Assembly: GCF_039536245.1 (NCBI RefSeq)
Contig: NZ_BAAAYN010000002.1
Location: forward strand, 87,499 to 143,263
DNA length: 55,765 nucleotides
Source: Cryptosporangium minutisporangium
Lineage (GTDB): Bacteria; Actinomycetota; Actinomycetes; Mycobacteriales; Cryptosporangiaceae
Direction: 5' to 3'
Shown here: positions 1 through 55,765 of the stretch, piece after piece
How the letters are laid out: each line of letters opens with the position of its first letter
Position numbering within the stretch: position 1 is the stretch's first letter
Program-made: the position numbers and the translations under genes
Notes under the pieces: generated by a model
The model's database searches: none
What the model was told of the DNA's origin: nothing
Seen by the model: only the letters and a program-made list of their open reading frames with translations

Positions 1-53
1 CGGGGGGGCGCCGTGTCCAGCGGGTCGGTTACACCGGTCCCGCAGGACACGGC

Positions 54-200
54 CTATCCGAAGATGCTGTAACCACCGGGGCCGACGAGCAGGCCGACGA
101 TGATGAGGACGATGCCCCAGAGGAGGTCGCCCTTGACGATCCGGAAGATCCCTAAGATCACGAGGATCGCCGCAATGATGGTGAGCAGGATGCCGATCAT
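54..200 (-). CDS. GPGG-motif small membrane protein
   Basis: A 48-residue protein starting at ATG 200 and ending TAG at 54-56. Residues 1-20 and about 28-40 are hydrophobic, separated by a short basic loop (FRIVKGD), so a two-helix hairpin is likely. It ends GPGGYSIFG, matching small actinobacterial membrane proteins called GPGG-motif proteins; their function is not known to me. An in-frame stop lies about 50 bases upstream of the ATG, which limits alternatives. No neighbour shares its strand closely, so it is probably monocistronic. Confidence 0.75.
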   Translation of the reverse strand: MIGILLTIIAAILVILGIFRIVKGDLLWGIVLIIVGLLVGPGGYSIFG

Positions 201-329
201 GGGGGTCTGGTAGCCGATCCCCCCGATCTCTAAACCGGACTCAAATCACGCTTACCCGATGCTCATCGTGGGCATCGTCCCCCGCTCGGGCAGGCACAAC
301 GCTCTGCGCCGGCCGGGCCGAGCGCGGGC

Positions 330-335
330 TAGGCT
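330..335 (+). promoter_or_regulatory. -10 element of a leaderless promoter (TAGGCT)
   Basis: TAGGCT lies 6 nt before the GTG start at 342, the geometry of a leaderless transcript. The same hexamer at the same distance precedes the genes at 7645 and 11904. Confidence 0.5.
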
Positions 336-341
336 CGTCGC

Positions 342-1136
342 GTGCTTCACCAGCAGATCCCCGCACCGCCGGGGCAGCGCAGCGCAACGCTCGCGGCCTG
401 GGTCCGCTCGTGGCGCGCCGGGCTGGTCTCGTTCGACGAAGTTCTGGACGAGGCGACCGGCGGCGAAGAGCACCTGGTCCGCCATCCGGACGGCACCGAG
501 GAGTCCCTGGCCGCCGCGCTGATCGAGCTCGCCGCGTCGTCCCGGGTGTCGCCGGACGCGGTACGGGTCGTGCTGCCCGCGGCCGGAGACCCCCGCGGCC
601 TGCCCGGTCCCGGACCGTTCAGCTCGGCCGCGCTGGTGGCCGGCGAGGGTGTCGTACTGGGCGCCTCGGGCTTGGTGCCGGAGCCGGACGCACCGTCGAC
701 CGCCCACCTCGATCCGGCCGACCGCTGGGCGGGGACGCGCTGGCTGGCGAATCCGCTGCCGGTAGCGCCGGTGCCGGCCGAGCCGCTGACGCTGGCGGAG
801 GCCGACCACGACCTGACGATGGCGCTCACCGAGACGATCGGCGCGCTCCGCGAACTGGACGTCGCCCGGCTCCCCCCGGGGTTGGCGCGCGGCCTCGCGT
901 CGCTGCGTGGCGAGGACGGCGCCGGACCGTCGCTACCGATCGGGTACGGCCCGCGGGCCCGGCGCCTGTCCGCACGGGCGACGACGATCGCGGGTGTGCT
1001 CGCGCTGGCCTCCGCGGACGCGTCCGGAGCGGCGGTGAACGCGTACGAGACCTCGGCCCGGGACGCGGCGCTCCGTCCGCTCGCCACCGCCGCCCGCCGC
1101 GCCCGCGCAGCCGCGGTCAACAGCCCGCTGGAGTAA
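342..1136 (+). CDS. conserved hypothetical protein next to ferrochelatase
   Basis: 264 residues from GTG 342 to TAA 1136. There is no signal peptide, membrane segment or motif that I recognise. The sequence is Ala/Leu/Asp/Glu-rich with predicted helices in the C-terminal half (about 155-264), and the composition is that of a normal high-GC coding region. The antisense frame over the same bases is Arg-rich and was rejected. The gene is convergent with hemH, 31 bp apart. Proteins of this kind beside hemH occur in other actinomycetes, but that is from memory and gives no function. Confidence 0.7.
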   Translation: MLHQQIPAPPGQRSATLAAWVRSWRAGLVSFDEVLDEATGGEEHLVRHPDGTEESLAAALIELAASSRVSPDAVRVVLPAAGDPRGLPGPGPFSSAALVAGEGVVLGASGLVPEPDAPSTAHLDPADRWAGTRWLANPLPVAPVPAEPLTLAEADHDLTMALTETIGALRELDVARLPPGLARGLASLRGEDGAGPSLPIGYGPRARRLSARATTIAGVLALASADASGAAVNAYETSARDAALRPLATAARRARAAAVNSPLE

Positions 1137-1167
1137 CGGGCCTCGCTTACCGCGCGGCCGCGGCCGC

Positions 1168-2235
1168 TTACCGCCCGGCCGCGGCCGGCCGGCGAACGGG
1201 CGCCGGGCAGCAGCCCGGCAGGCAGGTCGGTCCGGACGCTTCCCACGGAGCCAGCCGCCGCTGCGACGACGAAGCGTACAGCCGCTCGGTGACCAGCTCG
1301 CGCACCATGCCGACGAACCGCGGATCGGTACCGGGCGTCGCGGCCCGAGCGAACCCGAGACCGAGTTCCGCCGCGGTCTGCTTCGCCTCGTTGTCGAGGT
1401 CCCAGATCACCTCGAGGTGATCGCTGACGAACCCGATCGGGCTCACGACGACGTCCGTGACGCCCTCGGCCGCGATCGCCCGCAGGTGGTCGTTGACGTC
1501 CGGCTCCAGCCACGGCACCCGCGGCGGACCGCTCCGCGACTGCCAGACCAGGTCCCACGTCAGGTCGGGCGCCGCCGCCGTGGACACCAGCCCGGCGACC
1601 GTCCGCAGCTGAGCACTGTAGAGGCCACCGTCCGGGCCGCTACTCGCGTCCATCGAGGTCGGAACGCTGTGCGCGGTGAACACCAGGCGGGTGGTCGCAC
1701 GCCGCTCGGCCGGCAGCGTCCCGAGTGCCGCGACCACCGCGTCGACGTGCGGCTCGACGAAGCCCGGGTGGTCGTAGAAGTGCCGGAGCTTCTCGACGAC
1801 CGGCGCGTCGGCCCCGACCTCTTCGCGGGCCGTGACGATGTCGTCGCGGTACTGCCGGCAGGACGAGTACGACGAGTACGCCGACGTGGCGAACGCCAGG
1901 GCCCGCTGGACGCCGTCCGCGCGCATCTGCCGCAGCGTGTCGGCGAGCATCGGGTGCCAGTTGCGGTTGCCCCAGTAGAGCGGCACGTCGATGCCGTGGG
2001 CGGCGAACTCCTTGCCCAGGGCGGCCAGCAGCTCCCGGTTCTGGTCGTTGATCGGCGAGACCCCACCGAAGTGGTGGTAGTGCTCCGCGACCTCGGCCAG
2101 CCGGGCAGCCGGGACCCCCCGGCCGCGGACGACGTTCTCCAGGAACGGCATCACGTCGTCGGGCCCTTCCGGGCCTCCGAACGAGAGCAGAAGTACCGCG
2201 TCGTAGCTACTGGTCACGACTCTTGATCCTGCCAC
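1168..2235 (-). CDS. hemH: coproporphyrin/protoporphyrin ferrochelatase
   Basis: 355 residues. Inserts ferrous iron into a porphyrin in haem synthesis; in actinobacteria the family usually works on coproporphyrin III (CpfC). The N-terminal LLSFGGPEGPDDV segment, the catalytic His in FTAHSVP (about residue 189) and the Glu in SDHLEVIWDLD (about 275) are present. Cys126 plus Cys338, Cys342 and Cys343 near the C-terminus fit the [2Fe-2S] ligands known in mycobacterial ferrochelatase. Start taken at GTG 2235; GTG 2217 is an alternative. It is the last gene of fabG-fabI-hemH, an order shared with mycobacteria. Confidence 0.95.
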   Translation of the reverse strand: MAGSRVVTSSYDAVLLLSFGGPEGPDDVMPFLENVVRGRGVPAARLAEVAEHYHHFGGVSPINDQNRELLAALGKEFAAHGIDVPLYWGNRNWHPMLADTLRQMRADGVQRALAFATSAYSSYSSCRQYRDDIVTAREEVGADAPVVEKLRHFYDHPGFVEPHVDAVVAALGTLPAERRATTRLVFTAHSVPTSMDASSGPDGGLYSAQLRTVAGLVSTAAAPDLTWDLVWQSRSGPPRVPWLEPDVNDHLRAIAAEGVTDVVVSPIGFVSDHLEVIWDLDNEAKQTAAELGLGFARAATPGTDPRFVGMVRELVTERLYASSSQRRLAPWEASGPTCLPGCCPAPVRRPAAAGR

Positions 2236-2283
2236 TGCCCGGCCGCCCCGGCGCGCTGACGCGACGCCGGGGTGACCGGCGCC

Positions 2284-3054
2284 TCACGCACCGATCGCGT
2301 GGAACCCACCGTCGACGTGCACGATCTCTCCGGTGGTTGCCGGGAACCAGTCCGACATCAGCGCGACGCAGCCGCGCGCCGTCGCCTCCTGGTCGTTGAG
2401 GTCCCAGCCCAGCGGTGCCCGCGGGCCCCACGCCTCCTCGAACTGACCGAAGCCGGGGATGCTCTTCGCCGCCATCGTCCGCAGTGGCCCTGCCGCGACC
2501 AGGTTCACCCGGATCTTCCGCGGCCCGAGGTCGCGGGCCAGGTACCGGTTCGCCGACTCCAGACCGGCCTTCGCCACGCCCATCCAGTTGTAGGCCGGCC
2601 ACGCCTGCGTCGCGTCGAACGTCAGCCCGACGATCGACCCACCCGACTCCGGGATGAGCGGCAACGTCGCCTCGGCGAGCGACTTGTACGAGAACGTCGA
2701 CGCGTGCAGCGCGGTCGCCACGTCCTCCCAGGGCGCGTCCATGAACGGCGAACCCAGGCAGCTGGCCGGCGCGAACCCGATCGAGTGCAGGACGCCGTCG
2801 AGGCCGTCGACGTGCTCGCGCACCCGGTCGGGCAGTGCAGCCAAGTCTTCCGTGCTCGTGACGTCCAGCGGAATGACCGGCGCCGCCGCAGGCAGCCGCT
2901 TGGCGATCCGCTCGACCAGGGACATCCGGCCGTATCCGGTGAGAACGACGGTCGCACCCTGTTCCTGAGCGATCCGGGCGACCGAGAACGCGATCGACGC
3001 GTCGGTGATCACCCCGGTGACGAGGATGCGCTTACCTTCCAACAGACCGGACAC
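2284..3054 (-). CDS. fabI: enoyl-[acyl-carrier-protein] reductase (NADH), InhA/FabI type
   Basis: 256 residues from GTG 3054, preceded by GAGAGG. Catalyses the NADH-dependent last reduction of the type II fatty acid elongation cycle. Shows the FabI/InhA cofactor segment (LVTGVITDASIAFSVA, 11-26), HSIGF at 90-94 and the Tyr155-x6-Lys162 catalytic pair in YNWMGVAK. Length and motifs are close to mycobacterial InhA. Lies 29 bp after fabG and 48 bp before hemH, almost certainly co-transcribed. Confidence 0.95.
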   Translation of the reverse strand: MSGLLEGKRILVTGVITDASIAFSVARIAQEQGATVVLTGYGRMSLVERIAKRLPAAAPVIPLDVTSTEDLAALPDRVREHVDGLDGVLHSIGFAPASCLGSPFMDAPWEDVATALHASTFSYKSLAEATLPLIPESGGSIVGLTFDATQAWPAYNWMGVAKAGLESANRYLARDLGPRKIRVNLVAAGPLRTMAAKSIPGFGQFEEAWGPRAPLGWDLNDQEATARGCVALMSDWFPATTGEIVHVDGGFHAIGA

Positions 3055-3083
3055 CCGGCCCCCTCTCTGACCGAAGAAAAAGC

Positions 3084-3827
<744 letters not shown>

Positions 3828-3961
3828 CTACGGTGTCGGCCGCGTCGACGGCGAACCGCCTCCCGAACTGACCAGTAGCTCGCGTCTCACGATCCGCGCT
3901 CTCGCCAGCTCCAGCCCCGGTGTACGGGCGGGTCACGGGGCCGCCAGGTACGGCCCTGACG

Positions 3962-4912
3962 TCAGGGCAGGCGGGAGGTCCAGGCGAGGCTCATCGCCGC
4001 CCCGGCGAAGCCGAAGATCAGCGCGGCGCCGACGAACCACTGGGTGATCTCCCGCGGGGTCGTCCGGTACCCGATCGAGCTGCCCAGATCGCGGTAGACG
4101 TCCTTGAGTTCCTGCGCGGTCACGGCGGAGTAGAACCGGCCGTCGGTCTGCTGGGCGATCGCCTGGAGCGCGTCCCGGTCGACCGGCACCGGCGTCCGGG
4201 TGCCGTTCAGATCGACCACGCCTTCCTGGGTGCCGAACGCGATCGTCGACACCGGAACCTTCGCGGTCGCCGCGGCCTTCGCGGCCTCCTCGTTCGGCCG
4301 GCCGTACGTGGTGTAACCGTCCGACAGGAGGACGATCCGGGCCGGCGGAGCGCCACTCGCCCCGTCGGCGGGCACCGACTGAACAGCCTGCAGCGAGGCG
4401 TAGATCGCCTCACCGATCGCGGTGGACTCCTGCAGCTCCAGCCCGTCGATCGCGGACGTGATCTGGCTGTGATCCTTGGTGGGCGAGACCACCACGGTCG
4501 CGCTCTTCGCGAACGAGACCAGCGAGAGGTTGTAGGTCTCCGGGAGCTCGTCGACGAACTGCTTGGCCGCCGCCTTCGCGGCGGTGATCCGGTCCGGATC
4601 GACGTCGGTGGCCTGCATCGAGAGCGAGACGTCGAGCGCGAGCACTATCGTCGCGCGCTCCAGCGGCTGCTTGACGTCGGTCGACGGCTTGGCCATCCCG
4701 AACGACAGCACGAGCAGGCAGAGCAGGAACGCGGTCGCGCCCAGGTGCCGGCGCCAGCCGGGCGCCTTGGGCGCCACCGACTTGAGCAGCGCGACGTTCG
4801 TGAACCGGACCGCGTAGGTACGCCGGTGCAGTTGCACCCAGACATAGGCGGCGGCCAGCAGAGCCACTGCCAGGAGCAGGAGCAGCCACCAGGGGTTGAG
4901 GAAACGGATCAT
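3962..4912 (-). CDS. VWA-domain membrane protein (BatA/Rv1481-like)
   Basis: 316 residues. Two N-terminal hydrophobic helices (about 8-27 and 55-73), a von Willebrand A domain with MIDAS motif DVSLS and a later LLSDG segment, and a C-terminal helix (about 292-312). This matches aerotolerance-type VWA proteins encoded with MoxR ATPases; the role is probably envelope protein maturation or stress, by family inference. Its ATG overlaps the DUF58 stop as ATGA (4909-4912). No second VWA or TPR partner follows, so the operon is the short actinobacterial form. Confidence 0.9.
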   Translation of the reverse strand: MIRFLNPWWLLLLLAVALLAAAYVWVQLHRRTYAVRFTNVALLKSVAPKAPGWRRHLGATAFLLCLLVLSFGMAKPSTDVKQPLERATIVLALDVSLSMQATDVDPDRITAAKAAAKQFVDELPETYNLSLVSFAKSATVVVSPTKDHSQITSAIDGLELQESTAIGEAIYASLQAVQSVPADGASGAPPARIVLLSDGYTTYGRPNEEAAKAAATAKVPVSTIAFGTQEGVVDLNGTRTPVPVDRDALQAIAQQTDGRFYSAVTAQELKDVYRDLGSSIGYRTTPREITQWFVGAALIFGFAGAAMSLAWTSRLP

Positions 4913-5936
4913 CGGGTGGTCCCCCTGCTTCGCCCGCGCCGTTGCGCGGCCACGAACCGGACGATGTCGAGCAGCCAGTCGGAGTCGGTGGACAGCCGCA
5001 GGTGCGCTGCGCCGGCCCGCCGCAGCGCGCCCGCGATCGCGGTCCGCTGGGTCGCGGCCGCGGTGGCGTAGGCGGATCGGACCTTGGCGTCGGTCGAGAC
5101 CTCGTGCACGGCTCCGGTCTCCGGGTCGACGACGGTCAGCACGCCGACGGCGGGCAGCTCCAGCTCCCGCGGATCGACGATCTCGATCGCGAGGACCTCG
5201 TGCCGGACCGCCAACTTGCGCAGCGGCCGTTCCCAGGCGGGCTCGAGGTCGCCGCCGTCGGCACGCACGATGTCGTCGGTGAGGAAGTCGGAGATCACCA
5301 CCGCCTGGCCGCGGCGCCGCGGTGGCCGGTTGAGCGCGTCGACGGCCTCCGCGAGGTAGCCGGCGTTCGCCGCCGTGCCACCCGCGGGAGCGCGGGGGGT
5401 CTGGTAGACCCGGCGCAGCATGCCGTGCGCGTTGTTCCGGCCGGGGCGGGCCGCCAGCCGGCGCGACGTCTCCCCGTTCGTGACCACCGCACCGACCCGG
5501 TTGCCACCGCGCACCGTCAGGTAGCCGATCGCCGCGGCCGCGGCGATCGCGAGGTCACGCTTCTCGCACCGCGCGGTGCCGAAGTCGAGGCTCGCCGACA
5601 GGTCGATGCACATCCAGGTCTCCAGCTCCCGGTCGGCCATCGTCTGCCGGACGTGCGGCACCGTCGTCCGTGCGGTGACCGGCCAGTCCATCCGGCGGAC
5701 GTCGTCACCGGCTCGGTACTCCCGGCTCTCGCCCGCCTCGCTGCCGGGGCCCGGCAGCAGACCGAGGTAGTCGCCCTGCAGCAGCCCGTCGAGCTTGCGG
5801 GTGATCGTGAGTTGGAGCCGTTTGAGCACCGCCTCGGCCGCGGCGGTTTCCGCGGCGACGTCGCCGACCGGCGCGGCGGCCGGAACCGCCGTGCCGGATC
5901 CGGCCGCGCCGGGGAAGGACCGCCGGGCGAGCCGAA

Positions 5937-5940
<4 letters not shown>
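4909..5940 (-). CDS. DUF58-domain protein, MoxR operon
   Basis: 343 residues from GTG 5940, which overlaps the moxR stop as GTGA. Contains the DUF58 core with YRAGDDVRRMDWPVTART, then a VWA-like fold with DLSASLDFG and VVISDFLTDD. No membrane helix is evident, which suggests a cytoplasmic partner of MoxR. The frame extends further upstream, but that part is antisense-like noise inside moxR. Corresponds to the Rv1480 position in the mycobacterial operon. Confidence 0.9.
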
Positions 5941-7040
<1,100 letters not shown>

Positions 7041-7377
7041 CGATCTCCCACCGCCCCAATCCTCGACCACGCGGTACTCGTGCACCCCGCACGGCACGAA
7101 CCGAAGACCGGCTCGCCGCCGCAGCAGGGCATGTCGGCTACCACTCTGCCAGGCGAAAGCGACCGACCGCTCGGCGTGACCCCGTGGATCTGCTGAGAGA
7201 AGCGACCGGCCCGCCGCTACCGCCCGTACCACCGTGTTGACGAATCGTGAACGATTCTCGGATCTGGACAACGGCTACACGACCCGGTGTAAGATTCACA
7301 CGACGTCAGGCGGCTTCCCCCGTGGTCGCCTGGCGTCGTTTGCTGTGTGGGCGCAGGTGTTTCTGCGGGCAGGAGCG
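7041..7377. other. divergent intergenic region between moxR and the Zn-ribbon protein gene
   Basis: 337 bp without a convincing gene. Frames crossing it lack coding character. It must hold the divergent promoters of moxR and the 75-residue protein, and contains the 13-bp hairpin at 7300-7339. A slightly more AT-rich stretch lies around 7235-7300. Confidence 0.5.
7300..7339 (+). promoter_or_regulatory. stable hairpin in the presumed leader
   Basis: Arms 7300-7312 and 7327-7339 pair over 13 bp with one G-U, closing a 14-nt loop. Only a weak T-run (TTT) follows, and no gene ends upstream on this strand, so a leader or attenuator hairpin is more likely than a plain terminator. Confidence 0.45.
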
Positions 7378-7605
7378 ATGGTGACGTCCGAGCCGATGGC
7401 ACCGAACGACGGGCTCGCGATCTGTTCGGCGAAGGGTTGCCGGCAGCCGGCCGAGTTCCTGATCCGCTGGCGCAATCCCCGCCTGCACTCCGGCGATCGA
7501 CGCAAGACCTGGGCCGCCTGCGGCGAGCACCGCGACCGCCTGTCGGATTTCCTCGACGTCCGCGGTTTCCTGCTGGCCGTGGAGCCGATCGACGCCGAAC
7601 ACTGA
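7378..7605 (+). CDS. small Zn-ribbon-like protein
   Basis: 75 residues from ATG 7378 with AGGAG at 7371-7375. Cys16-x4-Cys21 and Cys48-x2-His51 could form a zinc site. The core segment with WRNPRLH and DRRKTW matches short actinobacterial proteins sometimes (doubtfully) labelled acetone carboxylase. No catalytic domain is present. It lies 39 bp ahead of the PH-domain gene and may be read with it. Confidence 0.8.
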   Translation: MVTSEPMAPNDGLAICSAKGCRQPAEFLIRWRNPRLHSGDRRKTWAACGEHRDRLSDFLDVRGFLLAVEPIDAEH

Positions 7606-7631
7606 CCGGACACCCGTTCACGATCGCGCAC

Positions 7632-7637
7632 TAGGCT
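7632..7637 (+). promoter_or_regulatory. -10 element of a leaderless promoter (TAGGCT)
   Basis: TAGGCT with 7 nt to ATG 7645, matching the elements at 330 and 11891. Confidence 0.45.
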
Positions 7638-7644
7638 GGGTGGC

Positions 7645-8193
7645 ATGGCTGCCCCGCTGAGCGAGTCCGCAGCACCGACCGGGCGGTCCGACCGGGTGCC
7701 GACCGACAATCCCGCACTCTGGCCGGAGGACGCGCCCTGGCAGCAGGTCTCGCCGCGCCTGGCCTGGGTGCGCCGCGCAGGCATGCTGACCTTCCTGGTG
7801 CCGATTGTGGCCGCGGTCGCCGCGACCGCGACCTGGACCGACGTGACGCTGCTGCCGTGGGGGATCGCCGTGGCCGGGCTCGGGTTCCTCGGCTGGGGCC
7901 TCGCGGTCGTGACGCGCAGCGTGCAGGCGTGGGGCTACGCCGAGCGGGCGGACGATCTGCTCGTCCGGCACGGCATCCTGGTCCGTCGGCTGTCGGTGGT
8001 GCCGTACGGCCGGATGCAGTACGTCGACGTGAAGGCGGGACCGCTGGAGCGTGCGCTGGGAATCGCGACCGTCCAGCTGCACACCGCCGCGGCGGCGTCG
8101 GACGCCGCGATTCCGGGCCTGCCGACGGTCGAGGCCGCGCGGCTCCGGGACCGTCTGGCCGCGCTCGGCGAAGCCCGGGCAGCCGGCCTATGA
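7645..8193 (+). CDS. PH-domain (bPH2, YdbS-like) membrane protein
   Basis: 182 residues. Two hydrophobic helices at about 51-67 and 72-92 are followed by a bacterial PH domain with RHGILVRRLSVVPYGRMQYVDV, the typical bPH2 strand pair. It overlaps the next gene as ATGA, so the two are co-translated, as in ydbS-ydbT pairs of Bacillus. Family members are membrane proteins linked to envelope stress or resistance to competitors' bacteriocins; that role is only an analogy here. Confidence 0.88.
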   Translation: MAAPLSESAAPTGRSDRVPTDNPALWPEDAPWQQVSPRLAWVRRAGMLTFLVPIVAAVAATATWTDVTLLPWGIAVAGLGFLGWGLAVVTRSVQAWGYAERADDLLVRHGILVRRLSVVPYGRMQYVDVKAGPLERALGIATVQLHTAAAASDAAIPGLPTVEAARLRDRLAALGEARAAGL

Positions 8194-9818
8194 CCGAGGA
8201 CCCGCCCGCCAGGGTGACGTCCCCCGACACGACGCCGCCGCCGGCGTCCACGGAGCCGGGCCTTGCAGAGCCGAGCGCCCCGGGACCGGGCCTCCCGGGA
8301 CCGGGCCTCCCGGGACCGGGCCTCCCGGGACCGGGCCTCCCGGGACCGGGCCTCCCGGGACCGGGCCTCGCGGGGCCGGCGGACGGGGAGTTCCGGCGGT
8401 TGCACCCGCTCAGCCCGCTGATCCGCGGTGCGCGCGGCATCGGCGTCGTCGGCGCGCTCGTCTCCTATCAGGCCTGGGGCTCGGCGGGCTGGCGCGCGCT
8501 CGCGATCGCGGCCACCGTGATCGTCCTCGGCTGGTTCGCCGTCGCCTGGGTCGCCTGGCGGTTCACCGGCTTCCGGGTGGCCGCGCGGGAACTGCACGTC
8601 CGCGACGGCATCCTGTCCCGGCGTCAGCGGACGATCCCGCTCGAACGCGTCCAAGCGGTGGACGTCGTGCGGCCCGCGCTGGCCCGGCTGTTCGGGCTGG
8701 CCGAGGTGCGGATGGAGGTCGTCGGCGGCGGCAAGGACGCCGAGGCTCCGCTCGCCTACCTGACCACCGCCGAGGCCGAGCGGCTCCGCGTCCACCTGCT
8801 GCGGTTGGCCGCGGACGCCGGAGCAGCCGCGTCGCAGCCGACCGTCCCGATGGGCGACCTGACAGAGACCGCACCGGCGCCGGTGACCACCGCGGTCGGT
8901 GGACTGTTCCGGGTGAACCACCGGCTGCTGATCTTCTCCCAGCTGCTCACCTTCAACACGCTGTCCGCGCCGTTCCTGCTGGTCATCCCGATCCTGGAGT
9001 TCACCAGCGAGGACCCGTCGTCCGCGGCCGTCTTCACGTTCGTCAGCGGCATCGTCGGTCTGATCCAGGTTCCGGTCCGCCGCCTGCTCGGCGAGTGGGG
9101 GTTCACCGTCGGACGCGACGCGGACGGGCTGCGTGTCCACCGGGGCATGCTCGACGTCCGCAACCAGACGATCCCGATCCCCCGCATCCAAGCGGTGCGG
9201 ATCCGGCAGCCGCTGCTCTGGCGCCCGTTCGGCTGGGTGCGGATCGAGATCGACGTCGCCGGGTACGGGCAGGGCGGCGAACAGGAGAACGGCCGCAGCG
9301 CGCTCGTGCCGGTGGCTCCGGCCGCGGAGGCGTTCGCGGTGCTGCACGCCGTGCTCCCGACCGTTCCATCGGCCGGTCCGGACGCGCTCGAGCTGCGCCC
9401 GGCGCCGGCGCGGGCACGCTGGCGTGCACCGTTCCAGTACCGGCGGCTGGCGTACACGGTGACCGACACCGCGCTGGTCACCCGGGGCGGCTGGCTGACC
9501 GCCCGGCACGACGTCGCGCTGCACGCCCGCGCCCAGAGCGTCCGGATCTCGCAGGGACCGTGGCAGCGCGGGCTGGGCCTAGCGTCGGTGCACCTCGACC
9601 CGGCCGGTGGCCACACCACACCGACCGTGCTGCACCAGGAGGCCGCGCACGCCGCCCGGGTCGCAGCCGACCTCGTCGACCGTGCCCGAGCCAACCGCGC
9701 CCCCGCCACGGCCGAGGCGGCCCACTCGGCGGACCCGGCGCCGGCTGCGGACGGTCAGTCGGCGGAGCGCCCGACCGCGTCGGGCTCCTCGGCGGCCGAG
9801 GGCGCCCGCGGCGCCTGA
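8190..9818 (+). CDS. PH-domain (bPH2, YdbT-like) membrane protein with GPGLP repeats
   Basis: 542 residues from ATG 8190 (ATGA overlap with the previous stop). An N-terminal cytosolic segment carries six GPGLP repeats (about 31-60). Then come pairs of helices and three bPH2 modules (strand motifs RRQRTIPLERVQAVDV and RNQTIPIPRIQAVRI). The Ala/Pro-rich C-terminal tail overlaps, tail to tail, the PAP2 gene by 64 bp. Partner of the YdbS-like protein just upstream; a membrane complex is inferred. Confidence 0.88.
   Translation: MTEDPPARVTSPDTTPPPASTEPGLAEPSAPGPGLPGPGLPGPGLPGPGLPGPGLPGPGLAGPADGEFRRLHPLSPLIRGARGIGVVGALVSYQAWGSAGWRALAIAATVIVLGWFAVAWVAWRFTGFRVAARELHVRDGILSRRQRTIPLERVQAVDVVRPALARLFGLAEVRMEVVGGGKDAEAPLAYLTTAEAERLRVHLLRLAADAGAAASQPTVPMGDLTETAPAPVTTAVGGLFRVNHRLLIFSQLLTFNTLSAPFLLVIPILEFTSEDPSSAAVFTFVSGIVGLIQVPVRRLLGEWGFTVGRDADGLRVHRGMLDVRNQTIPIPRIQAVRIRQPLLWRPFGWVRIEIDVAGYGQGGEQENGRSALVPVAPAAEAFAVLHAVLPTVPSAGPDALELRPAPARARWRAPFQYRRLAYTVTDTALVTRGGWLTARHDVALHARAQSVRISQGPWQRGLGLASVHLDPAGGHTTPTVLHQEAAHAARVAADLVDRARANRAPATAEAAHSADPAPAADGQSAERPTASGSSAAEGARGA
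8281..8370 (+). repeat. six tandem 15-bp repeats
   Basis: CGGGACCGGGCCTCC repeated six times without interruption; the last copy ends in G instead of C. In frame it encodes (PGPGL)n near the N-terminus of the PH-domain protein. A unit that keeps frame and is nearly self-complementary suggests slippage-prone length variation. Confidence 0.95.
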
Positions 9819-10867
9819 ACCACCGCCGAGGCGCCGTCCTCCGCGGGCGACGCCGACGTGGGTGCGGCCGCCCGGAGCAGCGACTCGGCGGCCTCGCCTA
9901 CCCGGCGCCCGCTGCGGCGCGCCCACCACCGCTCCCCCAGCCAGACCACGAGGAACACGGCACCGACGTACACGTAGCCGACGATCGCGTCGATGATGTA
10001 GTGCTCACCGGTGTAGACCAGCGTCAGTGACATCAGGACCGGGTACGCCAGCAGCAGCGGGATCCAGCGCTTCCGCACCCGGGTGAGGAAGAACGCGACC
10101 GCGCACATCGCGAACGCCGAGTGCAGCGACGGCATCGCCGCCACCGGGTTCGACATCGACTGCCCGATGCTCAGCAACTTGGTGCCGCCGTGCAGGCCGA
10201 TCGCCTCCCAGCCGCGCCCGGACATCCGGGCGACCTCCTCGGCGATGTAGCCGTGCTCGGACGCCCACCACGGCGGGGCCGCCGGATACAAGAAGTAGGT
10301 GACCAGACCGGCCGCGGTGAGCGTGAACCAGCGCCGCATGAACCCCGCCCAGAGCGGCCGGCTGCGGACCCAGAGCACGGCCGCGATCGTGAGGCACACC
10401 ACGAAGTGCGAGAAGTAGACGAACGACGCGAGGACGTCGTACCAGTGGACGTAGTCCGGGTCGTAGAGATGTTCCTGCGCCCAGAGCGTCGGGATCGTGC
10501 CGCCGAACAGCCACTCGTCCGCGTGGATCATCTCGGTGACGTGCGGCGCCACGCCGTTGTCGGCCAGGCCACGGCTGTAGTCGTAGGCGACCAGGAGCAG
10601 GACGATCGGGGTCCAGTCCCGGGCGAAACCGAGGTGGTGCCGCCACGGCTGGTCCGGCCGGAACGCGATGGTGCCGAACCAGAGCCAGAGCGCGGCCAGC
10701 ATCGGGTCGGTCGGCAGCCCGACGAAGTACCAGTAGATCGCGAAAGCGACAGCGAACAGCGGAACCGCGACCCGACGCTTGGCCAGTAGCTCCCGAACGC
10801 GACTGCGGGCCTCCGGACCGTGGTCGGGTTCCTGGGGTGGCTGGGTCGCGGTGTCCTCCAAGATCAC
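9755..10867 (-). CDS. PAP2-superfamily membrane phosphatase / AUR1-like
   Basis: 370 residues with about six membrane helices. The PAP2 signature is present as SLHSAFAMC (motif 2) and GEHYIIDAIVGY (motif 3, catalytic His and Asp). The long loop ahead, with PAAPPWWASEHGYI, is typical of the inositolphosphotransferase-like (AUR1) subgroup, so a phospholipid head-group transferase or phosphatase is the likely activity. The C-terminal 55 residues are disordered and encoded partly by the overlap with the opposite gene. Confidence 0.88.
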   Translation of the reverse strand: MILEDTATQPPQEPDHGPEARSRVRELLAKRRVAVPLFAVAFAIYWYFVGLPTDPMLAALWLWFGTIAFRPDQPWRHHLGFARDWTPIVLLLVAYDYSRGLADNGVAPHVTEMIHADEWLFGGTIPTLWAQEHLYDPDYVHWYDVLASFVYFSHFVVCLTIAAVLWVRSRPLWAGFMRRWFTLTAAGLVTYFLYPAAPPWWASEHGYIAEEVARMSGRGWEAIGLHGGTKLLSIGQSMSNPVAAMPSLHSAFAMCAVAFFLTRVRKRWIPLLLAYPVLMSLTLVYTGEHYIIDAIVGYVYVGAVFLVVWLGERWWARRSGRRVGEAAESLLRAAAPTSASPAEDGASAVVQAPRAPSAAEEPDAVGRSAD

Positions 10868-10893
10868 CCGGCCGAGAGTACAGCCGCCTGGCT

Positions 10894-10916
10894 CGCCCCG
10901 GCCCGAGGCCGGGGCG
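10894..10916. terminator. GC hairpin between the Sir2 and PAP2 genes
   Basis: Perfect 10-bp stem (10894-10903 with 10907-10916) and a 3-nt loop, just past the Sir2 stop. No T-run follows, as is usual in such GC-rich genomes. Confidence 0.45.
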
Positions 10917-10950
10917 TGGCCCAGTCGGCTAGCTCGCCGAGGCCGTCGGC

Positions 10951-11727
10951 CTAGCCCGCCGAGGCCGTCCGGGACGAGCCGCCACCCACCAGCCGCGGCA
11001 GCAGGCTCCCGATCGGCTCGGACAACGTGGCGTCCGCGACGCCGTCGTACGGCGTCGGGTCGGCGTTGAGGATCACGACCTTCGCACCCTGCTTCTTCGC
11101 CACCTCGACCAGACCGGCGACCGGCTGCACGGACAGCGACGTCCCGATCGCCAGGAACAGGTCACAGTCCGCCGCGGCCGCCCGCGCCTTCGCGAACACC
11201 TCCGGCACCAGCGGCTGACCGAACGAGATCGTGCCCGCCTTGAGGATGCCGCCGCAGCGCAGGCACGCCGGGTCCTCGTCGCCGGCGGCCACCCGCTCGA
11301 GCGTGTCCGACATCGCGAACCGCGAACCGCACGAGAGGCACTCCACCTCGTAGAGCGACCCGTGCACCTCGATCACCAGATCTTCGCTCGTACCGGCGAG
11401 CTGGTGGAGCCCGTCGATGTTCTGCGTGATCACAGCGCGTAGCCGGCCGTGCGCCTCGAGATCCACCAGCGCGTAGTGCGCCGCGTTCGGCCGAGCCGTC
11501 CACGCGGCGTGCGCCCGTCGGATCTCCCAGGCCTCCCGCCGGACGTCGGGGTCGGACACGTAATCCCGCAAGGTGAACAACCGCTGTGCGCCCGGGTTGC
11601 GAGTCCACACCCCATTAGGGCCGCGGAAATCGGGGATGCCGCTATCGGTACTGATACCTGCACCCGTCAACGCGGTTACCCGTTTTGCGTCCGCGATCCA
11701 ACGCGCGACCGCCTGCCCGTCCCTCAT
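10951..11727 (-). CDS. NAD-dependent protein deacetylase, Sir2 family
   Basis: 258 residues from ATG 11727. Shows GAGISTDSGIPDFRG, TQNIDGLHQLAG (catalytic His in EVHGS) and two CxxC zinc pairs (CLSC and CLRC). The family removes acyl groups from lysines with NAD; targets such as acetyl-CoA synthetase are known elsewhere but cannot be read here. The frame is open further upstream, but those residues are outside the family. Monocistronic; divergent from the thioesterase-like gene. Confidence 0.93.
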   Translation of the reverse strand: MRDGQAVARWIADAKRVTALTGAGISTDSGIPDFRGPNGVWTRNPGAQRLFTLRDYVSDPDVRREAWEIRRAHAAWTARPNAAHYALVDLEAHGRLRAVITQNIDGLHQLAGTSEDLVIEVHGSLYEVECLSCGSRFAMSDTLERVAAGDEDPACLRCGGILKAGTISFGQPLVPEVFAKARAAAADCDLFLAIGTSLSVQPVAGLVEVAKKQGAKVVILNADPTPYDGVADATLSEPIGSLLPRLVGGGSSRTASAG

Positions 11728-11890
11728 GCGCACAAACGCTAGGCGTACCAGCCGTCGAGTACCAGCCGTACGTGCGTGTCCGCTCGACGTCACGAGCCGA
11801 AAGTTGCGGCGACTGCGCGCCGGAGCGTACCGCTGTGCCCATCGGTCACCCCGTACCCTCCCGCCGCACGCCCCGGTTCCGGGCACCGCA

Positions 11891-11896
11891 TAGGCT
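11891..11896 (+). promoter_or_regulatory. -10 element of a leaderless promoter (TAGGCT)
   Basis: TAGGCT with 7 nt to ATG 11904. Confidence 0.45.
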
Positions 11897-11903
11897 GCGC
11901 GGC

Positions 11904-12350
11904 ATGTACCTTCCGCTCGGCCTGACCGGTCGGTCCGTACTCACGGTGACCGACGCCGACACCGCGGCGGCCGTCGGGTCCGGCGACGTCCCGGTGCTCG
12001 CGACCCCGCGGCTGCTCGCGCTCGCCGAAGCCGCGACGGTGGACGCGATCCGCGAAGCGCTGCCCGCTGAGCTGACCACGGTCGGCGTCCGGGTCGAGGT
12101 CGCGCATCAGCTGCCGACGCCGGTGGGTGCGACCGCGACCGCGACCGCGACGCTCGACACGGTGGACGGCCGGGCGCTGCGGTTCACCGTCGTCGTGCGG
12201 GACGACGTCGAGAGCGACGACCCCGGTGACAGCGGTACCGGGGACGGTCGGATCGTCGCCGAGGCCGTCGTGGAGCGCGCCGCGATCGACCGCGCCCGCT
12301 TCCTGGCCCGGCTGGATCCGCGCGGCACCACCAACGAGGGAGCACGATGA
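11904..12350 (+). CDS. thioesterase-like hotdog protein (FlK-like)
   Basis: 148 residues. Resembles small hotdog thioesterases of the fluoroacetyl-CoA thioesterase type: TPRLLALAEAATVDAI at 33-48, then the VGVRVEVAHQLPTPVGATATATATL strand region. It acts, if so, on an acyl-CoA; the substrate is unknown. The stop overlaps the MBL gene as ATGA, so the two form one operon and may handle the same metabolite. Confidence 0.75.
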   Translation: MYLPLGLTGRSVLTVTDADTAAAVGSGDVPVLATPRLLALAEAATVDAIREALPAELTTVGVRVEVAHQLPTPVGATATATATLDTVDGRALRFTVVVRDDVESDDPGDSGTGDGRIVAEAVVERAAIDRARFLARLDPRGTTNEGAR

Positions 12351-13174
12351 TCGACTGGGTGGAGGCGGCCGACCGCGTGCTGGTCTGGCGCCAGCCGGTG
12401 CTGGACGTCAACGCGGTGCTCGTGCTCGGCGACGCGGGCGCCCTCGTCGTCGACACGCTCTCGACGCCGGCCCAGGCCGGTGAGCTCGTGGATGCGATCC
12501 GCCGGGTGACGTCGCTGCCGTGGCGGATCGTCAACACCCACCACCACTTCGACCACTGCTACGGCAACGCGGTGCTCGCCCCGGACGCCGCCACCGAGAT
12601 CTGGGCCCACAGCGAGTGCGTCGCCCGGTACGAGCGCTGGAGCGCCGACGACGGCGGCAAAGCCAGGGTGGAGGCGGTCGCGGCGGAGTACGCGGACTCG
12701 ATGCCGGAGCTGGCTGCGGCCGTCGCCGGCGTGACGCTGCGCGGACCGGACCACCCCGTGCCCGGCGGCGCCACGCTCGACCTGGGCGGCCGCACAGTCG
12801 ACCTGCGGCACCTGGGCCGCGGGCACACCGACAACGACCTCGTCGTCGTGGTGCCGGACGCGAACGTCGTGCTCGCCGGCGACCTGTTGGAGGACGGCGC
12901 GCCGCCCTCGTTCGACGACTCCTGGCCGCTGGAGTGGGCCGGCACCGTGGCCGCGCTGATGGAGCTGGGCCCTGCAGCGGTGGTGCCCGGCCACGGCGGC
13001 ACGATGAGCCCGGACGCGGTGGCCGCGCAGCACGCCGACCTGACCGCACTGGAGTGGGCCTGCCGGGACGGGTGGCGCGACCGGGCCCCCGCCGAGGAGG
13101 TCGCCGCGCAGGCGCCGTTCGGCTCCCTGCTCGCCGTCGAACGCGCCTACGCGTTCCTCGACGGCAAGCTCTAA
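12347..13174 (+). CDS. MBL-fold metallo-hydrolase
   Basis: 275 residues. The metal-binding motif NTHHHFDHCYGN (HxHxDH) is followed by a conserved Asp in LAGDLLEDG and a final His in VVPGHGG. This is the typical zinc hydrolase fold of glyoxalase II-like enzymes; the substrate cannot be told. Co-translated with the thioesterase-like protein. Confidence 0.88.
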   Translation: MIDWVEAADRVLVWRQPVLDVNAVLVLGDAGALVVDTLSTPAQAGELVDAIRRVTSLPWRIVNTHHHFDHCYGNAVLAPDAATEIWAHSECVARYERWSADDGGKARVEAVAAEYADSMPELAAAVAGVTLRGPDHPVPGGATLDLGGRTVDLRHLGRGHTDNDLVVVVPDANVVLAGDLLEDGAPPSFDDSWPLEWAGTVAALMELGPAAVVPGHGGTMSPDAVAAQHADLTALEWACRDGWRDRAPAEEVAAQAPFGSLLAVERAYAFLDGKL

Positions 13175-13179
13175 CAAAC

Positions 13180-13233
13180 CTGTCCCCGCTATCGACCTAC
13201 CGCCGTGCGGTGACAGGTCGATAACGGGGACAG
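13180..13233. terminator. long inverted repeat between convergent genes
   Basis: Arms 13180-13198 and 13215-13233 pair over 19 bp with one mismatch or wobble, with a nested 5-bp stem (13199-13203/13207-13211). Placed between the MBL hydrolase and asnB stops, it should terminate both directions. Confidence 0.8.
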
Positions 13234-13243
13234 ACCTTTCGCC

Positions 13244-15175
13244 CTACCGCTGGCGGATCGCGCGCTTGGTGAGGAGCTGGGACTCCGCGGGTGCGGGACG
13301 GGGGTCGATCCGGCCCTCGACGAAGATCGAGTGCCAGACGCAGAACACCAGCACCGTCCACACCTTGCGGGAGTTGTCCGCCTCCCCGGCCCGGTGCGCC
13401 TGCAACAACCGGTCGACGTACTGCAGGTCGAGCAGGTCCCCCGCCTTCGAGTCGGCCAGGATGCCGCGCGCCCAGTCGTACATCAGGCCCTTGAGCCAGA
13501 CCCGGGTCGGCACCGGGAAGCCCAGCTTCGGCCGGTTGACGATCTGCGGCGGCACGACCTGCTCCAGCGCCTGCCGCAGCGCGTACTTCCGGATGCCCTT
13601 GCTGGTGACCTTGAGTTCCTGCGGGATCTTCCGCGCGATGTCGAACACACCGACGTCGAGGAACGGCACCCGGCCTTCCAGTGAGTGCGCCATCGTCATC
13701 CGGTCGGCCTTCACCAGGATGTCGCCGCGCAGCCAGGTGTAGAGGTCGATGTACTGCATCTGGGTGACGTCGTCGAGGTAGGCGGCGTCCCGGTAGTGCT
13801 GCTCGGTGACGTCGGTGTACTGCACGCTCGAGTCGTAGTGCCGCATGAGCTTCTGCTTCTCGGGCTCGGTGAAGATCCGCGCGTTGCCGTAGTAGCGCTC
13901 CTGCAGCGGCGTGGTGCCCCGCTCGAGGAAGCTCTTGCCCTTGACGCCCTCCGGGATCACCTTGCTGACCGCCCGCAGCCCCTTCTGCAGCGGGTCGGGC
14001 AGCGACGTGATCGGCTTGAGCGAGAGCGGCTCGCGGTAGATGCCGTAGCCGCCGAAGAACTCGTCCGCGCCCTCGCCGGAGAGCACGGCGGTCACCTGCT
14101 CGGACGCCTTCTTCGCGACGAAGTACAGCGGCACCAGCGCCGGGTCGGCCACCGGGTCGTCGAGGTGCCAGACGATCCGCGGCAGCGACTCCATCATGTC
14201 GTTCGCGGTGATCAGCGCCGGGAAGTTCTTCACCCCGAGCCACTTGGCGGACTGCTCCGCGACCGTGATCTCGGAGTACCCGTCGACCTCGTAGCCGGCG
14301 GTGAACGTCAGGATGTCCGGCTTGTGTTCGCGGGCCAGCGCGACGATCGCGGTCGAGTCGATACCGCTGGAGAGGAACGCGCCGACCGGCACCTCGCTCT
14401 GCAGGTGCAGGCCGACCGACTCGCGCAGCACGTCCCGGATCTCGGCGAACAACCGCTCCGGCGAGGACGTCGGCGTCGGCCGGAAGTCGGGCCGGAAGTA
14501 CCGGTTGCGGACGACCTCCTGGCCGGGCTTCCAGGTGAGCGACTCGCCGCTCTCCAGCCGGTTGATGTCCCGGTGCAGCGTGCCCGGCTCGGGCACGTAC
14601 TGCAGCGTCAGGTAGTGGGAGAGCGCCGCGGGGTCGAGGCCGGCGTCACCGGAGCGGGCCGCGGCGGAGAACGGCAGCAGCGCCTTCTTCTCGCTGGAGA
14701 CGTAGATCCCGGTCGGGGTCACCGTGTAGTGCAGCGGCTTGATGCCGAAGTGGTCCCTGGCGGCGAACGCGGTGCGCTCGAACCGGTCCCAGATGATGAA
14801 CGCGAACATGCCGCGGAGTCGACTGACGAACTCCGGACCCCAGTAGTGGTAGGCCGCGACGATCGCCTCGGTGTCGCCCTCGGTGGCGAACGACGCGCCG
14901 ACCTCGGCGAGCTGCTTGCGCAGGTCGAGGTAGTTGTAGATCTCGCCGTTGAACGTGATGACGTACCGGCCGTCGGCGTACTCCAACGGCTGGTGCGAGT
15001 TCTCGACGTCGATGAACGCGAGCCGTTTGAAGCCCAGCACCACGTCGTCGCCGGACACCCGGACCCCGGTTTCGTCCGGGCCCCGGTGGTGAATGCTCTC
15101 CAACGCGGCAGCCACCCCGTCGCGCTGGTGGGAGGCGTCGCCGCAGGAACTGACGTAGGTGAGCAGACCGCACAT
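13244..15175 (-). CDS. asnB: asparagine synthase (glutamine-hydrolysing)
   Basis: 643 residues from ATG 15175, fixed by the need for Cys2 at the N-terminus (MCGLL). The glutaminase domain (about 2-210) has HHRGPDETG and FNGEIYN; the synthetase domain has the ATP-pyrophosphatase loop LSSGIDSTA and the EGADEFFGGY segment. Makes asparagine from aspartate, glutamine and ATP; paralogues also amidate cell-wall or secondary metabolites. Alone in its transcription unit, divergent from the Xaa-Pro peptidase. Confidence 0.94.
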   Translation of the reverse strand: MCGLLTYVSSCGDASHQRDGVAAALESIHHRGPDETGVRVSGDDVVLGFKRLAFIDVENSHQPLEYADGRYVITFNGEIYNYLDLRKQLAEVGASFATEGDTEAIVAAYHYWGPEFVSRLRGMFAFIIWDRFERTAFAARDHFGIKPLHYTVTPTGIYVSSEKKALLPFSAAARSGDAGLDPAALSHYLTLQYVPEPGTLHRDINRLESGESLTWKPGQEVVRNRYFRPDFRPTPTSSPERLFAEIRDVLRESVGLHLQSEVPVGAFLSSGIDSTAIVALAREHKPDILTFTAGYEVDGYSEITVAEQSAKWLGVKNFPALITANDMMESLPRIVWHLDDPVADPALVPLYFVAKKASEQVTAVLSGEGADEFFGGYGIYREPLSLKPITSLPDPLQKGLRAVSKVIPEGVKGKSFLERGTTPLQERYYGNARIFTEPEKQKLMRHYDSSVQYTDVTEQHYRDAAYLDDVTQMQYIDLYTWLRGDILVKADRMTMAHSLEGRVPFLDVGVFDIARKIPQELKVTSKGIRKYALRQALEQVVPPQIVNRPKLGFPVPTRVWLKGLMYDWARGILADSKAGDLLDLQYVDRLLQAHRAGEADNSRKVWTVLVFCVWHSIFVEGRIDPRPAPAESQLLTKRAIRQR

Positions 15176-15323
15176 GGCCGCCATCTTCCCACTGCCTGCC
15201 CACCCCGAGCGCGTGCGGTAGGCCCCACTGGATCGTCGCAGGTGAGCCCTGCGGACCGTCGGACACACGCGGTAGCGTCGGATGCGCACGCAGAACACCC
15301 AGCAGCCAACCGGGGGCCGCCAG

Positions 15324-16826
15324 ATGAACGACAGCGACGCTTCGACCACGCCGGCTGCGTTCGAGGGGCCCGAGGGCGGCGAGCTGGCCGAGACCGACCC
15401 GTCGATCACCACCGCGAGCCACGACCTGCCGGTACCCGAGCGGCTGGCCGAGTTCATGCGCACCGGCTGGGCGGAGGCGCCGTCCGGCCCGATGGCGCCG
15501 GAGCCCGCTGCGCGCTACACGGCGGCCCGCCGCGCCCTACTGGCCGAACGGTTCCCCGGGGAGACGCTCGTCGTCCCGAGCGGCACCGCGAAGGTGCGCA
15601 ACAACGACTCCTCGTACGAGTTCCGCCCCGGCTCCGACCTGGCCTGGCTCACGACCTGCTACGAACAGGACGCGGTGCTGATCGCCGGCCCGGAGGACGC
15701 CACGCTCTACGTCCGGGTGCGGGCCTCACGCGAGTCCGACGAGTTCTTCCGTAGCCGGGGCGGCGAGCTCTGGGTCGGTCCGCGGCGCTCGGCGGAGGAG
15801 TGGACGGCGGCGCTCGGCCTGCCCTGCGCCTCGCTGGACGACCTGGAGAAGGCACTCGCCGAGCTCGACCCGGTGAGCACCCGGGTCCTGCGGGGGTTCG
15901 ACGGACGGGTGGACGCTGCGGTCGAACCCGTCGACGACGGCCTGCGCGACGGCCAGCTCGCCGCGGCGCTCGGCGAACTGCGTCTGGTCAAGGACGCGTG
16001 GGAGGTCGAGCAGCTGCGGGACGCCGTGGACGCGACCGTCCGCGGTTTCGCCGACGTCGTCCGCGCGCTCCCGGCGGACCGCGAGTCGTCCGAGCGCCTG
16101 GTCGACGGCGTCTTCGGGCTCCGGGCGCGGCACGACGGCAACACGGTCGGCTACGGCACGATCGCCGCCGCCGGTGCGCACGCCTGCACGCTGCACTGGT
16201 GGCGCAACGACGGCGTGTGCCGTCCCGGTGAACTGCTCCTGCTGGACGCCGGGGTCGAGAACCGCCACCTCTACACCGCCGACATCACCCGCACCGTTCC
16301 GGTCGCCGGGCGGTTCTCCCCGGTCCAACGCCGCGTCTACGAGGCGGTGCTGGCCGCGCAAGAAGCCGGGATCGCCGTGATCCGGCCGGGCGTGGCCTGG
16401 CGGGACATCCACCGGGCGTGCATGCGCGTCATCGCCGGAGCGCTCGCCGAGTGGGGCCTGCTGCCGATCTCTGCCGCCGAGTCCCTCGACGACGAGGTGG
16501 GACTGCACCGGCGCTGGACGCTGCACGCGTCCGGACACATGTTGGGGCTGGACGTGCACGACTGCGCGAAGGCCAGGGCGGAGACCTATCTGGACGGTGT
16601 GCTCGCGGCGGGCAACGTGCTCACGGTCGAGCCCGGCCTGTACTTCCAACCCGACGACCTGATGGTGCCGCCGGAGTACCGCGGTATCGGCGTCCGCATC
16701 GAGGACGACGTCCTGGTCACCGAGGACGGCGCCGAGGTGCTGTCGGCGGCGCTGCCGCGCGATCCGGACGCGGTCGAGGCGTGGATGGCCGCGGAGCGGG
16801 CCGCCGGGGTCCGCCTGCCCGCCTGA
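15324..16826 (+). CDS. pepP: Xaa-Pro aminopeptidase (M24B)
   Basis: 500 residues from ATG 15324 (GGGGG upstream); ATG 15282 would add 14. An N-terminal AMP-N domain is followed by the pita-bread metallopeptidase fold. Metal ligands are visible as Asp in LLLDAGVE, Asp in YTADITRT, His in HASGHMLGLDVHD, Glu in TVEPGLYF and Glu in GVRIEDDVLV. Removes N-terminal residues preceding proline in peptide turnover. Confidence 0.93.
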   Translation: MNDSDASTTPAAFEGPEGGELAETDPSITTASHDLPVPERLAEFMRTGWAEAPSGPMAPEPAARYTAARRALLAERFPGETLVVPSGTAKVRNNDSSYEFRPGSDLAWLTTCYEQDAVLIAGPEDATLYVRVRASRESDEFFRSRGGELWVGPRRSAEEWTAALGLPCASLDDLEKALAELDPVSTRVLRGFDGRVDAAVEPVDDGLRDGQLAAALGELRLVKDAWEVEQLRDAVDATVRGFADVVRALPADRESSERLVDGVFGLRARHDGNTVGYGTIAAAGAHACTLHWWRNDGVCRPGELLLLDAGVENRHLYTADITRTVPVAGRFSPVQRRVYEAVLAAQEAGIAVIRPGVAWRDIHRACMRVIAGALAEWGLLPISAAESLDDEVGLHRRWTLHASGHMLGLDVHDCAKARAETYLDGVLAAGNVLTVEPGLYFQPDDLMVPPEYRGIGVRIEDDVLVTEDGAEVLSAALPRDPDAVEAWMAAERAAGVRLPA

Positions 16827-16842
16827 CGCGCTCCGACCGGAG

Positions 16843-16866
16843 ACCGGGGACCGCGTAGGCCCCGGT
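16843..16866 (+). terminator. weak hairpin after the peptidase gene
   Basis: 7-bp perfect stem (16843-16849/16860-16866) with a 10-nt loop, 16 bp past the stop. Confidence 0.35.
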
Positions 16867-16938
16867 GAAACCTAGGAAAGGCCTGGAGAACTGTCCAGAA
16901 TCGGTTCAGCTGGCGGCCGTGGCGGTCAGCATGGGAGC

Positions 16939-17331
16939 GTGCCCGCTTCGACGGCCTCCTGGCCCCTCCCGGTTCTCTCGGTTCTGTCGCTGCTGGTGAT
17001 CGCCGGCTCCGTGGGGTGGGCCGAGGCCACCAACGCGCAGCCTCCCGCGGCAGCGGCCGAGACCGCCGAGGCCTCGTTCACCGTGTGCGCCGAAGGGGAT
17101 TACCCGGCCTACGTGCTGCTGACCGAGACGAAGACCCAGACCGCGACCGCTCAGCCGGGTGCCTGCGTCACCCACACCATCGCCGACGCCGGGACCGCGT
17201 ACGCGATCGAGGTCTACGGACTCGACGGCACCACACCGTTCGAGATCGGCGAGGACGAGATCGGCGGCGACGGCACCGAGCAGGTGAAGGTCATCGGAAC
17301 GGTCGAGGCCCCGGACTACGCGGTCGAGTGA
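16939..17331 (+). CDS. small exported hypothetical protein
   Basis: 130 residues from GTG 16939. Residues 8-28 form a hydrophobic helix that ends near an Ala-rich stretch, so a signal peptide or anchor is likely. The mature part is acidic, has two cysteines (in FTVCAEGDY and PGACVTH) that could form a disulfide, and looks all-beta. I recognise no family. It is convergent with the cytochrome b gene, 22 bp away, so no functional link follows from position. Confidence 0.65.
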   Translation: MPASTASWPLPVLSVLSLLVIAGSVGWAEATNAQPPAAAAETAEASFTVCAEGDYPAYVLLTETKTQTATAQPGACVTHTIADAGTAYAIEVYGLDGTTPFEIGEDEIGGDGTEQVKVIGTVEAPDYAVE

Positions 17332-17353
17332 GCCGACGCCAGACGCCCGCGGC

Positions 17354-18967
17354 TCACCGCCTCCCCTCGGCGGTCTCCGGGTCGACCGCGGTGGGTGGCA
17401 CCGGCTCCAGGTCGCGGCTCGTCGCCGGCCGCTCGATCGGCGTGAAGAAGCCGCTTCCTGTGGGCCGGAGCGCACCGAGACGGTTCACCTTCTTCGGGAC
17501 CGCCCAGCCGGCGTAGGGCAGTTCGGTACGCCCCTGGTCGTCGGGCGGCGCGAGCGGCTGGTGGATCTCCGTGTACGCACCGTCCGGCATGCGGCGGATG
17601 ATGCCCGTCTCGACGCCGTGCGCCAGCACCTGCCGGTCGTGCTGCTGGAGTCCCAGACAGATGCGGTCGGTGACCCAGTACGCCACCGCGGGCAGGAGCA
17701 GTAAGCCGATCCGGCCCGCCCAGGTGACCGCGTTCGTGCTGATGTCGAACGTCAGGGCGATGGCGTCGCCGGCACCGGCGAGCGTCAGCACGAGGTAGAA
17801 GGTGAGGGCCATGACACCCGCAGCGGTGCGGCTCGGGGCGTCCCGGGGGCGGTCGAGCAGGTGATGCTCTCGCCGGTCCCGCCGCACCCGGGCCTCGATG
17901 GCCGGGTACGCCATCGGCAGCACGACCAGGATCGTGGGCAGCACCACCGCCGCCCAGAACAGCGGCGGGACGACGTACCCGGCCCCGATCGGGATCGTGA
18001 CCTCCCAGGGCGGCATGAGCCGGACCGCGCCGTCGAGGAACATGACGTACCAGGCTGGCTGCGACAACGCCGCCGAGACCGCGGCGTGCGACGGCCCGAA
18101 GAGCCAGATCGGGTTGATCTGGAAGAGGCCACCGAGCAACGCGAGCACGGCGCAGACGACCATGAACAGTCCGACCTGCTTCGTGACGTACTGCGGGAAG
18201 GCGCGCTGGCCCACAACGTTCGCGCTCGTGCGGTGCGGGCCCCGCCACTGGGCGGGCTTCTGCCCGAACCGCAGTGCCGCCAGGACGCCCGCCAGCACGA
18301 CCAGAAGTACGGGCAGCAGCAGGTGGAGGAGGTACAGGCGACCGATGATCACCTCGCCCGGGTACTCGCCGCCGAAGACCGACGTCGCCAGCCAGGTGCC
18401 GACCACGGGCACCGACATGAGGATCGCCGACAGGATTCGCATGCCGGACGCGGAGAGGCCGTCGTCCAGGACCATGTAGCCGGTGTAGCTGGTGAACAGG
18501 CCGGTCCAGAACAGCAGCAGGCTGACCACCCACTGCGCCCTCCGCGGCTTGCGGAACGCGCCGGTGAAGAAGACCCGCAGCAGGTACAGCACGATCGACG
18601 CCAGGAACAGCATCGCCGCCCAGTGGTGCAGCTGACGCAGGAAGAGACCACCGCGGACGTCGAACGAGAGGTCCAGCGTCGAGGCGTACGCCGCGGACAT
18701 GGTCGTCCCTTGTAGCCGCGTGTACGAGCCGTCGTACACGACCTCCTCCATCGACGGCTGGAAGAACAGCGCGAGGAAGGTGCCGGTGACGACCAGCACG
18801 ACGAATGAGTACACCGCGATCTGACCCAGCAGGAACGACCAGTGATCGGGGAAGACCCGGTTGAGCAGCGCGCGCACCGGTGTGACGGCGCGCGCCGCGG
18901 CGGCCACCGCCTCGTCGCCTCGCTTCCGCGGGGCCGCGGCAGATCGCGGTGTGTCGGTTTCGTCCAT
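17354..18967 (-). CDS. orphan QcrB-like cytochrome b, noncanonical
   Basis: 537 residues from ATG 18967 (GGAGG at 6 nt). Clearly homologous to the actinobacterial cytochrome bc1 b-subunit: membrane helices throughout, QLHHWAAMLF (helix B), LYLLHLLLP (helix D), FFTGAFRKPR, and a C-terminal extension. His113 and His214 (b_L-type ligands) are kept. However, the residues 14 later, His in the family, are Tyr127 and Leu228, and the quinol-site PDWY is PAWY (303-306). No qcrA, qcrC or oxidase gene adjoins it. It is therefore probably not a working Q-cycle subunit; its role is unknown. Confidence 0.85.
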   Translation of the reverse strand: MDETDTPRSAAAPRKRGDEAVAAAARAVTPVRALLNRVFPDHWSFLLGQIAVYSFVVLVVTGTFLALFFQPSMEEVVYDGSYTRLQGTTMSAAYASTLDLSFDVRGGLFLRQLHHWAAMLFLASIVLYLLRVFFTGAFRKPRRAQWVVSLLLFWTGLFTSYTGYMVLDDGLSASGMRILSAILMSVPVVGTWLATSVFGGEYPGEVIIGRLYLLHLLLPVLLVVLAGVLAALRFGQKPAQWRGPHRTSANVVGQRAFPQYVTKQVGLFMVVCAVLALLGGLFQINPIWLFGPSHAAVSAALSQPAWYVMFLDGAVRLMPPWEVTIPIGAGYVVPPLFWAAVVLPTILVVLPMAYPAIEARVRRDRREHHLLDRPRDAPSRTAAGVMALTFYLVLTLAGAGDAIALTFDISTNAVTWAGRIGLLLLPAVAYWVTDRICLGLQQHDRQVLAHGVETGIIRRMPDGAYTEIHQPLAPPDDQGRTELPYAGWAVPKKVNRLGALRPTGSGFFTPIERPATSRDLEPVPPTAVDPETAEGRR

Positions 18968-19098
18968 TCCAACCTCCTGCTCGTGGAGGTGCGCCGCGCG
19001 GACCGCGCGTCGTCCCGTTGCGAACATGGAGATGCCGGCCGGCCGGTCGATGTGACGGTTCGGGCGCGTGACGTCCGCCACCGGCCGGGCCCGTGGGC

Positions 19099-21003
19099 TC
19101 AGTCCCGTGCGCCGGAAGGTGTGGGGCGAGCACGTCCTGCCGACTCGTTCGCGCGCGCGTTGATGGCTGCGCCGAGCTGGGCCGGGTGGCTGAGGTGAGG
19201 GTGATGGCCCGCGTCGGGAATGGTCGCGACGTCGTGCTCGTCGTTCCCCTCGACGAGCGGATCGCGGTCGCCGACGATGAGCTGGACGGGCACGGGGCAG
19301 GAGCGCAGTAGGTGACGCAGCCTCGACCGCTCGGCCTCCCGCTGAGCGTCCCGTAGCCACCGGGCGGTCCGGCGTGCCACACCTGGTCGTCGCAGATTCG
19401 CCGCCACGCTGGCGATCGCCTGGTGGGCGGCGTCCTGACCGGAAACGGCCGTCGCGGCTGGTGCCACGTCGAGGTGCTCTCCGAGCAGGGAATTGGTGAG
19501 CTGACCGGCGGTCGCGTGCCGCAGCATCGTCGTCCCGACCATGACGGTCCGCAGCAATCGGGAGGGACGTCGCTGCAGGAAGTACGGCGATACCAGAACC
19601 AGTCGGGATACCCGGTCCGGATGGGCGTTGGCGTAACTCAGCGCCGCCCCAGCGGCAGCGGAGTGGGCGACGAGCGTCGGACGGGTCCGTACCGGGCTCA
19701 GCAGCTCGGTCAGCCACTGTGCCGCGGTTGCCGTGGTCGGTGACGATCGGCCCAGGCCGGGAAGGTCCGCGCGCAGCGCCGCGCCGTCGAGATGGGACAG
19801 GAGGCCCTGCCACGATTCGCCGTCGAGGGGTAGGCCGTGCAGGAGGACGAACCGCGGTGCGCTGCGCTCTCCGGCCAGGTAGGTGCGGCCGCCGGCGACG
19901 AGGTGGAAGCCGCCGGGGACCGGGCTCGGTGCTGCGCCGAACCGGTCGGCGACGAGCCGGTCGGCCCAGCGTCGCAGGACGTCTCCGACGGGCGGTTGGG
20001 ACAATCCAGCCGCCGCGGCGATCCGGTCGGCCGATGCCGTGTCGTACCGGTCCTCGGAGAGAAACGACAGTGTCTCCGGCTCCACGCGGGTGAGCGCCTT
20101 CGGTAATCGGCGCACCAGGCCGACGGGCACGATGCGCCGGGGCGCCGACACTCCCAGGTGGGTGACGAGCTCTGCCACGAGATCCGGGAAGTCCGGTGTC
20201 GCGCCGTCGAGAACCCAATGCGCCGTCAGTGGGCCCTCGTCGTGCAGCGGAACCGCGGCCATGAACCGTGCCAGATAGTCGACCGTCACCACCGGCACGA
20301 AGGTGCGCCGGGAGCCGGCCAGCGCCGGGAGCCCACCGTTCCAGAGGTCGCGCACGGTCGTGGCGAGCCCGATGTACTGCTCCGCCTCGCCGGTGACGGA
20401 GTGACCCACGACCGTGCTCGGGTTGACCAGCGTCAACGGCACCGCCTCTCGGGCGGCCACGACCCGCAGCGCCGCGTCGGCTTCGACCTTGGACGCCTCG
20501 TAGGCGCCGAGACGCCGGTAGCGCTCGCGCGATTCGTTCGCCGACCACGGATATCGCGCCTCTGGGACGCTCACCCGGTAGCCGGACAGGTGGACGAGCC
20601 GACGTAGCCGCGGCAGACCGGCGCCCCAGCCCAGGACGTTCAGCGCACCGTCCACGTTGGCTCGGCGCGCCTCGTCGGGCGCCATGCCGAACTGGTACCG
20701 GCCGGCCACGTTGAACACGTCGCGAACGGAGCCGAGGATCTCCTCGTCGGCCGCGCGCGCCAGTCGTTCGCGGCTCAGATCGGTGTCGATCGTGGTGAGC
20801 GCGCCGTCGTCGGCGCCGTGCTCTCGCAGCCAGTCACGCAGTCGTGCTGCGCTGCCGGCTCCGCCGCGAACGGCTGCGGCGACGACCCGGCCCTGGCCGA
20901 GCAACTCCAGCAGCAGCCAGCGGCCGATGAACCCGGTGGCTCCGAACACCATCGAGTCGATCGTCTGAGGGATGGCGTCGGACTGGGCAGGATGCAGCGT
21001 CAC
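19099..21003 (-). CDS. extended SDR / alpha-beta hydrolase fusion
   Basis: 634 residues from GTG 21003 (GGAG at 5 nt). Residues about 17-350 are an extended SDR of the thioester-reductase/male-sterility type: GATGFIG (21-27) and Tyr168-x3-Lys172. Residues about 375-620 are an alpha/beta hydrolase: oxyanion region LLHGLPLDG, nucleophile Ser448 (VAHSAAAG), acid in GDRDPLV and His600. All catalytic residues are present in both halves. The gene sits just downstream of a TetR-type operator (21015-21028) shared with the neighbouring regulator. The substrate is unknown; an ester or lipid metabolite is plausible. Confidence 0.85.
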   Translation of the reverse strand: MTLHPAQSDAIPQTIDSMVFGATGFIGRWLLLELLGQGRVVAAAVRGGAGSAARLRDWLREHGADDGALTTIDTDLSRERLARAADEEILGSVRDVFNVAGRYQFGMAPDEARRANVDGALNVLGWGAGLPRLRRLVHLSGYRVSVPEARYPWSANESRERYRRLGAYEASKVEADAALRVVAAREAVPLTLVNPSTVVGHSVTGEAEQYIGLATTVRDLWNGGLPALAGSRRTFVPVVTVDYLARFMAAVPLHDEGPLTAHWVLDGATPDFPDLVAELVTHLGVSAPRRIVPVGLVRRLPKALTRVEPETLSFLSEDRYDTASADRIAAAAGLSQPPVGDVLRRWADRLVADRFGAAPSPVPGGFHLVAGGRTYLAGERSAPRFVLLHGLPLDGESWQGLLSHLDGAALRADLPGLGRSSPTTATAAQWLTELLSPVRTRPTLVAHSAAAGAALSYANAHPDRVSRLVLVSPYFLQRRPSRLLRTVMVGTTMLRHATAGQLTNSLLGEHLDVAPAATAVSGQDAAHQAIASVAANLRRPGVARRTARWLRDAQREAERSRLRHLLRSCPVPVQLIVGDRDPLVEGNDEHDVATIPDAGHHPHLSHPAQLGAAINARANESAGRARPTPSGARD

Positions 21004-21014
21004 GGGATCTCCAA

Positions 21015-21028
21015 GTAGACCGATCTAC
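21015..21028. promoter_or_regulatory. TetR operator 1 (GTAGACCGATCTAC)
   Basis: Near-perfect palindrome with 5-bp arms GTAGA/TCTAC, 11 nt ahead of the SDR/hydrolase start. 13 of its bases recur exactly at 21647-21659. Confidence 0.75.
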
Positions 21029-21066
21029 CTAAATTTTGCCCACGCGGAAAGGGTCCGCAGGGAGAC

Positions 21067-21636
21067 TCAGCCGAGCAGCGTCTCGACCACTCGTCGCACT
21101 TGTTCCAGCGGTTGAACACTGCGTCGGGCACGGCCGAGAAGCAGTGCACCCTCGACCAGAGCCAGCACTGACGACGCGAGGTCCTCGGCCTTCGCGGGGT
21201 CAGAACCTTCCGCGATCAGCCGGCTCGCAAGGAGCTGCTGCCACCCCAGATACGCCTCCGCGCAGACACTCTGCAGGGCGTCGTTCGACGCGGCGACCTC
21301 CAGCGCCACCGTCGCCAATGGGCAGCCTTTGGTGTAACCGGACGCGTGCATCCGCTCGGCGAACACGTCGATCAGCTGCTGCGCCAACGCCAGTGCGGTG
21401 GGCGCATTCGCCTCCAGTTCCCGGATCAGCGCAGCGACCTCGTCGCCGGCGTCACTCAGCGCCGCCGCGACCAATTGGTCCTTGCCGCCGGGGAAGTGGA
21501 AGTACAGGGAGCCGCGCGGCGCGCCGCTCTCGGCCAGGATCTGGTTCAAACCGGTACCGAAGTAGCCTTGCGCCTCGATCAGCGTCCGGGCCGTGCTGAC
21601 GAGCCGCGTTCGTGTTTCCCGACCCTTCGCACCCAT
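21067..21636 (-). CDS. TetR-family transcriptional repressor
   Basis: 189 residues from ATG 21636; a TTG six bases earlier is less likely. The N-terminal helix-turn-helix spans about 8-55 (TLIEAQGYFGTGLNQILAES then APRGSLYFHFPGGKDQL), and the C-terminal ligand domain resembles the YcdC/LmrA-like group (GCPLATVALE). Two identical operators flank the gene's regulatory zone: one within its own promoter (21646-21659) and one before the next gene. Autoregulation and control of the SDR/hydrolase gene are therefore likely. Confidence 0.93.
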   Translation of the reverse strand: MGAKGRETRTRLVSTARTLIEAQGYFGTGLNQILAESGAPRGSLYFHFPGGKDQLVAAALSDAGDEVAALIRELEANAPTALALAQQLIDVFAERMHASGYTKGCPLATVALEVAASNDALQSVCAEAYLGWQQLLASRLIAEGSDPAKAEDLASSVLALVEGALLLGRARRSVQPLEQVRRVVETLLG

Positions 21637-21642
21637 GGCCAA

Positions 21643-21671
21643 AGAATAGACCGATCTACATATTGGAGCAA
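21643..21671 (-). promoter_or_regulatory. tetR promoter with embedded operator 2
   Basis: On the minus strand -35 TTGCTC (21671-21666), a 17-bp spacer and -10 TATTCT (21648-21643), 6 nt from the ATG: a leaderless promoter. The operator ATAGACCGATCTAC (21646-21659) fills the spacer and touches the -10. Confidence 0.7.
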
Positions 21672-21797
21672 CCGGCCTTCGGGCGCCGGCCCCCCAACGT
21701 CGACCTGAACGTCAGGACGCTCGATGGCGTAGATCACTGCATCGGAATGGGTAAACCCCTCACAAGGCGTTGACCCACGTCGAGTACGATGCAAGAC

Positions 21798-21815
21798 GGA
21801 CGTACGGTTTACAAG
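21798..21815 (+). promoter_or_regulatory. candidate AcnR-binding element upstream of acn
   Basis: GGACGTACGGTTTACAAG, 75 bp ahead of the acn start, matches the element before acnR (24801-24818) at 15 of 18 positions. Contains the palindrome CGTACG. Confidence 0.55.
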
Positions 21816-21889
21816 CAGAAGCCAGCCGCTTGCCAGGTGGAAAGACGAGTAGGCGAGACTGGCGGAGAGAACCGACGAAGGAGTGCGAC

Positions 21890-24703
<2,814 letters not shown>

Positions 24704-24719
24704 CGGCAGTCGTTCGGGC

Positions 24720-24783
24720 GGGCCCCGGAGCGCTGTGCTTTCGGCGAGCTTCGCGCCGCCGGAAGCGCAGCGCTCCGGGGCCC
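24720..24783 (+). terminator. strong acn terminator
   Basis: 23-bp stem with two wobble or mismatch positions (24720-24742 with 24761-24783) and an 18-nt loop that can itself fold. Separates acn from acnR, which then has its own promoter. Confidence 0.8.
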
Positions 24784-24800
24784 GCGTGCATTCCTAAACC

Positions 24801-24840
24801 AGACGTACGGATTGCAAGAGGCCTTCCGGGCTGACACGAT
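24801..24840 (+). promoter_or_regulatory. acnR promoter and candidate AcnR operator
   Basis: AGACGTACGGATTGCAAG (24801-24818) overlaps a -35 TTGCAA (24812-24817); 17 bp later is CACGAT (24835-24840), 6 nt from ATG 24847. The layout suggests autorepression of a leaderless acnR transcript. Confidence 0.55.
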
Positions 24841-24846
24841 CGACGT

Positions 24847-25419
24847 ATGCCCAAGGTCAGTCAGCTGCACCTCGACGCCCGTCGGCAAGAAATCCTCGCC
24901 GGCGCCAGGGCGTGTTTCGCCCGACACGGTTACGAGGGTGCGACGGTCCGTCGGTTGGAGGAGGAGACCGGCCTGTCCCGTGGAGCCATTTTCCACCACT
25001 TCCGGGACAAGGAGTCGCTGTTTCTCGCGGTTGCCGAGGACGACGCCGCCGAGATGGCGGCGGTCGTGGCCGAGCAGGGCTTGGTCCAGGTCATGCGGAA
25101 CCTGCTCGACGACGAGTTCAGCCCGGAGCAGGCCGGGTGGCTCGGCACGCAGCTGGAGGTGTCGCGTCGGCTCCGCACCGACAAGGACTTCGCCGCCCGC
25201 TGGGCCGCGCGCTCGGAGGCGATCTCGCAGGCCACACACGACCGGCTGACCCGGCAGCGCGAGGCAGGCGTGCTGCGCGACGACGTCGATCTGGAGACGC
25301 TGCAGCGGTTCCTGGAGCTCGCCCTGGACGGTCTCGTCCTCCACCTGGCGATGGGCCGCCCCGCCGCCAAGCTCGGCGCCGTCTTGAACCTCGTCGAAGA
25401 AGCCGTCCGCCGCCGCTAG
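24847..25419 (+). CDS. acnR: TetR-family aconitase regulator
   Basis: 190 residues. The N-terminal MPKVSQLHLDARRQEILAGA and HTH (ATVRRLEEETGLSRGAIFHHF) are those of AcnR, which in Corynebacterium glutamicum represses acn from the adjacent downstream gene; the same arrangement is seen here. It has its own promoter after the acn terminator. The shared 18-bp element before acn and acnR is the likely binding site. Confidence 0.92.
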   Translation: MPKVSQLHLDARRQEILAGARACFARHGYEGATVRRLEEETGLSRGAIFHHFRDKESLFLAVAEDDAAEMAAVVAEQGLVQVMRNLLDDEFSPEQAGWLGTQLEVSRRLRTDKDFAARWAARSEAISQATHDRLTRQREAGVLRDDVDLETLQRFLELALDGLVLHLAMGRPAAKLGAVLNLVEEAVRRR

Positions 25420-25430
25420 TGGGCGGCCCG

Positions 25431-26153
25431 CTACCGGCGAGCCTGGATTATTTGGCCGCCGTCGTACGGGATGTCGTCTTTGACGACGAAGCCGGCGTCG
25501 GCCAGCTCGGCACGCAGTTCCTCGGGCATAACCGGCCAGGTGTAGAACTCGGTCTCCTCCACCGAGACCACCTCGCCCTCCCCGTCCAGCACCGTGTAGC
25601 GGTACTCCCACCACTGCCGCTGGCCGGCGGATTCGCCGCGCACCGACCCGACGACCGTGTGCGTGCCCACGGCGACCCGGCCGAACTCGCGCGGCTCCTG
25701 CGCGATCGGCTCGGTGAGGTGCGGCTCGTCCAGCAGGAACACCCCGCCGGGGACGAGCGCGTTGCGCACCCGCTCCCAGATGTCCGGGCGGTACGGCGGC
25801 GGGAACGCCGGGCTGGTGTCGAGGCACACCGCGAGGTCCGCGAACTCGCCGAGCGCCAGCCGCTCGGCGGTCTCCGGCAGCACGGTGGTGCGTGCCCGGA
25901 GACCCGGAGCCGCGGCCAGGCGGGCATAGAGCGCGGTCCGCATCCCCACCGAGGGTTCGACCGCGATGATCGGCACGTCGGGGGTCTGGGCCCCGAGTGC
26001 CGCGAGCACCGAGCCGGTGCCGGCCCCGAGGTCGAGGATGCCGTGCCGGACGTCGGCTCCGACGGCCGCGAGTAGTGCCTGCGTCCGGGCGGCCGACCGC
26101 TCGGTGTGCAGCAGGTCGTAGTACTGCGCCGCAGCCGCGTAACCGTCCACCAC
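25431..26153 (-). CDS. class I SAM-dependent methyltransferase
   Basis: 240 residues. Starts MVDGYAAAAQYYD; the SAM-binding motif I is ILDLGAGTGSV (about 39-49), with an acidic residue in AVEPS ending strand 2. Motif IV-like LAVCLDTS follows. Substrate unknown. Convergent with acnR, 11 bp apart, so transcribed separately from a promoter above 26153. Confidence 0.88.
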   Translation of the reverse strand: MVDGYAAAAQYYDLLHTERSAARTQALLAAVGADVRHGILDLGAGTGSVLAALGAQTPDVPIIAVEPSVGMRTALYARLAAAPGLRARTTVLPETAERLALGEFADLAVCLDTSPAFPPPYRPDIWERVRNALVPGGVFLLDEPHLTEPIAQEPREFGRVAVGTHTVVGSVRGESAGQRQWWEYRYTVLDGEGEVVSVEETEFYTWPVMPEELRAELADAGFVVKDDIPYDGGQIIQARR

Positions 26154-26394
26154 TGCCCCACCTCCCCCGTGTTGCCCTCAGCGGCGACCTTAAGCGCAGC
26201 GTGTGGCTTTCCGGCAGGCCCGAACCCAATTCTTGAGGCAGAGATAGGGCTGGTCAGCGCCGTCTGCCCGGTTTGCCGCATAAACCCGCGGGCCGGGCGG
26301 CGACGGGAGCGCGCACGGATCGGGAGCGGTGCGGGACGGGTGCACGGGAGCGATTCGGGTCAGCCGGCAACCGTCCGGCGCCGACAGGACGGCC

Positions 26395-27672
26395 GTGACG
26401 ACGCTCCCGATGGCCCGCCGCCTCCGTACCTTCGGCGCCGCTCTGACCCTATCCGTGCTCGCCGGCGTCGGCGCCGCTCCGGTGGCGGCCGCTGCGGCGG
26501 CGGCCCCGGTCAAGACTCCGGTCGCCCCGGCGAAGCTGCCCGCCGCGATCGAGTCGCTGACCCCCTACGTCCCCCAGAGCTCCTGCGAGTGGGTCGACAA
26601 GCCCGGCGCTATCGCGTTCGGCGCGCTCCTGAAAGCCACCTACCCCGGCACGTCCTACGGCGTCACCCGGTCCTGCACCGGCACGATGGCCAGCGAGCAC
26701 TACGACGGCCGGGCCGTCGACTGGATGACCTCGATCCGTAAGCCGGCTCAGGCCGCGCAGGCCACGGCCGTACTGAACTGGCTCTTCGCCACGGACGCCG
26801 CGGGCAACGAGAACGCCAACGCCCGCCGGCTCGGCGTCATGTACATCATCTGGGACGGCAAGATCTGGGGCAGCTACAACGCGACGTGGAAGCCGTACTC
26901 CACCTGCGCGTCGCACCCGGAGGCGAGCTGGGACACCACCTGCCACCGCGACCACGTGCACTTCAGCCTGAGCTGGGCCGGCGCGATGAAGCGGACGTCG
27001 TTCTGGACCGGCGCCGTGGCGGCGAACGACTACGGGCCGTGCCGCACCGCCGACCTCAACTACGCGGCGCCTTACCAGGCTCCGAACAAGACCAAGTGCA
27101 CCTCGTACCCGACGCTCAAAGCCGCGGCCGGCTCCTCCGCCGCCTACGCGGGGCTGGTCAAGTTCTCCGGTGCGCAGCTGCAGAACGGCGCCGGTGGCAA
27201 CGCGGTGAAGGCGCTGCAGACCGCGCTCGGCGTCCCGGCGGACGGTGCGTTCGGGCCGAAGACCGGTGCCGCGATCACCGCGTTCAAGACCGCGCGCGGC
27301 CTGCCGGGCACTGCGGTGGTCGACGCCGCGACCTGGCGTGCGCTGCTCGCCGCCCTCAAGCCGGCGGCGACGGCCGGCGCCCCGAAGCCGGCGACGAAAC
27401 CGGCCACGAAGCCGGCGACCAAGCCCACCACCACGAAGCCCGCGACCACCACGAAGCCCACCAACCCGCTCACCCAGTACCGCAACACCGTGTTGAAGTA
27501 CGGCTCCAAGGGTGCGGCGGTCACCGCGCTGCAGCGTCGACTCAAGCTGCCGACGGTCACCGGCACGTTCGCGACCAAGACCCAGAACGCGGTGAAGATC
27601 TTCCAGCGGACGCACCACCTGAAGGTCACCGGCGTCGTCGATCGCACGACCTGGACCGCCCTCGGCGCCTGA
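26395..27672 (+). CDS. secreted protein with ARB_07466-like domain and two peptidoglycan-binding domains
   Basis: 425 residues from GTG 26395 (ATG 26410 possible). Signal peptide about 1-38. Residues 50-210 resemble the ARB_07466-like domain, with a peptidase-like metal pattern: His102-x6-Asp109 (SEHYDGRAVDW) and His187-x-His189 (RDHVHF). PG_binding_1 domains lie at about 254-322 and 362-425, joined by a KPAT/KPTT linker (331-358). A cell-wall hydrolase or binding protein is likely; a catalytic Glu was not identified. Followed by a 21-bp terminator. Confidence 0.85.
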   Translation: MTTLPMARRLRTFGAALTLSVLAGVGAAPVAAAAAAAPVKTPVAPAKLPAAIESLTPYVPQSSCEWVDKPGAIAFGALLKATYPGTSYGVTRSCTGTMASEHYDGRAVDWMTSIRKPAQAAQATAVLNWLFATDAAGNENANARRLGVMYIIWDGKIWGSYNATWKPYSTCASHPEASWDTTCHRDHVHFSLSWAGAMKRTSFWTGAVAANDYGPCRTADLNYAAPYQAPNKTKCTSYPTLKAAAGSSAAYAGLVKFSGAQLQNGAGGNAVKALQTALGVPADGAFGPKTGAAITAFKTARGLPGTAVVDAATWRALLAALKPAATAGAPKPATKPATKPATKPTTTKPATTTKPTNPLTQYRNTVLKYGSKGAAVTALQRRLKLPTVTGTFATKTQNAVKIFQRTHHLKVTGVVDRTTWTALGA

Positions 27673-27694
27673 CCTGAACCGCCCGACCCGCCCG

Positions 27695-27739
27695 AACGCC
27701 CGTGGGTGGAGTGCTCCCAGCACTCCACCCACGGGCGTT
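27695..27739 (+). terminator. perfect 21-bp terminator hairpin
   Basis: Arms 27695-27715 and 27719-27739 pair perfectly around a 3-nt loop, just after the peptidoglycan-binding protein gene. Confidence 0.85.
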
Positions 27740-27962
27740 TCGCCTTCCTTCCGTTCTCACGCGATTACCCACCGTGGCGAAACTGAAGCCTTGTGGATGT
27801 ATCAGCCGGTCGAACGTCCAACGGCGCGACGCAGGAATGACGATCGGTAGCCGTGAAAACGGTAAGGTGATCCGGTAATGTCCGTTTTCGGAGGCCATCT
27901 TGTGACCGCTTTGGACGTTTTGTTAATGCTGTGAGTCCGATTAGCGAGGTTCATGGCGCTTC

Positions 27963-27968
27963 TACGCT
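27963..27968 (+). promoter_or_regulatory. -10 element (TACGCT) of a leaderless promoter
   Basis: 7 nt from ATG 27976. Same geometry as the three other juxtamembrane-motif genes. Confidence 0.45.
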
Positions 27969-27975
27969 TGAAGGC

Positions 27976-28248
27976 ATGACCCCCGTGAAATCACTCACCG
28001 TCACTGACCGCACCGCCGACAGCGCAGTCACCCGGGCCACCACCGGCGCCTCCGCACCGGTCTTCGTGGACACCACCGGCCGCCGCGCCCGCTGGCTCCG
28101 CGTCCTCGCTGTCGTCGTCTGCCTGGCCTTCGCCCTCTACCTGGGCACGATGGCCAGCGGAGTGTTCGGCTCGTCGGTGGACCTTTCGACCGCGATGCCG
28201 AGCGCCTCCGCCACGGCGTCCGCGACCGCTTCGGCCGCCGCGGGCTAG
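27976..28248 (+). CDS. small single-pass protein with PVFVDTTGRR juxtamembrane motif
   Basis: 90 residues from ATG 27976 (GTG 27931 would add 15). A polar N-terminus leads to PVFVDTTGRRAR (28-39), a single membrane helix (about 41-60) and a short Ser/Ala/Thr tail. The basic block before the helix predicts N-inside topology. It lies 71 bp ahead of the deacetylase/GT2 gene on the same strand, which suggests a helper for that enzyme. Three other proteins in this window carry the motif. I know no named family. Confidence 0.75.
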   Translation: MTPVKSLTVTDRTADSAVTRATTGASAPVFVDTTGRRARWLRVLAVVVCLAFALYLGTMASGVFGSSVDLSTAMPSASATASATASAAAG

Positions 28249-28319
28249 CCCGGCCGAGCCGGGAGTGGCGGCGCGCACCGACCGCCCGCCGACCCCGGTC
28301 GGCCGACCCAAGGACTGCG

Positions 28320-30509
28320 ATGCCCCGGTCCGCCCGCCGCACGCCCAGCCCGCACGACCAGCGCCGTGGCGAACGGCGGACGCGCGGCCGGGTGCCGGTC
28401 GTCATCGTCCTTCTGGTCTTTCTGTGTGCCGTGCTCTTTCTCAACGCGATCGCCACGGCGTCCGTCGGCGCGTCCAGCACCGTGCACGAGGCCGGGAGCG
28501 CGAAGAACGTCCCGTCGGAGATCACCGGCGGCGGGCCGGTGATCGACACGACACAGGGCCGCACCACCGCGTCGTTCGCGATGAAGGCCAACACGATCGC
28601 GCTGACGTTCGACGACGGCCCCGATCCGACCTGGACCCCGAAGATCCTCGACGTGCTGAAGAAGCATGACGTCGACGCGACGTTCTTTCTGGTCGGCGCT
28701 CGCATCACCGAGGACCCGTCGATGACCAGGCGGGTCCACGACGAGGGCAACGAGGTCGGCATCCACACGTTCACCCACGCCGACATGTCCACGATCGGTG
28801 CCTGGCAACGTCGTCTGCAGTACTCCGCGACGCAGATGGCGGTGGTCGGCGCGACCGGCGACACGACGTCGCTGCTGCGCTTCCCGTACTCCTCGACTGC
28901 CGCCGCGATCGACGACACCTACTGGCCGATCATCACCGAGGCCGGCTCGCTCAACTACGTCACGGTGGTCGCGGACGTCGACGGCGAGGACTGGGCGCGC
29001 CCGGGCGTCGACGAGATCGTCGAGAACGCCACCCCCGAGGAGGGGAAGGGCGCCGTCGTGCTCATGCACGACGCGGGCGGCGACCGGAAGCAGACCGTCG
29101 AGGCGCTCGACGTCTACATCCCGAAGATGAAGGCGCTGGGCTACACGTTCACGACGCTGTCGGAGGGCATCGACTTCGGCGACGGCAGCACCGCCACCGT
29201 CCACCGCTCCGCGACCACCAGCGAACTGCTGCGGGGAAAGGCCGTGCTCTACGGCATCTGGCTGGCTCACGAATTCGTGCTGTGGTGCGCGTACCTGCTG
29301 ATCGTCGTCGGGGTCCTCACGATCGCCCGGCTCCTGCTGATGCTGCTGCTGACCTGGCGGCACCTCGCCCGGCAGCGCAGACAGCGCCGACGCGGTGGCT
29401 CGCCGCCGGTCACGCTCCCGGTCTCGGTCGTCGTGCCCGCGTACAACGAGAGCGCGGGCATCGAGGCCGCGGTCCGATCCCTGGTCGCCAGCGAGTACGT
29501 GGGACGGACGGCGGACGGAGCACCGGCGCCGGTGGAGGTCGTGGTCGTGGACGACGGGTCGACCGACGGCACCGCGAACCTCGTCGAGGCGCTCGGCCTG
29601 CCCGGGGTCCGGATCATCCGGGTGGAGAACGGGGGGAAGGCCCGCGCGCTGAACATCGGCGCGGCCGCCACCACGCACCCGATCGTCGTCATGGTGGACG
29701 GGGACACGCTGTTCGAGCCGAGTTCGATCGGCGCGCTGGCCCAGCCGTTCGCCGACGCCGGAGTCGGTGCGGTGGCCGGCAACGTCAAGGTCGGGAACCG
29801 GCGCAGCCTGCTCGGGCGCTGGCAGCACATGGAGTACGTCACCGGCTTCGCGGTGGACCGGCGCGCGTACGAGATCATGCGCTGCATGCCGACCGTGCCG
29901 GGCGCGATCGGAGCGTTCCGGCGGGAGGCGCTGGAGCAGGTGGGCGGCGTCAGCGACGACACGCTCGCCGAGGACACCGACCTGACGATGGCGCTGAGCC
30001 GGGCCGGGTGGCGCGTCGTCTACCAGGATCAGGCGCGGGCCTGGACCGAGACGCCGGCCACGATGAGCCAGCTCGCCACCCAGCGGTACCGGTGGACGTA
30101 CGGGACGATGCAAGCGATGTGGAAGCACCGCGGCGCGTTCTTCGACCGCGGGCCGTCCGGCCGGTTCGGACGCGTCGGGCTGCCGTTCTTGGCGCTGTTC
30201 GGCGTGGTCCTGCCGTTGCTCGCGCCGCTGATCGACGTCTTCCTCATCTACGGGCTGCTGTTCTACGACGCCGCGCTGACCGTGCTGGGCTGGCTGGGGA
30301 TGCTCGCGGTGCAGCTGGTCATCGCCGTGATCGCGTTCCGGCTGGACAAGGAGCCGCTGCGGCCACTGTGGGCGTTCCCGCTGCAGCAGATCGTCTACCG
30401 GCAGCTGATGTACGTCGTGCTGATCCAGTCGGTGGCCACGGCCCTGACCGGCGCACGCCTCCGCTGGCAAAAACTCCGCCGCACCGGGGACATCAGCACG
30501 GCCCGCTGA
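28320..30509 (+). CDS. bifunctional polysaccharide deacetylase / family 2 glycosyltransferase
   Basis: 729 residues. N-terminal helix (25-43), then an extracytoplasmic NodB deacetylase domain: TFDDGPD (96-102), metal ligands H149-x3-H153, RFPY and LMHD. A helix at about 318-346 leads to a cytosolic GT2 domain with PAYNES, DDGS (411-414), DGD (460-462), EDTD (551-554) and QRYRW (588-592), the processive-synthase signature. C-terminal helices follow. It probably polymerises and deacetylates an N-acetylated polysaccharide such as a glucosamine polymer. Preceded by the 90-residue motif protein. Confidence 0.92.
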   Translation: MPRSARRTPSPHDQRRGERRTRGRVPVVIVLLVFLCAVLFLNAIATASVGASSTVHEAGSAKNVPSEITGGGPVIDTTQGRTTASFAMKANTIALTFDDGPDPTWTPKILDVLKKHDVDATFFLVGARITEDPSMTRRVHDEGNEVGIHTFTHADMSTIGAWQRRLQYSATQMAVVGATGDTTSLLRFPYSSTAAAIDDTYWPIITEAGSLNYVTVVADVDGEDWARPGVDEIVENATPEEGKGAVVLMHDAGGDRKQTVEALDVYIPKMKALGYTFTTLSEGIDFGDGSTATVHRSATTSELLRGKAVLYGIWLAHEFVLWCAYLLIVVGVLTIARLLLMLLLTWRHLARQRRQRRRGGSPPVTLPVSVVVPAYNESAGIEAAVRSLVASEYVGRTADGAPAPVEVVVVDDGSTDGTANLVEALGLPGVRIIRVENGGKARALNIGAAATTHPIVVMVDGDTLFEPSSIGALAQPFADAGVGAVAGNVKVGNRRSLLGRWQHMEYVTGFAVDRRAYEIMRCMPTVPGAIGAFRREALEQVGGVSDDTLAEDTDLTMALSRAGWRVVYQDQARAWTETPATMSQLATQRYRWTYGTMQAMWKHRGAFFDRGPSGRFGRVGLPFLALFGVVLPLLAPLIDVFLIYGLLFYDAALTVLGWLGMLAVQLVIAVIAFRLDKEPLRPLWAFPLQQIVYRQLMYVVLIQSVATALTGARLRWQKLRRTGDISTAR

Positions 30510-30629
30510 GGACGACGCTGACAGCCGCGCCCTCAGCGCGCTCCGCCGCCGTTACGAATACAGGCGCGCCTGGCGGCGCTTCATCTGCCAACTGCCTCGG
30601 GCGGACGCTTGGGCGCGTGCCGCCGCTCG

Positions 30630-32501
30630 TCAGGCGGCGGTGGGGGCGAACTGGGTTTCGTATAGGGACGCGTAGAGGCCGCGCGCCGCCAGGAGTGCGG
30701 AGTGGGTGCCGCGCTCGACGATGTGGCCGTTCTCGACGACGAGGATCAGGTCGGCGTCCCGGACCGTGGAGAGCCGGTGCGCGATCACGATCGCGGTCCG
30801 ATCCGCCAGCGCCTCGTCCAGCGCCTGCTGCACCGCCCGCTCGGAGTCCGAATCCAGGTGCGCGGTCGCCTCGTCGAGGATCACCACCCCCGGCGCCTTC
30901 AGCAGGAGCCGAGCGATCGCCAGCCGCTGCTTCTCCCCGCCGGAGAGCCGGTGCCCGCGCTCCCCCACGACCGTGTCCAGCCGATCCGGCAGCGACCGGA
31001 CCAGCGGCTCGATCCGGGCTCGGCGGAGCGCGTCCCACAGCTCCTCGTCGGACGCACCGGGCCGGGCGAACAGCAGGTTCGCGCGGATCGTGTCGTGGAA
31101 GAGGTGCGCCTCCTGGGTGACGACGCCGACGGCGTCCCGCAACGACGCGGTGGTCGCGTCCCGGACGTCGACGCCGCCGATCAGCACCGCGCCGGAGTCC
31201 ACGTCGTACAGCCGCGGTACCAGCTGGCTGATCGTCGTCTTGCCGGCCCCGGAGGGTCCGACCAGTGCGACGAGCTGGCCCGGCTGCGCTGTGAAGTCGA
31301 CGTCGTGCAGCACCCGCGTCCGCGGGCTGCTGTCCAGCACCGCGACCTCCTCCAGCGAGGCGAGCGAGACCTCGTCCGCGGCCGGGTAGCTGAACGAGAC
31401 GTTCCGGAACTCGACGCTGCGCGCCCCCGGGGGTATCGGGACCGCGCCGGGCTTCTCGGTGATCATCGGCGGCAGGTCGAGCACCTCGAAGACCCGGTCG
31501 AAGCTGACCAGGGCGCTGGCGACGTCGAGTTGGACGTTGGAGAGCGCGGTCAGCGGTCCGTAGAGCCGGGTGAGCAGCAGCGCCAGGCTGACGACCGTTC
31601 CTGCGGACAGGCTTCCGGCCAGCGCCAGCCAGCCGCCGACGCCGTAGACCAGCGCGGTCGCCAGCGCCGCGACCAACGTCAGCGCGGCGAAGAACGCCCG
31701 TGAGTAGACCGCGGAGAGGATGCCGACGTCACGGACCCTGGCCGCGCGCCGGGTGAACGCCTCTTCCTCTTCCTCCGGCCGTCCGAACAGCTTGACCAGC
31801 ACCGCACCCGCGACGTTGAACCGCTCGGTCATCGTCGTGTTCATCGAGGCGTTGAGCTCGGCCGCCTCCCGGGTGATCCCGGCGAGCCGCCGTCCGACCC
31901 GCCGGGCAGGCAGTACGAAGATCGGCAGCAGGACGAGCGCGGCGGCGGTGATCTGCCAGGACAGCGTCAACATCACCGCGAGCGTGAGCACCAGCGCGAT
32001 GACGTTCGAGACCACTCCGGACAGCGTCGAGGTGAACGCGCGCTGTGCCCCGATCACGTCGTTGTTCAACCGGCTGACCAGCGCGCCGGTCTGCGTCCGG
32101 CTGAAGAACGCGACCGGCATGCGCTGGACGTGCGCGAAGACCTGGCTGCGCAGCGACAGGATGATGCCCTCACCGATCCGGGACGAGAACCAGCGTCCGA
32201 CCATCGAGAGCACGGTGTCGACCACGGCCAACCCGGCGATCACCAGCGCCACCGTGACCACCGCACTCCGCGGGCCGCCCCGGCCGATCGCGTCCACGAC
32301 CCGCCCGGCCAGCACCGGCGTCAGCACCGCGATCACCGCCGACACCACGGTCGTCGCCAGGAACACCGTGATGTCCCGGCGGTACGGGCCGGCGAAGGAC
32401 AGGATGCGCTTCGCCGTCCCGGGCGGGAGCTTCCGCTGCGTCTCGGGGCCCCCACGGCGCATCGTGCGCATCAACTGCATGGCCGCCATCGGCTCGGTCA
32501 T
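30630..32501 (-). CDS. ABC transporter, fused permease and ATPase (exporter type)
   Basis: 623 residues from ATG 32501 (GGAGG upstream). Six-helix exporter domain (about 35-335), then a nucleotide-binding domain with Walker A GPSGAGKTT, signature LSGGEKQRLAIARLLL, Walker B VVILDEATAHLD and H-loop IAHRLS. Half-transporter, probably a homodimer since no partner gene adjoins. Lipid or drug export is the family norm; the substrate is unknown. Convergent with the deacetylase/GT2 gene. Confidence 0.93.
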   Translation of the reverse strand: MTEPMAAMQLMRTMRRGGPETQRKLPPGTAKRILSFAGPYRRDITVFLATTVVSAVIAVLTPVLAGRVVDAIGRGGPRSAVVTVALVIAGLAVVDTVLSMVGRWFSSRIGEGIILSLRSQVFAHVQRMPVAFFSRTQTGALVSRLNNDVIGAQRAFTSTLSGVVSNVIALVLTLAVMLTLSWQITAAALVLLPIFVLPARRVGRRLAGITREAAELNASMNTTMTERFNVAGAVLVKLFGRPEEEEEAFTRRAARVRDVGILSAVYSRAFFAALTLVAALATALVYGVGGWLALAGSLSAGTVVSLALLLTRLYGPLTALSNVQLDVASALVSFDRVFEVLDLPPMITEKPGAVPIPPGARSVEFRNVSFSYPAADEVSLASLEEVAVLDSSPRTRVLHDVDFTAQPGQLVALVGPSGAGKTTISQLVPRLYDVDSGAVLIGGVDVRDATTASLRDAVGVVTQEAHLFHDTIRANLLFARPGASDEELWDALRRARIEPLVRSLPDRLDTVVGERGHRLSGGEKQRLAIARLLLKAPGVVILDEATAHLDSDSERAVQQALDEALADRTAIVIAHRLSTVRDADLILVVENGHIVERGTHSALLAARGLYASLYETQFAPTAA

Positions 32502-32619
32502 CGGGCGCCACCTCCGGCTCTGTCATACAGCACGGCCTCCGGCTGGGTGCAACGCTGTAATCACCTCCGCTGTTCCGCCGCGGGGCTCCGGGCTTCACCC
32601 CCACTGGCAGGATGGGGCC

Positions 32620-33405
32620 GTGCGCCTGGCGACTTGGAACGTGAACTCGGTGACTGCGCGGCTCCCGCGGCTGCTCGACTGGCTCGCGACCACGAAGCCG
32701 GACGTCGTCTGCCTGCAGGAGATCAAGTGCAGCGCCGAGGCGTTCCCGGCCGCAGCGGTGGCCGAGCTCGGTTACGAGACCGCGGCCCACGGCGACGGAC
32801 GCTGGAACGGGGTCGCGCTGCTCTCCAAGGTGGGCCTGGACGCGGTGACCCGCGGGCTGGTCGACCAACCCGGCTTCCCCGACCCGGAACCTCGGGCCAT
32901 CGGCGCGACCTGCGGCGGCGTCCGGATCTGGTCGGTCTACGTGCCGAACGGCCGCGAGCCAGGCCACGCGCACTACGCCTACAAGCTGGCGTGGCTGACG
33001 GCGCTGCGGAACACCGTCGCCGCCGAGTTGGGGCCGGCGCCGTTCGTCGTCGCGGGCGATTTCAACGTGGCCCCCACCGACGACGACGTCTGGGACCCGG
33101 CCGCGTTCGTCGGCGCCACGCACGTCACGCCGCCCGAGCGGGAGGCGCTGGCCTCGCTGCGCGAGGCCGGTCTGGTCGACGTCGTGCCGCGACCGCTGAA
33201 GTACGACCACCCGTTCACGTACTGGGACTACCGCGCGGGAGCGTTCCCGAAGAACCTCGGCATGCGCATCGACCTGTTCTATGCCGACGCCGCCCTCGCG
33301 GCCACCGTCAGCGACGCCTACGTCGACCGGGACGCCCGCAAGGGCAAGACTCCCTCCGACCACGCGCCGATCGTGGTCGACGTCGCTCAGTCCGTGGTCG
33401 CGTAG
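32620..33405 (+). CDS. xth: exodeoxyribonuclease III
   Basis: 261 residues from GTG 32620 (AGGATGGGG upstream); the open frame runs further 5' but without family character. AP endonuclease/exonuclease III motifs: LATWNVNSV, LQEIKC, GDFNVAPTDDDVWDP, and the catalytic SDHAPIV at the end. Repairs abasic sites in DNA. Its end overlaps the convergent hydratase gene by 19 bp. Confidence 0.95.
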   Translation: MRLATWNVNSVTARLPRLLDWLATTKPDVVCLQEIKCSAEAFPAAAVAELGYETAAHGDGRWNGVALLSKVGLDAVTRGLVDQPGFPDPEPRAIGATCGGVRIWSVYVPNGREPGHAHYAYKLAWLTALRNTVAAELGPAPFVVAGDFNVAPTDDDVWDPAAFVGATHVTPPEREALASLREAGLVDVVPRPLKYDHPFTYWDYRAGAFPKNLGMRIDLFYADAALAATVSDAYVDRDARKGKTPSDHAPIVVDVAQSVVA

Positions 33406-34154
33406 CGGTCGTCGAGGCGGCGGGCGAACGACTCGCGTTCCGCGGCTGCCTGTTCGCATGGGGTTCGCTGCGGTGCTCCGGCGAGCAGCGCCTTGGTCTC
33501 GGCGAGCGCCGCGCGGTCGGCGGAGAGCAGGTCGGCGACGAACGCGTCGGTGACCGCGGTCAGCTCGGCCTCCGGCACCGCCCGGGACGCCAGCCCGAGC
33601 CGCTCGGCCTCGGCCGCACCGACCCGCCGACCGGTCAGGCACAGTTCGGTCGCGCGCCCGGCACCGACCAGGTCGACCAGGCGGCCGGTGGTTCCGAGGA
33701 CCGGCGCCGCTTCGCTGCGCCCCCCGGTCAGCGCGAACGACGCGTCGGTAGCGACCAGCCGTAGGTCGCAGCAGAGCGCGAGTTCGACGGCGACGCCGGC
33801 CAGCGGACCCCGTGCGGTGGCCACCGAGACGACGTCCGCCCGGCGGAGCCACCCCACCGCGGCCTGGTAGGAGGCCAGTACGGAATCCCGCTCCTCGTCC
33901 GAGAGCGACGCCAGCCGAGCCGAGACACTGCCCGTAGTGCTCGGATCACTCTGGGAACTCGACCCGGCGAGTTCGAGCACGACCACCCGAACGTCACCGG
34001 TCAGATCCGCTCCGATCCGAGCGAGTTTCTCCAGCGTCCGCACCGTTGTGTCGCCGAACCGACCGAGCGGCCCGACGACGACGGTGAGTACCCCCTGCCG
34101 GTCGCGCCGCAGCTGCGGCACAACCCACTCGTCAGTACTGTCCGCCCAGGTCAC
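33387..34154 (-). CDS. enoyl-CoA hydratase/isomerase family protein
   Basis: 255 residues from GTG 34154 (GGGGAG upstream at about 8 nt); the frame is open to 34319 but the extra N-terminus is Arg-rich noise. The crotonase core is visible: oxyanion-hole ARGPLAGVAVELALCCDLRLV and SFALTGGRSEAAPVLGTT. The usual catalytic Glu positions are not both obvious, so the reaction is uncertain. M. tuberculosis also has an enoyl-CoA hydratase (echA12) near the ABC-F gene. Confidence 0.83.
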   Translation of the reverse strand: MTWADSTDEWVVPQLRRDRQGVLTVVVGPLGRFGDTTVRTLEKLARIGADLTGDVRVVVLELAGSSSQSDPSTTGSVSARLASLSDEERDSVLASYQAAVGWLRRADVVSVATARGPLAGVAVELALCCDLRLVATDASFALTGGRSEAAPVLGTTGRLVDLVGAGRATELCLTGRRVGAAEAERLGLASRAVPEAELTAVTDAFVADLLSADRAALAETKALLAGAPQRTPCEQAAAERESFARRLDDRYATTD

Positions 34155-34323
34155 CTGGGTACTCCCCGGCTCCAGCCGAGCCCCATCGGTACCCCGCCCC
34201 CTCTGCGTCCGGCCTTCGTGTCCGAGCCTACGCACCGCGCGGACGTATCGAACGTTCGGCGGTAACAGGGGCCGAACGGACCGAACTCTCACCTCCAGAT
34301 CGTGAGTCGCTCGCGGCACGCCT

Positions 34324-34329
34324 TACCCT
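34324..34329 (+). promoter_or_regulatory. -10 element (TACCCT) of a leaderless promoter
   Basis: 7 nt from ATG 34337. Confidence 0.45.
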
Positions 34330-34336
34330 GAAAGCC

Positions 34337-35941
34337 ATGGCTTCCGGCTACCGGTATGACGACTCCCGCCCGAACGGCGGGACGTACGACCCTCCCCGCG
34401 GCGCGGATCCTGACGCGACGGCCTACCGCCGGCCCCGCGGCGGCGAAGGTGACGGCTACCGCGAGGGTGGCCACCGTCCGAACCCGGAGCCAACCAGGGC
34501 GCCCCAGCCACCGCGCGCGCCGGAGCCCCGCGGGGCGTACGAGAACGACGGCGGCGCCTACCGCGACCCGGCCTCGTTCGACGACTACAACGACCGGGCC
34601 GGCTACGGCGGCTACGAGAACGACCGCGGGCGCCGCGGCGACGACCGGTACGACGAGCGACGGTCCGGCCGGTACGACGAGCGCGACCCCGGATACGGGG
34701 CCTCCTACGACGACCGCGCCTCCTACGACGACCGGGCCAACTACGACGACCGGGCCCCCCACGCCGACCGGGCCCCCCACGCCGACCGGGCCTCCTACGA
34801 CGAGCGGGCCAACTACGACGACCGGGGCCGTCGCGGTGACGACCGCCGCGGGTACGACGACCGCGCCGCCTACGACGACCGGGGCTACGACCGGCCGGTC
34901 GGCTACGAGCAGGATCGGCGCAGCGACCGGCGACCGGACGGCCGTGGGTACGACGACCGCGCCGGCTATGACGGCCGGGGTTACGACCGCCGGGGCGGCT
35001 ACGACGATCGGGACGAGCCGGGACAGGAGACCCGGCGGGTCCGGCCCGAGGAGCTCGGCCTGCCCGCGTTGAACCGGCGGGGGGCCCAGGGGCCGTCCGA
35101 CGCGGAGACGAGCATCATCCCCGCGGCCCGCCCACCGGCCGACGGTCCGCCGCCGCGCCGTGAGCCGCCGCCGCCCGAAATGGACTCCGAGTCCACGATG
35201 CTGTTACCGAGAGCAACTGACCGCTCACCCCTGGATCGTGCGCTGCGCGATCAGGACAGCGAACAGACGCAGATGTTCGTGCCGCGTCCACCGGCGGGCG
35301 CGGCCGGTGGTCCGCCGCCGGGGCTCGCCGGGACCCGCGTCGGCGGTCCGCCGCCCCCCGACGCCGCAACCCAGATGATCCGCCGCCCCGAGGATCTGCC
35401 CCGGATCGACGTCCCGGGCATGCCCGCCGGCAGCGACGATCAGGCGACCCAGATGTTCGCCCGCCCGGACGACCTCGGGCGGCCGGTGTTCGTCGACAGC
35501 AGCGGCAAGCGGCAGCGGGGTCTGAAGATCGTTCTGGCCCTGGTCGGCATCATCGGGCTGCTGTTCCTGATCGGCGTCATCGTCAGCCTCACCACCGGGG
35601 CCGGGCCGGACGTCATGCGCGGCACGTTCGGCGAGCAGGACGACAAGACCCCGACGCCGGTGCAACCGTCGACGAACGAGACCCCGCCGACGACCCGTCC
35701 CTCGGCCTCGAGCACGGACGGTCCCGACGCGCAGAACAGCCGCGAGCCGCAGCGGTCCACCGGCCCGTCCCGCTCGGCGGCGGCCCCGCCGCCGGCCGAG
35801 GAAGAGCCGGTGGAGCCGACTCGCCGGCCTACGCGGTCCCCCGATCCGGAGCCGAGCGACGACGAGCCCGGCGGCAACACGCCGACGCCGACCGGCAACG
35901 CGACCGCCAGCAGCAATCCGCCCCCAGGCGGCGGCAACTGA
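34337..35941 (+). CDS. disordered single-pass protein with YDDR repeats, five Thr motifs and PVFVDSSGKR
   Basis: 534 residues. About 60-235 is a Tyr/Asp/Arg-rich repeat region (YDDR, YDER, ADRA units). Then come five similar motifs with Thr258, Thr287, Thr311, Thr345 and Thr371, each acidic before the Thr and hydrophobic at +2/+3 (TSII, TMLL, TQMF, TQMI, TQMF). PVFVDSSGKRQR (383-394) precedes a membrane helix (about 398-420), and a Pro/Thr/Ser tail ends the protein outside. It looks like a scaffold phosphorylated by Ser/Thr kinases and read by FHA domains; this is inference. Confidence 0.8.
   Translation: MASGYRYDDSRPNGGTYDPPRGADPDATAYRRPRGGEGDGYREGGHRPNPEPTRAPQPPRAPEPRGAYENDGGAYRDPASFDDYNDRAGYGGYENDRGRRGDDRYDERRSGRYDERDPGYGASYDDRASYDDRANYDDRAPHADRAPHADRASYDERANYDDRGRRGDDRRGYDDRAAYDDRGYDRPVGYEQDRRSDRRPDGRGYDDRAGYDGRGYDRRGGYDDRDEPGQETRRVRPEELGLPALNRRGAQGPSDAETSIIPAARPPADGPPPRREPPPPEMDSESTMLLPRATDRSPLDRALRDQDSEQTQMFVPRPPAGAAGGPPPGLAGTRVGGPPPPDAATQMIRRPEDLPRIDVPGMPAGSDDQATQMFARPDDLGRPVFVDSSGKRQRGLKIVLALVGIIGLLFLIGVIVSLTTGAGPDVMRGTFGEQDDKTPTPVQPSTNETPPTTRPSASSTDGPDAQNSREPQRSTGPSRSAAAPPPAEEEPVEPTRRPTRSPDPEPSDDEPGGNTPTPTGNATASSNPPPGGGN
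34690..35010 (+). repeat. degenerate YDDR-coding repeats
   Basis: Repeated TACGACGACCGG-like units with GCC/AAC spacers, including a duplicated 18-bp piece at about 34757-34792 (CCCCACGCCGACCGGGCC twice). All keep the reading frame. Confidence 0.8.
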
Positions 35942-36040
35942 GCACGGACTACTTGGGGCACCACTATTGCCCCCAGAATTAAGAATTGTTGAAGTAGGAC
36001 ATTTCCGTTACAGGGATGGTTAGCCCAGTCCCGTTCCCTT

Positions 36041-36046
36041 TAGCCT
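36041..36046 (+). promoter_or_regulatory. -10 element (TAGCCT) of a leaderless promoter
   Basis: 6 nt from ATG 36053. Confidence 0.45.
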
Positions 36047-36052
36047 GTGCAC

Positions 36053-36907
36053 ATGGCTCTCGTCCGTACAGACGACGCCACAGGCGTCACTCCCGCGTTC
36101 TGGACTCCCTCGATCACCAAGGCCGCCGAGGACGGCGAGGTTCCCGAGTCCACGGACGCGACAGCGGTATTACCGGATTCGGCGACCGCGGAACGGCCAG
36201 AATCGCCGGCCTCCTCCGGCCCTCCGGGGGCCCCGTCGACGGCGCCGGAGGGCGATACCCCGGGAACCACCCACGCGGCCGCCAGCGACGACCCCACGCC
36301 CCTGCGTAGCGCCCCCGAGTCCGACGCCGCGCCGAGCGGCACCTCGGGATCGCCTGTGCAGACCGAAGCGGGCCAGGAAGCGTCGGCGGACAGCACCGCC
36401 GATACCCAGCTGCTGCGCCAGGTCGCCGACGCCGACGCCCCGGTGTTCCTCGACACGACCGGCCGACGCCGACGCCGGTTACGCGCCCTGGTCTGGCTCG
36501 TCGGTCTCGCCGGACTCACCTACGCCACCATCCTGGTCGTCAGCCTGCTCGGTGGGCACAGCACCCAGTCGCTGACCGCCGCCCCGGAGTTCCGTCCCGG
36601 CGAGAAGCAGTCCCCGCCGGCCACCGCGGCACCAGTGGCCACCACAGAAGCCGAACTGGCCCGCCCGACCGACGCGGCCGTCGACCCCAGACCGACGGCG
36701 CGGGCCACGGCGGACGGTCCCGCGACGAGCCCGGCCGCCCGCTCACCCCAACCGGGTCGCAGCGGCAGCCAGGCGGCGCGTTCCCCGTCGGCCGCTCCGA
36801 CGGCGAGTGCACCCACGCCTTCCGCGTCCGCGGCCGTACCCACTCCGTCGCCGAGCGCCGGGGTCCTCGACGGACTCGTCGACACGCTGTTCCCGTGGGC
36901 GTCGTGA
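36053..36907 (+). CDS. single-pass protein with PVFLDTTGRRRRR juxtamembrane motif
   Basis: 284 residues from ATG 36053; the upstream in-frame GTG 36047 abuts the -10 element and is unlikely. A long acidic Ser/Pro/Thr-rich cytosolic part (1-125) leads to PVFLDTTGRRRRR (130-142), one helix (about 147-167) and a Pro/Ser/Ala-rich outer tail. No enzymatic domain. Belongs to the same motif family as the proteins at 27976, 34337 and 37131. Function unknown. Confidence 0.75.
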   Translation: MALVRTDDATGVTPAFWTPSITKAAEDGEVPESTDATAVLPDSATAERPESPASSGPPGAPSTAPEGDTPGTTHAAASDDPTPLRSAPESDAAPSGTSGSPVQTEAGQEASADSTADTQLLRQVADADAPVFLDTTGRRRRRLRALVWLVGLAGLTYATILVVSLLGGHSTQSLTAAPEFRPGEKQSPPATAAPVATTEAELARPTDAAVDPRPTARATADGPATSPAARSPQPGRSGSQAARSPSAAPTASAPTPSASAAVPTPSPSAGVLDGLVDTLFPWAS

Positions 36908-37118
36908 CCAGCGGAAGTAACCAGTCGCGATTGGCCGGTCACTCTTCGTGATCAAGGGAGAGGCCGCGTCAGCGAATCACTGTGAGTTACCTGATAGTCG
37001 GATTCTATACAGCGCCTCGGATTCGCCCGACTTACCGCGAAATGACCTACCCTTCTGTCCGGATAGCACTCCAAATGTAAATAACTGAGCGTGACATAAG
37101 GCGTCACCGATGGGTCTT

Positions 37119-37124
37119 TAGTCT
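37119..37124 (+). promoter_or_regulatory. -10 element (TAGTCT) of a leaderless promoter
   Basis: 6 nt from GTG 37131, at the end of an AT-richer 200-bp stretch. Confidence 0.45.
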
Positions 37125-37130
37125 CGAAGC

Positions 37131-37712
37131 GTGAACACTGTCGCTCCCCACGACGTCACGCAGAGTCTCGAACCGATCGGCGCCGACGAGCTCGGCTCCG
37201 CGTCGCCCGTCTTCGTCGACACGAGCGGCCGCCGGCGACGCCGGGTACGCGTCGTCGCCGGCTTCGTCTCCGCGTGCTGCCTGCTCTACACCGGACTGCT
37301 GGCCTTCAGCTTGCTCACCGGCGGCTCGGTCAGTCTGAACACCCTGTTCCCGGACGGGGAGGCGGCCGCCGCCACCCAGACCTCGTCAGCGCCGAGCGCC
37401 GCCGCGTCGGAGACCGAGAGCCTGTCGCGGACGACCACGTCGTCACAGAGTGGTGGTTCGACCACTACGGACAGTGTCTTGGCGCCGAGCGTGGCTCCGA
37501 GCTCGGTCGCCACGGTGAAGCCCTCGACCGGCGCGACGACGGCCCCGGCCGTACCGACGACGGCGCCGACCACCGCCCCGACCACGGTGCCGACCGCCGC
37601 GCCGACGACCACCGCGCCCACCACCGCGCCGACGTCTGCGCCCACTACGGCACCCAGCACCGCTCCCATCGCGGAAGCACCGGGCACCGGCGCGGGGGCC
37701 ACGGCTCCGTAG
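37131..37712 (+). CDS. single-pass protein with PVFVDTSGRRRRR juxtamembrane motif
   Basis: 193 residues from GTG 37131. Short cytosolic N-terminus, PVFVDTSGRRRRR (26-38), a helix at about 41-63, then a tail of TTAP/TTVP/TSAP repeats (about 130-185) that looks like a wall-spanning, possibly O-glycosylated stalk. Same architecture as the other three family members; function unknown. Followed by a terminator shared with the convergent ABC-F gene. Confidence 0.75.
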   Translation: MNTVAPHDVTQSLEPIGADELGSASPVFVDTSGRRRRRVRVVAGFVSACCLLYTGLLAFSLLTGGSVSLNTLFPDGEAAAATQTSSAPSAAASETESLSRTTTSSQSGGSTTTDSVLAPSVAPSSVATVKPSTGATTAPAVPTTAPTTAPTTVPTAAPTTTAPTTAPTSAPTTAPSTAPIAEAPGTGAGATAP

Positions 37713-37726
37713 GTCCTGCGCACGCA

Positions 37727-37760
37727 GAAGGGGTCCATCCCCCACGGGACGGACCCCTTC
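37727..37760. terminator. bidirectional terminator
   Basis: 10-bp stem (37727-37736 with 37751-37760) plus a nested 4-bp stem, between two convergent stops. Confidence 0.75.
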
Positions 37761-37776
37761 GGCAGCGCTTCGGGCC

Positions 37777-39378
37777 TCAGGCCAGGGAGACGAGCTCCAT
37801 CAGGTCGTCGGACCAGTTGTCCTCGACCCCGTCGGGCAGCAGGATCACCTTCTCCGGCTTCAGCGCCTCGACCGCGCCCGGGTCGTGCGTCACCAGGACG
37901 ACGGCACCGGTGTACGTCGTCAGCGCGTCCAGCACCTGAATGCGGCTGACCGGGTCCAGGTTGTTCGTCGGCTCGTCCAGCAGCAGGACGTTGGCGGACG
38001 AGCTGACCAGGCCGGCCAGCGCCAGCCGGGTCTTCTCACCGCCGGACAGCACCCCGGCCGGCTTGTTCACGTCGTCTCCGGAGAACAGGAACGCACCGAG
38101 CAACCGGCGCAGCTCGCCGTCGCTGCTGTCCGGAGACGCGGACCGCATGTTCTCCAGCACGGTCCGCTCGGTGTCGAGCGTCTCGTGCTCCTGCGCGTAG
38201 TAGCCGAGCTTGAGCCCGTGGCCGGGCACGACCTCGCCGGTGTCCGGCTGCTCCAGCCCGGACAGCAGACGCAGCAGCGTCGTCTTCCCGGCACCGTTCA
38301 GCCCCAGGACGACGACTCGGGTGCCCCGGTCGACGGCCAGGTCGACGTCGGTGAAGATCTCCAGCGAGCCGTAGCTCTTGGAGAGGCCCTCCGCGGTGAG
38401 CGGCGTCCGACCGCACGGCGCCGGCGTCGGGAACCGCACCTTGGCGACCTTGTCGGAGACCCGCTCGTCGGCCAGCCCGGCCAGCAGCTTCTCGGCCCGC
38501 TTGGCCATGTTCTGCGCGGCGGTCGCCTTGGTGGCCTTGGCCCGCATCTTGTCGGCCTGGGACATCAGCGCGCCGGCCTTCTTCTCGGCGTTCGCGCGCT
38601 CGCGCTTGCGGCGACGCTCGTCGGCCTCGCGCTGCGCGTGGTACGCCTTCCACCCCAGGTTGTACTGGTCGACCTCGGCGCGGTTGGCGTCCAGGTACCA
38701 GACCTTGTTGACGACGGCCTCGAGCAGGTCGCCGTCGTGGGAGATGACGATCAGGCCGCTCTTGTGGCCCTTGAGGTAGTCGCGCAGCCAGGTGATCGAG
38801 TCGGCGTCGAGGTGGTTCGTCGGCTCGTCGAGCAGCAGCGTCTCGGCGTCGGAGAACAGGATCCGGGCGAGCTCGACACGCCGGCGCTGGCCGCCGGAGA
38901 GCGTCCGGAGCGGCTGCGCGAGGATCCGGTCGGCCAGGCCCAGGTTCGCGCAGATCCGCGCGGCGTCGCTCTCGGCCGCGTACCCGCCCAGCGCGGCGAA
39001 CTGGTCCTCCAGCCGGCCGTACCGACGGACCAGCTTGTCGCGGTCGGCGTCGGTGACGGCCTCGGCCATCCCCACCTGCACCTTGTCCATGTCGTGCAGG
39101 AGGACGTCGAGCCCGCGGGCGGAGAGCACCCGGTCGCGGGCGGTGACGTCGAGGTCGCCGGTGCGCGGGTCCTGCGGGAGGTAACCGACCTCACCGCGCC
39201 GCGTGACCTCCCCGGCGTACGGCAGGCCCTCACCGGCCAGCACCTTGAGCGTCGTCGTCTTGCCGGCGCCGTTGCGGCCGACCAGGCCGATCCGATCGCC
39301 GGGCTGGACGCGCAGCGTGGTGTCGGAGAGCAGGATGCGCGCACCCGCGCGCAACTCCAGCCCGGTAACGGTGATCAC
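37777..39378 (-). CDS. ABC-F family ATPase
   Basis: 533 residues from GTG 39378. Two nucleotide-binding domains without membrane helices: Walker A GRNGAGKTT and GLNGAGKTT, signatures LSGGQRRRVEL and LSGGEKTRLAL, Walker B LLLDEPTNHLD and LLLDEPTNNLD. The charged inter-domain linker (about 240-320, Arg/Lys/Ala-rich) reaches the ribosomal P-site region in this family. Translation factor or antibiotic-protection role. Matches the position of Rv1473 in the mycobacterial order. Confidence 0.93.
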   Translation of the reverse strand: MITVTGLELRAGARILLSDTTLRVQPGDRIGLVGRNGAGKTTTLKVLAGEGLPYAGEVTRRGEVGYLPQDPRTGDLDVTARDRVLSARGLDVLLHDMDKVQVGMAEAVTDADRDKLVRRYGRLEDQFAALGGYAAESDAARICANLGLADRILAQPLRTLSGGQRRRVELARILFSDAETLLLDEPTNHLDADSITWLRDYLKGHKSGLIVISHDGDLLEAVVNKVWYLDANRAEVDQYNLGWKAYHAQREADERRRKRERANAEKKAGALMSQADKMRAKATKATAAQNMAKRAEKLLAGLADERVSDKVAKVRFPTPAPCGRTPLTAEGLSKSYGSLEIFTDVDLAVDRGTRVVVLGLNGAGKTTLLRLLSGLEQPDTGEVVPGHGLKLGYYAQEHETLDTERTVLENMRSASPDSSDGELRRLLGAFLFSGDDVNKPAGVLSGGEKTRLALAGLVSSSANVLLLDEPTNNLDPVSRIQVLDALTTYTGAVVLVTHDPGAVEALKPEKVILLPDGVEDNWSDDLMELVSLA

Positions 39379-39585
39379 GTGAGAATTCCTCGCAGACGGA
39401 CGAACGGGCCGGAACGGAACGGGGCGAAGGTCGGTCTACGAGCGCACCCCACCAGTCTACCCGTCCGTGCAGAGCGATTTCCGGAGCGCGATCCCGGGCG
39501 CCCGATTGGTTGGCACGGCACGCCTCCGGGTATCGGACGGGCGCGCCCCCGGCGAGGCGGGGCACGGAACGGGACGGTGCGAGCG

Positions 39586-40470
39586 ATGGACTTCGACAAG
39601 GACGCCAATCTTGATCTGTCCAAGGTTGAGGACGCTCGCGGCGGCGGGGGTGGCTTCGGTGGCGGCCCCATGGTCGTCGGCGGCGGCGCGCTGGGGCTGA
39701 TCGTCACCGTGGTGCTGGCCCTGCTCGGGTACAACACGCTCGGCGACGACTCGACGAGCCCGGCGCCCAGCAGCTCGGCGAACCTGGCGCAGGAGTGCGC
39801 GGTGAGCAACACCCAGCGATTCGAGCTAGTGCAGTGCCGGCAGGTCGCGGTCTTCGACGACCTGCGCGACTACTGGAGCACCGAGGGCGCCCCCGCGCTC
39901 GGCGCGCAGTACGAGGACCCCCGGCTCCGCTTCTTCACCCAGGGCGTGAACACCGCCTGCGGTCAGGCCACCTCCGCGGTCGGACCGTTCTACTGCCCCG
40001 GTGACCAGCGCATCTACATCGACCTGGGGTTCTACGACGACTTGGCGCAGCGGTTCGGGGCGCCGGGTGAGTTCGCCCAGGCGTACGTGCTGGCTCACGA
40101 GTTCGGTCACCACATGCAGTACGTCACCGGGTTCGAGCGGGAGATCCGTCAGTTGCAGCAGCAGGATCCGGGCAACCAGAACAAGTACTCGATCGCCCTG
40201 GAGCTGCAGGCCGACTGCTTCGCCGGCGTCTGGACGAAGAACGCCACCGGCGGCGCCCAGAGCCTGATCGAGGGCGTCTCGCAGGAGGACATCAAGTCCG
40301 CGATCCAGGCCGCCGGTGCGGTCGGTGACGACCGGATCCAGGAGCAGGCCGGTGGTCAGGTCAACCCCGAGACCTGGACGCACGGCTCGGCGGCCCAGCG
40401 CGAGCAGTGGTTCAACACCGGCAACACCAGCGGCGACCCGAAGAGCTGCAACACGCTCAACGCCAGGTAG
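39586..40470 (+). CDS. neutral zinc metallopeptidase (YpfJ family)
   Basis: 294 residues from ATG 39586. Gly-rich N-terminus, one helix (about 30-49), then the metallopeptidase domain with HEFGHHMQ (171-178) and the downstream ELQADCFAG carrying the third ligand. Four cysteines (71, 84, 125, 137) lie in the outer part and may form disulfides. An anchored extracytoplasmic protease; substrate unknown. Confidence 0.9.
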   Translation: MDFDKDANLDLSKVEDARGGGGGFGGGPMVVGGGALGLIVTVVLALLGYNTLGDDSTSPAPSSSANLAQECAVSNTQRFELVQCRQVAVFDDLRDYWSTEGAPALGAQYEDPRLRFFTQGVNTACGQATSAVGPFYCPGDQRIYIDLGFYDDLAQRFGAPGEFAQAYVLAHEFGHHMQYVTGFEREIRQLQQQDPGNQNKYSIALELQADCFAGVWTKNATGGAQSLIEGVSQEDIKSAIQAAGAVGDDRIQEQAGGQVNPETWTHGSAAQREQWFNTGNTSGDPKSCNTLNAR

Positions 40471-40584
40471 CAGCGCGCCGACGGCGGGCCCGTGACGTTC
40501 GTCATGGGTCCACCGTGAGCGGCGCTCGAAACGTCGTGCAGCAGCGCACGGCCCGGAGGCCCCGGCCGCCACCAGGCTGGAGGC

Positions 40585-40830
40585 ATGCCCAACCACGCGC
40601 TGTCGAACTACGTCGCCGACCTCCTGTCGTTCACGTCGGCGCCCACCGTCCGCCGGGAACTCGCGGTCACCGCGTCCACGATCGCCCTGCTCGGCGTGCT
40701 CTGGGTGATCGGGAGCGACCCGAGCTTCCTGCTGGTCTTCGCCGTCGTCCTGGGCCTGTACTCGGTGCTCCGGCTAGGGCTCGCGGCCTGGAAGCAGACG
40801 CGGCAGTCGGGGAAGGCCCGAACCCGATGA
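40585..40830 (+). CDS. small membrane protein ahead of an ABC exporter
   Basis: 81 residues with GGAGG before ATG 40585. One long or two short hydrophobic helices (about 27-66) and a basic C-terminus (KQTRQSGKARTR). Its stop overlaps the ABC ATPase start as ATGA, so it is co-translated with the exporter and could be a subunit or regulator. No named family recognised. Confidence 0.7.
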   Translation: MPNHALSNYVADLLSFTSAPTVRRELAVTASTIALLGVLWVIGSDPSFLLVFAVVLGLYSVLRLGLAAWKQTRQSGKARTR

Positions 40831-41768
40831 GCGCCACCCCGACGAACGCCGTCGACGTCCGCGACCTGACCCGTACCTACCGCTCCGGGGCCGAGGCCGT
40901 CCGCGGCATCAGCTTCACGGTCCGACCCGGTGAGGTGTTCGGCCTGCTCGGGACGAACGGCGCAGGCAAGACCTCCACGATGGACGTCATCGCCGGCCTC
41001 GCGTCGCCGACCACGGGCACCGTCCGGGTGCTGGGGCGCGATCCGATCCGGGAGCGCAAGGCCGTTCGGCACCGCACCGGCGTCGTCCTCCAGTCCGGCG
41101 GATTACCGGGCGAGCTGACCGTCGCCGAGGCCGTCCGGATGTGGGCGGGCACGATGCGCCGCCCGCGGCCGGCCGCCGAGGCGATCGAATCCGTCGACCT
41201 GGTCGACCGCCTGGACGTGGCGATCAAGAGCCTGTCCGGCGGTGAACGACGGCGGTTGGACCTCGCGATCGCGCTGCTCGGCCGTCCCGAACTGCTCCTG
41301 CTCGACGAGCCGACGACCGGCCTCGACGCGGAGAGCCGTCGGCAGGTCTGGACGCTGATCCGCGCGTTGGTGGCGGACGGCACCGCGGTGCTGCTCACCA
41401 CCCACCATCTGGAGGAGGCCGAGGAGCTCTCGGACTCCCTCGCCATCCTGCACCGCGGGCGGATCGTCGCCGAGGGCACGCTCGACGAGGTCGTCGCGAC
41501 GCACCGCGCGGAGATCCGCTGGGGTGCCGCCGCCGGTCGGCCGCCAGCCGGGGTCCTCGACGGCGAGGCCGTCGAGGAGCAGGGCAGGCACGTCGTGGTC
41601 CGCACCGGCAACCTGCAGCGGACGCTCGTCCGCCTCCTGGGCTGGACCGAAGACACCGGTGTGGTGCTGCCCGAGCTGCGCGCCACGCCGGCCTCGCTGG
41701 AGACCGCGTTCCTCGCGCTGGCCCGCACCGGAGAACCCGTCGATCGCGAACTGGAGGCTGCTCGATGA
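40827..41768 (+). CDS. ABC transporter ATP-binding protein (ABC-2 type)
   Basis: 313 residues from ATG 40827. Walker A GTNGAGKTS, signature LSGGERRRLDLA, Walker B LLLLDEPTTGLD and H-loop TTHHLEEAEE, then a C-terminal extension of about 90 residues typical of drug or bacteriocin exporters. Overlaps the permease start as ATGA. Operon: small protein, ATPase, permease, sensor kinase, regulator. Confidence 0.93.
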   Translation: MSATPTNAVDVRDLTRTYRSGAEAVRGISFTVRPGEVFGLLGTNGAGKTSTMDVIAGLASPTTGTVRVLGRDPIRERKAVRHRTGVVLQSGGLPGELTVAEAVRMWAGTMRRPRPAAEAIESVDLVDRLDVAIKSLSGGERRRLDLAIALLGRPELLLLDEPTTGLDAESRRQVWTLIRALVADGTAVLLTTHHLEEAEELSDSLAILHRGRIVAEGTLDEVVATHRAEIRWGAAAGRPPAGVLDGEAVEEQGRHVVVRTGNLQRTLVRLLGWTEDTGVVLPELRATPASLETAFLALARTGEPVDRELEAAR

Positions 41769-42517
41769 CTGCCGCACTGGCCCGGACCTACTCGCTGGGG
41801 CGCGCCGAGGTGCTGCTGCTCCGCCGCAACCGGACATTGCTCTTCACCGCCCTGCTGGTGCCGCTGGGACTGATCGGGCTGCTGGTCGCCGCCCGCAGCG
41901 GCGAGATGGACGATGACGCGACCGCCGGGGCGGTCACCACGTTCACCGGCATGGTGCTGCTGTTCGTCGTCTACTACACGATCCTGAGCAGCTCGGTGGC
42001 CCGCCGCGAGGAGGGCGTGCTGCAGCGCCTGCGCACCGGCGAGGCCGCCGATGCCGAGATCCTGACGTCGATGGCGCTGCCCGGCACGGTGGTCGCGCTC
42101 GCACAGATCCTGCTGTTCGCCGCACTCGGCGGGATCGCGCTGGGCCTGCCGCTCCCGGACAACCCGCTCGTCGTCCTGGCCGGTGTCCTGCTGGGCGCCG
42201 CCGTGTTCGCGGTCTTCGGACTGCTGACCGCGGTGATCTCCCGAACCGTGGAGTCGGTGCAGATCACCAGCTTGCCGGTACTCGCTGTCTGCCTGTTCGG
42301 CGCCGGCCTGGTGGTCCCGCTGGACTCGATGCCCGCGAACGTGGAGAGGATCTGTGGCTTCACCCCGCTGGCCCCGGTGCTGGAACTGGCGCGGGACGGC
42401 TGGATCGGCCCGGTCGACTGGGTGAGCGCGGCCGGCCAGGTGGGGATCCTGCTCGCCTGGATCGGGATCGGCGTCCTGCTGATCCGGACGTCGTTCCGCT
42501 GGTCGCCCCGTGCATGA
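41765..42517 (+). CDS. ABC-2 transporter permease
   Basis: 250 residues, six predicted helices. The large segment after helix 2 contains SSSVARREEGVLQRLRTGEA, as in ABC-2 permeases of the YvfS/DrrB kind. Partner of the ATPase just upstream. The last 8 bp overlap the possible GTG start of the kinase. Confidence 0.92.
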   Translation: MTAALARTYSLGRAEVLLLRRNRTLLFTALLVPLGLIGLLVAARSGEMDDDATAGAVTTFTGMVLLFVVYYTILSSSVARREEGVLQRLRTGEAADAEILTSMALPGTVVALAQILLFAALGGIALGLPLPDNPLVVLAGVLLGAAVFAVFGLLTAVISRTVESVQITSLPVLAVCLFGAGLVVPLDSMPANVERICGFTPLAPVLELARDGWIGPVDWVSAAGQVGILLAWIGIGVLLIRTSFRWSPRA

Positions 42518-43727
42518 TTCGAACGGGGTGAGGCCGGTGAGTTCGTTCAGTGGGTTGCGACGGTGGTGGCGGGAGACCGACGACGTCGGGAGGGTGACGC
42601 TCTACACCCGGGTGTCCGTGATCCCGCTGCTCCTGGTCGGGCCGCTCGTCATCACGTCGAACCCGTCGCTGCGCGAAGGCACTGTCGCCGAGTCCGCGCT
42701 GCTCATGGTCGTCGCCGTGGTGCTGGCGCAGTCGGTGGCGGTGGCGCTCGTCGTCGACCGGCTGGTGCTGGGCCGTCGGCTGACCCGCCAGGACGTCGCG
42801 CTCTGGCTCGGCGCCACGCTGGTCGCGGCGCTGGCCCTGGTGGCACTGCCGATCGGGGACGCCCGCGGGCCCGGTTTTCTGACGGTCGCCGCGTTCGCGA
42901 TCGCTCCGCTCGGTTCTCTGGGCGCGCGCTGGTACGTGCCGGCCGGGCTCGCCGTGGCCGCTGCGGTCGCCCTTCTGTCGAATGTCCGGCACGAGCACGC
43001 CGGCTTGGTCGTCGCCGTGACGTTCCAACTGTTCGCGATTCTGTTCGTGGTCGCGTCCGCGGTGCAGGTCTCGCTCTGGCTGGTCAACGTCGTGCGGCGG
43101 CTCGCAGACGCGGACCGGACCCGGGCCGAGCTGGCGGTCGCCGAGGAGCGGCTGCGATTCGCCCGCGACCTCCACGACATCGTCGGACGTGATCTCTCGG
43201 CGATCGCGATGACCAGTGACCTCGCCGCCGAACTGGCCCGGCGGGGGCGGCCGGAGGCCGCGGAGCGGGCCGAGGAGGCGCGGAACCTCGCGCAGGAGTC
43301 GCTGCGTCAGGTCCGCGCCGCGGTCCGCGGATACCGCGCGATCGACCTGCGGACCGAGCTGGAGGGCTCGGCGGCCCTGCTGCGTTCGGCCGGCGTGACC
43401 AGCCGCGTCACGGCCGAGGTCGCGGAACTCTCCGACGACGTCCGGACGGCGGCGGCCTGGGTCGTACGGGAAGGGGTGACGAACGTCGTACGGCACTCCG
43501 CGGCCACGCTGTGCCGCATCGAGGTACGGGAAGAAGGAGGCAGGGTGTTGGTGCGGGTCGAGAACGACGGAGCGAGCGGGCCACTCGGGCACGGATCCGG
43601 GCTGGTCGGGCTGGCGGAGCGACTCCGCCCGCTCGGCGGCGAGCTGACCTTCGAGCAGCGGGACGATGTGTTCGTGCTCCGCGCCGACCTGCCGACCAGC
43701 GCCGTCGTCCAGGAGGTGGGAGCGTGA
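42510..43727 (+). CDS. two-component sensor histidine kinase (HisKA_3, DesK-like)
   Basis: 405 residues from GTG 42510; GTG 42528 or 42537 (after GGTGAGG) are possible starts. Five or six N-terminal helices (about 25-185), then the dimerisation box with phospho-His in ARDLHDIVGRDL and an HATPase with NVVRH (N-box) and GSGLVGLAERL (G-box). Encoded directly after an ABC-2 exporter, as in Bacillus DesK and YvfT loci, so it may sense membrane state or the exported compound. Confidence 0.92.
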   Translation: MHDSNGVRPVSSFSGLRRWWRETDDVGRVTLYTRVSVIPLLLVGPLVITSNPSLREGTVAESALLMVVAVVLAQSVAVALVVDRLVLGRRLTRQDVALWLGATLVAALALVALPIGDARGPGFLTVAAFAIAPLGSLGARWYVPAGLAVAAAVALLSNVRHEHAGLVVAVTFQLFAILFVVASAVQVSLWLVNVVRRLADADRTRAELAVAEERLRFARDLHDIVGRDLSAIAMTSDLAAELARRGRPEAAERAEEARNLAQESLRQVRAAVRGYRAIDLRTELEGSAALLRSAGVTSRVTAEVAELSDDVRTAAAWVVREGVTNVVRHSAATLCRIEVREEGGRVLVRVENDGASGPLGHGSGLVGLAERLRPLGGELTFEQRDDVFVLRADLPTSAVVQEVGA

Positions 43728-44329
43728 TCCGGGTACTGCTCGCCGACGACGAGAACCTCGTGCGCAACGCGATCGCCGGGCTGCTCGACCTGCAGGACGA
43801 CTTGCTGATCGTCGCGCAGGCCGCGTCCGGAACCGAGGCGATCGCGATGGCACGCAAGGAACTGCCCGACGTCGCGGTCCTCGACCTGCAGATGCCCGGC
43901 GCCGACGGACTCGCCACGGCCGGCCGGATCCACGCCGACGTGCCGGGCTGCGCGACGATGGTGCTGACCAGCCACGGTCGGCCCGGCTACCTGAAACGTG
44001 CGCTCGAGATCGGCGTGCGGGGCTTCCTGCCCAAGACGTCGTCCGGCTCGGTGCTGGCCGCCGCGATCCGCACCGTCGCCGGCGGCGGGCGCTACGTCGA
44101 CCCCGAGCTGGCCGCCGATGCGATCGCCGCCGGCGAGAGCCCGCTCACCCCGCGCGAGGCGGACGTACTGGAACTGGCCGCCGACGGCGCGACGATCGAG
44201 GAGATCGCGGTCCGGATCTCGCTCTCCCCCGGCACCGTCCGCAACCACCTGTCGTCGGCGACCGGGAAGCTCGGCGCGCAGAACCGCCACGAGGCGGTCG
44301 CCACCGCACGCCGCTCCGGCTGGATCTAG
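43724..44329 (+). CDS. LuxR-type response regulator (NarL family)
   Basis: 201 residues from GTG 43724, overlapping the kinase stop as GTGA. Receiver domain with acidic pocket (ADDE), phospho-Asp in VAVLDLQMPG and Lys in LPKTS; C-terminal HTH with LTPREADVLELAADGATIEE and LSPGTVRNHLSS. Partner of the kinase; the ABC exporter operon is the probable target. Its TAG shares CTAG (44326-44329) with the convergent gene. Confidence 0.93.
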   Translation: MIRVLLADDENLVRNAIAGLLDLQDDLLIVAQAASGTEAIAMARKELPDVAVLDLQMPGADGLATAGRIHADVPGCATMVLTSHGRPGYLKRALEIGVRGFLPKTSSGSVLAAAIRTVAGGGRYVDPELAADAIAAGESPLTPREADVLELAADGATIEEIAVRISLSPGTVRNHLSSATGKLGAQNRHEAVATARRSGWI

Positions 44330-45450
44330 GCGCCGACCCGCACGGTCAACAGGCTCAGCCCTTTGGCTCGTGCGACGTGCGCCGCTTCCCGCTCGAGCTG
44401 GTCGGGCGGCAGCGGATCGCTGTCCGGGAACGGGGTCACGACGACCTCCTGGTCGACGACCTCCCACACTCCGACGATCCGGCCGTTCACCACGACGATC
44501 GGGGAGATCCACCCGGCGGTCCGGCTCACCGCGGCGCGGTTCTCCTTCCGGAGCAGCGTCTCGTCGTCGGTTCCGGGGCCGAGAACGTACTGGTCGAAGT
44601 CACCGAGCAGGCGGACGCCCGCGCTCTCCGGGGCGGCGCTGAGTTCGTCGGCGTGTTCGGTGAGCACGTACGCCTGCCGTCCGTCGACGTCGACCTCGGT
44701 GAGGACGTCGCCCAGGTCGGCGAACCATCGGCGCAGCCTCGGCCTGCTGGTGGCGTTCCGCGACAGCCAGCGGTCGAACGTCTCCGGCGTCGCCGGGCCG
44801 TAGGCACCCAGGTAGGCCTTGATCACGACGGGTGCGGCGTCGTCGGGCTCCGGAAGCCCTTCCCAACCCGGGAATCGGCTCGCCGGATGCGTGAACGTGA
44901 CCTTGTTCCCCTGGTTCGGCCCGTGGCACAGCACGCCCCGCCAGGCCAGCGGCTTGAGTACCTGGCCCCAACCCGAGCGCAGCCGCTCCTCCATCCCGGC
45001 GAATCGACCGTCCGCCACCACTCCCGCGACCATCTCCTCCCTGGTCAGCACCGCGCCCTTGAGGACGTCGGCCACTTTCTCGGTCAACGCGTCGACCTGC
45101 TCCGGTGTCAGCCCCGTGACCCGCTGCCAGGAGGGTTTGCGCCAGAAGCCGGTGGACTCCAGCAGCGACAGGTAGGAGCCCGCGTCGGTCGGCGTGAGCA
45201 GGTGCAGCGTTCCCCGCATCGCCCAGGTCTTCATCAGGGCGAGGTCGGCGAATGCCCGGTTGACGCTCGTCCGGTCGGGGTCGGACTGCCGCAGCGCGAC
45301 CGCCGTCTCCGCCGCACTCCACACCTGCGCCTGGACGCCGCAGAGCCGGCCGACGATCTCCGGCGCCGAGCGGTCGGTACGCGGGTCGAGGAATTGGCGT
45401 CGCATCCGCCACGCGGCGACCTGTCCCCTGCTGACCTTCACGCGGACCAT
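44326..45450 (-). CDS. winged-helix DNA-binding protein (AlkZ/HTH_42 family)
   Basis: 374 residues from ATG 45450; GTG 45441 is better spaced from GAGGAG and may be the real start. Family features: VQAQVWSAAETAVALR near the N-terminus (the Gln-x-Gln of AlkZ-like glycosylases), then winged-helix repeats and RKENRAAVSRTAGWISPIVVVNGRIVGVWE. AlkZ unhooks DNA crosslinks in Streptomyces; many relatives have unknown activity. Confidence 0.85.
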   Translation of the reverse strand: MVRVKVSRGQVAAWRMRRQFLDPRTDRSAPEIVGRLCGVQAQVWSAAETAVALRQSDPDRTSVNRAFADLALMKTWAMRGTLHLLTPTDAGSYLSLLESTGFWRKPSWQRVTGLTPEQVDALTEKVADVLKGAVLTREEMVAGVVADGRFAGMEERLRSGWGQVLKPLAWRGVLCHGPNQGNKVTFTHPASRFPGWEGLPEPDDAAPVVIKAYLGAYGPATPETFDRWLSRNATSRPRLRRWFADLGDVLTEVDVDGRQAYVLTEHADELSAAPESAGVRLLGDFDQYVLGPGTDDETLLRKENRAAVSRTAGWISPIVVVNGRIVGVWEVVDQEVVVTPFPDSDPLPPDQLEREAAHVARAKGLSLLTVRVGA

Positions 45451-45460
45451 CTCCTCAGGT

Positions 45461-45850
45461 TCAGACGACAGCGACGGCGTCGATCTCGACGAGGAAGCCC
45501 GGAGCCAGCGCCGCGACGATCTGGACGGTAATGGCCGGCGGCGGGTCGGCGGGGTTCCAGACCTGCTGGAAGGCCGCCACGCCGTCCTCGATCGGGTGGC
45601 CGTCCACCGCGGCGATGCGCCAGTGCACGACGTTCGCCAGGGTGCCGCCCTCGCTCTCCACGATCGTCGCGATGTTCTTGAGCGCCCGCTCGGACTGCTC
45701 CCGGAGCGTCGGGCCGACGATCGTGCCGGTCTCGTCGACGCCGTTCTGCCCGCCGATGTAGATCGTTTTCGCCGGCTGCTCGACGACAACGGCCTGGCTG
45801 AATGCCGGGCTGCGATGCAGGCCGGCGGGGTTGATGTGTCGTACTCCCAT
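45461..45850 (-). CDS. RidA family protein
   Basis: 129 residues from ATG 45850 (GAGGAGG upstream). RidA/YjgF fold with GQNGVDETG and the final FLVEIDAVAVV; the Arg of the enamine-binding site may be in VVHWRIAAVD. Enamine/imine deaminase or a related role. Divergent from the CGNR gene with two operators between; 10 bp ahead of the AlkZ-like gene and probably co-transcribed. Confidence 0.9.
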   Translation of the reverse strand: MGVRHINPAGLHRSPAFSQAVVVEQPAKTIYIGGQNGVDETGTIVGPTLREQSERALKNIATIVESEGGTLANVVHWRIAAVDGHPIEDGVAAFQQVWNPADPPPAITVQIVAALAPGFLVEIDAVAVV

Positions 45851-45870
45851 GGCTACCTCCTCGGGCGAGA

Positions 45871-45887
45871 AACCGGTAATAGCGGTT
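45871..45887. promoter_or_regulatory. operator 1 between RidA and CGNR genes
   Basis: AACCGGTAATAGCGGTT, arms AACCG/CGGTT around a 7-nt centre; the palindrome extends by GA/TC to 7-bp arms. Confidence 0.6.
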
Positions 45888-45894
45888 TCTTCAC

Positions 45895-45911
45895 AACCCG
45901 TTATAGTGGTT
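45895..45911. promoter_or_regulatory. operator 2, overlapping the CGNR promoter
   Basis: AACCCGTTATAGTGGTT, same length and centre-to-centre 24 bp from operator 1. Contains TATAGT (45902-45907), a probable -10 for the leaderless CGNR gene at 45914. Confidence 0.55.
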
Positions 45912-45913
45912 AC

Positions 45914-46504
45914 ATGCAAGCGAGCGCAACCGGTCGTCGACTGCACGACCCCCGAGGTGGGTCGTCGTTCTGGTTCGACGCCGGGGCCGTCTGCTTGGAC
46001 TTCGCCCACAGCGGGGGCGAGGGACAGTACGCGGTGTTCGAGTCCCTGCACGAGCCCGCCGACCTCGCCGAATGGCTGGCCCGGTCGCCGCTGGACGTGG
46101 TCGTGCCAGTAACCCCGCGCGACTTCACCGCGGCCAAGAAGCTGCGCCAGGCCATCTGGGAGACGGCGCAGGCCCAGGCGGCGCGTCAGGCCCTCCCGAT
46201 CGACGCGGTCACGACGATCAACCGCTTCGCGGCCGTGGCACCGCTGGTACCGCAACTGGCTGCCGACGGCACGGCCGCGGCCTGGGCAGCGCCGGTGCGG
46301 ACCTCCCAGGTGCTGTCGACGCTGGCACGGGAGATGATCTCGCTGCTGTCCGGGCCTTACGCCGAGCGGATTCGCGTCTGCGCGAGCGACAACTGCCCAC
46401 TGGTCTTCGTCGACTTGTCGCGCCCCGGCGCCCGACGCTGGTGCTCGATGGAGCGCTGCGGCAACCGTTCCAAGCTCCGGGCCCACCGCGCCCGGCAAGC
46501 CTAG
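45914..46504 (+). CDS. CGNR zinc-finger regulator (ABATE domain)
   Basis: 196 residues from ATG 45914. N-terminal ABATE-type domain (FWFDAGAVCLDFAHSGG), C-terminal CGNR zinc finger: CASDNCP and WCSMERCGNRSKLRAHR. Considered a ligand-responsive transcription factor family. The two 17-bp palindromes in the divergent region with ridA are the likely binding sites, one covering its own promoter. Confidence 0.9.
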   Translation: MQASATGRRLHDPRGGSSFWFDAGAVCLDFAHSGGEGQYAVFESLHEPADLAEWLARSPLDVVVPVTPRDFTAAKKLRQAIWETAQAQAARQALPIDAVTTINRFAAVAPLVPQLAADGTAAAWAAPVRTSQVLSTLAREMISLLSGPYAERIRVCASDNCPLVFVDLSRPGARRWCSMERCGNRSKLRAHRARQA

Positions 46505-46529
46505 GGATCGAGGCAAGCCTAGGGATCGA
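46494..46529. repeat. 18-bp perfect tandem duplication containing two stop codons
   Basis: GGCAAGCCTAGGGATCGA occurs twice back to back (46494-46511, 46512-46529). The first copy's TAG ends the CGNR gene; the second copy's CTA ends the acVLRF1 gene on the other strand. Confidence 0.95.
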
Positions 46530-47166
46530 GGCGGATCCGGACCGCGCGGAACGTGGCCGGGGTCGCCTCCAGGATGTTCCGGCGCGGGTCGGGGACCGTG
46601 AGGAAACGCTCGACCGCGCGTTCCCGGAGCGGCGCGAGCGTCGGGGCGGCGAGCGTGGCGTCCACGGCCGCGCGGTCCCCGCCGAGCACCACGGCGTCCA
46701 ACGACGCGGCCTCGGGGAGCAGGACCCGCGCGGCGGTGGCCGCAGCTGCCTCGGTCAGCTGACGCACCTGACCCTCTCGACGCCGGGCGAACCGCTGCTG
46801 CGACCAGCCACCGGCCTTGTTCCGCCCGTGCACTTGGCGGGTGTCGACCTTGGACGTCACCAGCCGGGCGCCCTCGAAGACGCCCGCGGCGTACCCGCCG
46901 AGCCGGACGAGCAGCACGCCGACGCGCCGCTCGGCGAGCGCGTGGGCGACCAGCGCGTCGAGTGGGTCGCCCCCACCCACCAGCGGAGGGAACGGCGGAT
47001 GGCACTCCGCGAGCGCCCCGTCCGCAGCGACCATCGTGACGACGTCCCCGCTGACTTCGGTGCGCGCGGTTCCGTGCCGCTCGGAGAACCCGGCGAGCCA
47101 CCGCTCGAGCCGCTCCGGCGCCACCTCGACCCAGCGCCCTCCCCCTGCCGCCGGTCGGTTGCCCAC
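46519..47166 (-). CDS. acVLRF1-type peptidyl-tRNA hydrolase
   Basis: 215 residues from GTG 47166; the frame is open far upstream through the MFS gene but only as a shadow. Carries the VLRF1/Vms1-like core with GRNKAGGWSQQRFARRRE (114-131), where a Gln is catalytic in this release-factor-like family. Actinobacterial VLRF1 proteins are thought to free nascent chains from stalled ribosomes. Divergent from the MFS gene. Confidence 0.85.
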   Translation of the reverse strand: MGNRPAAGGGRWVEVAPERLERWLAGFSERHGTARTEVSGDVVTMVAADGALAECHPPFPPLVGGGDPLDALVAHALAERRVGVLLVRLGGYAAGVFEGARLVTSKVDTRQVHGRNKAGGWSQQRFARRREGQVRQLTEAAAATAARVLLPEAASLDAVVLGGDRAAVDATLAAPTLAPLRERAVERFLTVPDPRRNILEATPATFRAVRIRLDP

Positions 47167-47202
47167 CCCGGCAGTTAACCACTTGGACGTCGAGCGCCCG
47201 CG

Positions 47203-48441
47203 GTGTCTCCTGGTCCGGTGGCAGTGGCGGCGTACCGGGTCTTCCTGGGGCTGCAGTTCGCGATGGCCACGGTCACCGGGCTGGTCTACACGACGGTCGT
47301 CGTCTACCGGGTGGACGTCGCCGGGCTGAACCCGCTGCAGCTCGTGCTGGTCGGAACCGCGCTCGAGGCGGCCTACTTCGTGTTTCAGCTGCCGACCGGG
47401 GTGCTCGCCGACCTGGGCAGCAGCCGGGCCTGCGTGGTGCTCGGAGTCGCGGTCCTCGGCGTCGGGTGCGTGGTCGAGGCACTGCTCCCGACGTTCGCCG
47501 GCATCCTGGCGGCGCAGGTGGTCGGAGCGCTGGGGTACGCGCTGGTGAGCGGAGCGCTGCAGGCGTGGGTCGCCGGCGAGGTGGGCACCGCGGGTCTCAC
47601 CCGGGTGTATCTGCGTGGGTCGCAGGCCGGCCTGGTCGGAACGCTCTGCGGCACCGCGGTGAGCGGCCTGGTCGCCGGAGTGCGGCTGAACGCGCCGCTG
47701 CTGGTGGGGGGCGCTGTACTGCTGACGACCGCGGCCGCGCTCGTGGTCGTGATGCCCGAGCGTGGACGGGTGCGCGCGGGCGATTCTGGCGGTGCGGAGC
47801 CGGGGGCCGTGGAGACGGTGCGGGCGGCTTGGGGGCTGATCCGGGTCCGGCCCGCGTTCCTGCTGGTGTTCGGCGTCGTGGCGCTCGTCGGAGGGTGGAG
47901 CGAGGCGGTCGACCGGCTCTGGGGCGCTCACCTGATCGAGAACTTCCAGCTCCCCGGTCCGGACGCCACGACCTGGTTCAGTGCGCTCGGTGTAGCGGCG
48001 ACGCTGTTCGGGCTGGGCGTCACCCAGTTCCTCGCCGCACGCGCCGACGACGCGGACACGATGGGGGTGCTGCTCGGCGTCGTCGCGGTGCTGCTGCTGG
48101 CGACAGTCGTGTTCGGACTGGTCACGAACGTGTACCTGGCGATCGGTGCCGCCTTGGCGCTGGCCGCGGCCCGGACGGCGTTCGCGCCGGTGCTGAACGC
48201 TTGGCTGGTCGAGCGCACCGACCAGTCGGTCCGGGCCACCGTGCTCTCCGCCCGCGACATGTTCGACGCCACCGGTCAGGTCGTCGGCGGCCCGGCGCTC
48301 GGCGCGATCGGCACGTGGTGGTCCCTGCGGGCCGCGCTGGTGGCCGGCGCCGTAGCCCTGGCCCCCGCCGCCGCCCTCCTCCTCGTCGCCCGCAACCGCT
48401 TGCGCGCGGCGTCCGCGGAGACCGCCTCCGAAGGGCACTGA
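47203..48441 (+). CDS. MFS transporter
   Basis: 412 residues from GTG 47203 (GTG 47218 possible). About 12 hydrophobic helices with the DLGSSR loop between helices 2 and 3 (motif A-like) and a charged central loop (about 180-205, MPERGRVRAGDSGG). Efflux of a small molecule is likely; the substrate is unknown. Followed by a 13-bp terminator. Confidence 0.9.
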   Translation: MSPGPVAVAAYRVFLGLQFAMATVTGLVYTTVVVYRVDVAGLNPLQLVLVGTALEAAYFVFQLPTGVLADLGSSRACVVLGVAVLGVGCVVEALLPTFAGILAAQVVGALGYALVSGALQAWVAGEVGTAGLTRVYLRGSQAGLVGTLCGTAVSGLVAGVRLNAPLLVGGAVLLTTAAALVVVMPERGRVRAGDSGGAEPGAVETVRAAWGLIRVRPAFLLVFGVVALVGGWSEAVDRLWGAHLIENFQLPGPDATTWFSALGVAATLFGLGVTQFLAARADDADTMGVLLGVVAVLLLATVVFGLVTNVYLAIGAALALAAARTAFAPVLNAWLVERTDQSVRATVLSARDMFDATGQVVGGPALGAIGTWWSLRAALVAGAVALAPAAALLLVARNRLRAASAETASEGH

Positions 48442-48444
48442 GAG

Positions 48445-48484
48445 CGCGAATCCCCGCCACCCGGACGGGCAGCGGGGATTCGCG
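48445..48484. terminator. bidirectional terminator
   Basis: Perfect 13-bp stem (48445-48457 with 48472-48484), 14-nt loop, between the MFS stop and the SUF-operon end. Confidence 0.8.
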
Positions 48485-48495
48485 AGAAACGACCG

Positions 48496-48729
48496 TCAGA
48501 CGTTGAAGCCGAGCGCGCGCAGCTGCTCCCGGCCGTCGTCGGTGAAGGTGACGCAGTCGGCCCCCACGGCGCCTCAGACGTTGAAGCCGAGCGCGCGCAG
48601 CTGCTCCCGGCCGTCGTCGGTGAAGGTGACGCAGTCGGCCCCCACGGCGCCTCAGACGTTGAAGCCGAGCGCGCGCAGCTGCTCCCGGCCGTCGTCGGTG
48701 AAGGTGACGCAGTCGGCCCCCACGGCGCC
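48496..48729 (-). repeat. three identical 78-bp tandem repeats derived from the sufT 3' end
   Basis: Copies at 48496-48573, 48574-48651 and 48652-48729 are identical. About 50 bases of each equal the last codons and stop of sufT (from 48730); the rest differs from sufT. Each copy reads 25 codons plus TGA in the sufT frame and could start at an internal GTG with TGAGG before it. Confidence 0.95.
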
Positions 48730-49083
48730 TCAGACGTTGAAGCCGAGCGCGCGCAGCTGCTCCCGGCCGTCGTCGGTGATCTTGTCCGGCCCCCACGGCG
48801 GCATCCAGACCCAGTTGACCCGGAAGTCCTCCACCAGGCCACCGCTGACCAGCGCCGCCCGGGTCTGGTCCTCGATGACGTCGGTCAGCGGACACGCCGC
48901 CGAGGTCAGCGTCATGTCCAGCGTGGCGATGTTCGTGTCGTCCACGTGGATCCCGTAGACGAGCCCGAGGTCCACCACGTTGATCCCCAGCTCGGGGTCG
49001 ACCACGTCGCGCATGGCCTCTTCGACGTCCTCGACCTTCGCGATGTCGAGCGCTGCCCCGCCGGGCGCTGTCGGCTCACTCAT
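48730..49083 (-). CDS. sufT: SUF-associated DUF59 protein (SufT)
   Basis: 117 residues from ATG 49083, overlapping the sufU stop as ATGA. DUF59/MIP18 fold with VVDPELGINVVDLGLVYG and the conserved Cys64 in TSAACPLTD. Helps assemble or transfer Fe-S clusters. Last gene of the SUF operon. Its last 50 or so bases have been copied three times downstream. Confidence 0.93.
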   Translation of the reverse strand: MSEPTAPGGAALDIAKVEDVEEAMRDVVDPELGINVVDLGLVYGIHVDDTNIATLDMTLTSAACPLTDVIEDQTRAALVSGGLVEDFRVNWVWMPPWGPDKITDDGREQLRALGFNV

Positions 49084-49544
49084 GCCGTCGTCCTCTCCGG
49101 TGCGGCCACCGCCTGGGCGGTCGCGTCCTTGAAAGCCATCCACGCCAGCAACGCGCACTTCACCCGCGCCGGGTACTTCGCGACGCCGGCGAACGCGATC
49201 GCGTCCTCCAGCACCTCCTCGTCCGGCTCGATCTGCCCACGCGACTGCAGCAGCTCGACGAACGTGTCGACGGTGCGGAAAGCCTCCTCCACCGACTGCC
49301 CGACCAGCAACTCGTGCAGAACGGACGCGGACGCCTGGCTGATCGAGCACCCGGCACCGTCGTAGGAGACGTCGGCGACGTTGTCGGCGTCCAGGTGCAC
49401 CCGCAGCGTCACCTCGTCACCGCAGGTCGGGTTGACGTGGTGCACCTGCGCCTCGAACGGGTCGCGCAGACCGCGTCCGTGCGGGTGCTTGTAGTGGTCC
49501 AGGATGATCTCCTGGTACATCGCGTCGCCGAACAGGCCGCTCAT
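49080..49544 (-). CDS. sufU: Fe-S assembly sulfur-transfer protein SufU
   Basis: 154 residues from ATG 49544 (GTG 49550 possible). Zinc-type SufU: ligands Cys41, Asp43 (PTCGD), Cys66 (GAGCSIS) and Cys130 (RVKCALL), and the 18-20-residue insert that separates SufU from IscU. Takes sulfur from SufS. Starts 16 bp after the sufS stop. Confidence 0.95.
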   Translation of the reverse strand: MSGLFGDAMYQEIILDHYKHPHGRGLRDPFEAQVHHVNPTCGDEVTLRVHLDADNVADVSYDGAGCSISQASASVLHELLVGQSVEEAFRTVDTFVELLQSRGQIEPDEEVLEDAIAFAGVAKYPARVKCALLAWMAFKDATAQAVAAPERTTA

Positions 49545-49560
49545 CAGCACCAACCACCGT

Positions 49561-50844
49561 TCACCCGAAGAACCTCACCACTTGGTGCAACCCATCGACC
49601 AGCGCGTCGATTTCCGCTTCGGTCGTATACAGGTAGAACGAGGCGCGGGTCGTCGCCGGAACCCCGAACCGGACGCAGGTCGGACGGGCACAGTGGTGCC
49701 CCACCCGAACCGCGATGCCCAGCTCGTCGAGGTACTGCCCGATGTCGTGCGGGTGAATCGCGCCGAGCGAGAACGAGATCGTCCCGCCGCGCGCCTCGGT
49801 CGTGTCCGGTCCGACGATCGTCAGCCCGGGTACCTCGTGCAGGCGCGGCAGCGCGTACTCGACCAGCCGGTGCTCGTGCGCCTGGATGTTCTCCAGGCCC
49901 AACTCGGTCAGGTAGCGGACGGCGGCACCGAGCCCGACGGCCTCCGCGATCGGCGGCGTCCCGGCCTCGAACCGGTGCGGCACCTCGGCGAACGTCGAGC
50001 CGTCCATCGAGACGGTCTCGATCATCTCGCCACCGCCGAGGAACGGCGGCATCGAGTTGAGCAGGTCCGCCCGGCCCCAGAGCACGCCGATGCCGGTCGG
50101 CCCGACCATCTTGTGCGAGGTGAACGCGATGAAGTCGACGCCGAGGTCGGCGACGTTCACCGGCATGTGCGGCACGGACTGGGACGCGTCGAGCATCACC
50201 AGCGCGCCGACCTGCCGGGCCCTGGCCACGATCGGCTCGACCGGGTTCTGCGTCCCCAGGATGTTCGACTGGTGGACGTAGGAGACGATCCGCGTCCGCT
50301 CGTTGATCAGCGTGTCGATCTCGGACAGGTCGAGCCGGCCGTCGTCGGTGATGCGGAACCACCGCAGAGTCGCGCCGGTGCGCTGACAGAGCAGCTGCCA
50401 CGGGACGATGTTCGAGTGGTGCTCCATCTCGGAGATCACCACCTCGTCACCGGGGCCGAGCAGCGGGAACTCCGACCCGGCCGGACGCCCCGCCGAGTTG
50501 CCCAGCGAGTACGCGACCAGGTTGAGCGCCTCGGACGAGTTCTTCGTGAAGATGACCTCGTTGCGGCTCGGCGCGCCGATCAAGCCGGCCACCGCGTCCC
50601 GGGCGGCCTCGTAGGCCAGCGTCGACTCCGAGCCGAGCGTGTGCACGGCGCGAGCGACGTTCGCGTTGTGCCGCGCGAAGTGCTCGCTGATCGCGTCGAT
50701 GACGACCTGGGGCTTCTGCGAGGTGTTCGCCGAGTCCAGGTAGATCACCGGGACGCCCTCGCCGCCGTCCTCGGTGTGCAGGCGACGCGAGAGGATCGGG
50801 AAGTCCTTGCGGATCCTCTCGACGTCGTACGTCGCCAGGCTCAT
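49561..50844 (-). CDS. sufS: cysteine desulfurase SufS
   Basis: 427 residues from ATG 50844 (ATGA overlap with sufC). PLP Lys245 in FTSHKMVGPTG, His in EMEHHSN, and catalytic Cys385 in GHHCARPTC, all as in group II desulfurases. Supplies sulfur to SufU. Confidence 0.96.
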   Translation of the reverse strand: MSLATYDVERIRKDFPILSRRLHTEDGGEGVPVIYLDSANTSQKPQVVIDAISEHFARHNANVARAVHTLGSESTLAYEAARDAVAGLIGAPSRNEVIFTKNSSEALNLVAYSLGNSAGRPAGSEFPLLGPGDEVVISEMEHHSNIVPWQLLCQRTGATLRWFRITDDGRLDLSEIDTLINERTRIVSYVHQSNILGTQNPVEPIVARARQVGALVMLDASQSVPHMPVNVADLGVDFIAFTSHKMVGPTGIGVLWGRADLLNSMPPFLGGGEMIETVSMDGSTFAEVPHRFEAGTPPIAEAVGLGAAVRYLTELGLENIQAHEHRLVEYALPRLHEVPGLTIVGPDTTEARGGTISFSLGAIHPHDIGQYLDELGIAVRVGHHCARPTCVRFGVPATTRASFYLYTTEAEIDALVDGLHQVVRFFG

Positions 50845-51611
50845 GAGACCGCCCCCGCGGCTGTGATGAACCGCTCGTAGCCCGACTCCTCCAGCTCGTC
50901 CGCGAGCTCCGAGCCGCCCTCTTCGACGATCCGGCCACCGACGAACACGTGCACGAAGTCCGGGCGGATGTACCGCAGGATCCGGGTGTAGTGCGTGATC
51001 AGCAGCGTGCCGATGTCGCCGTTCGCGCGGGCCCGGTTGACGCCCTCGGAGACGGTCTTCAGCGCGTCGATGTCGAGGCCGGAGTCGGTCTCGTCGAGGA
51101 TCGCGATCTTCGGCTTGAGCAGCTCGAGCTGGAGGATCTCGTGCCGCTTCTTCTCGCCGCCGGAGAAGCCCTCGTTGACGTTGCGCTCGGCGAACGACTG
51201 GTCGACGCCGAGCTGCTCCATCGCGCCCTTGACCTCCTTGACCCAGGTGCGCAGCTTCGGCGCCTCACCCCGGATCGCGGTGGCCGCGGTACGCAGGAAG
51301 TTGGAGACCGAGACGCCGGGCACCTCGACCGGGTACTGCATCGCGAGGAACAGGCCGGCGCGCGCCCGCTCGTCCACCGCCATCGCGAGGACGTCCTCGC
51401 CGTCGAGCAGCACCGAACCGCTGGTCACCGTGTACTTCGGGTGGCCGGCGATCGAGTAGGCCAGCGTGGACTTACCGGAGCCGTTCGGCCCCATGATCGC
51501 GTGCGTCTCCCCCGACTTCACGGTGAGGTCGACCCCGCGCAGGATCGGCTTCGATTCCTCTGAGCCGGTCTGGACGCTGACGTGCAGGTCGCGGATCTCG
51601 AGCGTGCTCAC
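50841..51611 (-). CDS. sufC: SUF ATPase SufC
   Basis: 256 residues from GTG 51611, overlapping the Rieske gene stop. Walker A GPNGSGKST, signature FSGGEKKRHEILQ, Walker B IAILDETDSGLD. Works with SufB and SufD as the cluster scaffold. Confidence 0.96.
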   Translation of the reverse strand: MSTLEIRDLHVSVQTGSEESKPILRGVDLTVKSGETHAIMGPNGSGKSTLAYSIAGHPKYTVTSGSVLLDGEDVLAMAVDERARAGLFLAMQYPVEVPGVSVSNFLRTAATAIRGEAPKLRTWVKEVKGAMEQLGVDQSFAERNVNEGFSGGEKKRHEILQLELLKPKIAILDETDSGLDIDALKTVSEGVNRARANGDIGTLLITHYTRILRYIRPDFVHVFVGGRIVEEGGSELADELEESGYERFITAAGAVS

Positions 51612-51937
51612 TGGGGGAACTCCTGGTTCGTGGTCAGAGATACAAGAACGTCGTCGCCGTCGACCCGCACCGGGTAGACGGGCACCGGCTTGGTCGCCGG
51701 TAGGCCGGTCGGTTTGCCCGAGCGCAGGTCGAACCGGGATCCGTGCAGCCAGCACTCGATCGAGCAGTCCTCGACGTCGCCCTCGGAGAGCGGGACGTCG
51801 GCGTGCGAGCAGACGTCGCGGATCGCGAAATACTCGCCGTCGGTGTGGATGACCGCCACCGGCTCGCCCTCCACCACCACCGCGAGCGGGGTGTCCGCGT
51901 CGAGGTCGGAGACCGCACACACTCGGACGAACGCCAT
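51608..51937 (-). CDS. Rieske [2Fe-2S] ferredoxin of the SUF operon
   Basis: 109 residues. Rieske ligands Cys43-x-His45 (DVCSHADV) and Cys62-x2-His65 (ECWLHGSRF). Small soluble ferredoxin placed between sufD and sufC, overlapping both; this extra gene occurs in many actinobacterial SUF operons but not, as I recall, in mycobacteria. May provide electrons for cluster assembly. Confidence 0.93.
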   Translation of the reverse strand: MAFVRVCAVSDLDADTPLAVVVEGEPVAVIHTDGEYFAIRDVCSHADVPLSEGDVEDCSIECWLHGSRFDLRSGKPTGLPATKPVPVYPVRVDGDDVLVSLTTNQEFPQ

Positions 51938-53169
51938 CAGGCGCCTGCCTTGGCCAGCCGCGCGTCGACGGCCTGGGTGATGGACTCGACCAGCTCCGGT
52001 TCGCCGATCTTCTGGGTGATCTCGGCGAAGAAGCCGCGAACGACCAGGCGCCGGGCCTCGTCCGCCGGGATGCCCCGGGACTGCAGGTAGAACAGCTGCT
52101 CGTCGTCGAATCGACCGGTCGCGCTGGCGTGGCCGGCGCCGACGATCTCGCCGGTCTCGATCTCCAGGTTCGGCACCGAGTCGGCGCGGGCGCCGTCGGT
52201 GAGGATGAGGTTCCGGTTGATCTCGTACGTGTCGGTGCCGGTCGCCTCGTCCTGGATCAGCACGTCGCCGACCCAGACGGTGTGGGCGTCGGCACCCTGC
52301 AGTGCGCCGCGGTACACGACGTTCGAGCGGCAGTCGGGCACCGAGTGGTCGACGAACAGGCGGTGCTCGAGATGCTGCCCAGAGTCGGCGAAGTAGATGC
52401 CGTAGGCGTCGATCTCGCCGCCGCGGCCAGTGAACTCGACCGACGTGTACTGCCGGATCAGGTCACCGCCGAGCGTCACCGCGATGTGGGTGAGCCGACC
52501 GTCCCGGCCGAGCTTCACGCGCTGGTGCTGGAGCTGCACCGAGTCGGGCTCCCAGTCGGCCCGGGTGACGACCGTGACGCTCGCGTTGTCGCCGACGACG
52601 ATCTCGACGTTGTCGGCGAGCGCCACGTTGCCGTGCTGGTCGAGCAGGAACTTCACTTCGGCGTTCGCCCCGACGTCGAGCACCGTGTGGCGGTAGCTCG
52701 CGCCACCAGCGTCCCGGCCGGTGACGTCGACGAGCAGCATGCCGTCGACGACGGTGTTCGGCGCGACGCGGACGACGGTTGCCTGCGCGACCTTGCCGTA
52801 GGCCTCGGCGGACGGACGGTCGAACGGGACCAGCGCACTGCCGACCCGCGGGTCGTCGGTGCTGACGTGCTCGACGGTGACACCGGCCGGCAGCTCGCCG
52901 CCGCCCGTGATTCCGACGCGCTCGGAGAGGGCGTCGGCGGCCGGTTCGGCGCTGCTGTCGTGCAGGCCACGGAGGCGGCCGAGCGGCGTGAACCGCCACT
53001 CCTCCTCCCGGCCGGTCAGCCGGGGGAAGTCGGCCACGTCGTAAGAGCGCAGCGCCACGGCCTTGCTGGCCGGCGGCTTGCCGCCGACCGGCCCACCATG
53101 GCTGTGCGCTCCGGCGAGCACAGGAGCATCGCTAGACACGTACTGGTTCCTCTTCGACTCGATGTTCAT
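51937..53169 (-). CDS. sufD: SUF scaffold subunit SufD
   Basis: 410 residues from ATG 53169; GTG 53139 is possible. Beta-helix core of the SufB/D family and the C-terminal GHASATGRFDDEQLFYLQSRGIPADEARRL signature with its conserved His. Overlaps the Rieske start by one base. 76 bp after sufB. Confidence 0.95.
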   Translation of the reverse strand: MNIESKRNQYVSSDAPVLAGAHSHGGPVGGKPPASKAVALRSYDVADFPRLTGREEEWRFTPLGRLRGLHDSSAEPAADALSERVGITGGGELPAGVTVEHVSTDDPRVGSALVPFDRPSAEAYGKVAQATVVRVAPNTVVDGMLLVDVTGRDAGGASYRHTVLDVGANAEVKFLLDQHGNVALADNVEIVVGDNASVTVVTRADWEPDSVQLQHQRVKLGRDGRLTHIAVTLGGDLIRQYTSVEFTGRGGEIDAYGIYFADSGQHLEHRLFVDHSVPDCRSNVVYRGALQGADAHTVWVGDVLIQDEATGTDTYEINRNLILTDGARADSVPNLEIETGEIVGAGHASATGRFDDEQLFYLQSRGIPADEARRLVVRGFFAEITQKIGEPELVESITQAVDARLAKAGA

Positions 53170-53245
53170 TGGGACCGGTCACCCCGGCACTCTCAGCAAC
53201 CCTGCGAAAAGACGCCATAGGTCGCCCGGGCGGCCGTCAGGCCGA

Positions 53246-54712
53246 CTAACCGACTGCGCCTTCCATTTGGAGCTCGATCAGCCGGTTCAGCTCCAGCGCG
53301 TACTCCATCGGGAGCTCGCGGGCGATCGGCTCGACGAAGCCGCGGACGATCATCGCCATCGCCTCGTCCTCGGTCAGGCCCCGGCTCATCAGGTAGAAGA
53401 GCTGGTCGTCGCTGATCTTCGAGACCGTCGCCTCGTGCCCCATCGCCACGTCGTCCTCGCGGACGTCGACGTACGGGTAGGTGTCGGACCGGCTGATCGT
53501 GTCGACGAGCAGCGCGTCGCACTTCACCGTCGACTTCGAGCCGACCGCGCCGTCGAGGACCTGGACGAGGCCGCGGTAGGAGGTCCGGCCACCGCCCCGG
53601 GCGACCGACTTGCTCACGATGGTCGACGAGGTGTGCGGCGCGGCGTGCACCATCTTGGCGCCGGCGTCCTGGTGCTGGCCCTCGCCCGCGAACGCGATCG
53701 AGAGCACCTCACCCTTGGCGTGCTCGCCGGTCATGAAGACCGCCGGGTACTTCATCGTCACCTTGGAGCCGATGTTGCCGTCGATCCACTCCATGGTCGC
53801 GCCCTCGTGGCAGACCGCGCGCTTGGTGACCAGGTTGTAGACGTTGTTCGACCAGTTCTGAATGGTCGTGTAACGGCAGCGGGCGTTCTTCTTGACGATG
53901 ATCTCGACGACCGCGGAGTGCAGCGAGTCCGAGGTGTAGATCGGCGCGGTGCAGCCCTCGACGTAGTGCACGTAGGCGCCCTCGTCGACGATGATCAGCG
54001 TCCGCTCGAACTGGCCCATGTTCTCGGTGTTGATCCGGAAGTAGGCCTGCAGCGGGATCTCGACGTGCACGCCCTTCGGCACGTAGATGAACGAGCCACC
54101 GGACCAGGTGGCGGTGTTCAGCGCGGCGAACTTGTTGTCACCGACCGGGATCACCGAGCCGAAGTACTCCTTGAAGATGTCCTCGTGCTCGCGCAGCGCG
54201 GTGTCGGTGTCCATGAACACCACGCCCTGCTCCTCGAGGTCTTCCCGGATCTTGTGGTAGACGACCTCGGACTCGTACTGAGCCGCGACACCGGAGACCA
54301 GCCGCTGCTTCTCCGCCTCGGGGATGCCCAGCTTGTCGTAGGTGTTCTTGATGTCCTCGGGAAGCTCTTCCCAGCTGGTCGCCTGCTTCTCGGTGGAGCG
54401 GACGAAGTACTTGATGTTGTCGAAGTCGATGTCACCGAGGTCGGCGCCCCAGTCCGGCATCGGCTTCTTGTGGAACAGCGTCAGGCCACGAAGGCGGCGC
54501 CGGAGCATCCACTCGGGCTCGTTCTTCTTGGCCGAGATGTCCCGGACGACCGCTTCGGAGAGCCCACGCTGCGCGGCGGCGCCGGCGACGTCGGAGTCGG
54601 CCCAGCCGAACTGATAGTTGCCCAGCGCCGCGATCTGCTCGTCCTGCGTGAGGGGGACCGTCGCGACGGGCGCGCCGGCCTCCGAGCGGTTCTCGGGCGT
54701 GATGGCGGTCAT
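53246..54712 (-). CDS. sufB: SUF scaffold subunit SufB
   Basis: 488 residues from ATG 54712 (ATGA overlap with sufR). SufB signatures: [39 protein letters not shown] with the conserved Cys, and [23 protein letters not shown]. No intein, unlike M. tuberculosis SufB. Assembles the nascent cluster with SufC and SufD. Confidence 0.97.
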
Positions 54713-55455
54713 GAGGACGTCCTCCCGGGACGGGTGTGGGTCTGGTGGTGCGATGGTGCAGGTATGTGTGTCGTGCACACGCCGTCGCCGTGGGCGATCG
54801 TCGCGAGACGTTGGACGTGGCTGCCGAGCAACCGCGAGATCACCGCGGTCTCGGCCTCGCAGAGCTGCGGGAACTCGGCGGCGACCTGTGCGACCGGGCA
54901 GTGGTGCTGGCACAGCTGCCCGCCGCCGGCCAGTGCCGACGCGCTGGCAGCGTAGCCCTCGGCCGACAACGCGTCGGCGAGTGCCTCGGCCTTGGCCAGC
55001 GGATCGTCGCCCGCGTCGGCCATCGCTGCCCGGCACCGCTCTTCGAGTACCCGGACCCGCTCTTCGGCGAACGTCGTGACGGCGTCCCCGCCGTGCTGAC
55101 GGGCGAGGAACCGCAGAACTTCGGCGGCCAAGTCGTCGTAGGTGTGCGGGAACGACTGTCGGCCCGCGTCGGTGAGCACGAACTCCTTCGCCGGGCGCCC
55201 GCGGCCGCGCGGACCGCGGCCCGGCCGCTCCCGGCTCACCACGCGCCCTTCGGCGAGCATCGCGTCCAGATGGCGGCGCACCGCGGCCGGCGTCAGGCCC
55301 AGGCGCTCGCTGAGGTCGGCCGTGGTTGCGGCCCCCTCCTCGAGGAGCAGCCGGGCGACCCGATCACGGGTGCGGACGTCGGCCCCTGGCATCGCCGGAC
55401 CGGCCGTGGGTGACAGCACCCCGGCAGTCCGCACGAGCGGCTCGACGTTTTTCAC
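54709..55455 (-). CDS. sufR: SUF operon regulator SufR
   Basis: 248 residues from GTG 55455. The start VKNVEPL matches the N-terminus I remember for streptomycete SufR; the frame is open to GTG 55527, and ATG 55392 is also possible. Winged HTH ([25 protein letters not shown]) and a C-terminal cluster motif [21 protein letters not shown] for an Fe-S cluster. Represses suf when clusters are plentiful. A palindromic site overlaps its start codon. Confidence 0.93.
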
Positions 55456-55468
55456 AACATCATTGTTG
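55455..55468. promoter_or_regulatory. candidate SufR operator CAAC-N6-GTTG
   Basis: CAACATCATTGTTG, an exact CAAC-N6-GTTG palindrome as described for cyanobacterial SufR. It ends in the G of the chosen sufR start codon. A half-copy, TCATTGTTGCG, recurs at 55579-55589. Confidence 0.6.
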
Positions 55469-55527
55469 CGGATATCAGCGGGACCGGCCAGCGGCGGTCG
55501 TGTGTAGGTGCGAGTGAGCACGATCAC

Positions 55528-55546
55528 CCAGGGTAGCCTTACCTGA
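55528..55546 (-). promoter_or_regulatory. iron-box-like (IdeR/DtxR/DmdR) site
   Basis: TCAGGTAAGGCTACCCTGG on the minus strand agrees with the consensus TTAGGTTAGGCTAACCTAA at 14 of 19 positions, including the central AGGCTA. About 73 bp upstream of sufR. Confidence 0.5.
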
Positions 55547-55664
55547 TTTCGAGACGCCCGAGATTGCTGTGATCTGTGCTCATTGTTGCGCCGTGCCGCT
55601 GTGGGGTTTCCACCGCTCCGCGTGGCGGTCGCGGGTTCACCCGGGTGAGCGGCACGATGGGCCG

Positions 55665-55765
55665 GTGACGCAGCTCCCCGTCGTTTCCTCGGTCTCCGCG
55701 ATGCCCGCGCCCGCGCCCGCGCGCCACTCCGGTCCGGCCGAGCGCGCCACGACGGCGACCTCGCG
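55665..55765 (+). CDS. start of a divergent gene, cut by the window edge
   Basis: GTG 55665 opens a frame (VTQLPVVSSVSAMPAP...) that runs off the end. The 33 residues are Ala/Pro-rich and uninformative. In mycobacteria the gene divergent from sufR is the mannosyltransferase mptB (Rv1459c); this could be its counterpart, but the sequence seen cannot prove it. Confidence 0.4.
   Translation, partial: MTQLPVVSSVSAMPAPAPARHSGPAERATTATS

Follow-up and report, generated by a model that had tools for sequence, protein, structure and literature searches.

The MatA block of Cryptosporangium minutisporangium is probably a control piece that became detached from a polysaccharide synthase and was subsequently duplicated

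Other biofilm synthases are switched on and off by c-di-GMP, and the small polymerisation subunits PgaD and IcaD have two helices. In Streptomyces, MatA is the partner of MatB, a deacetylase/family-2 glycosyltransferase (GT2) synthase of PNAG. In the available portions of the published work, MatA (SCO2963/SLI_3306a) is described as having no known domains, and Streptomyces lividans without matA gives only a background PNAG signal (PMC5972031). The gene alone brought back pellets in the PM02 mutant, and its deletion led to small pellets, an effect weaker than that of the double mutant (excerpts of PMC4391728). SCO2963 was reported as a glycoprotein with one predicted transmembrane segment and no predicted signal peptide (excerpts of PMC6593405). 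In S. lividans, matA and matB overlap, and the pair lies near ftsEX (PMC4391728, same excerpts).

We describe four proteins encoded in a 55,765-nucleotide stretch of the Cryptosporangium minutisporangium genome, referred to here as the window, in which the pattern P-V-F-[VL]-D-x-x-G-[RK]-R lies directly ahead of one helix. We identify this block as the core of MatA. The features concerned are the following:

27976..28248, + strand: MatA proper (copy 1), 90 aa, directly 5' of MatB (ORF, profile, neighbour, hydropathy, tree)
28057-28092, + strand: block of copy 1 (pattern match), helix at about 28102-28158 (hydropathy)
28320..30509, + strand: MatB, 729 aa, joining a CE4 polysaccharide deacetylase to a family-2 glycosyltransferase (Pfam PF01522, PF13641/PF00535)
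34337..35941, + strand: MatA-like orphan copy 2, 534 aa, with a long Tyr/Asp/Arg-rich inner tail (ORF, profile, tree, hydropathy)
35099..35458, + strand: five acidic-Thr-x-hydrophobic-hydrophobic stretches of copy 2, starting at 35099, 35183, 35255, 35360 and 35435
35483-35518, + strand: block of copy 2 (pattern match), helix at about 35528-35584 (hydropathy)
36053..36907, + strand: MatA-like orphan copy 3, 284 aa (ORF, profile, tree, hydropathy)
36440-36475, + strand: block of copy 3, helix at about 36485-36541, DTQLL at 36401-36415
37131..37712, + strand: MatA-like orphan copy 4, 193 aa (ORF, profile, tree, hydropathy)
37206-37241, + strand: block of copy 4, helix at about 37251-37307, DVTQSLEP at 37152-37175

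The four open reading frames, of 90-534 aa, lie where the original prediction had placed them. By hydropathy each protein has exactly one helix, which begins 15 residues past the first P of the block, and by composition Ser, Thr, Pro and Ala make up 55-89% of the tail that follows, as had been proposed for all four. In their predicted membrane orientation, the block would face the cytosol. The proteins had been described as unrelated except for the block, but sequence similarity extends into the helix. A second cytosolic element, missing from the original description, consists of an acidic residue and Thr followed by a hydrophobic residue and lies 12-16 residues ahead of the block. Three of the four proteins have it, copies 2 and 3 in its strict form and copy 4 in a looser form only; copy 1 lacks it. 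A profile search of the 9.23 Mb genome returned the window copies at E 5e-25 to 2e-26, values that are not independent because the profile was built from these same proteins, together with a fifth, independent match at E 2.3e-8; the next best was no better than 0.088. At the DNA level, the pattern had seven genome matches and its reversal none, although two of the seven (C6 and C23) are not members by profile.

A CE4-GT2 fusion lies directly downstream and on the same strand of 27976, and the same holds for the fifth copy (G000:C43), which sits immediately upstream of a second deacetylase/GT2 gene. The genes at 34337, 36053 and 37131 have no adjoining fusion and are therefore called MatA-like only, while all four window copies have a single helix followed by a Ser/Thr/Pro-rich tail. 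The block is present in Streptomyces-like loci assigned by synteny (L164 and L173), in their relatives L166-L176 and in L251 and L252, two plasmid records assigned to Streptomyces by name, so that the likeness to Streptomyces MatA is to these loci and records rather than to the sequence of SCO2963 itself. The gene order in L164, ftsE-ftsX-two genes-matA-matB by our reading of the gene names, agrees with the published locus. The original remark that no named family or domain was known for the block does not hold, given that such a gene, MatA, has already been described (PMC5972031, in the portion available).

Against Pfam and NCBIfam, the window proteins gave only DUF3040, below its cut-off. 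MatA-core fragments matched weakly, above all to CU044_5270 (13 of 25 members, with E values down to 0.0003) and also to DUF4244 (one of 25, E 0.0024), which we read as a basic-plus-helix resemblance. Seven of eight longer MatA proteins had no match in either library, and the eighth (L159) had only matches far below cut-off. A PDB search with MatA yielded no believable match, the two receptor matches standing at E about 0.5. In the open-access literature, where sequence motifs rarely appear in the text, no paper was found that pairs PVFVD with Streptomyces, and nothing on the block appeared among the MatA articles listed.

The neighbouring MatB has its own first helix at residues 27-45, where the block is absent. 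Its best NCBIfam match is PgaC_IcaA at 167.1 bits, far below the equivalog cut-off of 422.3, and a PDB search matched it to CE4 deacetylases, a GT2 and hyaluronan synthase. Across 30 aligned sequences, the DDG, DxD, ED and QRYRW residues of the GT2 and the DD and HxxxH residues of the CE4 domain, which we take to be the catalytic ones, are invariant. The product in this organism may be PNAG.

The association of the two genes extends well beyond this genome. A MatA match lies just 5' of MatB, one each, in 76 of 80 named MatB loci, and the four loci without one all start close to the edge of a contig, at a distance of 90-430 nt. In a class sample of 148 genomes (thresholds of E 1e-60 for MatB and 1e-3 for MatA), all 22 genomes with MatB also have a MatA match, five have a MatA match only (four of them weak) and 121 have neither; 22 of 25 evaluable strong MatA matches outside the own genome adjoin a deacetylase/GT2 gene. 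Further order-level loci have a deacetylase downstream in 21 of 22 cases, the remaining one being at a contig end. These neighbourhoods strongly support the envelope-polysaccharide role that had been suggested, and they show a motif neither confined to its own genome nor placed at random, a helix being called after the block in 122 of 139 relatives. The coupling is loose at some loci, with 720 nt between the MatA stop and the deacetylase match in L060 against a median of 165. No deacetylase/GT2 gene adjoins the L159-L161 group or the strong matches G045, G091:C14 and G152, two of which look like MatA2 remaining after loss of its MatB. Among the weak profile matches, G037, G155 and G105:C14 are sequences without the block, and G094 and G124 come from genomes with no MatB listed.

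MatA and MatB also vary together. Distances between MatA cores and between GT2 domains correlate at r 0.857 over 100 pairs (permuted maximum 0.255), a value that includes the shared species tree, and in nine hand-picked Streptomyces-like loci two MatA types pair with two MatB types. All 75 loci compared have the two genes in different reading frames (an offset of +2 in 59 and of +1 in 16), which fits a stop/start overlap; this published trait of S. lividans was not counted as defining MatA, and in the window a 71-nt gap separates the stop of copy 1 from the called matB start at 28320. MatA and MatB in one open frame were found in none of 75 and none of 173 loci.

Single-chain forms do occur on plasmids. 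From 26 plasmid records we examined 18, comprising 16 with a fused block and two split Streptomyces pairs, and left out eight (six Sphingobium, one S. indolifex and one partial Sphingomonas). In all 16 plasmid synthases, from Pseudomonadota, Deinococcota, Bacteroidota and Kocuria (genera Novosphingobium, Sphingomonas, Sphingobium, Sulfitobacter, Limimaricola, Deinococcus, Prevotella and Kocuria), the block or a recognisable variant stands close to the N-terminal end of the deacetylase chain itself and is followed by a hydrophobic stretch. In both fused synthases with helices counted, it precedes the sole helix before the deacetylase. Of four fused proteins scanned for domains, one has a passing GH18 match. 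The MatA profile alone recovered 13 of 16 at E <0.01, and none of 16 reversed sequences; the N-termini of Limimaricola, Prevotella and one Sulfitobacter reached E values at or above 0.01, and their acceptance relied in part on visual inspection. When the profile was enlarged to include four fused forms, one reversed control also reached 0.0056. Phages and viral contigs held no relative of the fused synthase. Among 246 class genomes searched for the Kocuria-type fusion, 31 matched, and none of the 30 loci examined (with L164 and L173) had block and synthase in one open frame, MatA lying in the flank in 25 and further upstream in three, and two loci being at contig ends; the Kocuria plasmid thus carries the only fused actinomycete form seen. 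These fused forms are the new finding here.

Since the block is present in cis in every one of these plasmid synthases, MatA has the look of a synthase module that has become detached, although simple fission fails to explain the anatomy because the split MatB retains its own helix ahead of the deacetylase. The same forms bear on the earlier view of the block as a binding or sorting signal: a sorting tag of otherwise unrelated proteins is not the best reading, given a version fused in cis to the synthase in other phyla. Three window copies without an adjoining synthase gene, and the position of matAB near ftsEX (PMC4391728, in part), would suit a general signal for targeting at the inner face (to hyphal tips or septa, for instance) that several unrelated proteins borrowed. 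However, the adjacency of nearly all strong class-sample matches to deacetylase/GT2 genes and the occurrence of the block inside such synthases make a free sorting tag improbable, with the caveat that the fused forms were retrieved with a synthase query, a biased search to which fusions to other proteins are invisible.

A second alternative is that MatA is the one-helix counterpart of PgaD/IcaD, a small polymerisation subunit unrelated in sequence. MatA is indeed small and membrane-bound, and the synthase that it accompanies has a GT2 resembling PgaC/IcaA; the IcaD comparison was put forward by the authors of PMC5972031 (in the part available). Yet MatA has one helix by hydropathy and PgaD/IcaD have two, neither family is among its Pfam and NCBIfam matches, so that membership itself can be rejected, and the fused forms point instead to a relationship with the N-terminus of the synthase itself. 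We regard this counterpart as doubtful.

We favour, with a probability of roughly 0.75, the reading that block and helix form an N-terminal anchor module of membrane hexosamine-polymer synthases that combine a CE4 deacetylase and a GT2, that MatA is its separate in-trans form, and that it was copied further in this genus. In several phyla the module would be part of the synthase chain, whereas Actinomycetes possessing it would usually encode it as a separate protein, MatA, just before MatB. The conserved cytosolic block may rest on the inner side of the GT2 of MatB or of the channel, with the helix packed alongside those of MatB and the Ser/Thr/Pro tail outside extending into the wall; through such a predicted contact, MatA would be required for polymer synthesis or export. 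In the genus, one MatA would serve the local MatB, and the three tandem synthase-less copies, which may have a separate role, could act as alternative or regulatory subunits. Taken as a whole, the original observation is confirmed and the interpretation placed on it is partly supported.

It could be argued that the three orphan copies are decaying, functionless duplicates, as they lack their own synthase and their tails vary much in length. All three are nevertheless kept, in the same order and orientation, in the three genus-mates searched, and block, helix and Thr motif are conserved among their orthologues while the tails vary. Each window copy groups with its own genus orthologues in a tree built on few columns, and copy 2 has four, five and four Thr stretches in the three genus-mates. 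We consider decay highly improbable.

The Thr motif itself points to a further possibility, which would add to the anchor-module explanation rather than replace it: Ser/Thr kinases may act on the acidic-Thr-x-hydrophobic motif of the inner tail, and an FHA protein or the GT2 may read the phosphorylated form, switching the synthase on or off. Orphan copies would then be extra inputs, and copy 2, with five sites, a multi-site one. The motif occurs in 76 of 139 inner tails (shuffle maximum 16), and in outer tails of the same proteins in 0 of 133 when only the first 45 residues are considered and in 3 of 133 over the whole length. Its strict form is found in 70 of 121 tails (shuffle maximum 16; reversed pattern 9, Ser version 2) and, among non-redundant tails, in 30 of 74 (shuffle maximum 9; reversed 1, Ser 2), with the T 10-12 residues ahead of the block in 85 of 126 match positions, overlapping matches counted. 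Within otherwise diverged tails it forms islands: six of seven Streptomyces-like tails have EVT[VI][QR]LD, and the genus has DDQATQ[ML]F, DTQ.L and D[VI]TQ[SR]LEP. These islands resemble actinobacterial Thr-kinase sites, namely the mycobacterial phosphopeptides of GarA (DEVTVETTSVFR) and Rv0822c (QQDTEAIAIPA) (PMC4322841, in part) and the acidic preference described elsewhere (PMC6554272, in part). Conversely, the strict motif is found in 0 of 7 tails in each Streptomyces type (the loose one in 7 of 7 and 0 of 7), in 9 of 18 tails in genus loci and in 7 of 29 in the remaining loci, and copy 1 lacks it. Many tails are related by descent, so that these counts are not independent events, the alternating hydrophobics could equally form a strand docking on a partner, and our literature search found no report of phosphorylation for any MatA. 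Phosphorylation of the inner tail, predicted from its sequence, is therefore a tentative proposal.

More speculative still is a combined scheme in which MatA is a synthase N-terminal control module freed by gene fission to become a subunit under its own regulation, with a kinase-readable inner tail, a cytosolic GT2-gating block and a glycosylated outer tail in the wall, amplified in some actinomycetes into interchangeable inputs to a single synthase. If true, the amplified MatA set would be a Ser/Thr-kinase analogue of the c-di-GMP control of biofilm polysaccharide. The Thr motif would offer kinases a possible route to set hyphal stickiness, and the orphan copies raise the question of whether a single synthase could respond to more than one regulator. 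With the block, MatA acquires a core that can be defined, a link to single-chain synthases in four phyla and residues to test. As MatA is needed for PNAG and pellets in Streptomyces, the module also bears on industrial fermentation (PMC5972031 and PMC4391728, in the parts available).

Compared with known systems, copy 1 resembles Streptomyces MatA in lying directly 5' of a CE4-GT2 fusion and in having one helix, and differs from it in its length of only 90 aa and in a gap where S. lividans has an overlap, while copies 2-4 have no matB. PgaD/IcaD are, like MatA, small membrane partners of a PgaC/IcaA-type synthase. GarA/OdhI-type phospho-Thr motifs share with MatA the order of acidic residues, Thr and then hydrophobics (PMC4322841 and PMC12321487, in part), whereas the scanned MatA proteins contain no Pfam domain and hence no FHA. 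The plasmid single-chain CE4-GT2 synthases share with MatA the block or its variant and an N-terminal hydrophobic stretch, but carry it in cis, with no separate MatA in the stretches examined.

The block-bearing genes of the window, and the synthase gene beside the first of them, are:
27976, copy 1, MatA proper
28320..30509, MatB, a synthase joining a CE4 deacetylase and a family-2 glycosyltransferase (GT2)
34337, copy 2, MatA-like orphan
36053, copy 3, MatA-like orphan
37131, copy 4, MatA-like orphan

The original prediction placed a shared block in these four proteins, and we find it, as P-V-F-[VL]-D-x-x-G-[RK]-R, at those places in all four open reading frames, each with one hydropathy helix starting 15 residues past the first proline of the block. 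The window spans 87499-143263 of contig C2 in this actinomycete's genome (9.23 Mb, 152 contigs). Searched against that genome, a profile of the four window cores returned those cores and a fifth copy (G000:C43:156555; E 2.3e-8), with no match better than 0.088 beyond the five. A 25-row profile that includes all five copies scores them at 1.4e-15 or better, and its sixth match in the genome (8.6e-4) is without the block. The 729-residue CE4/GT2 protein begins 71 nt after the end of the gene at 27976, and a second CE4/GT2 synthase gene directly follows the fifth copy. Across 30 aligned sequences, the catalytic-type residues of both synthase domains, which we take to be catalytic, are invariant. 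Just upstream of matA, 26329-27672 reads as a secreted protein with peptidoglycan-binding-like repeats, and three genus-mates have a counterpart at the same place.

Among the best 80 of 326 synthase relatives, fetched from named genomes, the block lies upstream of the synthase in 74 by pattern and 76 by profile. Each of the 76 positive loci holds a single profile match, and the four loci without one all begin close to a contig end (at 90, 197, 115 and 430 nt). In a class sample of 148 genomes, 27 have a profile match at E 1e-3 and 22 have a synthase at E 1e-60; all 22 fall within the 27, the remaining five being four weak matches and genome G152. Strong places (E 1e-6) outside the own genome number 27, two of them at contig ends, and a synthase lies downstream in 22 of the other 25. 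At the eight weaker places, a synthase is present at three and absent at three (G037, G155, G105:C14), and for two (G094, G124) the genome listing shows none. Matches at E 1e-6 were found in 32 of 200 genomes of an order sample, with a deacetylase downstream in 21 of 22 newly fetched loci and the last at a contig end; 246 genomes drawn from the phylum gave no profile match outside the class. MatA and MatB co-vary over 100 pairs (r 0.857, permuted maximum 0.255), a correlation that includes the species tree, and none of 173 loci checked carries block and synthase in one open frame.

In alphaproteobacterial plasmid relatives of the synthase, the block, along with a hydrophobic stretch, is encoded within the synthase's own reading frame. 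We read 16 such fused synthases, from Pseudomonadota, Deinococcota, Bacteroidota and the actinomycete Kocuria rosea; the pattern matches 12, and the other four blocks were recognised by eye (Novosphingobium RL4, PVFFDPTGNRR, and the more divergent Deinococcus, Limimaricola and Prevotella). With a search size of 16, a MatA profile containing no fused form detects 13 of the 16 at E below 0.01, against none of the reversed sequences (best 0.26); an enlarged profile containing four fused forms detects all 16 below 0.01, yet one reversed control reached 0.0056. One Sulfitobacter record annotates deacetylase and GT2 as separate genes, so the block there is fused to the deacetylase only. Annotated synthase starts seem too late in Sulfitobacter (L255 2520-2860, downstream of the in-frame block) and in Kocuria (L265 2665, inside the block), and a DUF3131-annotated gene follows the fused synthase in seven alphaproteobacterial plasmid stretches (L255, L260, L262, L263, L264, L267, L268).

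Parts that are fused in some organisms and separate in others are a classical sign of acting together, and the two forms are evidence that block and synthase may do so, in a search that itself began from the synthase. In a tree of 35 synthases, whose root is unknown and which has long branches on two fused rows, one branch (100/100) parts 26 split from nine fused forms; the simplest reading is a single fission or fusion event, the helix that split MatB has of its own being either acquired or retained. We consider it probable (about 0.75) that MatA provides an N-terminal synthase module in trans, the block forming the part of this module at the inner face.

Three genus-mates keep copies 2-4 in synteny, together with neighbouring genes that we read as encoding a nuclease, an enoyl-CoA-hydratase-like protein and an ABC-F protein. 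In a copy tree of 50 columns, too few for deep forks, copies 1, 2 and 3 each cluster with their own orthologues, and copy 4 clusters with its orthologues in a group that takes in copy 1 as well. Orphans are scarce in the class sample (3 of 25: G045, G152, G091:C14). In G045 and G152 (loci L163 and L177) the orphan is a Streptomyces-like MatA of the second type that lacks a downstream MatB, and looks like a remnant of a second pair that may have lost its synthase; the third, in a Streptomyces-like genome (L171, where the fetched 15 kb contain no synthase), is unexplained. It is a guess that copies 2-4 of the window serve the same MatB as copy 1. At an unlinked locus, three genus-mates (L159-L161) carry a further subfamily, AIF[VL]D..GRR, with no deacetylase/GT2 within the 11-12 kb fetched, close to genes that we interpret as a GTPase/sensor cluster and to one for a substrate-binding protein.

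The cytosolic inner tails of many relatives contain an acidic-Thr-x-hydrophobic-hydrophobic motif, mostly ten to twelve residues ahead of the block. It occurs in 70 of 121 inner tails (shuffle mean 7.7, maximum 16; reversed pattern 9, Ser version 2) and in 30 of 74 non-redundant ones (shuffle maximum 9, reversed 1, Ser 2). In the set of 139, 76 inner tails have it; of 133 outer tails, none has it within its first 45 residues and 3 have it anywhere along their length. By group, the counts are 59/75 (L021-L100), 9/18 (genus) and 7/29 (rest). The first Streptomyces type scores 0/7 strictly and 7/7 loosely, the second 0/7 either way; EVT[VI][QR]LD is kept in six of seven Streptomyces-like inner tails, the remaining tail sequence diverging. 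The inner tail of window copy 1 is without the motif; copy 2 has five such stretches (four, five and four in its three orthologues), and DTQ.L is kept in copy 3 and D[VI]TQ[SR]LEP in copy 4. Low-complexity Tyr-Asp-Asp-Arg repeats at 34400-35080, in the copy 2 inner tail, vary in length between genus-mates. In Micromonospora loci, including L088 (806 open codons upstream), tandem D.PTVV-like repeats precede the block, which suggests multiplied Thr sites. Mycobacterial Thr-kinase sites, in the part of PMC4322841 consulted, include GarA DEVTVETTSVFR and Rv0822c QQDTEAIAIPA, and their apparent resemblance to the MatA motifs is a lead rather than proof. That kinases read MatA is a tentative and rather unlikely proposal, and slightly less likely is its full form, in which a synthase control module, cut loose by fission, would now be kinase-read and have interchangeable copies.

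The window-type block gene and synthase are the MatA-MatB pair. Excerpts of the Streptomyces reports describe discovery of the mat genes via a non-pelleting mutant (PMC4391728), loss of the PNAG signal in S. lividans on deleting matA, matB or both, and, as far as the excerpt extends, a MatA without known domain (both PMC5972031). From the enzyme type, we infer PNAG production by the window organism; its MatB scores well below the PgaC_IcaA cut-off. The published mat locus lies two genes from ftsEX, and L164 and L173, from one large family, have the order ftsE, ftsX, two genes, matA, matB (names read from translations), a match on which we assign those genomes to Streptomyces. The block likewise lies upstream of the synthase on two named Streptomyces plasmids. 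Over 139 relatives, the median length of the outer tail is 121 residues (72% Ser/Thr/Pro/Ala/Gly), and a simple scale calls one helix between block and stop in 120, two in 2 and none in 17. S. coelicolor SCO2963 is described in part of PMC6593405 as a glycoprotein for which a single helix is predicted, consistent with a MatA whose N-terminus lies inside and whose Ser/Thr/Pro tail lies outside.
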